A stretch of 64,000 nt of DNA from Castor canadensis (Eukaryota > Chordata > Mammalia > Rodentia > Castoridae), in assembly GCF_047511655.1 (NCBI RefSeq), contig NC_133386.1, forward strand, positions 79,301,501 through 79,365,500, given 5' to 3'. Made by a program: the position numbers and the translations under genes. Positions 1 through 64,000 of this stretch are shown one piece after another. Below the pieces are notes generated by a model that ran no database searches, was not told where the DNA came from, and saw only the letters and a list, made by a program, of their open reading frames with translations. The first letter of the stretch is position 1, and each line of letters starts with the position of its first letter.

Positions 1-781
1 AGCCTCTTCCAACCAAACCATCCCCTCCAAAACCAACACCACCACTCTGCCCATCAAGACCCGAATTGGCCTCATTACACCTCCTACTTTCGTGCACATC
101 CCAACACAGCCTTTAATGCAGACAACTGCTCCACTTAGTACTACCTCCATGATCACCAGTCCGGCCACACGCACCATCACTGGTCCAGCCAGCCTATCTT
201 CTTCAAAGCCTGTGAGTGGTTTTGGTGTAAACAGCATAGCCAGCCCCAACTCAACCACCACCACCATCTCCACCACCAGCTCTGCCACCAGCTTGACATC
301 TCAGGGCTCCCTCCTTGGGCCTTCAGCTACCTCTGTTGCCCACAACCCAGTGGCCCTGAGCTCTGTCCAGTTCCCCCAGCCCTCTGCCCTGTCTACATCT
401 GCACCACTCGCCTCCTTTGGCCTGCCCTTACCCAGTACCAATCCCAGCACCCCTGCCATCAGTGGCGGTAACCACCCGCTCACTATCTCTACCTCCACCA
501 CTACCAGCCTGGCGACGCTTAGAGGCAGGGGCACCAACAAGCCCACCTCCAACACCCATCCCATTCCCCCACCCAATATGGGACCCAAGTCACAGCCCAC
601 AAATGGAGACCCAAAGAAGCAGAAGAAGGGCAATACCATGCCAGCCCTTGTGCGAGCATTTGCTGCTCTTTCACTGTCCGATAATGGGCAGAACCAGGCC
701 CATAAGCAGCGCAGGTGCAAGAGCCAGTGCAAAGCCATGAGGAATTTGGTGGCTATGTTTTCTAAACTTTCCTTAGTTTAA
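1..781 (+). CDS. 3' end of an unrecognised Ser/Thr/Pro-rich protein (retrogene-like), 5' part outside window
   Basis: Frame 2 is open from base 2 to the TAA at 779-781, about 259 codons without a stop, so the real start lies left of the window. The protein is low complexity, rich in Ser, Thr, Pro and Ala, with two isolated FG dipeptides (in VSGFGVNS and LASFGLPL). Its C-terminus is basic: KKQKK near codon 204, then KQRRCKSQCK. Two similar short hydrophobic motifs end it, LVRAFAALSLS and LVAMFSKLSLV, which looks like a small internal repeat. Base composition is clearly richer in G+C than the flanks and no splice sites are needed, which suits a single-exon gene or retrogene. I do not recognise the family. 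The FG dipeptides and composition recall POM121/NPAP1-type nucleoporin relatives, but that is a weak guess. An open frame of this length argues for a functional or recently made copy. Confidence 0.55.
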   Translation, partial: ASSNQTIPSKTNTTTLPIKTRIGLITPPTFVHIPTQPLMQTTAPLSTTSMITSPATRTITGPASLSSSKPVSGFGVNSIASPNSTTTTISTTSSATSLTSQGSLLGPSATSVAHNPVALSSVQFPQPSALSTSAPLASFGLPLPSTNPSTPAISGGNHPLTISTSTTTSLATLRGRGTNKPTSNTHPIPPPNMGPKSQPTNGDPKKQKKGNTMPALVRAFAALSLSDNGQNQAHKQRRCKSQCKAMRNLVAMFSKLSLV

Positions 782-1999
782 GGGGCACTGCCTCGGTTGT
801 ATTTAATTTTATTTGTAATTTTTAATATATATATATATTTCCATGTGTTTCAACATAAAAAAGCATTTCTTTATTTAAAAAAAAGAAACACACAGTCATC
901 AAAGTGAAGTATGCATCTGAATTTCAGCTAAATAGAGCTATGTGCCTATTTCAGCTAAAAGGATGTGAGCAGACCTACCATGTACTACCTGAAGGTCCAG
1001 CTTTTAAAATCCTTCCCCACAATCCCTCATGCTGTTTACATTTTCTGGATGGGTGGAATTGGGGTACCTACCAGGATGCATCATGCTGGAGATATCAGAG
1101 ACCCCACTAGAATGGGTTCATGATAACCACGTGGATTTGTTCATCTACTTTTATATAAATAAAAGTTCTATTATTTTTAAACCAAAATTTTGGAATTTAT
1201 CTTCATGGCAGGGTTACCTTTACCAAAACACAGAATTGCTGCCTTCAGTAACTGACAAGGGGGATTGAGCGTGTGCAAGTTGGTAACTCTGGAAGAAGTT
1301 GGAGATCAGAATGCTAGTAGCATGGGTTGTTAGATAGTTACTCCACCTGTGCAAACTATCACGCAGAAGTAATGGTTTGGGGTAAGAATTGTTGACTCAT
1401 GAACTGAAATAGAAATAAGTATAGAAACTTAAGCCATAAGAAATTAGGTTTACAAAAGACACAATAACAAATGTTTATCAGGGGTTCTTATTAAAGAGAA
1501 GAACTCAGGTTTGAAAGGTTTAAATTAAAGATTCTTCTCTTCCACTCAAGGATATTGCTTTATTTGGCCATAATGTAGCTTGCATAGAGAGAAGGGATAC
1601 AGATGCAAGGAAAGAAATCAGAGTTGAGAATCAGTTAAAAGAAAATTTAAGTTGTAGGTATTGCCATCTAGTTCTGAATGGAGGCACCTTTTACCGACTA
1701 AATCTACTCTTTTTGAAAGAATTATGGTTCCAAAGAAATTTGAGACTCAACCAAAGGTCTTTTGACTCTTTAAGCCTTAAAATCACTGCCTAGCAACCAA
1801 ATTGCTATATGTAAGAAGTAAGGAGATGAAAATTGGTATAGCTCTCAAAGAGGACATACTCTTCAATATTCTCCTTTAGATGTGGCTTGGAAGGATAATA
1901 TGCAAACAATAGAGCTTCTTTCAAGTGACAGAATTTGTGTACTTGAAGGACCTTCCCTCACTGGCAGGATGAGAGCCTTCCAAATGACTGTCAATGAAA
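782..1999. other. 3' flank of the left-edge gene, otherwise unrecognised
   Basis: Sequence after the stop turns AT-rich at once. A CATAAA near 855 followed by an A8 run at about 878-885 could be the poly(A) signal and tail of a retrocopy. A canonical AATAAA near 1157 is an alternative 3' end. Short open frames at 904-1268 have no coding character. From about 1,270 to 2,000 I see no recognisable gene or repeat. Confidence 0.4.
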
Positions 2000-2343
2000 A
2001 TACTATGAGTGATAGTGCTGATAGTGCTATTAGGAAGCAGTAGAAACTTTAGACTGTGGGACCTGATTAGTTTGAAGAAGTATATCCTTAGGGTGCACCC
2101 TTGAAGTGTATCCTGGTGTGCTGGTCTCTTCCTCTCCATCTCTTTACTCCTGGCCACCAGTAGGTGACAAGCTGCCCTCCTGTACATGCATCCATCAGGA
2201 TTTACTGCCTCACACAGGACTGAAAGCTACAAGGCCAATTGACCATGATTTGAAAGTATAGAAAATATGAACCCCCAAATCCTTTTATCCTTTAATTGAT
2301 TTCTCTCAGGTTATTTTGTTACAATGTAGAGTTGGCTAACACA
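2000..2343 (+). repeat. ERVL-MaLR-type LTR, diverged
   Basis: The stretch follows the general course of mammalian apparent LTR retrotransposon LTRs: an early 'gtgctattaggaagcagtag', a central 'tactcctggccaccagtagg', then 'ttgatttctctcaggttatt' and a terminal 'gttggctaacaca'. Boundaries are approximate and no internal region is attached, so it is best read as a solo LTR. Subfamily not assigned. Confidence 0.6.
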
Positions 2344-2544
2344 AGTTTGTTCTGCTGACAAACCCTAATATACTCTAAGAGCAAGTACTGAATTTCTGTT
2401 GTTTTACAGTGATTAAATATGTGTGGGTCTATTCGGTACGTATGTCTTCAGAGGACCTTCCTATTCATTTCACTCCTGTCTCCCTCCTGGCCACATAGAA
2501 AGTGTTCTGTAAATATTTTTGAGTGCGTGGTGAATGCAAAATTT

Positions 2545-2633
2545 TTGTTTTTTTGTGGTGCTGGGTGTTGAACTCAGGGTCTCATTCACACTAAACAAGC
2601 AGTCTGTCACTGAGTTATATCCCATGCCGAAAC
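2545..2633 (-). repeat. ID/tRNA-like SINE
   Basis: A T-rich run (poly(A) on the minus strand) is followed by 'gtggtgctgggtgttgaactcagggtctcat' style sequence and a decayed A/B-box-like part ending 'gagttatatcccatgcc'. This is the ID-like monomer seen repeatedly in this window. Confidence 0.7.
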
Positions 2634-2871
2634 ATAATTTTTAATCCAACCTCTGTTTGTGACTTTCAGCATAATAATTCCTTTCTCAAAATTTTACTAA
2701 CTAAGTAGATTCACTCTTTGGATATGCACACCCAAATATATGCACCAAACACCTCCTTATATAAGTTGTCAATTTGTTGTTTTTCTTTCAATTCCTAATA
2801 TAATAAACCTCAGTTCCCCAGCTATGACCTTTTTCTAAATTTGTTTCCTCTGGATAATTTCTCAAAACTGT

Positions 2872-2872
<1 letters not shown>

Positions 2873-2917
<45 letters not shown>
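2873..2917. repeat. (CA)n microsatellite
   Basis: About 22 nearly perfect CA units starting after 'ctgtta'. Likely length-polymorphic. The 79-residue minus-strand open frame that crosses it is an artefact of the repeat. Confidence 0.95.
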
Positions 2918-2918
<1 letters not shown>

Positions 2919-3029
2919 CATAGAGAAGTAGAATTCCTTGAAGTAGCACAGAAAAAGTCTGTGCAATATTAATTCTAGTCAATCTATGAACATAGGTAAT
3001 CTTTGCATATTCTGGTCTCTCATTCAACT

Positions 3030-5340
3030 TCTTTCTTCAAGATTGTGCAGTTTTCCTTGTGTAGGTCTTTTACCTCCTTAGTTAAGTTTATTCATAGTTT
3101 TTCTTTTTTTGAGGGATGAGAATGGAATTGCTTTGTTCTTTTCTTTCTCAGTCTGTTCATTGTTGGATATAGAAATGGTGCTGATTTTTGTATGTTGAGT
3201 TAATTTCATGCTACATGGCTGAAAGTGTTTAGCAGATCTAAGGGTTTTGAGGGAAGTCTTTTAAGTATAGAATCATATTATCTGATAAAAGTGATAATTT
3301 GATTTCTTCATTCCTTATTTGAATCTATTTTATTTCTTTCTCTTGCCTTTTTTCTGTGCTACAAAATCCAATCTATATTGAATAAGAATGACAAGAGTAG
3401 ACCCTTTTGTCTTGTTCCTGACTTTAAAAGAAAATTATTTCAGTTTTTTCCCACTTAGTATGATATTGGCTTGTCACATATAACTTTCATGATTTAGAGG
3501 TACTTCCCTCTATTCCTAGTTTATTCAGAACTTGGATCTTAAAAGGATTCTGAATTTTGTCAAGGCTTTTCATCATCAATTGATGTGATCATGTGATTTT
3601 TTTCTTGATTCTATACATTTATTGATTTATTTATGTTAAATCATTGTACATCCCTATAATGAAACCAATTTTATCACGCTGTATGACTTTTTGATAGGTT
3701 AACTCTGTTTGCAAGAATTTTATTGAGAACTTTTATGTTTATGTTCATTTAAAAAGACTGGCCTATAAGTTTCCTTGTTTAAAGTTGTTGTATCCTTTGG
3801 TTTTGGAATGAGTGTATACTGACTTCCTAGAATGGGTTTGGTAGTGTTCCTTCCCATTCAATTTCATGGAAAAGTTTGAGGAGTATTGGTGTTAGTTCAG
3901 TCTCAGAGAATTTGGCTGTTAATCCATCTGGTCTTGGCTCAACTTTGTTCAGAGACTTTATTACTGCTTTGATCTCATTGCTTTTTTAAAGACCATTTTA
4001 GTGACTTATACCTCTGTTGAATTTTGCTAGGTCAAATGTATTTAGAAATTTATCCATTTCTTCTAGGTTTTCCAGTTTATTTGACTATAGGTTTTGAAGC
4101 ATTCCTTCATGATCCTCTGGGTTTTATTGACATTTGTTGCAATATCCCCCTTTCCATCTCTAATTGTATTAATTTGTCTCTTTTTCCTCCTCTTTCTAGT
4201 CAGATTGGCTAAAGGTGTACTAATGATATTTATCTTTTGCAAGAACCTACTTTTTGTTTTATAAATTGATTGTAGCTTTGGTCTCTATTTCATTAATTTC
4301 TGCCCTCATTTTTATTATTTCTTTCAATGTGCTGATTTAGGGGTTTGACTTGTTCTTATTCATGTAGGTGCTTGAGGACAACTACTAGGAAACTCATTTG
4401 AGAAATCTGATTTAAATTATGCCCTCATATCTATAAATTTTCCTCTCAGCATGGCTGTTTCTATATTCTGCAGATTCTGGTGGTTATGTTTTCATTTTCA
4501 GTAGACCCTAGGGAATTTTGGATTTGCTCCCTTACTTCTTCCATGACTTACTAGTCATTCAACAATATGCTTATTCTTCATGTGTTTGAATATTTTCACT
4601 GTTCATTTCTAGTTTTATTCCATTATGATCTGATAGAATATAAAGATTTATCTCAACTTATATTTACTAACATTTGCTTTGTATCTTAAAATATGATCTA
4701 TTTTGGAGAAAGTGTCATGGGCTGCTGAGAAAAAAATGCATATCGTGCAGCTGCTGGAAGAGATACTCTGTAATATCTGTTAACTCCATTTTGTCCATAA
4801 TGTCCCTTAATTCTGAGGTTTGTTTCCTGATTTTTGGTCCAGATGATTCATCTAATGGTGACAGTGGGGTATTGTATTGAACTGTATCTGTGATGTTTAA
4901 GTCTATTAGTGTTTGTTAAACGAAGTTGGATGCACTGACATTTGGAATGTATATCTTAACACTTGCTGTGTCCTCTTGATGTAGCGTTCCCTTTACTAAT
5001 ATGAAGTGGCCTTTTTTTTGGTCTCTTCTGATGAATTTTGACATGAGAATAGCTATTTTCAACTGCTTTCAGGATCCATTTCCTCAGAAAATGTTTTTCC
5101 ACCCTTTCATCCTAAGCCAGCATTTGTTTTTGTTAGTGAGATCCATTTCTCATAGGCAACAAAAGGTAGTGTCTTGCTTTTTAATCCAGTTCACTGTTCT
5201 ATGTCTTTTGTTTGGGGAATTGAGACCATGAACATTTGGTGTTAATATTGAAAGGTGTGTAGTAATTTCTTCCATTTTGTTGCTTTTTGTACTGTTTGAT
5301 TCTTTCCTGCTCTTAATTTTATTGTCTACTGATCTGGTGA
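3030..5340 (-). mobile_element. L1 fragment, antisense: ORF2 RT to endonuclease region
   Basis: Read on the minus strand this covers the L1 ORF2 start (near 5,270, the complement of 'tttggtgttaatattgaaag'), the endonuclease, and the reverse transcriptase up to the thumb region near 3,030. It is colinear with the better preserved copies at 26.2-31.0 kb and 59.7-63.5 kb. The 3' part of ORF2 and the 3' UTR are absent. Frames are broken by many stops, so it is an old, dead copy. Confidence 0.8.
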
Positions 5341-5362
5341 GATTTATTTATACCTATCTTTT

Positions 5363-5645
5363 TGATTTTTTATTATAAATTTTTATTAATAGAGATTTGT
5401 TATACAGGCAGGGGATACATAGTGACAATTATGATTTGGCTTAGATTGTACATTAATTAGATTATTCCCATTGTCTGTTCCTCTCAACCCCCTTCCCACC
5501 CCACTTAAAGCAATTGCAAGAGCTTTCTTGTTCTATATCATATAAGTATGTAAAGTCTGTCAAACATACATCCCCTGCTTAATCTCCTTCATTGATATCT
5601 GTATTTTTATGGCTACATTTATCTTCATCTTCTTTTTTGAGTTGC
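5363..5645 (-). mobile_element. L1 3'-UTR tail fragment, antisense
   Basis: T-rich 'ttttattaatagagatttg' and 'ttatacaggcaggggataca' followed by 'cccccttcccaccccactt' match the antisense 3'-UTR type that also begins the element at 59,055. Ends near 5,645, where a sense tail of another L1 type starts. Confidence 0.6.
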
Positions 5646-5649
5646 TGGT

Positions 5650-5970
5650 TTAGTGGAAATCAGGAACCAGTGTATAGCTCGTTAGACATGAATCAACTTG
5701 GGTTATAACACATTATATTGTAGATGAAGGCAATGCTAGGAATCTCTCTGTACAGCTATCCTTAACTCAACTAGGAAAAACACTTTGTCTTTCTTATTAA
5801 TGCTTATGTCTTTTCTTCAACAAAATTAGAGACAAGGGCAGAACAGGTTCTGCCTGAAAGCGAGGGGAGTTGTGGTGGAGAAGGAGGGGGTGAGGGGCAG
5901 GCGGGAGAAATAACCCAAACAATGTACAAACATGTGAATAAATGAATAATAAAAAAGAAATCTTCACACC
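5650..5970 (+). mobile_element. L1 3'-UTR tail fragment, sense
   Basis: Contains 'aatcaggaaccagtgtatag', 'aaggcaatgctaggaatctc', 'aacaaaattagagacaaggg', a G-rich purine tract at 5,860-5,905, and the terminal 'catgtgaataaatgaataat' before an A-rich tail. It is colinear with the 3' UTR of the element at 25.69 kb on the other strand and with the tail at 45.0-45.25 kb. Confidence 0.8.
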
Positions 5971-6029
5971 TTCTTCTTAATAAATGATGTGAAACTGTAA
6001 CTTCCCTGAAAAACATTTTAGAGGTGAAT

Positions 6030-6130
6030 TGTAAATTAAATTCACTTTAAATAAATAAATAAATTTTATTTATTTATTATAAATTCACTTTAAATAAATA
6101 AACTGAAAACTTAAAAATAAATAAATGAAT
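6030..6130. repeat. AT-rich direct and inverted repeats
   Basis: A 22-bp unit starting 'aaattcactttaaataaat' occurs at 6,038-6,059 and again at 6,081-6,102. Between them (TAAA)n runs into its own inverted form, so the centre is palindromic. Probably slippage-driven. Confidence 0.8.
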
Positions 6131-6179
6131 ATATAAACAAATAAAAACTCACCATCAAGCCCCATGTTATCTGGAATTT

Positions 6180-7670
6180 TTAGCTTGGCATTTAGTATTT
6201 TAAGTCCAAATTCAAATTTGAGTTAATTTTTGTATAAGGTCTAAGAATTGTTTTCATAAGTTTTTCACATGTGAATTTCCAATCATTCTCATACCAATTG
6301 TTGGAAAAGATGATCTTTTCTTCAGTGCCTTTGTGCTATTAAGAAAATATCAGTTGACTGTGTAGATACATTGATCTCTTTATGGGCTGTCAATTATTTC
6401 CATAGCTGTGTCTCTTATCTTATCCATACCTTTCTGTTTTACTTACTGCAGCTATAGCAGTTATATGATTCTCTTTGTGTGAGTCTTTATAAGGAACTGG
6501 TCAATTTTCATATAATTTATCAAATTTGTAGGCATGTAGTTATTTATAATATTCATTATCATTTTATTGTCCACAGAATCAGTTATAACTTTTATTTCTG
6601 ATGCTAATAATTTTGTCCTCTCTTTTTTCTGGGTTGTATTGGCTGTACTGTTGTACTGTTATTGATGTTTTGCAAGGGCTAACTTTTGATTTTGTTTATT
6701 TTCAGCTATCATTTTCCTAGTTTTGATTTCTGTGTTTTCTACTATAATGATTCCTCTTTCTTTTTTCCTTGCTTTAGTCTTATCTTTCTCATAATTCTGT
6801 ACTTCTTAATGTGGAAGTTTAGGTTATTGGTTTTAGAAACTTCTTCACTTTACATGTACTCAGTGGTATAATACATAGCCACTCAATGCTATAAATTTCC
6901 CTCTAAGCACTTATTTGTCATTACTGCACACATATTGGGTAAATTACATTTTTATTTTCATTTAATTCAAAATATCTTTAAATATCTCTTGCAACTTCTT
7001 TGTCCTATGGATTATTTGAAAATGGGTTAGCTTTCAAATTTTTGTTATAGATTTCTAGCTTAATTCCTTTGAGATTGGAGCACATATTTTAAGTTTTTTT
7101 ATTTTTTACTCTTATTTTTATTGATACTGGGGTTTTATGTTGAGTGGGGATATGGCATTTTAAGCTTAGAGGCTCACATTTGCTAGGCAGGCACTCTACT
7201 ACATAAGTCATGGCCTCAGTCATTTTGCTTTAGTTATTTTCACAGTGCAGTGTAATGTTTCTGCTCAGATTGGCTTAGACCTTAGTCTCATATTTATGCC
7301 TCCCAAGTAGCTTGAATGACAGACAGTCACACACTACCACTCACTTGTTTTTTGTTGAGATGGTCTAACTTGGAACTGTGATCCTTCAGATCTTCTCCAG
7401 TCAAATAACTGGGATTATAGTCATGAGCTACTGTTCCTGATGACTTATACCCTTTTAAAGAAATTTTGAGTACTACTTTTGTGGCCCAGATTGTGGTCTT
7501 TCTTGGGGAATGTTCCATATGACTTGAGAAGGCCTGTCATTCTGTCATTCTACTGTTGTGAGGTGGAAATTTCAGTAAATGCCTACTGGATCAAGTTATC
7601 TGATGGTACTGTTCAAGTCATAGTTGCCCTATTTGATTTTCATTCTGATGGGTCTATTGATTACTAAAAG
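6180..7670 (-). mobile_element. Old L1 fragment, antisense, interrupted by a SINE
   Basis: Minus-strand similarity to L1 ORF2 is visible around 6,340-6,560 (thumb and C-terminal region) and 6,600-7,085 plus 7,445-7,670 (region between endonuclease and RT). Order suggests an internal deletion near 6,570. A composite SINE splits it at 7,095-7,445. No usable frame remains. Confidence 0.6.
7095..7445 (-). repeat. Composite SINE (ID-like plus B1-like parts) inside old L1
   Basis: Starts with T-rich sequence and 'gatactggggttttatgttg', has 'gctaggcaggcactctacta', and continues into 'aactgggattatagtcatgag', the complement of a B1-like 5' region. L1 sequence resumes on both sides. Confidence 0.65.
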
Positions 7671-7889
7671 TGGATTTGCTTATTTCTTGCTGAAATTCTA
7701 TCAGTTTTACCTCACATAGGTTAATTACTCAATATATGAAATTATCAGAACATTGCTCTATATGGGAATATTGAAATAACACCTTGATCTATTAGCATCT
7801 CATAAATAGTATATAAGCACTTTTTTTGACAATTTGCATTTTTGTTATTTTTTTAAAACCACAATGAGAAAAGATCATTTAAAAATGTA

Positions 7890-8112
7890 CCTTACATGCT
7901 GGACAGTGGTGGCTCACACCTGTAATCTTAGTTACTCAGGAGACAGAGATCTGAAGGATCGTGGTTAAAGCCAGCCAGGGCAAATAGTTCATTAGACCCT
8001 ATTTTGAAAAACCCTTCACACAAAAAAAACAAACAAAAAATATAGAGCTGGTGGAGTGGCTCAAAGTGAAGACCCTGAGTTCAAGCACCAGTACAGCAAA
8101 AAAAAAAATGTA
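7890..8112 (+). repeat. Composite B1-like + ID-like SINE with target-site duplication
   Basis: The left part reads 'ggtggctcacacctgtaatc' and the right part 'agctggtggagtggctcaaa' then 'gagttcaagcaccagtacag' and an A-tail. A 9-bp direct repeat 'aaaaatgta' at 7,881-7,889 and 8,104-8,112 flanks it, preceded by TT, consistent with an L1-endonuclease target. Confidence 0.8.
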
Positions 8113-9800
8113 TTTTGCCATAAATGGAAGTCAGAAATTCAGTTCAGGTGCTTTTCTTGGTTATAGAGTTTCCACAGCCTCAAATGTATTTTAAATTTAG
8201 AATTTTCTGTTAGAGATGGCATATTCCATATAGAAAAGAAAGCATGACAGTTGGTCTTTTAAGAAGCAATTCTGAGATGTCAGACAGCTATTTACAAACA
8301 AATGGCTTTCAGAGGGAATGAATGAACATAGATATAGCAGAAGGCCAAATTCATATTTTTTGTGAAGATATAATGATGGGAATGAAAAGTGACATGCTTA
8401 TGACAAGTGAGGGATAATTAAAGTATTCAAAATTAAAACATAAATGTCAATCTGACATTTTCTTTTCCATCCCTTTATCTTGTTTTAGGTTTATGAAGAT
8501 GTTTTTATCAAGTTTCTTTCTATCACCTGCATAGGCGATAGTTCAGCAGTCTAAATGCAAATACATCCCATAATTTGCTCCATGACCTGAAAATGTAACC
8601 TTCAAATATCATTAATTTTCTAAAGGACAAGATAACAGAAAAATAGACTAACACCAGAAAGTAGATTTTGAGAAAAAACATTCCTTGCAAGTTAGAATTT
8701 TAAAATGAAGTGCCATCGGCATTAAAATGAACTTAAACTTTCAAAGACGACTTATTTAGAGTAGACTCTAAACTACTAGAGAAATGGTTGTTTGCTCATC
8801 TTTAAAACAAAATGTAAGTCTAAATTATCTGATTAAAACATCAAAACCATGTTTTCTTTCTTCCAATTGAAATGAATAAATCTATAACCACAAGATGATT
8901 TCTTGTATTGGCTTCTTTATAATGTTGGTCCTGTTTGTATCTTAATTTTTTATACTGAAAAATGTTTGGTTACGTTTGTTTCTTTTTTCACAAAACAGAA
9001 TTATTTACAGAATTGCCTCAAACACATTCAACATTGAAAATATGTTTACATGTCATTCCTATAAATAATTTTAATGATACAAAGTCAATTTTATTTATCC
9101 CAAGAGTTACTGTTCTGAAACCTTTCTACTGAGAACAGTAAAATCATTTACACAAAAGTTATTTTCTAAGTCAAAAGTTAGATGTTACTCTAAATTAAGT
9201 TTGATGACAGAAAAAAGCCTTCAATAATTTTGTTTGTTTGTATGTTTGTTTTGATGGTCTGAATATTCAGAAATAGCTTTGTTTGAAGGGTGAATCATTC
9301 CTGAAGATAACTTATGATCATGCCCACAATAAAGCATTATAGGGTAAAGAAAAAATAGTATATTCTATATAAAAATGAATATGTAACAGAACATGTTTTA
9401 GCAGCGTTCTGGGATGTCAGGTAGCTGTTTACAAGCAAATTGCTTTCAGAAGGGAAGTGAATACACAGATATTGTAGAAGTACAAGTTCATGCCTTCAAG
9501 ATGAAAGGACATTTGATGAATGGACATTACTCACTGTTATTTCTTTAATGTAGTAGTTGAGAAAAAGTTCTTGCTGGAAAGCATTCATGGAGTCATCTGT
9601 ACACATTCCTCGTATTGGAAAAAGAAATGGAAATCCCCATCTCTTGAACAGTATCATTAGATCCATTGCAACAAACAACCTCCCACTAAAGGAAGAGATG
9701 TTCGAACAAATTTGAAATTCAGTGTAAGAATTGAGAGGCATAGAAGAAAGTCTTCCTACAGGAAGGGTCATGTGGGCAGTTCTTTCCCTATAATGCTCCA
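8113..9800. other. Non-coding stretch containing a diverged direct duplication (8,221-8,356 and 9,360-9,495)
   Basis: No gene or named repeat recognised. Two segments about 1.14 kb apart align over roughly 135 bp in the same orientation, sharing for instance 'gatgtcag', 'gctttcaga' and 'agatat' in the same order. They could be ancient LTRs or a local duplication. Confidence 0.6.
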
Positions 9801-9893
9801 TTTTTTTTTTTTTGGAGGCACTTGGGATTTATCTTAGGGACATGCACATGCCAGGCAAGGGTTGGTCCATTCAGCTAAATCCCCAACACTTAT
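9801..9893 (-). repeat. ID-like SINE
   Basis: Poly(T) run followed by 'ggaggcacttgggatttatc', 'catgccaggcaagggttgg' and 'gctaaatccccaacactt'. This is the complement of an ID-like monomer with A-tail. Confidence 0.7.
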
Positions 9894-10109
9894 TGCACTA
9901 TTTTCAAAACCCACTTGTAATTTTGAATCCTGTGATTATGTGACCTGATTATTATATGACTATGTTAAAATGTCTATCCTTTTTGTGTTGTCATTCATGA
10001 AATCACCTAGTTCTGAAAGGTTAGATTTGTGGCTTTTTCTATAAAATGTAGTTTACTTTGAGATACCCAATTAAAATTTTTGTCATGCCCTAGATTTATT
10101 TAGCCTAAT

Positions 10110-10123
10110 GACTACTTTTTTTT
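10110..10123 (-). repeat. Target-site duplication of ARPC2 retrocopy (3' side)
   Basis: Plus strand 'gactactttttttt', identical to 11,525-11,538. It overlaps the start of the poly(T) run, so the exact edge is ambiguous. Confidence 0.85.
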
Positions 10124-11524
10124 TTTTTAGGGTAGAAAGATTTTCTTTATTAATGACCCCAACCGTATTTCTTTAGATACAGGACTTTTGAACTCAAATA
10201 CTTAGAAGAAAACAAGTTAAGATTGCATTATCCTGCAACTCGTTACCAGTAACATATTGCAAAGCAAAACAGTTTGGAAAAGAGAGTGGGAGGGAAGAGA
10301 AGTGAGGGAGGGAAGATAAAAGAAAAGGAATTAAGTTCATCAAGTGGAATTCTTTTTTAAATTCTTGGGAACTATGAAGTCCTTGCAAGCACAGCTCGTT
10401 TCTGCAGATTATTTTCCAAATGCGTACAAAATGGAGCCCAAACGGAGAATCCCTTAAGAACCTGGAGAGGTGCAACATGAAGGGCTACGATTATCCAGTA
10501 GCAAGCGTTCCAGCCTTCCATCGCCAACACTTCCTCCTCTGTTCCCAAGAGTTAGTGGGATGAAAACGTCTTCCCCGTGATTGTTTTCATTTCTTTTTTC
10601 TCAGCATCTGGGCGTGTACGGTTGAGCACCTTAAGGAAGTCCGATGTTTTTGCCCGCATACGTGTGTGAATATAGGCCTTAGAGCACTTGATGTGCAGGT
10701 AGTCCCGGAATGTGTGGATCAGGTTGATGGTGTTGTCTCGAGCACTGGCATTGGTGTGGCGAGGGAACAGCACAAAGGTGATGTAGCCAATGTTGTCGCC
10801 CACAGCAGCATCCATGTCTTTTAGTTCCAGAGGAGATTCCCTGTGGCTAAAAAGGACCTGGGGGGCTGTGTGGCTGGCTCTGCGTCCTTCTTTGAATTCC
10901 TGCATGAACACCTTTCCAATGACCACATCGTCGTCATCTTTAAACACTGTGCTGAAGACTACCGTGACTCTGTCCTTTTTAGATTCAACATACATGGTCT
11001 CATCATCCCTATAATGGATAACTGCCCTGTTCTTGCCTTCCTTGCCCTCTTCTTGGAATTGGAAGTATTTCTCAAAGACAGAGACAAAACAATGTCGTTT
11101 CAACATGCCAGCCTGATGCACAATAGAATCCTTAGATACAGGCAGATTTTCAAGGTCATATAGCAAAGAAACATTGTATCCTGATTCTGGGTTTACCAAG
11201 AAATTTCCACATACCCTCTTTAATAACTCATCAGCAGCATGTGCCTGAAGTTCCTTGTAGAATTTCAAAGAAATACTGACCATCACTTTTGTTTTGTCTC
11301 CATTAGGATTTGAAATATGATAGAGGACCCCATCAAAATCTGCAAATGTTACTTATACTGCTTCCGGTTTGTTTCTGGCGGCCGCGTTCTCGAACTTGAG
11401 CGCGAGCGTCTCCTCGATGATGCGGTTGTTCACCTCCAGCAGGATCACGGCTGGCCGCGGCTGGCCGCGGCTGGCCCCGAAGCCTGAACCCGCCTGCCCA
11501 GCCGCCGCCGCCGCCTCACCGACC
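10116..11524 (-). pseudogene. ARPC2: Processed pseudogene of ARPC2 (Arp2/3 complex subunit 2, p34-Arc)
   Basis: The parent gene encodes the 300-residue p34 subunit, which with ARPC4 forms the structural core of the Arp2/3 actin-nucleating complex. The minus strand carries an intronless copy: 5' UTR (11,449-11,524), coding region 11,448-10,552, 3' UTR, an AATAAA (complement of 10,146-10,151) and a 13-A tail (10,116-10,128). Recognisable blocks include [61 protein letters not shown] and the C-terminus [12 protein letters not shown]. Lesions: the start codon is GTG (11,446-11,448), codon 32 is TAA (11,353-11,355, Glu in the family), and two codons are missing in DYLHIKC. From the next Met a 244-codon frame stays open to the normal stop, but it lacks the N-terminus. 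Flanking 14-bp repeats (10,110-10,123 and 11,525-11,538) mark L1-mediated insertion. No intron or promoter is retained. Confidence 0.96.
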
Positions 11525-11538
11525 GACTACTTTTTTTT
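11525..11538 (-). repeat. Target-site duplication of ARPC2 retrocopy (5' side)
   Basis: Plus strand 'gactactttttttt' followed by 'aagtc'. On the minus strand the target reads TT/AAAA, the L1 endonuclease preference. Confidence 0.85.
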
Positions 11539-12200
11539 AAGTCATTCTCAAGGCTGACAATTTCCTAGCACAACTCTCTAGGTCCTTATACTTACTTCTT
11601 TTTTTTTCATTATTTAGAGAATACTTTATTAGTTTCTGTAATCAAACCCACGTAGATAAGACCTTACATATTTAATACAGTGCGTTACCCCTGTACAAAT
11701 GGAAAAAAAATTAAAATATTAATATACTTTCTTCTAACATGATTAAACATTTAGAGTGTTATATTTTATTTTACTTAGTAAACTCTTTAAAGCAAACTGT
11801 TCTTCCCCTCATCTCTAAAGTTAGTTAGGAGTTAACTGAGTGAAAATACCTCCTGGAGAAGAAGTAAACATTAAAAAACAAATGATACTATATCTAACGT
11901 CATCTCTCTTAAAAACTATGGTGATTGTGAAGGAAACTCAAAGTTTTTCAAACATCGTGTCCACCACCTTAAACAGCTTCTCCAGTTGCGATCCAAATGA
12001 CACTCTAGCAGACTCACTGACCATTCTTGACAGAGAAGTCAACAACAGAAGGCAAAGGATAAGAAATCATAGCAAACTCCTGCCACATTTGCCCAGACCT
12101 CGACTTGTACCTGCCGACCAGGATAGCCCATCAGAGTGGCAACTCAGAGCGGAGGAGAGCTAAGGCAAGTTTTCGTCAGGTTAATGTGATTGTGAAGTGG
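11539..12200. other. Unrecognised stretch with a 107-codon open frame at 11,840-12,163
   Basis: AT-rich up to about 11,930, then a patch of more balanced composition to 12,165. The plus-strand frame (starting MKIPPGEEVN, ending QLRAEES) has no recognised domain and no clear gene context. It could be a chance frame, an old exon, or part of an unidentified repeat. Confidence 0.35.
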
Positions 12201-13420
12201 CTTGACATCTCTCTTTTATTAATGATATAATTTACACATAAGATATAACCAGTAGCACTTATGCGTCCACAAGTTTTAAAAAATACAGATATGTAATTTT
12301 CTCTAAAATAAAAATATAGAAAAATAGCAACAATCTCCAAATTCTCCCACTGTTGATTGTAATCAAACCCTCCCCTGACCTTCAGTAGAGAACAAGCAAC
12401 CATCTGGTCCCCATACCTGTACATTTTTGCTTTTCCAGAATGTCATATACAATGAATGCTACAATAATTTATCAAATACATTTTTAGAAACATCCCTCCC
12501 AGTCTGTATCTTGTATTTTCATCTTCCTGATAGTGTCTTTTGAAGAAAATTTTTAACTTTTATGAATTCTAATGGATCATTTTTTAATGAATTATGCTTT
12601 GGGTGTTAAATTTAAGAATCTTCATCTATCCCAGGGCCCCAATGTTTTCTTCTAGAGGCTTCATAGTTTGAGTTTCTTCATATGTATCCATTCTTAATAT
12701 TGACTTAATGTTTGTATCTGGTGCAAATTAACTTGAGGCTGACTTTTTATAAATGATCAATAGATTCAGTACCATTTCTTGAGCAGATAATCCTTTTCTA
12801 TCGATTTCCCTTTAGAAACTTTGTCAAAAACCAAAGTTTCATAAATGTGTCCATATATTCTGTGTTCTCAATTTTGTTCTTTTGATTTTTTTTGTCCCTT
12901 TTTTCACCAATACTACCTAATCTTGATTACTGTAGTTTTACAGTTAAGTCTTAGAATCAGGTAGTGCAAGCTCTCCACATTCTTTTCCAGAATTGGGTTG
13001 GTGTTCCTGTTCTTTTCTTTCTATGTAAATATTTAGAATTATTTTGTCAGTTTCTATAAGATGTCTAGATTTTGATTTAAATTGCATTATATCTTAATTC
13101 ACCTTGATATTTATTATCTTATCAATATCGAGTGTTCCAGTCCTTAAATCCAATATATTTCTGTTTTACTCAGGTTCTTTGATCTTTCTTCAATATCTTA
13201 TAGTTTTTAGCATACAGATCTACCTCATATTTTGCTAAACTTATATTTAATAGTTTCATGTTCTTTGGAGCTTTGTAAATGATACTGCTTTATATTCTGT
13301 TTTCTAATTGTTAACTTCCTTATGAAAAGTGAAATTTATTTTTGTATATTCATTTTTGACATTTTTCTTAGTAAATAGTTGTACAGGAAGTTTTGTTGTG
13401 TCACTTCCATATAGGTTTTC
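12200..13420 (-). mobile_element. Ancient L1 (L1M-like) fragment, antisense
   Basis: Starts with the complement of an old L1 3' end ('ttaatgatataatttacaca') and runs through the ORF2 C-terminal and thumb region ('gtgcaaattaacttgaggct', 'gcacattcttttccagaattg'). Heavily diverged, no frame left. Confidence 0.65.
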
Positions 13421-13799
13421 AATGTTCCCCAGTTTGGTACATTCTCTCCAATATTCTGCTTCTTCCCCCTCTCCTTCTTAAAATGACATACATGGATTTC
13501 AATGTTCCATATTCATATGTGTATAGAAAGTACATTATACTCTATAACCCTGGCAGGAAAAGTATTGGATGCTAAGACCCAAGAAGGAGAAGCTCCCCTG
13601 GAGAATCCTGAGACTCTTCAGTCCACAAATTCCCAGGACCTTCTTGACTAAGAGAAGCAGCTTTTATACCTTTCTAGAGACTAGCTTTCACTTGTCTCAA
13701 TACTCAGCATAGACCTCACTTAAAGAAAAACTCTTGCCTTTCTCAAGATCCACCTCTGCTACCCTCATTGAATTTGTGTAAATTAATGCCACTATTAAA

Positions 13800-14113
13800 A
13801 TCTTTTTTTTTTGACAGTACTATGGGTTTGTATTGAGGACTCTATGCTTATGAGGAAGGTGATCTACCACTTTAGCCATACCCCTCGCCCTTTATGCTCT
13901 GGTTATTTTGAAGAATGAGTCAGCCTACAACCACAATCCTCCAGATCTCAGCTTCCTACATGTAGAATGACAAGCATGGCCACTGCACCCAGCCATTGGT
14001 TGAGATGTGTTTTCCTGAAGTTTTTCAGCTGACCTCCAACTGTGATCCTTCATATCTCAGGCTCCCAAGGAGCTACAATTACAGGTGTGAACCAATGACA
14101 CCAGACTCCAGTA
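13800..14113 (-). repeat. Composite SINE, antisense
   Basis: Begins with T9 and an ID-like complement ('ctatgcttatgaggaaggtg', 'ttagccatacccctcgccct'), then two B1-like complements ending in 'ctacaattacaggtgtgaac'. About 314 bp in all. Confidence 0.65.
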
Positions 14114-14582
14114 TCAAAATTTGAAAGAATGCAGAGGGAATGATGTCTGATTTCTCAGCTAAAGACACTAGCATGTCCTCTGCAAAAAACAAGTGACCAC
14201 AGTGAATTATGTTAAATTACTATAAAAAACCTATATAATGCCAACCCTAATTACATCTGCCAGACTAGATATGGTGCCTTTATTGGAATGATTCACACAG
14301 TTCTGGCAGTTTGTATACAATTACTTATCTGGGATATGGGTTCTCAAATATGTCAATAAGGAAAATTTAAAAAAATAGATATTGCATACAAAGAACAGAA
14401 AATACATTCACTGTCTTCAAACAGGACTATGTAAAATGTGGTATCAAAATAGTCTAAGGATTCTATTTATTTCGACAACCTGCAGCATGTTGCAATAGTC
14501 CATTTTCTAGATAGTCTACTTTAGAGAATGGTACGTGTACATGTGTATATAATGTGAGCAGAAAGTGAAATAAGTGAAAATA

Positions 14583-14905
14583 CAGTGGACTTTCTACACG
14601 CATAGGTTCTACATCCACAGATGCAACCAACTACATATTAAAAATATTAAAAGAACTTCAATTCTGTACTAATCATGCAAAATGGTTTCTCATAATTATC
14701 CCTAAACAATACACCAAAACAATTACTTGCATGGTATTTACATTCTACAATGTACTATAAGTAATTTAAAGATGAATTAAAGTATGTGGGAAGATGTGCA
14801 CAGATGATGTGTAAACACTGTGCATATTTATATAAGGGACCTACACATCCATGAACTTTGGTATTTGTGGAGTTCTTGAAATCAATCCACGCAGGATAGT
14901 AAAAG
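14583..14905 (+). mobile_element. Tigger-like non-autonomous DNA transposon fossil
   Basis: The 5' end 'cagtggactttctacacgca' is followed by 'tccacagatgcaaccaacta', a central 'tttacattctacaatgtac', 'agatgaattaaagtatgtgg' and 'tatttatataagggacctac', with a partly complementary 3' end ('gtatttgtggagttcttgaa', 'tcaatccacgcagg'). This order matches a mammalian short Tigger/pogo-class element as I remember it. The outer 3' terminal repeat is too decayed to place. Confidence 0.55.
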
Positions 14906-14909
14906 ATAA

Positions 14910-16670
14910 GTTTACTGTTACTTATTATGCCTTTATTCTATGACAATGTATTTCAGAAAAATTCAGACACTACAATGCAACCTAAGAATTACATGCATAT
15001 AGACATATACACAAAATATATATGTGTATATATACATATATATAGGGATACTGATACATTTAGTAAACTAGTTGGGGTTTTTCAGCCTGAGCTGAGCCAT
15101 AAAGTATTTAAATAAATTATCTAGTCACAGCATAGTAGTCAAAACCAAGGCTCCACCCCTTCATAATGTATGATACTTCCTCTCAGAAACATCTAGAAGA
15201 AAACAAATAAAAACAGTAAAATAATGAAACCCATAGCAAATAATTATTAAAATTTTTGTTTTATCAGTGAATTTCTAAGAGTATTCAATCAATAATCTCT
15301 CTTGATTTAAAAATGAGTTTTGTACACTTATGGAGAAACCAAAGTGACACAGTAAATTAACCATTTCTAGAAACCTGTATTACTAGATAACTAATAGTAA
15401 TGAACCTTCAACTAAAAAAGAAGACAAGAACTCAAGGCTGCCAGAAACAATGGCCCAGCTCTGAGTTCTGTAATGGAGAAAACCAACAGAGGACAAGGAG
15501 CCCCAATACAGCTCATTACCTTATGTATGTCCTTAAAAGCCTCGTTTCCCAACCTTGCTGTGGTTTGAGAGAAGGAATTCTCGTTGAGATGGCATAAAAT
15601 TGAGGAGAGAAAACTCAAAGTAGATCACTTGTTCTATTTGGAAGAGGGTCAAAAGAAATTCCAAAAACTTCCTTGACTTTGTTTAAGATATGGTTAAAAA
15701 AGCTTAACGTACTAGAAGAGATGGGTGGACATCTTACTTTGCTATTGTTCAAATATATATGAGATAGCTGATTTTTTTCTTTTAAAAGTATGTTTTTGTT
15801 ATGTGAATTTGAAAAGAAAACCATGAAGCTCTTGATATTTGAAACTGCTAAAAATAATCAGGTTTCTCTTGCCAAAAGACAGAAAGGTCATATTTGTGAC
15901 GCAAACCTAAAAATTACAAGCAATTCAAACATCACAAATGGACAGGTCCATGTAATCAGTGACAAACATATTTCATGCAAAAATATAAGCTAATAAGTCA
16001 GGTAGTCTTCCGCAATCATTTTAAGCAATTTGTTAAATATAGTGGACCTAAACATGCAAATTATTTGGATTTTGGAAGAAGATATATGTCATGTTATTTG
16101 TTAGTATATTTAATCACTTTCTAGTGAAAAATTTTTTGTTTAAGTAAAATCTGAACCTACTCTTTACTCACGAAGCCATTACTTGTTTTGGACCAAAGCC
16201 TTTCTCAGGCAAGCTTATATCATGTGCGTTTAAGAATTGGCCCCTTTAGCATTAAAAGCTCTTGCTTTTGTTGTTTTCCAGCAACTTTGAGAAGTCTTTT
16301 CACTGTTTTGTGTGCTATTAGGTAAAGCCTTCCTGGACCTTTCAATCACCCTGGTTTTGCTTCATCTTTGCTCAAAGACTGCTTATAGCCAAAAGAGGAT
16401 TTAAGATAAAGAAAGTCCTTGGTATTTTTATTCATTTATTATTTTTTCTAATCACTTTTCATTTATCATGGTACAGACATGGAGTTTATATGCCTCCTAA
16501 TTTAATTTTCTTCTTTTATTTTAAAAAATAACAAAAAAATCAAATCTCAAAATATGTTAAATTTTTTCATTGGGATGATTCATAGCAGTTAATAACAGAA
16601 CTAGAAGTGAAATGCAGATCTCTCAAGTTTGATCATAAAAATCTTTTTCCTGGGTTGTAGTGAATGTTTG
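14910..16670. other. No gene or clear repeat seen
   Basis: AT-rich sequence with a short (TA)n-like stretch near 15,010-15,050. Short open frames at 15,400-15,993 lack coding character and have no recognisable product. Confidence 0.5.
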
Positions 16671-16674
16671 CATA

Positions 16675-16723
16675 AGTGTGTGTGTGTGTGTGAGTGTGTG
16701 TGTGTGTGTGCATGTGTGTGTGT
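16675..16723. repeat. (TG)n microsatellite, imperfect
   Basis: TG units interrupted by 'gag' and 'cat'. The open frame over it (starting MNVCISVCV) is a repeat artefact. Confidence 0.95.
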
Positions 16724-18559
16724 TTCAGAGAGGGCTCACTGGCTCACTTTGCTATCTTCCCAGGAGAATTGGTCTTCTGACTGTGGATTATGATCTGATG
16801 ACATTGGCAGAATCTAAGCATCCCTTACATGCAGTATTAGCTACTACTTCCATCTTTATCTATTTTTTATATCATGAGCTGAAGTTTTGTCTGTCTTACA
16901 TAAAACATGAAGAATGATGTCTTTAGATAATGATTTCTTTCTAATCATCTCTAACAAACTATGCAACCTACCAACTCAATCATTAACTTTTACTTGCATA
17001 CATCAACTTCCATTTGAGCATATCTCAGTGTTTTAATGCTTGGATAGCAGTTCCCAATTTCTATATACAGAGAAAAAATAAATTGTGACAGTGATGTTTC
17101 AGACATAAATATGAAAGTCTCACAACAAATCTCTCTCATGGAGACAAATAATACTCCAATAACTGAAAAATAGGAATCTTCTTTAATTATCACAATGAGA
17201 GATTCTGGTTTAGATATGTACTTTTGGCTGTAAAAACCCTGTTGATAATATCATAACTAATTAGCAAAGGAACTTCTATCAATTATAGCTCTATATAAAT
17301 TCATGTTTGTGAGCATCATGTCATTCTTCTTAGAAAGAAATCTTAAATGAAAACTTGTCTAGATAATTTTAAGAATTTTTAAAATTATGTTCCTGAAAAA
17401 GACTTTCATTGGCAACAAGCTTGCAAAAATATAAGTCAAATGACAGAAAAATATTGTGCACCCATAAATGGTGCACAATAAAGAAACAGAGTTGCCTATC
17501 ATCAGTATTTCAGTAAATGGTCTTCATTAATAGATACTACTGCCTTTTGCCCAGTGATCTCACTCGCATTAACCCTTTTTATTTTTTTTTTCCAACTTTG
17601 GAAAACTAGTTACTTTGCTGCTCATAAATTCTGCCACTACCTTATCTACAAAATGGAAAGCAGTTAAAATTAGCTAGTATTTCTGGTAAAAGCAGAGTAC
17701 TTAGCACCAAATGGTACTAATAACAAAAACATAAAAAAGTGCAATTAACAATGATATGAAGTCATTAGATAGCACCAAAACTAATAGAAAGTGGCTCTGA
17801 AGGAAGAAAACAGAGAGTGAGATCCATGTGAAACCAGCTTTGACCTGAAGGCATTCATTCTTTGCTTCACAGAGAACAATTCAAGTTAAAATCAGTAGTC
17901 TTATTTGGTTGAGGATAAGGTCAAAGATCAAGATTTCCTGTCAGATGGCTAGAAATGGAGCAGGAAAAAAAAAAGGAGAGCCCCAAAAATCCTTGGCTGA
18001 TTTCTGAACTCATATGAGCAGGACAAATCTCCAAGGAATCCAATCAAAAGTAGCTAGAATGCAAAAGAGTTAATCAGTGATTTCAGCAGCTGACCAAGTG
18101 CTAGCGGGAGAAAGAATTTGAAATTGAGTCCCCAGTTATAGAGTCTTGGTAACTACCTCAAACTTTATGTTGAAACTCAATGACTGCATTTGGAACCTCT
18201 GAAAGTTATGAGGGGAAGACTATGGGAGAAACAATATCTGAAAAAGTATTGGTCAAAATGTTTCAAATATCCTAAGGCCAATACTATAATGTCTTATTAT
18301 TGCAATTTTAGAATATGCACATAATCCTTAAGCATTATATATCCCTCCATATATTTGGAACTCCTTTCATTTATTTTGTGAATAACTATATTTTTAATAA
18401 ATAATGCCATGTTTTAAAAAAATCCCTAGTTATTGTATTTTTACTATGTTATGATGATATTTCAACTTTCCAAATGATTTTCTAGAATAGAGAATTAGTT
18501 AATTTTGTGATATCAACCTTTTGTTTTGTAACACACTTATTGATCCATGTAATATTTTT
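16724..18559. other. No gene seen
   Basis: Non-repetitive-looking AT-rich sequence. Around 17,590-17,710 there is faint resemblance to a MIR-like tail, not strong enough to call. Confidence 0.45.
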
Positions 18560-19135
18560 GTAAATACCAAATAATTTCCTAAGTACTGCATGGCTAATTT
18601 ATCTATGAATAAACCTATGCTGTCAAGCAATATATTGTTGAATAAAAATGGTTAGAATGGAAATCACTGACTTTTCCCAATGTTGCAGAGAACCTGTTAA
18701 TTTTTCATGATTAAACTATAGATTTTTCATACATTCTTTATCATTTTGAAAAAATGAATTTCTATTCCCAGTTTGTCAAAATCCAATATTTTTTCTTTGT
18801 ATTCCTTGAGTACTCTCTTGGTCAGTCACCACATGACATACAAAAACACATACACACAAGCACCCAAACACACACACATACACATACAAATCTCATTGAA
18901 AATTTTTATGATGTAGTTTATTATATTCTTGTAATATCTTTTTTTTTCAGTTTTGGTTTATGGGTAATCCTAGTCTCACAAATATTTGTAGCAGGAATTT
19001 GTTGAAGAATGTCTCTATTTTCTTTTATTATTTTCCTTAAGTCAATCTTTTAACATACTGATTTCAAACTGATTTGATAACTAAAGTTTTATGCTATGTG
19101 TTTGTATATTATAATACAAATTCTTAAGAACACTT
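18560..19135 (-). mobile_element. Old L1 ORF2 fragment, antisense, with a CA-rich insert
   Basis: Sequence such as 'tgttgaataaaaatggttag' and 'aattttgtcaaaatccaata'-type text aligns with the antisense RT region of other L1s here. A CA-rich stretch (18,840-18,890) interrupts it. Strongly decayed. Confidence 0.5.
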
Positions 19136-19137
19136 TC

Positions 19138-19720
19138 TTTTTAAATTTTTTTATTGTCATATTGTTGTATTAGGGTACATTGCGATATCCAAAAGTTCTT
19201 ACAATATATCAAAGTTGAATTCACCCCCTCCATCATTCTCCTTTATCCACTCTCCCTTATTCTTGGAAGAATCTCAATATTTCCATTTTCATACATGAGT
19301 ACATAATATTTCCACTACATTTACCTTCATACATCCTTTCCTTATATCCTTCCTCCTTCCACTGCTACCAAATCCCAAACAGGAATTATTTTACCTTCTG
19401 AAGAACACTTTCAATATAGGCCCAAAAGTCCAAAATAATTATGCCTTACTATTATACTTTATAATATACATTATTTTTATTATAATTACCTGTTAAGTTT
19501 CAGTCTTTTTCTTTGGCCATAGACTATTTATTTAATTTTTTTGGTGGGGGTACACTGTGGCATTTACAAAAGTTCTTAAAATATATCAAATAGATCATAC
19601 TTGAATTCACCTGCTCTATCATTCTTTATCCTCCCCTTCCCCATTCCTGGACTAGTTTCAACAGGTCTCATTTTTCAATTTACATATGTGTGTACACAGT
19701 TTTTACACTCTATAAGGCCA
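19138..19720 (-). mobile_element. Two antisense L1 3'-UTR tails
   Basis: Both 19,138-19,395 and about 19,520-19,720 begin with T-rich sequence, then 'gggtacattgcgatatccaa' or 'gggggtacactgtggcattt', 'aaagttcttacaatatatca' and 'ttcaccccctccatcattct'. They are two separate copies of the same 3'-UTR subfamily, which is also present near 29,030. Confidence 0.65.
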
Positions 19721-19844
19721 GTTTGTTTAAGTTGTACAAAATGTACTCAGAATTATGGCACACTTCTGTGGTCAGCGAGGCAACTTCCTTTTATAAATGT
19801 CACTGCTATATTCAAGCTGCAGAAGTGAAGAAAATAAGCAATCC

Positions 19845-19916
19845 TTTTTGCTTCTTTTTGCAGTACTTTTTGCTAGGCAGGCGCTTTACCACTGAGCCAC
19901 TCCTCCAGTCTGAAAA
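19845..19916 (-). repeat. Partial ID-like SINE
   Basis: The complement of an ID-like head: 'gctaggcaggcgctttacca' then 'ctgagccactcctccagtct'. Confidence 0.6.
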
Positions 19917-20400
19917 TGAGCAATCTTCATTAATGATCAAGTAATTAATTTACCTCCTGGATACATACTATCAAGCATATGTGCCATCAATGGCAAGATC
20001 TCCTTCCCCATAATTTAGAGGGAAATAAAAATAGCTAAATATCTATCACCACTAAAATGTTATCAAATTTAATATTCTTTACACAATCCCTTTTCCACTG
20101 AAGGGACGAGGCCCTTTAAAACAATATCCTGCCTAAAGCAAACTTTTGAGCATGTCACTAAAAAAAGTGATCCTTTATTTTCTGAGTAAATTCTCTTATG
20201 AAAACATTAAATAGTCAAATACTGTAGCCAAGTAAATACATTTCTAAGCAAATTCAAGTTATCTGATAATTTACTCCAAATTTTTCTTATTTTTTCAATG
20301 GAAAAAAATGAATTAGATCTTTAGATGGTAAGTGAAATCATAGAGACCCAAATATATGCAACATAAACTCTTCATTGGCATCAAAACTCCCTTGTAGCTG

Positions 20401-20620
20401 TTTTTTTTTTTTTTTGGTGGGACTGGGGTTTGAATTGAGGATTTTATGCTTGCAAAGTAGGTGCTTTGCCACTTAAGACAGACCTCAGTCCATTTTGCTC
20501 CAGTTATTTTAGAGATGGGGTCTTATGAAATATTTCCCTGGGCTGGCCTCGAACCTCAAACCTGCCAATCTCAGCTTCCCAAGCAGTTAGGATTACAGGT
20601 GGTTCACACTGACACACCAC
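20401..20620 (-). repeat. Composite SINE, antisense
   Basis: T15 run, then 'ggtgggactggggtttgaat', 'gcaaagtaggtgctttgcca', and a B1-like complement ending 'aggattacaggtggttcaca'. Its 5' end directly abuts the tRNA-half insertion. Confidence 0.8.
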
Positions 20621-20638
20621 TCAATTCTATCCTTTTAA
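20621..20638. repeat. Target-site duplication, left copy, of the tRNA-half insertion
   Basis: 'tcaattctatccttttaa', repeated exactly at 20,673-20,690. On the minus strand the pre-insertion site reads ...TTT/AAAAGG..., a good L1 endonuclease target. Confidence 0.92.
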
Positions 20639-20672
20639 GAGTCTCATGCTCTACCGACTGAGCTAGCCGGGC
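20637..20672 (-). pseudogene. Tailless retro-insert of the 5' half of tRNA-Lys(CTT)
   Basis: On the minus strand, 20,672 down to 20,639 reads as the first 34 nt of mammalian tRNA-Lys(CTT): acceptor strand gcccggc, TA, D-stem gctc, D-loop with gtcgg, gagc, and anticodon strand tgaga then ctc. No mismatch is seen against the sequence I remember. It stops in the anticodon loop. Identical 18-bp repeats flank it, or 16-bp if the last two T's (20,637-20,638) are counted as tRNA positions 35-36. There is no CCA, no 3' half and no poly(A). The internal A box is present but the B box is absent, so it is not a tRNA gene. Confidence 0.9.
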
Positions 20673-20690
20673 TCAATTCTATCCTTTTAA
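20673..20690. repeat. Target-site duplication, right copy, of the tRNA-half insertion
   Basis: Exact 18-bp copy of 20,621-20,638 with no substitutions, suggesting the event is not very old. Confidence 0.92.
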
Positions 20691-23600
20691 AGGACAACTT
20701 TGTACTGTTCCTTGCTAAAATTAAGAAAATAAGGCAAGATTTGATCCAATCTTGCATTGAGTGAAAAAAAGTATGGACAATGACAGCAGACATCAAAGTG
20801 CAGTCTGGGGACTCACGGAAATCTACAGAACCTTTTCAGGGCTCAAGCATACTCATATAAGAATCCTAACATAGCTTTTACTTTTTCACATCCAGGTCAA
20901 GTCTAGAGTGAACTTTTCTAAGTCGTCATGATGTGTGATAACCTCATAGAACAGCTTTGAGGAGCCATCTTTTTTTTCCATTAAATAAGACATTAAATAT
21001 GCAAATCTGTAAAGCAAAGAGGCTAGAATGACTCATTTGGTAAGTGGCCAGAGATGGAAATGTGATAGATTCTGATGGTTACATATAGACAAGTAACAGG
21101 TATGTACATTGGTTAGTATACAAATGTGGAATTCCTGATTATATGTCAGCTGAGAGGACCTAGGAGCAATCACATTCTTTTAGCATCATGTCTTGGTATC
21201 TATATCATTTACCAATGAGAGGAATCCAAATTTCCCATAGAAATGGCAAATTCTAAAACTGGAGCTAGAAATATACAAAATAACTCTGGACCATCCTTTA
21301 GTGCCCAAAAGTTAGATAGTTCTTAACCCCAAAATAATGACATGATTGTCTCAAAGTGGCATAGGAATCAATTGAAAGAGTTCTAAATAGCCACAGTTAG
21401 AACACACTGGACAACAACAAAAACAACTAAAAAAGATGACTTGCGTTGCAACCCAATGTGTGAAATAAATATCGTTAAATCCATATTGATATAAAAAGTA
21501 TATAAATGGGAGAAAACTTAAATATGCAAAGGTTTCCAAAAATTTATGCAAACAATCCACTCAACAAGTGAGCATAACTTCCCATTCCTTAAGTGTGAGG
21601 GCATACAATGACTTTGTTCAGAAGAATATAGCATGGAAAGGGGAGGTTACTCTCTCGTGGGGAATGCTGACCACACCACTTCAGCCAGGTGACAAAAGTC
21701 AATATTAAATATGATGGCATGTTCATAGAAAGTACTTTGACATGATGTGAGTAAAACAGCATTCTAGCTTTATAATCTTTCTTCCTCAAATATATCACTT
21801 CATTCTAATTTATGAGAAAAACATCAGAAACATCCAAATTGAACATTACAAATGTTCAAAAAATATTTCTCAAAACTCTAAAGGTCATAAAAACAATGAA
21901 AATCTAAGAAACTGTCACAAGTCTAAAGCAGCCTAAGAAGACATGATGATTACAGGTATGTTATCCTGAATGGAATCCAAAGACAGAAAATAAAACAAGC
22001 AAAAACTAAGAAAATCTGAATAAAATATGCACTTCAGCGGGTAATAATTTAACAATGTTGGCTCACTAATTTAAAAGAGCATACTATATAAAATGTTAAT
22101 AATAGAGGAATTTAGATGTGAAGTAAATTGAAACTCCATGCAATCTTATCTATTTTTATGTAAATGTAAAAATGCTTTATAATAAAGTGTTCAGTTTTTT
22201 ATGTGTAAAGCAATCACACCACTATATTTTCATTTGGTGCAATATATGTATTTTCATAAACTATTCTATTTATATTAACATGTAATGAATTAATTATTGT
22301 CACTTGGAAAATTAAAAAATAAGGTAAAATTAATTTAATTAAAGGATATTATTTTATTTTCCTCCCTGGATCAGCATTTTGAGATTCATTCATCATTTGC
22401 TTTCTACACCAATGTCTGATATCTTCACTTTCTGATAGAGTTAGTGAAGGAAGAGCTACCCAGATAAGACAGATCTAGTTTGTTGCATCACAGCAAAACT
22501 TGCCTCTGACAAACAATAAAGTTTAAGGCAATGACTAAAACTGAGAAGGGATCAGAAAGTACAAGCACATTTCAGCCATGTAAGAATCAATGCTTTGGAA
22601 TAGAGAAAAGCCTAACTTGAGCACAGTGAACTTGAATTCGATTCTAGTTTACATGGACAGGTTGATAAATACTGGATAAAGAGCTGAAATAAATAAATTT
22701 GATAAGAATAAATAAAAGTGACAGGATGATGAAAAAAAATTTGTAGTTTGGGCTCTGAGATCAGGTGACTCATGGAAGCTGGAGGAGTATGAATAGACTT
22801 TTATGACAAGCCTAAAAGTATTGCCAAGATTGTGAATGGAAGCCTAAGAGGCTTGAGGACTCTAATGATAAGATGGTAGAGGGAAACAAAAGAAGTTTGC
22901 TGGTGTTAGTGTCAGCCAGAAATGTGGAACTGGAAAATTTGGTGGCACTTTTCTGCAGTAAGTATGGAAAGAAGGCAATGTACCCAATCAACTCAATAAT
23001 GTAGCTAAAGACAATTCATAGAAGAATATTGAAAATGACATCTTGTTACCTCTGATTAAAATGTAAGAGTGGAGAGATGAATTAAATAATAAATTGTTAG
23101 ATATGAAGGGACTGAACGTTTCTGAGTTCAAAAGTAAAACTGTTCCTTATTCCCAGTCACTCTGTAACAACTGATCTCCAGATTGTTTCAGAGAAAATGT
23201 TAATCTAGGATTAGACTGTAAAATCCTTTGTTAAGACATCAGAAATTTCTAAGGCATATCTCATAGAAACTTTCAGACATACAAGAAGCTTCAATATTCC
23301 TCACAGTTTCTCTCTATTTAATAATGAAGCTTGCATGTTTTCTAGAGTGTAATTATGCATCAATTTCAATTTCACTGTAAGTGCAAGATATGGAAGAGAT
23401 TTGTGGATGTGGCTTTTTTCCTCATGCAGCAAAATATAAAAGCACAACTTTTTAACAATAATTCTAATTTGAGTTGAATGGAAAAGAGAGTATAAAATAA
23501 AATGAAATCTTAGAATTAAAAAATTCCATGGGAATGAAGGTTGTGAGGAAATCACTCAGCTGTAACATGAACTCTTCAGGATGGGAAAAGAAAAATCACT

Positions 23601-23879
23601 GAGATAAAACTAGAACATGGAAGCCAGTGCAAAGGGACTAAATTATAGTAAATATAATAGTAATATACACCCATCTGGAGTTTAGACTTGCTATGGGCCA
23701 ACATCTGCCTTGTGTTCTCTGTTTTTTCCTTGGTAGGAATGGACATAACAATAGGACTTATTTAACTCTTTTAATACCATTTTATAAAGAGTGTGTTGTG
23801 GACAAATACTTGTCCCTTTAGATTATGGTCTTCACCTTGAAAGGAATGGTGAATGAAAGAATTTTCAACTGCAGCCCGG
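20691..23879. other. No gene or clear repeat seen
   Basis: About 3.2 kb of AT-rich sequence. The longest open frames are under 90 codons and have no coding character. The stretch 22,740-22,940 has a less AT-rich, LTR-like feel but I cannot assign it. Confidence 0.45.
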
Positions 23880-24230
23880 AGCCAGTGGCTCATGTCTGTA
23901 ATCCTAGCCACTTGGGAATCTGAGGATCAGGAGGATTGCATGTCAAGGTCATCCTGGACAAAAGAGTTTGTGAGACCCATCTCAACCAATAGTGGGATGC
24001 AATGACGTGCTACAGTCCTTCCAGATATAACAGGGAAGTATAAAATAGGAGTTTCATGTTCCAGGCTGGCCAGAGCAAAATCAAGACCCTAGCTCCAAAA
24101 TAATCAGAGAAAAGGGGCTAGAGGCATGGCTTAAGTCATAGAACACCAGCGTAGCTAGCCTCAAGCCTTGGGTACAAACACTACACAGGCACCACCAAAT
24201 TAAAAATAAGAAAGAATTTTTAACTAGCAC
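23880..24230 (+). repeat. Composite SINE, sense, about 350 bp
   Basis: Starts 'agccagtggctcatgtctgt' and 'aatcctagccacttgggaat' (B1-like), has a middle segment ('ggctggccagagcaaaatca') and an ID-like right part ('ggggctagaggcatggctta', 'gggtacaaacactacacagg'). Confidence 0.75.
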
Positions 24231-25685
24231 TAAACTTGACTTACATGCTAAAGTTTTAGACTTAGTTAAAGCCATAATAGGACGAATTTGTGGTTCCTGA
24301 GAGAAGGCTAGCTATATTTTGTATAGAGAGTGAGGTAGATTTCAAGAGCATAAAAATGCTAAATTTGCTTAGCATGCTCTGTGCCAAGTTAGTCATCATG
24401 TTTTAAAAAATAACAGAAGATACTTTCATGTGTTTATTTGTTCTAGGATATCTCTAGAAAAAAAAAACTTTGGCAATTACAAAGGTCAGGGAATAAGTTT
24501 CAGGACTTGCAGTGATTGTGCATTTTGAAGGAGTAACAAAAACCAATCATCGTTGATTTTGTGTCTTCAAGTTTCTGAGGAGTAGTTTTTTCAAACGACT
24601 TTGGGAGAAATAGAGTCTTATGAATCTGGGTCCTTATATGATGGGCTTTGGTCAGGTCCTGGGATGCAGGCACAATAAACACAATGACTGAGCACCTAGG
24701 AAGGAGCAGCAGGTTGCTGACCGGAATACTGGGGCTGCAAATAGCTGCTGTCATTAGAATCCATTCTACTTGCGATTCATACTAACATGTAGCACTTCTA
24801 TAACTCTTTCCAGCTCCTGAGCAGTTCAAAGATAAATGACATATCTTTGGCAGAAGAACAGGCATAATTTGTTTCCATAGGAAAAATGGAAAAATAAAAC
24901 TGTGACTATTTGAGTCTAGTCATTCAGAAATGCTTATTTGGACTCATTCTAGCAAGAATAAAATCATGAATTTGAAGCAAAATACCACCTGATGTAATGG
25001 CCTGGTATCTTATGAAATTTTCTTCAAAGCAAATGAAAAGACACTGAGGGAAATAAAAATGTCTCCTTCTTTATGGAATCTTAGTGATGAAAGGTTATCA
25101 TTTTCCCATCACAGATAGAGTTATAGATCTGGTCATATTAATTCAATATCCCGATTCTTTTTGAGAAGTTGACTATTTTGTAATCTAAAGTCTATGCCTT
25201 TTAATGTAGTCAATGGCAAAATTGAACAACGCCCTAAAGACAATGACAATTTTAATAATCCAACAAACATAAAATGTAAGAAGTACTGTCCTAGGTAAGC
25301 AAAACAAACCTAATACCTTTCCTCATTAGAGTCTACCTTCCAATACTCAGACATTAAAATAATGGTCACCAAAATTATCACAAACATGGTTGTAAGTATA
25401 ATAAAAGCTTGGAGAAAAGATACATAGCCATACTTGGGAGGTCACGGAAACCTTTCCCACAGAAAGAAACTAGCCTGAAATACTAAAATCATCAAATATT
25501 AGTGGCATTCAATTGTAGTAGATAGGGACAAGAATATCTACATAGAGAGCACTGCCTGGCCAAGCACTGGGGCAAAATGTAGTATGAAATGTTCTAGGAC
25601 CTGAAAGGAGCCCAAAGTGGCTGAGTGCAGGCTGCAGAAGCCTGGGATAGGGTCAGATCAAGGGGCTTGTAGGACATGATTTAAA
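24231..25685. other. Mostly unrecognised; possible L2 trace near 25,250-25,350
   Basis: 'aagtactgtcctaggtaagc' and neighbouring text resemble a common L2/MIR-derived phrase about peak tissue-wide repeats, but the match is short. No gene is seen. Confidence 0.35.
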
Positions 25686-27654
25686 AAAATATGTATGTTT
25701 TGTTTTTTGCCTTTAAAAATGTTTTTTTATTATTATTATTCATTTATTCACATGTGTATACATTGTTTGGGTCATTTCTTCCCTCTGCCGCCTAGCCCCC
25801 TCCCTCTCCTATCCACCTCCCCTGGCTTCCATGCAGAACTTGTTCTGCCCTTATCTCTAATTTTGTTGTAGAGAAGATATTAGCATAATAAGAAGGACAA
25901 AGCATTTCTGCTAGTTGACTTAAGGATAGCTATACAGAGAGATTCCTAGCATTGCTTCCATGTACAAGTGTATTACAACACAAATTGATTCATCTCTAAC
26001 TGATGTTTACACTGGTTCCTGATCCCCTTCTCATATTGACCTCTGTTGCTTTAAGGTTTCTGTATTAGTTCCTCTGGAGTGGGTACATCAAATGCTTTCA
26101 TGTTTTGGGTTTTCTACCTATCCCCATACCTCCCATATGTGCTCTCCCCTTGTCATGTGACCCAAGTCCAACACATTGCTGTATTTGCCCTAGATCTAAA
26201 GTCTGCATATGAGGGAGAACATACGATTTTTGGTCTTCTGTTCCTGGCTAACCTCGCTCAGAATGATGTTTTCCAGTTCCATCCATTTAGATAAGATTTC
26301 ATTCTTCTTCAAGACTGAGTAAAATTCCATTGTATATAAATACCACATTTTCTTGATCCATTCATCAGTAGTGGGGCATCTTGGTTGTTTCCATAACTTG
26401 GCTATTGTGAATAGCACAGCAATAAACATGGGTGTGCAGGCGCCTCTGGAGTAACCTGTCACATTCCTTTGGGTATAACTCCAGGAGTGGGATTGATAGA
26501 TCATATGGCAGATCTATCTTTAGATTTTTAAGAAACCTCCAAATTTTTTTCTAGAGTGGTTGCACTAGCTTGCATTCCCACCAGCAGTGAACTAGGGTTC
26601 CTTTTTCCCCACATCCTCACCAACACCTGTTGGTGGTGGTGTTTTTGATGATGGCTATTCTAACAGGGGTGAGGTGGAATCTTAGTGTGGTTTTAATTTG
26701 CATTTCCTTTATTGCTAGGGATGGTGAGCATTTTTTCATGTGTTTTTTGGCCATTTGAATTTCTTCTTTTGAAAATGTTCTGTTTAGTTCACTTGCCCAT
26801 TACTTTATTGGTTCATTAATTTTGGGAGAATTTAGTTTTTTGAGTTTCCTATATATTCTGGTTATCAGTCCTTTGTGTGATGTGTAGCTGGCAAATATTT
26901 TCTTCCACTCTGTGGGTGGTCTCTTCAGTTTAGAGACCATTTCTTATGTTGAGCAGAAGCTTTTTAGTTTTATGAAGTCCCATTTATCTGTGTTCTCTCT
27001 TAGTTGATGTGCTGCTGGGGTTCCATTGAGAAAATCCTTGCTATACCTATTAGTTCCAAAGTATTTCCTACTCTTTCCTGTACCAACTTTAGAGTGGGAT
27101 CTAGTTTCAGTTTTCTACATGGAGATATCCAATTTTCTTAGCATCAATTTTTAAGAAGCTGTCTTTTCTTCAATGTATATTTTTGACACCTTTGTCAAGA
27201 ATCCAGAATCAGATGGTTGTAGTATGGGCTTTTTCTAGGTTTTCTAATCCATTCCATTGGCTTGCATATCTTTTCTTTTTGTTTACCAGTAACATGCTTC
27301 TTTTGATAGTATGGCTTTGCAACATAATTTGAAGACTGGTATTGTGATAAGTTCAGCACTGTTCCTTTTTTTCGGGATTGATTTATCTATTTGGTTTTTT
27401 TGTTTGTTTGTTTTTTATGGTTCCATATGAACTTTAGGATAGTTTTTTAAGTACTGTTAAGCATGTCATTGGAATTTTGATGGAAATTGCATTAAGTTTG
27501 TAAATTTTCTTGGCTATTTTAACAGTATTAATTCTTCTTATCCATGAACATGGGAAGTCTTTCTATATTCTGTTATCTTTTTAATTTCTTCCTTCAGTGT
27601 TTTATATTTTCCATTGTGGAGGTCTTTCACCTCCTTTGCTAGGGGTTTTACTTA

Positions 27655-27850
27655 CTTTTTTTTGAGGTTCTAGGACTTGAGCTCAGGGCCTTCACCTTGA
27701 GACAGTCCACCAGCCCTATTTTTTCTGAAGGGTTTTTTGAGATAAGGTATTGCAAACTATTTGCGGGGCTGGTTTTGAGCTGCAATCCTCCTGGTCTCTG
27801 CCTCCTGAGTAGCTAGAATTACAGGTGTGAGCTACCAGTGCCTGGCTTTA
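27655..27850 (-). repeat. Composite SINE nested in the antisense L1
   Basis: 'gaggttctaggacttgagct', 'cagggccttcaccttgagac' and the B1-like complement 'agctagaattacaggtgtga'. L1 RT sequence continues on either side. Confidence 0.8.
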
Positions 27851-28984
27851 TTTTATATTTTGAGGCCAATGTGAGTGAAGTTGTTTTCCTTATTTCATTC
27901 TCAGTAGTTAATTATTGCTGTATGAGAAAGATACTGATTTTTGTATGCTGATTATGTAACCTGCTACTTTGCTGAAACTGTTTACCAGAGCTGATTGTCT
28001 TCTGGTGGAGTCTTTAGGGATTTTAAATATGTGTTCATATCATCTGCAAGCAGGGATTATTAAATTATAACTTCTTTCTTACTTGTATCCCTTTTATTCA
28101 TTTTTCTTGTCTGACTGTTCTTGCTAAGATTTCAAGCACTATATTGATTGGTGAAAGCAGACTCCCTTTTCTTATTTCTGACTTCAGAGGAAATACTTCC
28201 AGATTTTCCCTGTTCAATGACGTTGGCTATTGGTTTTTAATATACAGCATTTATTATGCTGCAGTATGTTCCTCTTATTCCTAACATTGTAGGGCTCTTG
28301 TTATGAAAGGGATGTTGAATTTTTCCAAGGGCCTTTTCTATATCTATTGAGATAATCACATGAACTTTGCACTGGATTCTATTTGTGTATTCTGTTACAT
28401 TTATCAATTTGAATATGCTGAATGAGTTATACATTGCTGGAATGAAACCAACTTGATCATGATGTATAATCTTTTTAATGTGCTGTTAAATTTAGTTTTC
28501 AAGTATTTTTTTGAGGATTTTTATCAATGTTCATCAAGAATAATGGTCTCTAGTTTGTTTTTTGTGTGTATGTCCTTATTAGATTTTTGGTAACAGGGTA
28601 ATACTGGCTTTACAGAATGAGTTTGGAAGCATTCCATCCATTCCTTTTATGAAATAGTTTGATGCAGATTGGTGGTAATTCTTTAGGAGTCTGGTAGAAT
28701 TTAGCAGTGAACCTTTAGGTGTTAACTTTTTATTTATTGGGAGATATTTAATTACTGCTTAAATCTCTTGCTTGTTATTGACCTGTTTCAATTAAAAAAT
28801 TTAAAAGTATATAAAAATATCCTTTTGGTTAAATTTGGTAGGTCATAGGCATCTAGAAATTTATCCATGTCTTTTAGATTTTAAAATCTATTTGTATATA
28901 ATATTTAAAAATTTTCTCTACTGATCCTCTGGATTTCACTGGTATTTGTTGTAATACACTACCTTTCACCACTAATTTTTTTCT

Positions 28985-29893
28985 CTATTTTTTATGATTT
29001 TTATCAGCATATAATAGCTGCACAGGGGGATACATTGTGATATTTATATGTGTTTAAAATGTACCTTAGTTGGATTTACCCCTCCATCGTTCCTCCTCTT
29101 CCCCCTTCCTCCCTTCTTAGAACAATTTCAACAGGTTTCATTTTTCTACTTTCATATATGGATTCAAATTACATCCACCCTATACACCCTCATTCCTCCT
29201 TTCCTTGTGTCCACCTCCTACTGGTACCCCCCCCGGAAAAGATTTATTTTACCCTCTTGCCCTTCATTTTTAAAATTGTGTATTGGTAATCCAAAGGGGT
29301 TTCTCCTTGGTACTTCAGGTCTGTACATATTGTGTTTTTATCAAATTAACCCCCTTCCTGTCCATTACTTAATCATTCTTTATCACCATGCTTCCTTAAT
29401 ATTTAACAGCTTACTGTAAAGTGTATTATATTCATATGTAGATAAGTCGCTTCAATATTTTTCATTCTCTAACATTTTCTTTCTCTCTCCTACCTCCCAC
29501 AGGCCCCTCAGACAGACTCACTGATAAAATTTTCTTCTCCTGTCACTAAATATGTATATATATGTACATATATATGTATGATCATATATGTTTCTATGTA
29601 TATATTTAACTTATAGGTCTAGCTTCCACATATGAAGAAAAACTATGCTTCACATGAAGTTCTCCACTTCCATCTATTTACCTGCAAACAACAAAATTTC
29701 ATTCTTCTTTATGACTGAATAAAACTTTATTGTTTCTATATACTACATTTCCTTAATCCATTCATCAGTTATGGGGCATCTTGGCTGCTTCCAATGCTTG
29801 ACTATTACAAATAGTGCTGCAACAAACATGGGTGTACAAGAGGCTCTATCATATCCTGGAATACATTTTTTGGATATCTGCCTAGGAGCTCAC
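28985..29893 (-). mobile_element. 5'-truncated L1 tail nested within the antisense L1
   Basis: Starts with T-rich sequence and a 3' UTR of the subfamily seen at 19.1 kb ('gcacagggggatacattgtg', 'acccctccatcgttcctcct') and contains the ORF2 C-terminus (29,740-29,850, complement of QPRC-type text). At 29,895 the host L1 resumes at 'cttatgaatttgggtcttat', directly continuing the text broken at 28,985. Any target-site duplication is diverged ('cactaattt' versus 'cactacttat'). Confidence 0.8.
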
Positions 29894-32169
29894 TACTTAT
29901 CTTATGAATTTGGGTCTTATATTTTTTTCTTTTGATTAGTATGGCTAAGGGTTTGTTAATCTTGTTTGTGTTTTCAAGGAACCACTTCATTTCATTGATC
30001 TTTTGGATTTTTCTTTTAGTCTGAAATTCACTAATTTCAGTTCTTTTCTTTAATATTTTTTTATCCTACTAATTTTGGGTTTGGCTTGTTTCTGTTTCTC
30101 TAAAGCCTTGACATGCAACATTAGGATATTTATTTGAGATTTTTTAAAAATGTAAAGCACTCATAAATTTTCCTTTTAGTAATGCTTTTGCTGTATCCTA
30201 CAGATTATGGTCAGTTGTGTTTTCATTTATTTATTCTAAGACTTTAAAAAATTTCCCCTTAATTTCTTCAGTGACCCATTGATTGTTCAAAAGTGCCTTG
30301 TTTTATCTCCATGTATGTGTACCTTTTCTATAGTTTCTCTTGTTGTTAGATTCTACTTTTATTTTTTCATCTGGTAAAAAAAAGAAATTATTCCTTTTTT
30401 TGTATTTGTTAAGACATGGCTTGTGGCCTAAAATGTAATCTAATTCAGGAAAATTTCCAACTGTTGCTGAGAAGAATGTGTATTCATTGCTGCTGGAAGG
30501 AATATTTGTAGATGTCTGTTAAGTCTTTATGACCATGGTGCAACTTAACTTTGAAGTTTGTTTATTGAATTTTTGTTTGGATGATCTATCTATTGATGAG
30601 AGTTGGATATTGCAGACATCCACTATCATTACATCTGAATCTATCTTTATATCCAGTAGTGCTTGTTTTATGAATTTGGGTGCACCAATGTTCCATGTAT
30701 ATATATTTATAATCCTTACTGCCTCTTAATGAATTGTTCCCTTTATTAACATGTAGTGACCAACCTTATCTCTTCTAACTAATTTTGCCTTGAAGTCTAC
30801 TGTGTAAGATGTGGATTAAGCTATTACTGTTTGATTTTGGGTTCTGTTTTCTTTCAATATCATTTTTCATCCTTTTGCTTTCAGACTGTGGATGTCTTTG
30901 CCAATAAAGAAAGTTTCTAATACAGAGCAAATAATTAGACCTTATGCATTAATATTCAGTGTTATTATTGAAAAGCATGTACTAATTCCTGGTATTTTGG
31001 TGATTTTTTTCCTTGTTATTTCAAATACTCTGTGTTTTTTCTTCCTTATTCATCTTAGAATTTTGCTGATTTCCTGAGTTAGTAATGTTTGGTTCATTCC
31101 TAATGCCTGTTTGTTTACATATTTCTTAGTGAGATTTAGTCTTTCCAAGTTCTCATGATTATATCTATATATATATATATATATTTTTTTTTTCTTCCTC
31201 CTCTGTATGCAGGGTTCATTTAAGTATCTTCTGCAATTCTGGCTTAGTGGTCTTGAATTGCTTTAGTTTATGTATATCTTGGAAGATACTTATTTCTCCT
31301 TCAATTTTAAAAGCTTTTCTAGATATAGTAATTTTTACTGGCAATTATTTTCTCTCAGGGTGTGAAATAGATTATTCTCAGCTCTCTTGGCCTATGGATT
31401 ATCTGGTGAGAAGTCTATTATTCTAATGTCTTTGCCTTTGTCAGTAACTTGACACCTTCAATATTCCTTCAATGTGCCATGGAGAGGTTCTTTTCCGGTC
31501 AAATTTTTTTGGTGTTCTAAATACCTCCTATACCTGGATGTCCATATCTTTTTCTAGACTTGGGAAAATTTCTGCTATTATTCCATGAAATAGGCTATCT
31601 ATGCCTTCAGTCTGAATTTCAGTGCTCTTTTCTATGCCATGGATTAGTAAGTTTGTTCTCTTAATCATGTCTCAGAGGTCTTGGAAGTTGTGGTCATAAT
31701 TTCTTAATTTTCTTCATTACTATCTTAATACAACAATTCATTAATCTTGTCTTCAAGTCCTGGTAGTTTACCTTTACCTTGATCTACTTAATCCATGATG
31801 TTTTCCCATAAATTCTTAATTTGATTTATTGAGTGTTTCAATTCCAACTTTCTGTTTCTTTTTTTCAGAATCTCTGTCAAATTTCTTATCCAAATCTATA
31901 TCTTTTTGATTTCACACAGCTGTTTATTTGTATCTTCTTTGAAATCATTGATCATTTTTAAAATTTAATTTTTGAATTCTTTGCCCAGTGCTTCATCTTC
32001 TTTGGTATCTTTGGATTTAGTTATTGAAGATTTATGAAATTTGGAGGAGTCATATTACCTTGCCTTTTCATATTTCTTGATTTCTATGTTGTGATTTATG
32101 CAGCTGTTGGAATAGATATCTCTTCCTCTTTTATATAAATCTTCTTATCAAGAAACCTTCTCTTGAAGG

Positions 32170-33550
32170 ATAGGTTTCCAATATGACTCGGAAGGAAAAA
32201 ATTAAGTACCATATAGCCATATCAACGCAACACAAAACAATGTATAGGTGTGGTATAAAATACATACAAACATTGACTCAAACCCAAGTAATAATAGAAA
32301 AGAAAGGGGAGAATAATGCAGGTTAACTAAGAAATTAAAAGTTAATACAAGTAATATTAATAATAGCAAAATTATTTATAAAAAGAGTAAGGGAATGGAA
32401 AAAAAGAAGAAGGAAGATAAGAAAGAAAGTAAAAGAATATGAAATATAGGTACTGGAAAAAATAGAGAGGGAACACATAGCAATACATATCTAAAACAAA
32501 ATAGTCAAGTAAGAAAAATAATAAAACATTTCTCCTTGTTAAAGAAATGTAGACACCACTTTCCCAGGTATCCATTTCTAGAGATTGCCAGGTATCAGAG
32601 GTGTGATTTGTTTTGTCTCAGATCCAATCAGAAAGTCAAAGGAATCCCAGAGGTATGGAGCTGAGTCCTGCTCTGTCTTGCCTGCCACTAGTGCAAGACA
32701 AGACACAATGTCCATTCCTGGCCTATAGTCATGCCAATGAGTTCTGTGTGGTTCCAGGACTGGGGACTGGGGGGATGCAGCAACCTGCCTGGAAGCTGCT
32801 TTTGGCCAGTGGGGAGACTGACTCCTGAGGAGTGCTCATGTTGGGGCCCACTCACACTTGAGGGGCTAGATCAGTGCATCTTTACAGCTGACATCAGCAG
32901 CTGCAGTGTATCCTCTAAAAGTCTTTTGCCTCTGGGTGAGCAAAAGGCAATCAAACCAAGCAATCTGCACTGGGGCCTGTGTGATCTGGGACTCTGAGTG
33001 ATCCCTATCCCCTGCCATGCTGTTCTCTGTCTTAGATCCCACGTGAATCCACACACAGTCGGTCTTATTCCTCCTCTCAGAGGTTGGCTTTAAGTGGAGG
33101 CACCTTTGGCTTCTCTCTATCATGCAGACTGAACTTCCCACCGCATAGCTGATCTATGCCTATGAACTTGTATCAAAATCTGGGGTGTGGAGTGGGTAGA
33201 GGGCATTGACTCAGTGAAGAGGAGAGGCTGTTGAGACTTGGAGATGCCGGGGCTTCTGCTTTCACCACTAAGGTCAGATGGTAGTACTCTATTTAAGATG
33301 GCATCCTGATACCTAAGACTAAGCAAGGAAGTGTAGAACACCCCTTCTCCAGGGCCAGTTTGTTTCAGGTTGCAGCTCTGTGTTAGACTGTATATTTCCA
33401 AGGTGGTGAAGTCTACTTTAGTGGGTCTCACAAAGACTTTCCTTCTCTCTTTGCCTATTACCTGCTGAAGGAAGATATTTTCCTTCTCAGGCTGTAGCAT
33501 GACCTGCTCGCTGTTAGAGTTGTCTGCCAATATTACATTCCAAAGTTCAG
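32170..33550 (-). promoter_or_regulatory. Probable L1 5' UTR / promoter region
   Basis: More balanced in base composition than the ORFs, and placed just upstream of the ORF1 remnant. Open frames here (for example 33,120-33,722 minus and 32,613-32,997 plus) match nothing I recognise and are probably UTR noise. The assignment rests on position; I cannot show promoter activity. Confidence 0.5.
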
Positions 33551-33554
33551 AGCT

Positions 33555-33720
33555 GCGCACCACTGACTTGTCCCTGTAATCTTTTCTATTTGGGAGGCTG
33601 AGATTAGGCAAATCATGATTTGAGGCCAGTCCTGGCAAAAAAAAGTTAGTTAGCTCCTGTGTCAACAGTAAAAGCTGAGTGTGGTGGTGAGCACCTGTTA
33701 ACTCAGCTAAGGTGAAAAGC
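33555..33720 (+). repeat. B1-like SINE, sense, possibly two partial copies
   Basis: 'ttgtccctgtaatcttttct', 'atttgggaggctgagattag' and 'tgaggccagtcctggcaaaa', followed by a second start-like 'gctgagtgtggtggtgagca' and 'cctgttaactcagcta'. Confidence 0.65.
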
Positions 33721-34000
33721 ATAATGTTATCCTCTTCCCTATTGCAATAACAATTTTTGTTTTGCCCATGAATCTGCAGTTCAGGTAGGACTTAGTGAGA
33801 ATGTTTGTATATGTGCCAGTCACCATCCATATAGCTCAAAGTCTTGGATCGTTAATTATCTAAGGGCTTAGTTACTCACATGTCTGAAACCTAGGCTAGG
33901 AAGACTTATATTGTTGAAGTCACTGTAGTTGAAAAATCTCTATATGGTCTCAACATGATAGTTCTAGTATGGTAGTGAGACTTACTCAAGGCTCCAAAAA
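33721..34000. other. Spacer between two opposed L1s
   Basis: No gene. The text around 33,760-33,970 ('tctgcagttcaggtaggact', 'tcaacatgatagttctagta') resembles an old mammalian interspersed repeat that I cannot name. Confidence 0.35.
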
Positions 34001-34090
34001 GAGGAAGAGAGGAAGGGAGAGAGAGAAAGAGAGAAAATAAGGAGAGAGAGAGAAAAAAAAACAGAGAGAGAGAGAGAGAGAGAGAGAACA
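34001..34090. repeat. (GA)n-rich purine tract
   Basis: GA and GGAA units with an A9 run, ending in about 14 clean GA repeats. The Ser/Leu-rich open frame on the minus strand is an artefact. Confidence 0.95.
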
Positions 34091-34439
34091 ACAGACAGAA
34101 AATCTACATTATAGCTTAGAATTGGAAGCTATAGAAAATTTCTCCCACAGCATTTCATCCATTAGAATTTAATCACTGGAAGACAATCCAAGATGACAGT
34201 TAGCTTAGGGAATCAGAAACCCTAAGCTCTGTGGCTCCAGAAACCTCCTTGAGACATTGGAGCTACACTTGGGTAATTCTAATTGCTTCTAGCCAAATAA
34301 AAACTCACCAACACATTAGGTGCACATAAAATTCAAGGACTGACCCTTAAATCAGCTTTTAATTGCACCTAATAGCCCTGAAAATCTTATGTGGCAAGGT
34401 GTGTCCTGCCCTGGGGAAAAAGCCACATGGCTGTTTCTA

Positions 34440-35990
34440 TTTTTTTCTTTTTTTTCTCTCCCAACAATCAGAAGACAGAGCATCAATCAGAATTGAATTC
34501 TGTGACATCCAGGACCCTAACACATGGAAAGTCTCCTTGTGCTGTGACACACTGAGAAAAGCAACTCCATTTCTCTCCACCATCTGGTTCCAAAGCTGCT
34601 TGTGTGAATGTGCAGAATGAACAGGTGGGTTTCATGCACCATGCTCAACTCCTTTACCCACTCCCAGGGAACATAATCCAGTGCAGCCCCTGTGGAGACT
34701 AAATCCCCCCAACCAAACAAAAAAAACATAAACAGCAAACTGTAAACTAACACCAACAGTAGAGGTGGGGATGGAACACTGAACTTGCCCCAGAGGGTGG
34801 GGCAAGGAGCTGAACTCTCAGTGCTGAATTCTCAGTGAATGAAAAGAAACAAAGGCTGAGAGTAGGGGTGAGGCTATAAGCCAACTTCCCAAAGTAGGGC
34901 AGGTGGTGGATCCCAGAGCTGGTCTTGTGGGACAGAGGGCAGTATTCAAAACTGAATTGCCCCACAATGCTGGGAGAGGAAGTAACCAAGCAGAGTTGCA
35001 GCTGTAGGGCAATGCAGCTGCCACCTGGTGAAAACAACAACAGTTCTGACCACCTTGCACAAACAGGCAATGAGTTATCTCAGCTCCCAATTGCAACTTG
35101 CTCTGTGGACAAGTACTTACAATAGTACTAACAAGCCAGTCACCTGGTGAGACCACATCAGAGCTCCCACTTGTATGCCAATACAAGGATTGATGCCTAT
35201 GGAATAACTCCAGAACTTTTACCAAACAGACTGCTTTTGGTTTTTCCTATATCTGGTGTAATTTTTTTCTTTTCTTTTTTTTTCTGTATTATTAGCTTCA
35301 CCATCACTGATTTCTGGTCCCTATTCTTACCTCATTTACTTTCCCTCATTTTTCTGTACTACAATCCACTGTTCTCCTTCCCAACTATGCTTTCTGCCCC
35401 TTCTCATCCACTTTCTCCCCGTGTCTTCACCTCCCCCTCCTAACCTTCCCTAACCTGTCACCATGTTACCCCTCCCTCCTACACACTCACCACCTGCTGA
35501 CTAACCTACTGTACCAACTTTAAACAACCATAGCCCCCTGCAATCCCTGACACAAGCACCCTCCACTGCCATAACAGAAATATACCCAAACACACGCAAT
35601 GGCCACAAAACACAGTAGCTCCCATCCCACCTTTCCCAGCTACCCCCACCTTTCCAGCCCCTCCCCTTTTAGTGGCACCTTTACCAATTACCCAAATTTC
35701 TATATCTAGCCTAATAAACATTACCCCCTCAACTCCCTTTTTACAGATATTATCACCAAGGGGTTTTCTATATAATATGTAAACAACTGATCTGACATTG
35801 AACCTGTGAATTTGTTATTGCTAAATTACACCTCTAGGATAGGGACAGAAAGAGCACATCAACCTAGTTAACAACCAAGTCAGTCACAACACAAAAATTA
35901 AATCAAGGGAAAGAAAACAGGCAATTAAAACTACCAGCTAGCCTATCAAGTACATAGTTGCACAACACCAAGTGGAGTGATGGAAAGAAG
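34440..35990 (+). promoter_or_regulatory. Probable L1 5' UTR, with pyrimidine-rich part at 35,260-35,740
   Basis: Placed immediately upstream of the ORF1 remnant. The first half has balanced composition ('gcagctgccacctggtgaaa'). The second half is strikingly C/T-rich with few G's. Minus-strand open frames at 34,747-35,225 are probably fortuitous. Promoter activity is inferred from position only. Confidence 0.45.
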
Positions 35991-36049
35991 AAGGGATGGA
36001 AACCACTCGCCTCAAAAAAAAAAAAAATCCAATACAGATTTCACTGGGA

Positions 36050-36990
36050 AATGAAGAAATGGATACTCACTTCATGACCCCAACAAAACAATGATAAATA
36101 TCACTGAGGAGCCCAGTGACACCCACATAAAAACCCTCAGAGATGAAATCTTGGAAGAAATCACTGAGAAACTCATGGAAAAGGTAATAGGCATGATTAA
36201 CCAAAATGTACAAGATGGACTCAAGAAATTTCAAGGTACCAAAAATAAAAAACTGTGAAGACTCAGAAACAAATAAATGAACTCAGAGATGACTTAAACA
36301 AGCACCAAAATGAAACAAAGTACACTATAAAAAAAGAGAAATATGAATTAAAGATGACAACACAAAATATAAGAGGAGTTGAACAAAGATTTAGAAAACC
36401 TTAGAAGAAAGAATCAGACAGAAATCTTGGAAACAAAAAGCTCCTTTAGTTAAACAAAAAACACAGTGGAAGGCTACTCCAGCAGACTAATATAAGTGGA
36501 ACAGAATCTCAGAGCTCAAAGATAAAATAGAAATCAAAGAAAAAACAGAGGAAATCTTAAACAACTCAAGAGCTGTGAAAAGAATATGCAAGAACTCAGC
36601 AACTCCAGCAAAAGACCAAAGCTGAGGATCATGGGCATTGAAGAAGGATAAGAGGTGCAAGCCAAAGGGATTCATAATATATTCAATAAAATAATAACAG
36701 AAAAATTTCCCAAATCTTGTGAAAGGTTTGCCCATTATAGAAAACCTCCATGAAAATAATTTCAGCTCTAGGATACTCTACCCAGCAAAACTATCATTCA
36801 AAATAGACAGGGAGATGAAAATCTCCTGTGATAAATAGAAACTAAAATAATATATGACCACCAAGCCACCACTATAGAAGATTCTACAAGGAATTCTGCA
36901 CACAGAAGATGAAAGCAAGCAAAGCCATGAGAGCATGAGAAGTATCTCTTGTGGTACAAGAGAAGAAAAGACAGCTAACCAAAGAGTACC
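36050..36990 (+). pseudogene. L1 ORF1 remnant
   Basis: Text such as 'gatgaaatcttggaagaaat', 'aaccaaaatgtacaagatgg' (coiled-coil region) and 'ctacccagcaaaactatcat' (C-terminal region) is typical of L1 ORF1, which encodes the RNA-binding trimeric chaperone. Stops and indels break the frame everywhere. Confidence 0.65.
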
Positions 36991-37040
36991 ATTGATTTGC
37001 CTGCACACAATCAAATCCTTAAACAACAAAAACAACTAAA

Positions 37041-38990
37041 TGGCAGGAATCACCACATACCAATCAATATTAACACTGAATGTCAATGGACTTAACTCCC
37101 CTATTAAAAGATACCATTTGGCAAACTGGATTAAAAAGGAAGATTTGACAATCTGTTGTTTACAAGATACCTATCTTATTGGCAGAAATAAACACTGGCT
37201 TAGGGTGAAAGACTAGAAGAAGATTTACCAAGCTAATAGTCCCCCAAAACAGGCAGGAGTAACAATATTTATATCAGACAAAGTAGAGTTCATTGCTTAC
37301 ATTGCTCAAATGAGACAAAGAAGGATACTTCATATACTAATAAAACAGCTTCAGCAATGTACAAGACACAAAATCAACTTACAAAAATCAGTAGCCTTTC
37401 TATACACCAACAATGAACAGATTGAGAAAGAATATAGAAAAACAATTTGATTTGCAATAAAATGTAAATTAAAAAATCAAACACTTAGAAATAAACTTAA
37501 CAAGGGACGTAAAGACAAGGAGAACTGCAAACCACTGAAAAAAGAGATTGAAGAAGACCACAGAAGGTGGAAAGATCTCTCATGCTCATGGATTTGTAGA
37601 CTCAGCATCATAAAAATAGCTAAACTACCAAAAGCAATCTACATGTTCAATGCAATTCCCATCAAAATCCCAATGATATTCATCCCAGAGATTGAAAAAT
37701 CTACCCTAAAGTTCATTTGGAAGCACAAAAGACAGTGAATAGCCAAGGCAATACTCAGCAAAAAGAGCAATGCTGGAGTTATCACAATACCTGACTTCAA
37801 ACTATACTACAGAGCCATGGCAATAAAAACAGCATGGTACTGGTGCAAAAACAGATATAATGACCAGTGGAACAGAATAGGGGACCTGGATATGAATCCT
37901 CGTAGCTATGCCCACCTTATTTTTGACAAAGGCACCAAAAACATATGATGGAGAAAAGATAGCCTCTTCAACAAATGTTGCTGGGGAAATTAGTTATCTG
38001 CCTGCAGAAAACTGAAACTAGGTCCATGCCTATCATTCTGTATTAGTATAAACTCAAAGTGGATTTAGGACTTTGATATCAGACCTGATACATTGCAGTT
38101 AGTATAGGAAAGACTGTGGAATACACTGGAAGCAATAGGTATAGGCAAGGACTCCCTCAGTAGAACTCCAGCAGCCCAGCAACTAAGAGAAAGGATAGAC
38201 AAATGGGACTACATGAAATTAAAAACTTCTGCACCACAAAAGAAATGGACTCTAAATTGAAGAGACCACCCACGGAGTGGGAGTAAATGTTTGTTAGGTA
38301 TACATTAGACAAGGGACTGATAACCCAAATATATAAGGAGCTCAAAAAACTAAACTCCCCCAAATCAGTGAACCAATAAAGAAGTAGGCAACTAAACTAA
38401 AGAGAACTTTTTCAAAGAAAGAAGTCCAAATGGCCAAAAAGCACATGAAAAACTGCTCACCATCCCTGTCCATAAAAGAAATGCAAATCAAAACCACGCT
38501 AAGATTTCACCTCACTCCTGTTAGAATAGCTACCATCAAGAATGCCACCAACAACAAATGTTGGCGAGGATGTGAGGAAAAAGGAACCCTCATACACTGC
38601 TGGTAGGAATGTAATCTATTATAACCACTTTGGAAAACAATATGGAGTCTTCTTAAAAACTAAACATAGATCTGCCATATGATCCAGCAATACCACTCTT
38701 AGGGATAGAACCAAAGTAATGTGACTCAGGTTATTACAAAGACAGCTGCACACCCATGTTTATTGCAACACCATTCACAATAGCCAAGCTACGGAAGCAG
38801 CAAAGATGTTCCACTATGAATGAATGGATTAAGAAAATGTGGTATTTATACACAATGGAACTTTATTCAGCCACAAAGAAGAATAAAATTTTGTCATTCT
38901 CAAGTAAATGGATGGAACTGGAGAACATCATCTTAGGCAAAGTTAGTCAGGTTTAGAAGGCCTGACTTCTAAGCTTAGAAATCACATATT
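37041..38990 (+). pseudogene. L1 ORF2 remnant, endonuclease start joined to late RT
   Basis: Begins MAGITTYQSILTLNVNGLNS, the conserved start of the L1 endonuclease, and keeps about 85 codons of that domain with a stop after HWLRVKD. Near 37,345 it jumps to the late RT text 'aatcaacttacaaaaatcag' (KSVAFLYTNN), so the catalytic RT core is gone. The C-terminal Cys region at 38,560-38,620 keeps the family frame (G-C-E-E-K-G-T), though a stop follows. Ends with 'ggaactggagaacatcatct'. Confidence 0.8.
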
Positions 38991-39450
38991 CTCCCTCATA
39001 GGTGGATTATAGACCTAAAATAATTGCAATAATATGGGTCACACACTGAGAGGAGAACATGGCCTGGAAGGAATAAAGAAAGAAATGGAAACCTAAAACT
39101 TGAATGTGGTTGATATGCTCACTGTAGAGGAGCAAATATAGTAATCTTAAATTGCCACGGCCACTTTGGGAAGGGGACTAGGCAGTAGAGGTCTGGTAGA
39201 GATGAACCAAGGTAGGTTGCAATACACAAGTGCATGAAAGCAACACTAGGAATCTCTCTGTATAGCCATCTTTATTCTCAAACTAGCAAAAACGCTGTCT
39301 TTCTTATTATCTCTTATGTTTTCTCTTCAACAAAATCAGAGAACAAGAGGTTGGAACAAGTTCTGCCTGGAAGTGAAGGTAGGGAGAAAATGGCCCACAC
39401 AATGTATGCACATGTGAATAAACATAAAAAGGATAAAATAAAAAAACTTA

Positions 39451-39690
39451 ATTACTGAAGCTTGACCAATTTTGAGGAGAGTGATAGTAGACCTTACCTC
39501 TTAAGGGGACCACCATGCCTCTGAAACATTGCTGTCACCACTTTCTGAGAATATAACTACTATGTTTCTGTGGAAAGAAGAGGTGAAGGCAGAGGTTGTT
39601 GAGATGGATGTGTAGACAGATTAGCAGTCCTCAGATTATACAAGGTCATTTAGACCATCCTAACTGAGTTAGATTATACCATAAAGGTGA
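39451..39690. other. No gene seen
   Basis: Short flank between the L1 tail and an ancient repeat. Confidence 0.4.
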
Positions 39691-40263
39691 TGCTACATTT
39701 TGAAGGGCAGTGACATGATTAGATTAAAGATATCTCAAAATTATGTGGACTGTGGAGTAGAAGAGGCAAAGTAGAAGCAGGAACTACAGATAGGAGGCTG
39801 TTATAATAATCCAGCCAAGAAGTGGTGCCACCATAAACTATAGAATTTAGAGAGGGTGGAAGACAATTATGAAATATTTTGGAGGCAGAATCATTAGGAC
39901 TTGGAGACTGACCAGAGCCAGAGCGACAGGAAGTTTTTTGTCCTAGGTGAACATGAATCATAAGTTGGAGATAGTGTTCTAGCACCATTTGTTAAGATGA
40001 GGAACACAGGCAAAAGAGCAGGTGTGGGATAGTTTAGAGGGTAAAAAGTAATTTAGTTTTGTATATATTAGGTATGGGGGGATGATAACTGTCCTATTGA
40101 GATATACTGTTGATCATTTATAAGAGAGATGGAGTTAAGCAATAATGTAAAATTTGATTGTCATCAGCCTATACATTTTAATTAAAGGAACAGAATTTAT
40201 TGAGGTCCTTCAAATAGAATTTATGGAAAGTATAAAGAGGAGAGTTCTAGAAGAGGACCACAG
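39690..40263 (+). repeat. Ancient mammalian-wide interspersed repeat, family not named
   Basis: Contains a colinear series I remember from many mammalian genomes: 'gggcagtgacatgatt', 'ggaggctgttataataatcc', 'gaagtggtgcc', 'gttggagatagtg' and 'gtcatcagcctata'. I cannot give the official name. The minus-strand open frame at 39,719-39,988 is fortuitous. Confidence 0.5.
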
Positions 40264-40606
40264 TGTTATATTTTGAATGCCCCTAATGGTCTGTGTATTA
40301 AAGTCTTAGTCCTCAGCCCCTGGTGTTATTGAGACTTGGAAGGTGGAATCTTTGAGAAGTAGAGCCTTGTACAAGCTCCTTAGGTCCTTGGGGGTATGCC
40401 CTTGATGGAGATTTTGGGATCCGGCCACTTCTATTTCCTCTTTTGTCCCTGGCTTATGATATAAATGACTTTGCTCAATAGGGCCAAAATGATGGGGCCA
40501 ACCAATCATGGACTAGACTCTCCAAAACTGTGAGCCAAAACATATTTCCTCTTTAGAAATTGATTATCTCAATTTTTATCAGGACAGAAAGCTGTAACAT
40601 TAATGA
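40264..40606 (+). repeat. ERVL-MaLR-type LTR
   Basis: Starts 'tgttatattttgaatgcccc', continues 'cagcccctggtgttattgag', 'gggggtatgcccttgatgga', 'ggggccaaccaatcatggac' and 'aaaactgtgagccaaaacat', and ends 'gaaagctgtaacatt'. The course is that of a MaLR LTR. No internal region is present, so it is a solo LTR. Confidence 0.8.
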
Positions 40607-42121
40607 AAGATGATCTCAGCATTAAAGTTTGATAGTTATCAACTGGCAATTTTTAATTAAAGGAACAGAATTGGTTAGAATAACTAAAAGAAATTTTATG
40701 AAAAGGAAAATGAGTTCTAGAAAATGACCCTGAGAAACATTACAATTTAAGTGAAAAAGACAACTGCACCTAAATACCTCCTCAAAAAAAAAATACAGAT
40801 AAGGAGAGCAAGTAAAACCACACAGACATCTGCCTACAATATAACAGAGAGAAAAAGAATATCATAAATTTCATTTAAATAAGTGAAGGGAAATAAGTGC
40901 GGAAACTGGCAAAGACAACTCTGAGTATATACCAAAGTAAAAAGCCAAGTGGAGACTTCATGCAGAGAAGAAGGAAAAAGTGTCTACAAGTGATGGGCTA
41001 CAGAGTTTAAAAAAAACCAGATTACCTTACATATCAGAATGCTGGTTCAAGAAGTCAGAAGAAAGTTGCTTAAAAGAGCAGGGAAACTAAGATAGAAATC
41101 TTTGTAGGGCCCAATCTGTGGGGAGTTAAAGGGACTTGGTGGTGAAGAAAATAATGGAAAAACAATGAAAACAAAGATCCAAATAAAAGAACATCACTAA
41201 ATAAAAGAACAGTTTTTCTTTTCCATTAGTGGCGCCATTTATTAAAGCAACTTCATTTTATTATGCCATCAGAAGAGGGTGCTCTTGGACTAAAAAAACT
41301 AATAAACCACTAATTGTCTCATACCTATCAATACAGAATTGTATCTTGTTGAGAATTTAGTAAAATACAAGATATATGAATATTGAAATGCCAGGAAATA
41401 ACAGAAGACATCATAAAAGTCACTATATGAAGAAGATAGAAAATAAGAATCAAAACATTTTATTGATGAAAATTCTTGTAAAAATCCATGAGGAGTAAGA
41501 AAATCAAATTAAGAATCATTATACAAGCATTTGAACATATTTAAAAATTTATTCCCATAAGTAACTCAAAAATTCAGAAAAGAGAATGAAAAAGTAGCAC
41601 ATGAAAACTAAGCAAACTTCAGAAGAAAAAGAAGATACAGAGGAAAAAGACAAAAATATTCTCAGGAACAAAAACTAAACTACAAGGTGATCAAGACAGA
41701 AGAGAATCAATGGAAATTATAGTGAGGACTGTAGAGAAAGGGAATTGAAATATCCAAGAGAATCAAAATGAGATAAAGAAAAATAAAAATAGTCAGAAAA
41801 AAAGTGATAGCTATAAAAGATAGGCAAAGATGATCTCACATACATAAAATTGGATCTTTAAATAAAAAAAAAAGCAACACAGAAATTTTATTCAAAATGA
41901 TAATTTAAGAAAACTTTCCAGAAATAAAAAATCCTGAATGTACATGGAGGGACTGACAGGCTACAAAGGGAAAGAAATCAAGCTGATATCTAAGTTCTTG
42001 ATAATAAGAAACAAGACAGGACAACGTTGGAATAAATTTTTTCAAAAGGTGAACAGAAAGTTTGCATATGTATATATTTAAATACTTAAAGGTTTAATAA
42101 AAGTTTCTACATATATAAAAT
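40607..42121. other. Second partial copy of the ancient repeat, then unrecognised A-rich sequence
   Basis: 40,627-40,733 repeats the end of the element at 40,152-40,264 ('ttaattaaaggaacagaatt', 'gagttctaga'). The remainder to 42,121 is A-rich with no gene or repeat that I can name. Confidence 0.5.
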
Positions 42122-42130
42122 AAATCTTGA

Positions 42131-44760
42131 TAACAACAAACACCATGGAAGTCCAGGAAATCATCAGAGACTACTTTGAGAACCTATATTCAAATAAATT
42201 TGAAAATCTTAAAGAAATGGACAGATTTCTAGATACATATGATCATCCAAAACTGAACCAAGAGGAAATTAATCACCTGAATAGACCTATAACACAAAAT
42301 GAAATTGAAGCAGCAATCAAGAGTCTCCCCAAAAAGAAAAGTCCAGGACCTGATGGATTCTCTGCTGAATTCTATCAGACCTTTAAAGAAGAACTGATAC
42401 CAACCCTCCTTAAACTGTTCCATGAAATAGAAAGGGAAGGAAAACTGCCTAACTCATTTTATGAAGCTAGTATTACACTCATCCCAAAACCAGGCAAAGA
42501 CACCTCCAAAAAGGAGAACCATAGGCCAATCTCCTTAATGAACATTGATGCAAAAATCCTCAACAAAATAATGGCAAACCGAATTCAGCAACACATCAAA
42601 AAGATTATTCACCACGACCAAGTAGGCTTCATCCCAGGGATGCAGGGGTGGGTCAACATACGAAAATCAATAAACGTAATAAACCACATTAACAGAAGCA
42701 AAGACAAAAACCACTTGACCATCTCAATAGATGCAGAAAAAGCCTTTGATAAGATCCAACATCATTTCATGATAAAAGCTCTAAGAAAACTAGGAATAGA
42801 AGGAAAGTTCCTCAACATTATAAAAGCTATATATGACAAACCTACAGCCAGCATTATACTTAATGGAGAAAAACTGAAACCATTCCCTCTAAAATCAGGA
42901 GCCAGACAAGGATGCCCACTATCTCCACTCCTATTCAACATAGTACTGGAATTCCTAGCCAGAGCAATTAGGCAAGAAGAAGGAATAAAAGGAATACAAA
43001 TAGGTAAAGAAACTGTCAAAATACCCCTATTTGCAGACGACATGATCCTATACCTTAAAGACCCAAAAAACTCTACTCAGAAGCTTCTAGACATCATCAA
43101 TAGCTATAGCAAGGTAGCAGGATATAAAATCAACATAGAAAAATCATTAGCATTTCTCTACACTAACAATGAGCAAACAGAAAAAGAATTTATGAAAACA
43201 ATTCCATTTACAATAGCCTCAAACAAAATCAAATACCTAGGTGTAAACCTAACAAAAGATGTGAAAGACCTCTACAAGGAAAACTATAAACTTCTAAAGA
43301 AAGAGATTGAGGAAGACTATAGAAAGTGGAGAGACCTCCCATGCTCATGGATTGGTAGAACCAACATAGTAAAAATGTCGATACTCCCAAAAGTAATCTA
43401 CATGTTTAATGCAATTCCCATCAAAATTCCAATGACATTCATTAAAGAGATTGAAAAATCTACTATTAAATTTATATGGAAACACAAGAGGCCACAAATA
43501 GCCAAGGCAATACTCAGTCAAAAGAACAATGCAGGAAGTATCACAATACCTGACTTCAAACTATATTACAAAGCAGTAACAATAAAAACAGCATGGTACT
43601 GGCACAAAAACAGACATGAAGACCAGTGGAACAGAATAGAGGACCCAGATATGAAGCCACACAACTATAACCAACTTGTCTTTGACAAAGGAGCTAAAAA
43701 TATACAATGGAGAAATAGCAGCCTCTTCAACAAAAACTGCTGGGAAAACTGGTTAGCAGTCTGCAAAAAACTAAAACTAGATCCATGTATATCACCCTAT
43801 ACCAAGATTAACTCAAAATGGATCAAGGATCTTAATATCAGACCCCAAACTCTTAAGTTGATACAGGAAAGAGTAGGAAATAGTCTGGAGTTAGTAGGTA
43901 TAGGTAAGAACTTTCTCAATGAAACCCCAGCAGCACAGCAACTAAGAGATAGCATAGATAAATGGGACCTCATAAAGCTAAAAAGCTTCTGTGCATCAAA
44001 AGAAATGGTCTCTAAACTGAAGAGAACACCCACAGAGTGGGAGAAAATATTTGCCAACTATACATCAGACAAAGGACTGATAACCAGAATATATAGGGAA
44101 TTTAAAAAACTAAATTCTCCCAAAACTAATGAACCAATAAAGAAATGGGCAAGTGAACTAAACAGAACTTTCTCAAAAGAAGAAATTCAAATGGCCAAAA
44201 AACACATGAAAAAATGCTCACCATCTCTAGCAATAAAGGAAATGCAAATTAAAACCATGCTAAGATTCCACCTCACCCCTGTTAGAATAGCCATCATCAG
44301 CAACACCACCAACAACAGGTGTTGGCAAGGATGCGGGAAAAAGGAACCCTCTTACACTGTTGGTGGGAATGTAGACTAGTACAACCACTCTGGAAAAAAA
44401 TTTGGAGGCTACTTAAAAAGCTAGACATCGATCTACCATTTGATCCAGCAATACCACTCTTGGGGATATACCCAAAAGCTGTGACACAAGTTACTCCAGA
44501 GGCACCTGCACACCCATGTTTATTGCTGCACTATTCACAATAGCCAAGTTATGGAAATGGCCAAGATGCCCCAGCACTGACGAATGGATTAAGAAAATGT
44601 GGTATCTATACACAATGGAATTTTATGCAGCCATGAAGAAGAATGAAATGTTATCATTCGCCGGTAAATGGATGGAATTGGAAAACATCATTCTGAGTGA
44701 TGTTAGCCTGGCCCAAAAGACCAAAAATCGTATGTTCTCCCTCATATGTGGATATTAGAT
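42131..44760 (+). pseudogene. L1 ORF2 (reverse transcriptase half), open for about 750 codons
   Basis: ORF2p is the endonuclease/reverse transcriptase that copies L1 and non-autonomous RNAs at nicked genomic DNA. The endonuclease half is missing through 5' truncation. The open frame 42,127-44,379 has, in order, [10 protein letters not shown] (about residue 70), IPKPGKD (119), [11 protein letters not shown] (165), the motif-A stretch [10 protein letters not shown] (200), [11 protein letters not shown] (261) and the catalytic FADD (302-305, codons from 43,030). The thumb and C-terminal domains follow. Two single-base losses, near 44,335-44,342 and near 44,478, push the C-terminal Cys-rich part into frames seen at 44,319-44,543 and 44,516-44,758. 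The apparent TTG start is not real; the frame simply runs out of the truncated end. It cannot retrotranspose by itself. Confidence 0.93.
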
Positions 44761-45256
44761 CAAGGGCAAACACAACAATGGGATTAGACTATGAGCACAT
44801 GATAAAAGCAAGAGCACACAAGGGAGGGGTGAGGATAGTTAAAACACCTAAAACATTAGCTAGCATTTGTTGCCCTTAACGCAGAGAAACTAAAGCAGAT
44901 ACCTTAAAAGCAACTGAGGCCAATAGGAAAAGGGGAATAGGTACTAGAGAAAAGGTTAGATCAAAAAGAATTAACCTAGAAGGTAACACCCACGCACAGG
45001 AAATCAATGTGAGTCAATGCCCTGTATAGCTATCCTTATCTCAACCAGCAAAAACCCTTGTTCCTTCCTATCATTGCTTATACTCTCTCTATAACAAAAT
45101 TAGAAATAAGGGCAAAATAGTTTCTGCTGGGTATTGAGGGGGTGGGGGGGGAGAGGGAGTGGGCGGAGTGGGTGGTAACGGAGGGGGTGGGGGCAGGGGG
45201 GAGAAATGAACCAAGCCTTGTATGCACATATGAATAATAAAAGAAAAAGAAAAAAA
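42131..45256 (+). mobile_element. Young 5'-truncated L1 with target-site duplication
   Basis: About 3.1 kb covering the RT half of ORF2, the C-terminal region, a 3' UTR with a G-rich tract (45,137-45,206), the terminal 'cacatatgaataataaaaga' and an A-rich tail. A 9-bp repeat 'aaatcttga' flanks it at 42,122-42,130 and 45,257-45,265. It is the least decayed large element in the window. Confidence 0.9.
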
Positions 45257-45265
45257 AATCTTGAA

Positions 45266-45600
45266 AGTGTGAAAACAAATTCTAAAATTGAATATAAGAT
45301 CAATAAATAAGTCTTTTATGTCAAAGTTATAGTGCAACTACACACATACATAAACTGATTCAAGTAACTGACTATAGACTTTACTCAGTACTCTTGGCTG
45401 TAGAATTTAAATTAGATACATTACAAAAAGGAAGAGTAGCAAAGAAAAATTGAACCTACATGATGGGTTTGTTTTTGGTATGAGGTTATAGTGATCTAAA
45501 GCAATACGTATGTGTATAAGGTATCATGAATTATTAAGCATATTGCTGTTTTGCTGTTGTTGGGAATCAGAGTTGGCCATGCACATATAGAATGGAGAAA
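45266..45600. other. No gene seen
   Basis: AT-rich flank downstream of the young L1. Confidence 0.4.
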
Positions 45601-46760
45601 GGCAAGGAATAATTCTATGACACTGGATTACATTGGGGAGGAAATGAGGTCAAAGATGAAAAAACAAATTTTTTCAATTGTGAAAGACTTGAGAATATTG
45701 TATGCGGGTGGGAAGAAACCAGTTGATGTGGGAAGATTAAAATATAAGAGAAAGGGAAGAATGAATGAGCTGGTTTCTAAGGGTATATAAAAAGGAGATC
45801 CTGCATTCAGGTGAAGAAACTTGAGGTCTCCTCTTTTGAGGAAGGAGAGTTAAAAAAGGCAGAACAAACAAATGTATGGGTTATGAGCAGGCAGTTCAAG
45901 ACTTCTTGAATAGAATAATGGTTTCTCTATTATCTGTGATGTAAGAGATGAGATAATCTGCTAAGAATGACAGAGGATAGGAGACTTTAAGAGAACAGAA
46001 GTTTGGAATCCGCTATGGAAGATGAGAGAGATTTGATTGGAATATCATAGAAGGATTATTGCAAGCACTATAGATCTGATTGGAGTCAAAGACCATTAAT
46101 TTTCATCAGACCACTGGTTGTGTTTTGTGATGTTTCTTTGGCTGTTTTGCAGCCTTCGAATATAGATGGGGTAGATATGTGGATTGTCCAGAATTGGGAT
46201 TTTTGCTATTCTACAGCAATTGGAAAAACAATGGATTAATATTATAAAGATTATTGCTAAGAAAATGTTAATGTAATGAACTGTGGAGTTCTACATGGAT
46301 AGTGAAAGAAGTGAACACAGGAAGGCACAGATAGGGAGAAAGTAGAGTGCTCAAGTGGTTGAAAGACTTGGTGAAGATGAAGAACCTGTATTGAGAATAC
46401 ATGGTAAAGTTTTGATAAATATGGGGCAATTTTCCATGAAACCTATAGGCACCCTGGGTACTACAGAGTGTTAAATGTAATATGGTTAGAAAGTGTGAAC
46501 TTCCAAAAAGAAGGGAATTCCACATGAAGATTAGTGATGATAAGAGGTAAACGGGACCTGGATTCTGCTTCCTTATTCTGAGATACCAAGGGCATGGGAC
46601 CATTGTCTATTTGTGATTCCTAGCAGGTAATGTTCAAGGATGGAATGAGGTTTTAATTAAGGCAAGAAGATGAGTCAGTTTAGAGGAAAGGCTAGGGATT
46701 GAGGGCTCCAGGAGGTATAATGAAAGTATGGGAAAAAGGGAGGACAGTTAGAAGGTAGGG
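45600..46760 (+). repeat. Probable second copy of the ancient repeat seen at 39.7 kb (downstream part)
   Basis: Purine-rich text with 'gagatgagataatctgctaa', 'ggctgttttgcagccttcga' and 'gatggggtagatatgtgg' reminds me of the downstream part of the same ancient family. Similarity is low and the call is from memory. Confidence 0.35.
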
Positions 46761-47429
46761 TCAGGACAAGGAAGTCACAGAACACTGTAATAATGCACAC
46801 TTCTAATTTGGTTGCTTTAAAGGGGAATCATGATAGGCTAGTCCATGTTCTCCAACCACACATATCTATTTAACGACTGTTATAGAAGCAAAGGCAAACT
46901 AAAACCTTTAAGATTTAATAGTACCAAATGTTCAGTCACACTGTATTGACATGCATCCTTTTATGATACATTTATTGCAAAATGAAATTTTATTTTCACA
47001 ATAAAATGCATTTAAAGGAAGGAAAAACTATAGAATCTACTTTGAACATAAAATGGAATTCAATGTAATACCAAAGCCAATAATAGTTTCTAAAGTAACA
47101 TCTCTGGGCATAGATGAGTTTACTTCAAAATTATCATGGTCAGTGGAAATTAAATGGACATTGACTTGAGAAAATTGATTTCCAGAAAGTGAGTCATAAA
47201 ATTGGAACTCAATCTTATAGTTATAAAATGCCCTAGAATTCTCAGTAATCTACAAAGCTATTACTAGGAAACTCAGAAATAAATAAGTCTCTTAGGAAAT
47301 GTAGTTTAAAAAATAGAAAAGGTAGTAAAGCCACTGAGGAAAATTGCTGAAGTAAAATATTCAAATGATGTGTTGTACTGCACAGGTCAAATCAGAAAAG
47401 GAAGCATTAGATTTAATATAGTGCCTTGT
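46761..47429. other. No gene or clear repeat seen
   Basis: Unrecognised AT-rich sequence. Confidence 0.4.
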
Positions 47430-47507
47430 AATATATATATATACACAAAAAAAATCTGCATCCATATATATATGCATATATGGCCTTAATATAAAATAAT
47501 TGTGTAT

Positions 47508-47550
<43 letters not shown>
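47430..47550. repeat. TA-rich stretch followed by (CA)n microsatellite
   Basis: Short (TA)n runs near 47,430-47,482 and about 20 clean CA units at 47,510-47,550. Confidence 0.93.
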
Positions 47551-47552
<2 letters not shown>

Positions 47553-47737
47553 AACCACTTTGTTAGAAGCATGGCAGTGACAGCTAAAATTCCTTTCCTC
47601 TCAGTGATTAGAAGAAAGACTGCACCTATCCTCAGAAGTATTTATTTAAAAGCTCTAAAACATTAACCTTTAAGATATTACTACAGCATAGAAATATTAG
47701 ATAATTGGCATTTACAAATCCAAAGAGTTGTTTTTTG

Positions 47738-47820
47738 TCTTGTTCCACTACTGGGAATTGAACTCAGAGCCTTGTGCATGCTAGGCAAGCACTCCACCAC
47801 TGAGCTACATCCCTAGCCCA
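47738..47820 (-). repeat. ID-like SINE
   Basis: Complement of an ID-like monomer with well preserved text: 'ctgggaattgaactcagagc', 'gtgcatgctaggcaagcact' and 'ctgagctacatccctagccc'. Confidence 0.8.
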
Positions 47821-48784
47821 AGACTTTTTCTTAATACTGTAAGACTACATGGGAGCTTTCTGTTCTTTAAAGAAGTTATTTTCTTAGAAAGATAAATACC
47901 ATCATAAGCTATGAACCCTGTAAAATATTTATGGCTTTCATATGTACATGTAAATGTACAAAAGGTTTTTTAAATTCTGAACATTTTTTTGTAGCTTGGT
48001 AGTAAGAGGTTCTCTTATCAATCACTTTGTTAGTACCTTCCCTGTTTTCTTTTTCCAGTTCACTCATTCAAAAAATAGTTTTGGGACACCTACTCTATAC
48101 CAAGCACTGTTCAGTAAAGTAGATAGAAACACCATTCAGAACTCTGCAGTTAAAGAAGATGAAACAGGCTTTTGTGGAAGACTTTTTTCATTAGTTCCAG
48201 ACTTACAAATCCTGTCTGCATAGACATGGCCACTTGGAGGATCCCCAGGCTCCTTGAACTCACTCTGTCTGAAGAGAGTTCAGTGTCCATTCTATCAGCA
48301 AAACCTGATTGGCTCCTTGTATTCTTCCCTGAATGATGAAAATCCTGAGCACAACACATCCTGTTGAAACACTCTATGGCTCTCATGCCTAAAGCAATAT
48401 TTCAAAAAAAAAAATCTTTGAATGCACTACACAGAGATGAATAAGTTTGGAAAGAGCAGAGGCTAAAATTATAACTACAATCATGAAATTTTTTTTCAAC
48501 TCTCCCAATGATATTTTTAAATTCATAAATATTTGCATATTAATCTATAATATCTCTTTATTTTTCCTGTAAGATGTTTTAACATTTTTCCATCCATCTG
48601 AGTAGAATTTTTCCTTGACAGTTCTCTAAATATACTTGATTTTATTAGGCAAATAATCACATATGTTTTCTGGCTTGTTGTATCTTTGATATCCATGTAG
48701 TAGAAAAGCACAAACATAGAGGATGAAACTCAGACTTTGCTGTACTCATACAGCAAAGCTGTACTCTACTAATACTCATGAGGA
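47821..48784. other. Possible L2 fragment near 48,060-48,130, otherwise nothing
   Basis: 'acacctactctataccaagc' followed by 'actgttcagtaaagtagata' resembles a common L2 3' phrase. No gene recognised. Confidence 0.4.
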
Positions 48785-48965
48785 GGCAGTACAGCTAATG
48801 GTTAGAAACCTAGGCTCTGGAATTTAATTGCTTTCTTGAATCCTAATTCTGTTTTCAAGCTGTGTGATCTTGGACAAGTTATCTAACCACTCTGAGCTCA
48901 TAAAATAAGAGCTGTAAGAACATTCTCTCTAAAATTGTTATTAAGACTGTGAAATAAATAAAGCA
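48785..48965 (+). repeat. MIR SINE
   Basis: 'cctaggctctggaatttaat', 'ctgtgtgatcttggacaagt' and 'tatctaaccactctgagctc' follow the MIR core, ending in 'ttattaagactgtgaaataa'. Confidence 0.8.
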
Positions 48966-49034
48966 GAGCAGATATTCAACAGCCCAGTCACCAAGCCAAG
49001 CCCTTTACTTATTTCATAGTCTTAATAACAATTA

Positions 49035-49225
49035 AATTCTAGAGCCCAGGTTTCTAGCTACTTGGAAGGCAAAGATCAGGAAGATTGAGGTTTGAAGACT
49101 GCTCAGGCAAACAGTTCACTTGACCCTATCCAAAAAATAACTTGAGACTTGGGGTGTCTCAAGTGACAGATTACCTGCCTAGCAAAAGTGAGGCCCTGGC
49201 TTCAAACTTCAGTACTGCAAAAATG
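49035..49225 (+). repeat. Composite SINE, sense, lacking its first bases
   Basis: B1-like 'tttctagctacttggaaggc' and 'gatcaggaagattgaggttt', then ID-like 'cttggggtgtctcaagtgac', 'gattacctgcctagcaaaag' and 'gccctggcttcaaacttcag'. Confidence 0.75.
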
Positions 49226-50714
49226 ATATTGTTACATTGAAATAACGAATTAGGGCTCCTTCGCCTGAGAAAAGTTATGCTTAGCTAAATAACTTTGCCA
49301 TTGCTACACTGTGAACTTCAGCATACTCTTTACACACTACAGTTTGGAGCCCATGTATACTCATTTGGAGCAAATGTATACTCTTGATCTTTGGGCCCAT
49401 TTTTTTGGTCAGTCTCTGAACAGAATCACAAGCAAATAAGCAGGCTAAATGTGAGTCCACAATATATTCCAACTTTATTTTAATCTGCAAACAAACAAAT
49501 GGGATTCAACTCCTACCTGAGAATAACTCTTCAGAGTTATTTACCCCTCTTCTGCTCCTGCACACCATCTTAAAGACCCTGTGTTCCACAGCTGCTTGCA
49601 TACCAGCTTCCAAAATGCTCCCTTCAGATTGAGTTCCATGTGTCTTTTTTTATTTCACTACTTTAATTCCTTCTTTTAAAGCAATCTGACAGCCTCTCTA
49701 TCCTTTTATCTCCCTCTTACCTTTTCTTATCTCTTTTGTCCCCCCAGTTTTTCCAATTTTGTATTTCAAGGCTTAAGTAATCAAGTTAGCAAACTTTCTT
49801 TTCGTTGTAAGAAGATGGGTATTACTAGAGCAACTGTGCATTGCATGAGAGTTAAAAACATGTCCCTCTTAGCAGCACATTTATTTACTTGTTTTCTCAT
49901 TTGCTGGATGGGTATTTCTTTGAGAGCGTGTCATATTTACCCTTTAGAATGCAATATCCAACAAAGAGTCAGACACAGAATGACACTCAATACTCAAATG
50001 ATTACAATTATTATTTTCTATAAAGAACTTCTTAAGTAGAAATGCATGAAAAAATGAGCTCAGTTTAATCTTTAACACAAGCAAGAATACAAATGAACCA
50101 TAAGAAGCCTGCTGAGATTTAAGCATTCTTATCCATTGACTACTATCTGTCATAAGAGACAAGCGCATTCTTAGCACTTGGTCAGACCATCTTTTTCTTC
50201 ATCTCTGTCTAGGTATCAACTTTGTCTATGGTATGTCTGTTTGTAGGTCACTGTATAAAGTTGATAACTTCACAAACTTTGTGAAAAGTTTGAGTGAATA
50301 AATTCAACTCTAGCCACTTTTGGATTCTGAGTTTGCTGAAGTTCATAAAGCCAAAATGCTCATTATGAAGTAGGGCCATCCAAGATTGACATGGCTGTCC
50401 TACCACAAAATTAGATGCCAAAGGCCATGGTCAATTCATGTTATCCATGCCCCCCTCGGCTCTTTCTTTACCTTCACTTTAGCCTGAGTAGAGTTTTTCT
50501 TTCCTGTCCTCTGCCATCTTTGTAACCACAGCTTCCACAATATTCACTATTGGAATCTTAGGAGGAAATAGTTATGGGAACTTCTATGCTGAGGGCATCA
50601 CAAAACATTTGATCATTTAATAAGACCAAAGCCCCCCAGTATCTTTAAGATGAAGCATTATCTGGTAATAAAATCAACAAACATATATACAATGTGTGTT
50701 ATCAGGAATAGAAA
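49226..50714. other. No gene or clear repeat seen
   Basis: Short open frames only; nothing recognised. Confidence 0.4.
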
Positions 50715-50815
50715 TAAAACTGGATTCTTTGAGGAGAGGGACTCTTTCTTTATGTCTCCACCCAATAGTTTAGCACTTGATCCACAGCTGCCAGTCAATA
50801 AATGTTAAATGAAAT
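50715..50815 (+). repeat. L2-like 3' end
   Basis: 'ggagagggactctttcttta', 'atagtttagcacttgatcca' and 'cagtcaataaatgttaaatg' fit the common L2 3' terminus. Confidence 0.6.
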
Positions 50816-51376
50816 AATAAGCTAAATTTAATCTTACCTCATGGAGCATATAATACTGAAAACACCAATATTGATATATATAAGAAGAGAAGCATTCCAA
50901 TGTGATGGGAGCAAGAAAAAGGGGAAGAGAATAACATTGGTAGGAAAAATGTTCTGATGCTTCCCATATTATGTGGCTGAGTTCAACAGTAGCACTCATA
51001 AAATGAAAAGCCTTATAATATATTTATATGCCAAAGTTTTGATTGCAGGTTGCTGTTCACAGAAGGAAACTAAAATTAGAAAGAAACCGCCTGGCTTTTG
51101 ATATGAAGGAAGAATATGTTTTTTAACAACATACTTACAGGAAAAACCAAACCCAAAAGACAGAAGAAATCTCCATTCTCCTAAGACACTGGGTGGAGGA
51201 TGTTTCACTGAATGAGGTTTTCGTGCAGATTTTAGTAAAGTAAAGAGAAAGAACAAAACAGGGTAGAGCAAGATGAATATGAAAGGAAGAAATGTGATCA
51301 AACCTGACAAGTCTTTTGTTCAGAAGAAATGCCTTTACTTTTTATTCAAAGACCTACAAATGACCTTCTCAGAGGG
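50816..51376. other. No gene or clear repeat seen
   Basis: Unrecognised sequence between the L2 end and a young L1 tail. The 104-codon minus frame at 50,996-51,310 has no recognisable domain. Confidence 0.4.
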
Positions 51377-51390
51377 TATTTAACCATATT

Positions 51391-51863
51391 TATTTATTTA
51401 TTTTTAATTGTTTTATTATTCATATGTGCATACAAGGCTTGGGTCATTTCTCCCCCCTGCCTCCACCCCCTCCCTTACCACCCACTCCGCCCCCTCCCTC
51501 TCCCCCCCACCCCCTCAATACCCAGCAGGAACTATTTTGCCCTTATCTCTAATTTTGTTGAAGAGAGAGTATAAGCAATAATAGGAGGGAACAAGGGTTT
51601 TTGCTAGTTGAGATAAGGATAGCTATACAGGGCATTGACTCACATTGATTTCCTGTGCGTGGGTGTTACCTTCTAGGTTAATTCTTTTTGATCTAACCTT
51701 TTCTCTAGTTCCTGGTCCCCTTTTCCTATTGGCCTCAGTTGCTTTTAAGGTATCTGCTTTAGTTTCTCTGCGTTAAGGGCAACAAATGCTAGCTAGTTTT
51801 TTAGGTGTCTTACCTATCCTCACCCCTCCCTTGTGTGCTCTAGGTTTTATCATTATTTAGCCA
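51391..51863 (-). mobile_element. Young 5'-truncated L1 tail with 14-bp target-site duplication
   Basis: Complement of the 3' UTR of the 42-45 kb subfamily, including the C-rich strand of the G-rich tract at 51,450-51,525 and a T-rich tail at the left. 'tatttaaccatatt' repeats exactly at 51,377-51,390 and 51,864-51,877. The text is nearly identical to 44.8-45.24 kb, so this is a recent insertion. Confidence 0.9.
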
Positions 51864-51877
51864 TATTTAACCATATT

Positions 51878-52969
51878 GCTGTGAAACTAAGGAGACATTA
51901 CTGTCTCAGATTCTTTTTTGTTTAAAATTTATCCTTAGATCATTCATCTCTTCTTTCATTCAGAACCTCTAGCATATAAAACCTTGACCTAGTAAATTTG
52001 TATGTGAGAGAACATTCGGACCTTAGGACAGGTCTTGGAGAGACACTTAAACCATTCTAATCCCCTCAGAGGGATTAAAGCAGATTTCCCTACACTACCT
52101 ATCTACTTAATAGCTTTTGGTGTTAGCAACACTTTTGCGCTTTTATGGTATTGACATTAAACATGCTGAATTATGGTGCCACAATATTATGGTTTTGACT
52201 TCTCTTTATTGTGATCAGCTCTATATGGCCAATGAGACTGGAATGAGAGTGGAAATTTTTATCTTACTTCTTAATAGACCTGTATAATTAATCATGAAAT
52301 TGAAGACATTAACCTCAGATTTAAAAATAGCATTTAATTTTTAAATATATTATAGAGTAAAAAATTATAATGAGATATTTTATGACTCTCGAAAACAAAT
52401 TAAGCCAGAAATTAAGATTTATCTCCAAGTTTAGGCTGAATGTGTGAGTTCTGAGACACACTTGGCACAACCTCTTCTTGTTCTGGCCATTTGATACTGA
52501 AATCTGGATTTGGATTTGATATAAAGAGGTTGCATAGTTTTTGCCCAACAACTTTATGACATGGTTCTCTAGTTCTTTGGCAAAATTCTCACCTTCGAGT
52601 TCACTGGTATATGGAATAAACTGTCTGAAATCTGGTGGGAATAGGGAAAATGGATATTTTGGATAATTCCATAGTCTGCTGAACAACTATATGCTGTGTT
52701 TGTGGACTGTCAAGTTCTAAGTAATAGAAAGTAACATTTCCTTGGGATCTTTTGATGCTTTCAGCTTAGGTTTATCTCTATCTTGTCCTCACTAAACTGC
52801 CAACCCTTGAACATATCCTGTACTTTCATACTTCTTTACTTTGTACATGCTCTTTATTTTGTCCAGAAATACTTTTCCCCTTTCTGTGAAGTCCTGAGTT
52901 CCCTCAACAGACTTTCTCCCAAGTTAACTTATTTGCTCTTATATCGCCCATAACACTTTAAAATTTGTT
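51878..52969. other. No gene; weak L2-like text near 52,890-52,970
   Basis: The 121-codon minus frame at 52,321-52,686 has no recognised domain or context. 'ctgtgaagtcctgagttccc' and following text resembles L2. Confidence 0.4.
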
Positions 52970-53470
52970 ATCTCCCATAATGTTATTTTTATTACAGTAA
53001 AATACACATAATATGAAATTAATCATTTTAAACTGTCTTAAGCATTTTTAATTGACTGGCATTAAGTACACTCATACTGTGTGCAAAACCCACCACCATC
53101 CATCTCCAGTACTTTTTTCATCTTTCAGAGCTGCAACATTTTACCCATTACCCTGGCAAGCACTACTCTACTTTTTTTTTTTGTCTCTATGAATTTGACT
53201 ACTCAAGATACTTCATATTAATGGAATCGCACAGTATTTGCTATTTTTTTATGAGTGGCTTACTTCACTTAGCTTAATGTCTTCAGTATTCATCCATGTT
53301 GAAACATGTTTCAGGATGTGCTTCATGTTTAATATTGCATTTTGTGTATACACCATATTTTGTTTATCTATCATACCTTGGTGGACATTGGTTGTTTGCA
53401 CATTTTAAGTGTTCTGAATAAGGCTTCTATGATCATTGGTGCACAGATATATGTTTAAGTAGTGATTAGA
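52970..53470 (-). mobile_element. Ancient L1 (L1M-like) 3' end, antisense
   Basis: 'attacagtaaaatacacata', 'ttcacttagcttaatgtctt', 'attcatccatgttgaaacat' and 'ggtggacattggttgtttgc' are in the order typical of old antisense L1 3' ends. Confidence 0.75.
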
Positions 53471-56400
53471 AAGGAAAGTCCCCTCTCTGATTTCTTGTAT
53501 TTGTCAATTTCCCTGGTATAAATACTCTATCAGGATTAAATTCAAGTTAATAAAATGATATTACTGAACATGGAGTTAGGAAGAGATAGTAAGGGGTAAG
53601 GGCCTGGAATTATTTTACTTAGTATTTCTAACACCTGGTGTATACTAAATATTCAAGTCTCACTTAAATTTTATTTGATAAATATTTTCGGTAACTTCTA
53701 TTTTGCAAGAAATTGTGCCAAGGTGCTGAGTACACTATGATGGAAAAAAAGTATGGTCCTAGGTGCATGCATCTTATAATCTAGAAAGAAGGGTAATGAT
53801 ACAGGGGATAATAATTACCCATTTTATAAGTGAGATGTCAAGTACAGTAACAGAATAGCTTAAACAGTCTTATTGAAAAAAAGAAAAAATTGGGGAAAGA
53901 AACCATGGTACATCTACACATGAAGAAAGGGGAGAAACATGTGCAAAGGCCTTTAGGCAAAGAACTCGGGCTTTTTAGAGGCGCTTAATGGAGATTGTGG
54001 CTGGGGTAAAGGGAGAAGGGGAGAGTGGCTCACAGTGAGATTGGAGAGGTTAGTGGGGGCATATCATGCATGGTCTTGGGAGCCACTGTTGGACATTGAA
54101 ATTGTATTCAAAAGAAAAAGTCATTTATGGATTCTAAAAAAAAGCAAGCATAATTTGATTTTAATGGACTTTTTTTTCTGGCTGTGTGTATAAAGTTGAT
54201 TAGTGGAAAGCTGTTGATGAAGTGGGAGTCCAGTACAAAAGACTGAGTCTTCTTGCTATAGGCAAGATAAAAGTGGGCAGATTTGAGACTCCATTTTAAA
54301 GGTAAAACAGTAATACCTCACAATGGATTGGATATCAGGCTTTGGGGTTTCAAACTGTCCTTTGGTGAATAACTTTGGGAAAAGAAAGAAAATATATAGC
54401 TCACTTTTTTAAAAAAAAGAAGACGTGTGCCAGCTAGTCCTGAGCTAGGCATTTTGAGTGATATGAAAGAGAAGAATGCTGTCTTCATACATACAAATTT
54501 ATGCTTGAATGACACATAGGCTTTCAAGTTGTAATACCAGAGCTTATAAATATGTGAACTAATGCTGTATTTGAGGTTGAGAGCCTATGTATAAAAAGAT
54601 CCCAGTGAATGAATTAGGGGTGAAAGTTTCAGAGCCCAAAGCCCTTACAAGTATGGGAAGCTAGAAAACCACAGAGCCTGTCTGTTTGGTTGCATGGGAG
54701 GTGGACAGGAAGGCAGCCTGCCCAGCTGCAGAGCTGCTGGATCTAGATTAGTGAAGAGCCAGCAGGAACTGGCATCAATACCATCAGATATTTGGTGACT
54801 TATAGTTTATAAACTGCTCTTCCTTGATTTATTTCATTCAGTTCTTATCATGAAATAGGTAAAGCACAAGTACTATTCCCTTACTTTATAGACAGCAGAT
54901 GGACTATTTATGATGATATGAATGATTTGTAGAAAAAGGACTGTATTGATTTCACTCAGTTGGAAAACTATGACAAGTTTGGGCGTGGGGAAGTGGTCAT
55001 GTTTATTTTTAGAGTCATGTGGCATATGTCATTTTCCTTTCGCACTACATGGATATCAAGCAGCCAGAGTCCAGAGTTCCTAGTTAAGAGGCTTGGGCAC
55101 TCATTCCCATGTTGACTCAGTATTCTAAATTATTTATAAAACCACTGTGAACCAGAGAAAACCTTGTAATGATGATTTCCTTTTGAAGTAACTACACGAT
55201 TTGATAAAGCTTACAGATACTGACTACTATGTTCAACATATTACCAAGATTACCAAATAACCAAAGTATGACTTTTACATGATTTACTAATTATATCAAG
55301 TTTTTAAGATCATTTTGTCTACATCATAGTTCTCATCAATATTCTGTAAGCAGTTTGCAGGTATGCATTTCATCAAGAAGGTAGTAGTTAGCACCAAATT
55401 TAGAGGGCTAGAAAATATACTTTACATGTCTCTAATGAGATACTATGTTTTATATTTGAGTCTCTGAACTTTCTCTACAGATCTTTAGTGTAGGGATTAC
55501 AATTTTTTGAACCTGAATTTCTTAATTAGACATAATGTTCTATTATAAGGCCATTATTTGCATGTAGCTCATATGTGTTCATATGTGTGTATATTTATCT
55601 CTGGGTTGTCTATCTATGTATCTATCTATCTGAATGTTTTAAGTCAACAAACATTTATTAAAGTTTCACTAGGAACAAACCTTGTCGATGAATACAGAGA
55701 ACTCTTAGCATAAACGTGATGAGTATATTAAGCATGAGAGAAGCAGAGATAGGGAAAATCAAAGAGGTGAGGAATCTCTGTGGTTGTAAGTATCCAGAAA
55801 CACTTTCAACATTTAGGAAGCATCTAGAAGAATGGGTTGGATTTTCCCAGATACAGATGGAAGTAAAGAATAGTGCTAGCAGTGTATAACAGTGAAGACT
55901 AAGTCCCAGAAATGAGAAAAAGATAAATGTATTCAGAAAACCAAGTGTAATAAAAGTTTACAGATTCCTTAGATACAGCTTGTGTGGTAGAAGTAATGCT
56001 GGGGAAAAGTTTAGGTCAGAATAAAGTGTGTGAGCTTAATTAGGTAAGTATATATGTAACTACTGAAATATATGTGCCATAGAAAAGTGAGGAAAAATCA
56101 CAGTGACTTTGAAATATGAATAAGATTAGAGTTTGGAAAATCAGTTTCTATGAGATTGACTAAGACAGAACTCTAAGAATCCAACTAGTGATAATAAGGC
56201 CTCATCACGGATAAGAGCAGCTAAGATGAAAGAGGGAGTGAGTGGGATAGATCATTTTTAATGACAGTGATACATAGCTGACTCATGGTCAGATAGGGTT
56301 ATTTTTGCCATTAAGTACATTTAGTCAGTGATTTTTTTTTACCTTATACCAATGCAGTATGCTTTTCTATGCAAGTGCCTTTTCTACTCTGTATGAGATC

Positions 56401-56981
56401 AAAATTGTGAGGAGAAGAAGAGGCAGAGAAGATTCACCATTTTCCTCTGTTCACTGAGCTAATTTTGCTGACCATTTGTTTCCTCCTTGGCTGCTGATAG
56501 CCTTCTGAAGCTGGGACAATGGAAAACTTTAACTGTAAAGAGCCAAGATTAAATAAACAGAAAGAGTTAATTTGTGCAAATAGCACAGCACTGAGGTTAA
56601 GGGCAGGAAGTTCTGATAGATATCATCAGATTAGAGAAAGGTCCAGAAGTTGATTCCAAGTCTCTATCTCTACCTCTTTGACAAATCTGTTATCTTGTAG
56701 CCCATCTCAAGGCTCAGTAACCCTTTCCCTTGACCTTCATGGGCCCTTTAGACCATTTAGATCAACACATGGGTAGCTTAGTATCTAGTCAATAGTCAAC
56801 CAATACTGGTTGAGGTTCAGCTTGACAATCTACTCTAACTACTTTTTCCTAGTGCTTCCATTTTCCCTGATCAGGGACCATACCTTATTATTTGTCTTTG
56901 AAATCTCCACATCTAAATTTGATTCCAGGTTCCTGACACATAATTTGATGAGTAACTCAACTTGGATAGCCACTATCATTG
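53471..56981. other. Long stretch without genes; traces of ancient repeats
   Basis: Near 53,990-54,300 the text ('gggagccactgttggacatt', 'ctggctgtgtgtataaagtt') resembles the ancient repeat at 39.7 kb. Near 53,680-53,770 and 55,640-55,690 there are L2-like phrases ('caacaaacatttattaaagt'). A short (TATC)n lies at about 55,612-55,632. The remainder is unrecognised and no coding region is supported. Confidence 0.4.
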
Positions 56982-57345
56982 CTATGGTCTGAATTCTTTT
57001 GTTTCCCCAAAATTTATATGTTGAAACCTACCCTCCTAAGTGGTTGGCAATTAGACGGTGGAATCTGGAAGCTTTGGCAGCCAATTAGGTCATGAGGGCC
57101 CTGCATTCATGTCTTTTGAAAAAGAGACCTCAGAGGATTTTCTAATCCCTTCCATCAAGTGAGAACCAGCTAGAAAACAAGCTTCATTTATGGACCAGGA
57201 AGTGGGCCCTCACCAGAACTGAACAATTGCCTTGATCTTGGACTCCCCAGTCTTCAGAACTGTGAGAAATAAATGTATATTGTTTAAAAGTTACCCTATT
57301 TGTCCATATTTTGTCAGAGCAGCATGGACAGACTAAGACAATCAC
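56982..57345 (+). repeat. ERVL-MaLR-type LTR
   Basis: Starts 'gctatggtctgaattctttt', then 'aaaatttatatgttgaaacc', 'caattaggtcatgagggccc', 'gaccaggaagtgggccctca', 'ccttgatcttggactcccca', 'cagaactgtgagaaataaat' and a terminal 'acagactaagac'. This matches a MaLR LTR. It is a solo LTR. Confidence 0.8.
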
Positions 57346-58369
57346 TCACCCTAATTTTCCTGAAACTCTTTTTGTCAGTTACTTATTATTCCCCAGCTAG
57401 TCCCCTCTTGCTGCCTCCTTGTGTTATGATTTGAATGGAAACATCATATTATCCAAAGGCATCATATGGGAATTTGCAACTGTATGTCCCCTGTCACTCT
57501 GCCTTCACAAGGATTTCTTCTATCAAATCTGTACCTCTTGAAGGACAACTCTGGTGTTACTGAGTTTGTCTGTTTGTTGCTGAGTTGAGAATGAAAAAGT
57601 AGTTTCTAGAAGTTAGGCCCACATGAGGAGCTATGGAAGTAAAGGACAATCTTATGCAAGAGATAAGGGAAATGTGAAACAAACTTTGCCAACTTTGCAA
57701 TTTGCTAATTTTTTTTTTAACATAGAAAGTTCAACCTTTAGTTACTTCTCTGGATGAGAACTGAACTCCATATAATTCTTGTTCTTTTCCCTTATCAAAA
57801 GTTATTATTAAAAACAAAATAGTGTATATTTTCATAGTAACATATTTGTAGTACAATATTTAGTCTGACAGAAAGCATTTTCTTGACCTAATAATGTAAA
57901 AAGAAGATTCTTTCATTGAAATGGTAAGTAATATGATTACCATGTTATGCAAATGCAACTTGATACTTCTTGATCGCACAGGTAAGGGTGTTTTCATCTT
58001 TTATATGAGTTACACAAATTGTTTGCACAATATATAAAGGTTGTGACTCTGTGGGTGATGTGTGTAGGTATAAGTTAGTGATATTTTTAAGGAAAAATGT
58101 GTAACTATTTGCAGTGGAGTAACCAAATAATGTGATGATAGCCACCTTCTTCCTTTAAAAGGAGGAAGAAACCATTGACTGCTGAGCCTGGGCTAAACCA
58201 TATCATCCTTTAAATATCCTTTTAGTTATATACTTTGATTTCCTCCAAAAGTTGTCTAGGTGAGGATATGTGCAAATGCTTTCTCTCTTCTGTTCTTCTC
58301 TGGAAGGAATATAGAAACCCAACTGTATTTCTACTGTAGGGATCAGGGAGTACTTTTATATAGTTAGGT
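57346..58369. other. No gene or clear repeat seen
   Basis: Unrecognised, AT-rich. Confidence 0.4.
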
Positions 58370-58917
58370 ATTGTGTTACTCAGTTTTCTGTTAACTGTAA
58401 CAATTACCTGAGATAATCAATTTACAAAGAGAAAAGTTTTATTTTGTTTCATACTTTTGGAGGTTTTATGTCATTGTCAGATGTTTCATTTGTTTTAGGG
58501 TTTGTGGCAGCATAGTACATCATGGTGGAGAACACATGGCAGAGTAAGCTGCTCACCTATGGGAGGCAAAACAGAGTGAGAAGGGACCCAATATCCCATA
58601 AGAATTTGTCCCAAATGACTGAAAGGCCCTACCACTCAAGAGTTTCCACAAATTATTTTGCCGAAACTATTTTCTGCTGGGTATTGAGGGGGTAGTGGGG
58701 AGAGGGAGGGGGCGGAGTGGGTGGTATGGGAGGGGGTGGGGGCAGGGGGGTGAAATGATCCAAGCCTTGTATGCACATATGAATAATAAAAGAAAAAAAA
58801 ATTAAGCCAAAAAAAAAAAAAAAAGAGTTTCCACAACCTCCCAGTAGAAGCAATCTGGGGATCAAGCCTTTGACATATGAACCTTTGAGGGAGGCACTCC
58901 TGATCCGAACAATAGCA
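58370..58917 (-). repeat. ERVL-MaLR-type LTR, antisense, split by an L1 tail
   Basis: 'tgtgttactcagttttctgt', 'aattacctgagataatcaat', 'gtggcagcatagtacatcat' and 'cagagtaagctgctcaccta', continuing after the insertion with 'cctcccagtagaagcaatct' and 'tttgacatatgaacctttga'. The L1 tail occupies 58,652-58,822. Confidence 0.75.
58652..58822 (+). mobile_element. Very short (about 170 bp) young L1 tail insertion
   Basis: From 'tttctgctgggtattgaggg' through the G-rich tract to 'cacatatgaataataaaaga' and an A-tail interrupted by 'ttaagcc'. Flanked by an exact 14-bp repeat 'aagagtttccacaa' at 58,638-58,651 and 58,823-58,836. Same subfamily as the 42-45 kb and 51.4 kb insertions. Confidence 0.92.
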
Positions 58918-58929
58918 GGGAATAGCATA

Positions 58930-59045
58930 TTTTTTTAAAAAAAATTTAGTAGCATATATTTATTATACAAAGAGTTTTCTGTGATATTTCCATACACACA
59001 CATATATATATATTGTACTTTGATCAAATTCACCCTCTCCTTTTT
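58930..59045 (-). mobile_element. Antisense L1 3'-UTR tail fragment
   Basis: T-rich, then 'tttattatacaaagagtttt', 'ctgtgatatttccatacaca' and 'gtactttgatcaaattcacc', the subfamily also found at 19.1 kb. Confidence 0.55.
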
Positions 59046-59054
59046 TTACTCTTT

Positions 59055-62000
59055 CTTTTATTTTGTAGTTTTTTAAATAAAATTTTTGTTAGGACATATT
59101 AGTTATACAGGGGGTTATTCATACTGACCATTCCAATTAGACTTATATTGTACATTATTTACATTTCTGCCTTTGTCTCTCCCCTTCAATCCCCTCCCCA
59201 CCCTACTTAGAGTAATTGCAAGAGGTTTTTTAGTTCTGTTTCACATATATATATATATATGAAGTCCATCACCCATATACCATCACCTTAATCTCCTCTC
59301 TTCACCCTCCCCTCTCTCATAAGTACTCCCCCACACTATGCCTATTGTTCAGTCCTGATTTTTGTTATTAATTAAGTTGATGTTCACAGGGGTGTCTCAG
59401 TGTATGCCCTCTCTGGGTATGTTTTGCTTCGATCTGTTCAGTACCTTCGAATACTCTCCCTTACCCCATTACCTCCCACTCCCAATTTTTCAACAGTTTT
59501 CAACACATATGCTTATGTCCGCTACCTTTACATCTTATGGTATACTATATTACTGATGCTCTATTGTTCACTTTCTTTCCCTTTTTCTCCAAGTTCTATA
59601 GAGTAGTTCCACTGTCACAAACATGTTCTACATATGAGTTTGTATATGATCATGATTGATTTTGTGTGTATGTTTATTTTTGGATCTATCTTCCACGTAT
59701 GAGAGAAAACATGCAGCTTTTGTGTTTCTAATCTTGGCTAACTTCACTTAGCATGATGTCCTCCAACTGCCTCCATTTACCTTCAAACCTCATGTCATTA
59801 TTCCTTGTGGCTGAGTGGTACTCCTTTGTGTATATGTACCACAATTTCGTGATCCATTCCTCAGTTGTAGGGCATCTGGGTTGTTTCCAGAGCTTGACTA
59901 TTGTGAATGGTGCTGTGATGAACATCATTGTACAGGTGTTTCCATTGTATCCTGTCTTACACTCTTTTGGGTAGATGCCCAGGAACAGTATCACTGGATC
60001 ATATGACAGTTCTGTCTTCAGGTTTTTGAGGAATCTCCATACTGCTTTCCACAGGGGTTGTGGTAACTTGCATTTCCCACTAGCAATGTATAAGGGTTCC
60101 TGTTCTGTCACATCCTTGCCATCATTTGTTGTTGTTAAGACCCTTGATTATGGCCATTCTAACTGGGGTGAGATGAATTCTAAGCTTTGTTGTGCTTTGC
60201 ATCTCTTTTATAATCAGGGAAGTTGAACACTTCTTCATCTATTTATAGGCTCTTTGTACTTCTTCACTTGAGAATTCCCTGTTTAATTCATGTGCCCATT
60301 TTTTCATTGGGGTGTTGATTCTTTAGGACTGAGTTTTTTGAGTTCCCTGTATATATCAGATAAGTAGCTGGCAAAGATTTTCTCCCATTCTGTGGGCTGT
60401 CTCTTGAGTCTGGTGACTGTGTCCTTTGCTGTGCAGAAGCTCTCTAGCTTGATGCTGTCCCATTTGTTCATTGTTTCTCTTAAATGCTGAGCCTTTTGGG
60501 TTCTGTTGAGGAAGTTGTTCCCTGTACCTCTCTGTTCCAGTGTATTTACTACTGCTTCTTGGAGTTGTTTCAGAATTTCAGGCCTTGTATTAAGGTCTTT
60601 GATCCACTTTGAGTTGATTTTGGTACAGGGTGAAAGATGGGAATCTAGTTTCAGTCTTCTACATGTGCATATCCGGTTTTCCCTGCAGCATTTGTTGAAG
60701 AGGCTGTTTTTTCTCCATTGTGTGTTTTGGGCTACTTTATCAAAGATCAGTTGGCATAGATGTGTGGGTTTATGTCTGGATCTTCTATTTTGATCCATTG
60801 GTCTTCCTGTCTGTTTTTTTTCTTCCTCCTCCTACCTTTGTTTTGCCAATACCATGCTGCTTTTATTATTATGATTCTGTAGTGTAGTTTGAAGTTGAGT
60901 ATTGTGATGTCTCCAGTATTGGAATTTTTGCTCATAATTGCTTTGGCTATTCAAGGTTTTTATGTGTCCATATGTATTTCAAGATTGTTTTTTCTATTTT
61001 TGTGCAAAACATCATTGGAATTTTGGTAGGGATGTGTTGAACATGTAGATTGCTTTTGATAGTATGGCCATTTTCACAATGTTGATTCTACCAATCCACG
61101 AGCATGGAAGGTCCTTCCATCTTCTGATATCTTCTTCTATTTCTCTCTTCAGTGGTTTATAGTTTTCATTAGAAAGGTCTTTGGTTTCGTTTGTTAAATT
61201 TATTCTGAGGTATTTTATTTTTTTTTGAGGCTATTGTAAATGGGATTATTTCCTTGATTTCTTTCTCAGTTTGTGTGTTGTTGGTATGTAGAAAAGCTAC
61301 TGATTTCTGTATGTTAACTTTGTATTTTGCTACTTTGTCAAAAGACTATGACTTCTAGCAGTTTTTTGGTAGAGTTTTGGGGGTCTCTTACGTATAGGAT
61401 CATGCTATTTGCGAATAGGGATAGTTTCACTTCTTCCTTCCCTATTTGAATTCTTTTTATTTCTTGCTCTTGTCTTACTGCTCTGGCTTGGAATTCCAAA
61501 ACTATATTGAATAGGAGTGGAGAAAGTGGACAGCCCTGTCTCATTCCTGATTTTAAGGGGAATGGTTTCTGTTATTCTCCATTTAATATATTGTTGGCTT
61601 TAGGTTTGTTATATATAGTATTTATTGTATTGAAGAACATTCCTTCTATTCCTAGTTTCTCCAGTGATTTTATCATGAAAGGGTTTTGGATTTTGTCAAA
61701 GGCTTTTTTGGCATCCATTGAGAGGATCATGTGGTTTTTGTCCTTCCTTCTGTTTATATGCTGCATTATATTCATGGATTTACATATGTTGAACCATCCT
61801 TGCATCCCTGGCATGAAACTGACTAGGTCATGGTATATTATTTTTTTGACATGTTTTTGAATTCTGTTTGCTGGTATTTTGTTTTGAATCTTTGCATCTT
61901 TATTCATTAAAGATATTGGTCTATAATTCTCTTTTCTGGTCACATCTTTGTTTGGTTTCAGACTGAATGTAATGCAGGCTTCATAGAATGAGTTTGGTAG

Positions 62001-64000
62001 TGTTCTTTCTCTTTCTAATTCCTGTAAAAGTTTGAGGAGTTTTTAAATCCTTTGAAGATTTGGTAGAATTAGACCATGAATCCACCCAGTCCTGGGCACT
62101 TCTTTGTAGGGAGACTCTTTATTACTGCTTCAATTTCTTTGCATATAATAGGACTATTTAGGTGGTTAATATCCTCTTGGTTCAATTTTGGTTGGTTATA
62201 TGCATCTAGAAATTTATCCATTTCATCTAGATTTTCCAGTTTACTTGAATATAAGTTTTACTCTCTAATGATTCTCTGGATTTTGTTGGTATTTGTGGTT
62301 ATGTCCCCTTTTTCTTCTCTGATTTTATAAATTTGGGTCTTCTCCCTTCTCTGTTTTGTCATGTTGGCTAAAGGTTTGTCAATCTTGTTAATCTTTTCAA
62401 AGAATCAACTTTTGGTTTCACTGATTCTTTGTATAGTTTTCTTTGTCTTGATCTTATTGATCTCAGCCCTGATCTTTGTTATTTCTATCTGCCTGCTGGT
62501 TTTGGGTTTGGTTTGTTCTAGTTTTTCTTGGAGCTTAAGGTGCTTATTAGGTTGTTTATTTGAGAGGTCTCTGTTTTTTTATAATGTAGACACTTATAGC
62601 CATAAACTTTCCCCTTAGCACAGCCTTTGCTATTTCTCACAGATTCTGGCAGGTTGTCTTTTCATTTTCATTGGATTCTAGGTACTTTCTGATTTCTTCT
62701 TTTATTACTTCAGTCACCCATTTTTCAGCAATGTGTTGTTCAGTCTCAATGTGTTTGAATATTTTCTTCTTTTTTGTTGAGGTCTAGTTTTATTCCGTTG
62801 TGGTATGATATGATGCATGGGGTTATTTCAATTTTGTTGAATTTGTTGAGACTGGTGTTGTGTCCTAAAATATGATCTATTTTTGACAAGGTTCCATGAG
62901 CTGCAGAAAAGAATGTGTATTGCCTAATTTTTGGGTGAAATACTCTGTAGATATCAACCATGTCACTATGTCTATTTGGTCTAATGTGTTGAGTAGATTT
63001 GAAGTTTCTTTGTTGATCTTTTGTCTGGATGACCTATCTAATTGTGCAGTATTCAGGTCTCCCACCATCACTGTGTTAACATTTATCTGTGCCATTAGGG
63101 CCATTAGAGTTTTTTCGATGTAGATATGTGTCCCTGAATTTGTGCATCTATGTTAATGATTGATATTTCCTCTTGATGAATTGTTCCTTTCATTAATATG
63201 AAGTGACCTTAATTGTCTCTTCTGATTGACTTCAGGCTGAAGTCTACTTTGTCAGATATGAATATTGCTAATCCTGCCTGCTTATGGGGTCCATTTGCTT
63301 GGAAAACTTTTTTCCAGCCTTTGACTCTAAGCCAAAGATGAGTCTGGTGTAAGCAACATAAGGTTGGGTCTTGTTTTTTAACCCAGTTTCCTATTCTGTG
63401 TCTTTTTATTGGGGTATTGAGGTCATCTACATTCAGTGTTAATATTGGAGGTGCTGTTGTTTCCAGTCATTCTTGTTCACCTGTTGTTCAGTTTTACCTA
63501 TTCCTTGTTCTACTTGCTCAAAAGGGTTTATTCTTTCTTGAGTCTTCCTGTCTCATTCTAGTTTCTTCTATATGTAAAAGTCCTTTAAATATCTTCTGTA
63601 GGATTGGCTTGGTTGTCACAAATTCCTTTGGTTTTTTCTTGTTCTGAAAGGTTTTAATTTCTCCTTCAATTAGGATGGTTAGTTTTTCTGGGTAGACAAG
63701 CCTTGGTTGACAGTTGCTTCCTTTCAGTGACTGAATTATGTCTTTCTATGACCTTGTTGCAGTTAGAGTTTGAGTTTAGAAATCTGCTGTTATTCTAATG
63801 GGTTTGCTTTTATATGTGTCTTGTCTTTTTACTTTTGCAGCTTTCAGAATTCTTTGTTCTGTGTGCTGAGTGTTTTGATTATGGTGTGTCTTGGGATGTT
63901 TCTGTTTTTGTCCTGATGGTTTTTTGTTCTGTAAGCTTCCTGCATCTGGGTGTCTCTGTCTTTCTCAAAGTTAGGGAATTTTTCTGCTATTATTCTATTG
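59055..64000 (-). mobile_element. Long antisense L1, continuing past the right edge
   Basis: A 3' UTR (59,055-59,740, 'ttatacagggggttattcat') is followed on the minus strand by a complete-length ORF2 region (about 63,470 down to 59,740) and ORF1 C-terminal text from about 63,500 to the window end ('tctccttcaattaggatggt', 'ttctgctattattctattg'). No large internal deletion is evident in ORF2. The 5' part lies outside the window. Confidence 0.85.
59728..63470 (-). pseudogene. L1 ORF2 remnant, full-length but frame-broken
   Basis: Recognisable minus-strand frames cover most of ORF2. 61,572-61,943 holds [19 protein letters not shown] and the motif-A text ([14 protein letters not shown]). 61,338-61,544 begins [13 protein letters not shown] and has FANSMILYV where the family has FADD, so both catalytic aspartates are replaced. 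60,304-60,798 is the C-terminal domain and 59,728-60,111 the extreme C-terminus ([24 protein letters not shown]). The start is near 63,470 (complement of 'ttcagtgttaatattggagg'). Stops and frameshifts between these blocks show it is dead. Confidence 0.85.

What the first reader, a model, noticed from the sequence alone, without database searches (positions are those of the whole stretch)
20621..20690. Retro-inserted 5' half of tRNA-Lys(CTT) with perfect 18-bp target-site duplication and no tail
Seen: the minus strand carries exactly the first 34 nt (up to 36-38 if shared bases are counted) of tRNA-Lys(CTT), ending in the anticodon loop, between identical 18-bp repeats at a TT/AAAA-like site. 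Known: tRNA halves arise by anticodon-loop cleavage (e.g. angiogenin), and tailless retropseudogenes of small RNAs have been described in mammals. Inference: a cleaved 5' tRNA half, not a whole tRNA, was the template, and its 3' end (ctctt) base-paired with the nicked target. That would be a genomic fossil of a tRNA half in the germline. The insert also lies right at the 5' end of an older SINE.
Basis: partly seen in the sequence, partly recalled or inferred. Interest (0 to 1): 0.78.

Follow-up and report, generated by a model that had tools for sequence, protein, structure and literature searches.

The report
Retro-inserted front half of a tRNA
A copy of the first half of a lysine tRNA was pasted into this mammalian genome, most likely by the LINE-1 copying machinery; similar copies are common there and most look copied from unfinished tRNAs rather than from cut tRNA halves.

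Summary
On the minus strand, nt 1-38 of tRNA-Lys(CTT) match without a mismatch (20635-20672), between perfect 19-bp direct repeats (20620-20638, 20672-20690) at an L1-type TTT|AAAA site, with no tail. It is a tailless retropseudogene, a kind described by Noll 2015. The "fossil of a cleaved tRNA half" reading is weakened by a survey of the host genome. Of 180 examined places matching the 5' ends of tRNA-Lys, -Gly, -Glu and -Val, 108 were truncated copies with a TSD; 85 of these end in the anticodon loop. (1) 69 of the 85 carry 3-9 extra 5' bases, which recur among independent copies and in some equal the 5' flank of host tRNA genes: unprocessed pre-tRNA templates. (2) Targets match the loop bases: summed overlap 190 against 61 (maximum 90) for swapped targets. 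Both favour nicked DNA priming inside the loop of a longer tRNA. Against: 9 of 20 Glu copies show no overlap. The window copy has no leader and its RNA end lies anywhere from 34 to 38, so for it a cleaved half is not excluded. New member of a known kind.

The parts
20639..20671 (-). unambiguous insert: nt 2-34 of tRNA-Lys(CTT)
   Evidence: exact match to the tRNA sequence of PMC8216282
20635..20672 (-). largest possible extent of the tRNA match: nt 1-38, ending at the last base of the anticodon loop
   Evidence: exact 38-nt match
20672..20690 (-). 5' copy of the target-site duplication (19 bp), at a TTT|AAAA site; its last base is shared with tRNA G1
   Evidence: direct repeat, 100%
20620..20638 (-). 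3' copy of the target-site duplication (19 bp); its first four bases, TTAA, are shared with tRNA nt 35-38
   Evidence: direct repeat, 100%
20400..20619 (-). older dimeric SINE (B1-like plus ID-like part; type recalled, not tested) ending in an A-tail, directly 3' of the insert's second TSD copy; flank only
   Evidence: diverged partial copies elsewhere in the window; no SINE TSD detectable

Best explanation
A tailless retropseudogene made by LINE-1 target-primed reverse transcription. L1 endonuclease nicked the strand opposite TTT|AAAA. The freed 3' end (...TTTT, or ...TTTTAA) annealed to UUAA (nt 35-38) in the anticodon loop of a tRNA-Lys(CTT) molecule. Reverse transcription ran from the loop to the 5' end, and resolution of the staggered break gave the 19-bp duplication. 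Shown here: the insert, the TSD, the missing tail, the TTAA overlap, and the population-level leader and target-matching evidence. Inferred: that L1 did it, and that this copy's template reached beyond nt 38. The copy stops before box B and a terminator and most likely has no function. Its template had a mature 5' end; most other loop-ending copies came from RNA with a 5' leader.
For: Exact tRNA match, 19-bp TSD, TT|AAAA site, no tail. 108 TSD-bearing truncated copies from four tRNAs, 85 ending in the anticodon loop. Overlap between target and loop totals 190 against a swapped-target mean of 60.6 and maximum of 90 in 5000 draws; the target consensus follows the loop (Lys TTTAA|AA, Gly and Glu weakly TTTCA|, Val TTCAC|A). 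Leaders of 3 nt or more in 69 of 85. Flanks equal to host gene flanks: 9 nt L175 = gene L212, 7 nt L185 = gene L177, 8 nt L024 = gene L017 (5 of them outside the TSD), GACGC in 8 of 20 Glu copies = genes L206/L207. Of 19 loop-ending copies without overlap, 16 still carry a leader. Overlaps outside the loop: L009 (5), L072 (6), L100 (8, running to nt 46). Open L1-type reverse-transcriptase frame and a P34-Arc retrocopy in the same window. Noll 2015 argues for internal priming and gives the site consensus TT/WAAAAWW; here the site reads TT/TAAAAGG.
Against: Overlap cannot tell internal priming from annealing of the 3' end of an RNA cut just after nt 37-38. In 3 of 20 Lys and 4 of 32 Val loop-ending copies nt 38 is not supplied by the target, as expected if some RNAs ended there. 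19 of 85 show no overlap, 9 of them among the 20 Glu copies; 8 of these 9 end at C36, and the buffalo table lists a 36-nt Glu half with just that end (69,277 reads). The survey does not test T-loop ends fairly, because matches to nt 58 or beyond were set aside. 9 of the 22 true insertions ending outside the loop have no overlap. The window copy has no leader.
Confidence: 0.75

Rival explanations
1. Fossil of a cleaved tRNA half: an anticodon-loop-cut 5' half of mature tRNA-Lys(CTT), 34-38 nt long, was the template, placed at the nick by its 3' end.
For: This copy starts at mature nt 1 without a leader and its RNA end may lie at 34-38. The exact 34-nt 5' half of this tRNA is the top entry (556,095) of the tRNA table for buffalo corpus luteum (PMC5639113). 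PMC13174262 proposes cleaved halves for tRNA/L1 chimeras, typically nt 1-37. 8 of 20 loop-ending Glu copies end at C36 without overlap, where a 36-nt Glu half is known.
Against: 69 of 85 loop-ending copies have 5' leaders, so they were not mature halves; of the 9 Glu copies without overlap, 8 have one. Targets match loop bases far above the swapped control. Copies with leaders under 3 nt do not differ in overlap (mean 2.31 in 16 against 2.22 in 69).
Confidence: 0.2
2. Member of a tRNA-Lys-derived SINE family, or the broken rest of a tRNA gene or full-length tRNA pseudogene, later truncated.
For: A full-length tRNA-Lys query finds many diverged tRNA-Lys-like matches, mostly over about nt 5-63 at 84-94% identity, in the host (40 of 152 candidates scored).
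Against: The copy is exact over nt 1-38 and stops at a TSD. Similar copies end at the same loop at unrelated sites, each with its own TSD and without a tail.
Confidence: 0.03
3. Capture of a tRNA cDNA or fragment during repair of a double-strand break, not target-primed.
For: Short overlaps also occur in end joining (general knowledge).
Against: A 19-bp TSD at an endonuclease-type site; TSD median 15 in the 85 loop-ending copies; 5' ends at, or a few bases before, mature nt 1.
Confidence: 0.02

Closest known systems
Tailless retropseudogenes (Schmitz et al. 2004, not held; Noll et al. 2015, PMC5322556)
   Same: 3'-truncated small RNA without A-tail, TSDs, L1-type site, end in a loop, complementarity of 2-18 nt between RNA and target; tRNAs processed or unprocessed (as Noll 2015 reports)
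   Different: Nothing in kind. This copy lacks a leader, as a minority of the host's loop-ending copies do.
tRNA/LINE-1 chimeric insertions (PMC13174262)
   Same: tRNA part usually about nt 1-37, TSDs of 9-19 bp, endonuclease motif
   Different: Here no L1 sequence is joined. That paper suggests cleaved halves; the leader evidence here speaks against this for most stand-alone copies in this host.
5' tRNA halves (34-nt tRNA-Lys half in PMC5639113)
   Same: Same first 34 nt
   Different: Those are RNAs with a cut end; most loop-ending insertions here come from RNA with a 5' leader.

Membership tests
Tailless retropseudogene (Noll 2015) | 3'-truncated copy of a cellular RNA | tested here: met
   nt 1-38 of 73 of tRNA-Lys(CTT), no mismatch
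Tailless retropseudogene (Noll 2015) | flanking target-site duplications | tested here: met
   19 bp, 100%; none of 16 nt or more in 60 simulated windows
Tailless retropseudogene (Noll 2015) | no oligo(A) tail | tested here: met
   TSD follows the tRNA match directly
Tailless retropseudogene (Noll 2015) | L1-type target and RNA/target complementarity of 2-18 nt | tested here: met
   TT/TAAAAGG, 4-nt overlap TTAA
Tailless retropseudogene (Noll 2015) | truncation in a single-stranded region | tested here: met
   end between nt 34 and 38, in the anticodon loop
Tailless retropseudogene (Noll 2015) | empty orthologous site in a relative | not testable with these tools
   The genome search states that the host has no relatives held
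Fossil of a cleaved 5' tRNA half | mature 5' end (no leader) | tested here: met
   window copy has none; but 69 of the 85 loop-ending copies have one
Fossil of a cleaved 5' tRNA half | 3' end at a known cut site, independent of the target sequence | tested here: inconclusive
   end ambiguous 34-38 here; in the class targets match the loop, but 8 of 20 Glu copies end at C36 without overlap
tRNA-derived SINE | internal promoter boxes A and B, a body and tail | tested here: not met
   ends at nt 38 at the latest, no tail; similar copies lie at unrelated sites with different leaders

The most novel reading that the evidence does not exclude
Templates were RNAs already cut in the anticodon loop (for this copy a mature tRNA-Lys half; for most other copies leader-bearing pre-tRNA 5' pieces cut near nt 36-38), annealing to the L1 nick by their 3' ends. 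The genome would then be a readable archive of germline tRNA cleavage, including cleavage of unprocessed pre-tRNAs.
Probability: 0.2. Interest if true: 0.75.

Novelty: new member of a known kind. Interest (0 to 1): 0.4.

Why it matters
Print holds two readings of tRNA-half inserts: internal priming within whole RNAs (Noll 2015, for tailless copies) and cut tRNA halves (the 2026 Cell Genomics paper, for tRNA/L1 chimeras). The host genome gives a simple test, reading the 5' leader and the target-loop match of each copy. It points to leader-bearing templates, so such inserts should not be used as a record of germline tRNA halves without checking for leaders.

Tried and rejected
Rejected: tRNA gene, SINE family, and chance repeat. 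I tried to show that the insertion reused the SINE's own target site: the alignment of the SINE's two flanks is no better than shuffled (p 0.45), so this stays a guess. An exact search of viral contigs for the 36-mer found nothing. Schmitz 2004 is not held; I know it only through Noll 2015 and recall. A first overlap test counted only left extension in its null; I replaced it, which counts both sides and gives a weaker but still clear excess. Of the 108 TSD-bearing copies, L165 is a tandem duplication rather than an insertion and L152 has an A-run; neither is among the 85. On re-checking I saw that 8 of the 9 Glu copies without overlap end at C36, the end of a known 36-nt Glu half; I lowered the best explanation from 0.78 to 0.75 and raised the cleaved-half rival from 0.17 to 0.20 for that.

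Full report
OBSERVATION. The minus strand of 20620-20690 reads, 5' to 3': TTAAAAGGATAGAATTGAG, then tRNA-Lys(CTT) nt 2-34, then TTAAAAGGATAGAATTGAG. The two 19-bp repeats are identical. The tRNA match is exact for nt 1-38 against the sequence printed in PMC8216282 (one passage seen; match). G1 and TTAA (nt 35-38) are each shared with a repeat, so the copied RNA ended somewhere from nt 34 to nt 38, or reached further with nt 35-38 annealed to the target. The pre-insertion site is TGTCCTTT|AAAAGG. No tail lies between the tRNA and the second repeat. In 60 simulated windows no exact, non-low-complexity direct repeat of 16 nt or more at 25-250 spacing occurred. ARAGORN and Rfam find no tRNA at this place.

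WHAT IT IS. The five sequence features that I took from Noll et al. 2015 for tailless retropseudogenes are met (PMC5322556; abstract, passages and the Results and Discussion section seen). [quoted passage not shown] It argues for internal priming, from 5S rRNA and U2 data. A 2026 paper on L1 chimeras (PMC13174262; passages and sections 11 and 18 seen) finds tRNA pieces of about nt 1-37 joined to L1 and suggests cleaved halves. The exact 34-nt 5' half of this tRNA exists as an abundant RNA in a mammal (buffalo corpus luteum, PMC5639113, 556,095 reads, top of the tRNA table; passages). So the kind is known, and its template is the open point.

GENOME-WIDE TEST. The host genome is held as G000 (2.81 Gb). 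I searched it with 22-nt 5' ends of four tRNAs, up to 3 mismatches: Lys 50 places, Gly 119, Glu 88, Val 112. Counted were all 50 Lys places, 50 of the 54 Gly places with at most 2 mismatches, 40 of the 46 Glu and 40 of the 49 Val places with at most 1 mismatch: 180 places. The 4, 6 and 9 places left out of these classes were fetched later and printed, not counted; the more diverged Gly, Glu and Val places were not fetched. Each place was tested for a TSD, with upstream flanks of other places as the null; the 99% level of that null was 8-9.5, and a score of 10 was required. Places whose match runs to nt 58 or beyond were set aside as gene-like: 6 Lys, 17 Gly, 1 Glu, 3 Val. Of the 153 truncated places, 45 had no accepted TSD: 15 Lys, 13 Gly, 13 Glu, 4 Val. 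With a TSD: 29 Lys, 20 Gly, 26 Glu, 33 Val, together 108. Ending in the anticodon loop: 20, 13, 20 and 32, together 85. One of the 108 (L165) is a tandem duplication, not an insertion.

TARGET FOLLOWS THE LOOP. In the 85 copies the number of target bases that also match the tRNA at the junction sums to 190. When each tRNA end is joined to targets of the other tRNAs, counting matches on both sides of the joint, the mean is 60.6 and the maximum of 5000 draws is 90. Copies with 2 or more shared bases: Lys 15 of 20, Gly 11 of 13, Glu 10 of 20, Val 25 of 32. Nineteen share none: 3 Lys, 2 Gly, 9 Glu, 5 Val. The Glu set is weakest. Eight of its nine zero-overlap copies end at C36, most of them reading CTCTC|TC..., and a 36-nt Glu half with that end is listed in the buffalo table. 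That speaks for cut RNA in these cases; slippage in the CUCU repeat would also explain the extra TC (inference). Eight of the nine carry a leader, so they were not halves of mature tRNA. Of the 22 true insertions ending outside the loop, 8 have overlaps of 3 nt or more (L009 5, L072 6, L100 8, running to nt 46, which a half does not have) and 9 have none.

LEADERS. Between the 5' TSD copy and tRNA nt 1, 69 of the 85 copies have 3 or more extra bases: 16 of 20 Lys, 10 of 13 Gly, 18 of 20 Glu, 25 of 32 Val. The same flank ends recur: ACGC in 8 of 20 Glu, AGTT in 10 of 32 Val, GCCG in 5 of 32 Val (binomial chance below 1e-7 each after multiplying by 256). Several equal the 5' flank of host tRNA genes: 9 nt in L175 (gene L212), 7 nt in L185 (gene L177), 8 nt in L024 (gene L017; 5 of them outside the TSD), and GACGC in eight Glu copies (genes L206, L207). 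Flanks shared for 4 or more nt with a fetched full-length copy: 4 of 20 Lys, 4 of 13 Gly, 8 of 20 Glu, 5 of 32 Val, so 21 of 85. For the others no source gene was among those fetched; the Lys flank CGGC, for example, stayed unmatched. So most templates had a 5' leader, that is, were pre-tRNAs not yet trimmed by RNase P. The 16 copies with measured leaders under 3 nt show the same overlap (2.31 against 2.22), and some of these hide a leader under a chance extension of the TSD (e.g. L138, L005).

MECHANISM. L1 endonuclease nicks at TTTT/AA-like sites, the 3' end pairs with two to a few bases of the exposed anticodon loop, and reverse transcription runs to the 5' end of the RNA. The loop is an accessible single-stranded part of a folded tRNA, which would explain the clustering without cleavage (inference). 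Against this: overlap fits equally an RNA cut just behind nt 37-38, and in 3 of 20 Lys and 4 of 32 Val copies nt 38 is not supplied by the target. The survey does not test T-loop ends, because matches to nt 58 or beyond were set aside.

THE WINDOW COPY. It is one of a minority without a leader. Its template had a mature 5' end. If the nick was the canonical TT|AAAA, U35 and U36 came from the RNA, so a 34-nt half does not fit and a 36-nt half or a longer RNA does; with a nick two bases earlier a 34-nt half would fit. No substitution is seen in the tRNA part or between the TSD copies, which puts divergence below about 4% (rule of three), so it is probably younger than the neighbouring SINE, whose partial matches elsewhere in the window are 69-86% identical. 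That it sits at the SINE's 5' end may reflect reuse of the SINE's own target site, but no SINE TSD could be shown.

SURROUNDINGS. An open L1-type reverse-transcriptase frame of 751 codons (42124-44379) and a P34-Arc frame without introns (10552-11352, minus) show that L1-type retrotransposition has been at work here. Dimeric B1/ID-like SINEs suggest a rodent, perhaps a beaver relative; this is recall, not a test.

NOVELTY. New member of a known kind. My searches of the held library (of only 25 of 191 listed) showed no title or abstract that uses 5' leaders of loop-ending copies to decide between the two templates; I opened only the papers named above and passages of PMC5059674, PMC2237900 and PMC12025293. 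The library lacks most subscription journals, including Schmitz 2004, which may have done so.

Noticed in passing
10552-11352 (-): Stop-free frame of 266 codons matching the Pfam family P34-Arc (Arp2/3 34-kD subunit), without introns: probably a processed retrocopy (ARPC2, name recalled).
   Followed up: partly
42124-44379 (+); 61572-62042 (-): L1-type reverse-transcriptase frames (Pfam RVT_1); the first is open over 751 codons, so this copy may be fairly young.
   Followed up: partly
58638-58836 (+): 14-bp direct repeats AAGAGTTTCCACAA around a 171-bp G-rich, A-tailed insert; looks like a short 5'-truncated L1 3' end (guess).
   Followed up: no
6037-6102: 23-bp direct repeat around an AT-rich 20-bp spacer; probably a local duplication in AT-rich sequence.
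   Followed up: no
L066/L150 (host C5) and L070/L129 (host C8); L010 (host C3): A tRNA-Glu 5' part directly followed by a tRNA-Lys(TTT) 5' half and an AGTTCCTT-containing tail at two places; L010 has the Lys half and a like tail without the Glu part. A composite repeat built from tRNA pieces, unexplained.
   Followed up: no
host genome: Of the 10 exact hits to the 22-nt tRNA-Lys(CTT) 5' end only one (L016) is gene-like; the other nine are truncated copies. No gene with the Lys flank CGGC was found among the fetched places.
   Followed up: partly
L126, L137, L140, L154, L157: tRNA-Glu copies with an extra TC at the junction (CTCTC|TC...), as if the reverse transcriptase slipped in the CUCU repeat of the anticodon loop, or as if the RNA ended at C36.
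   Followed up: partly
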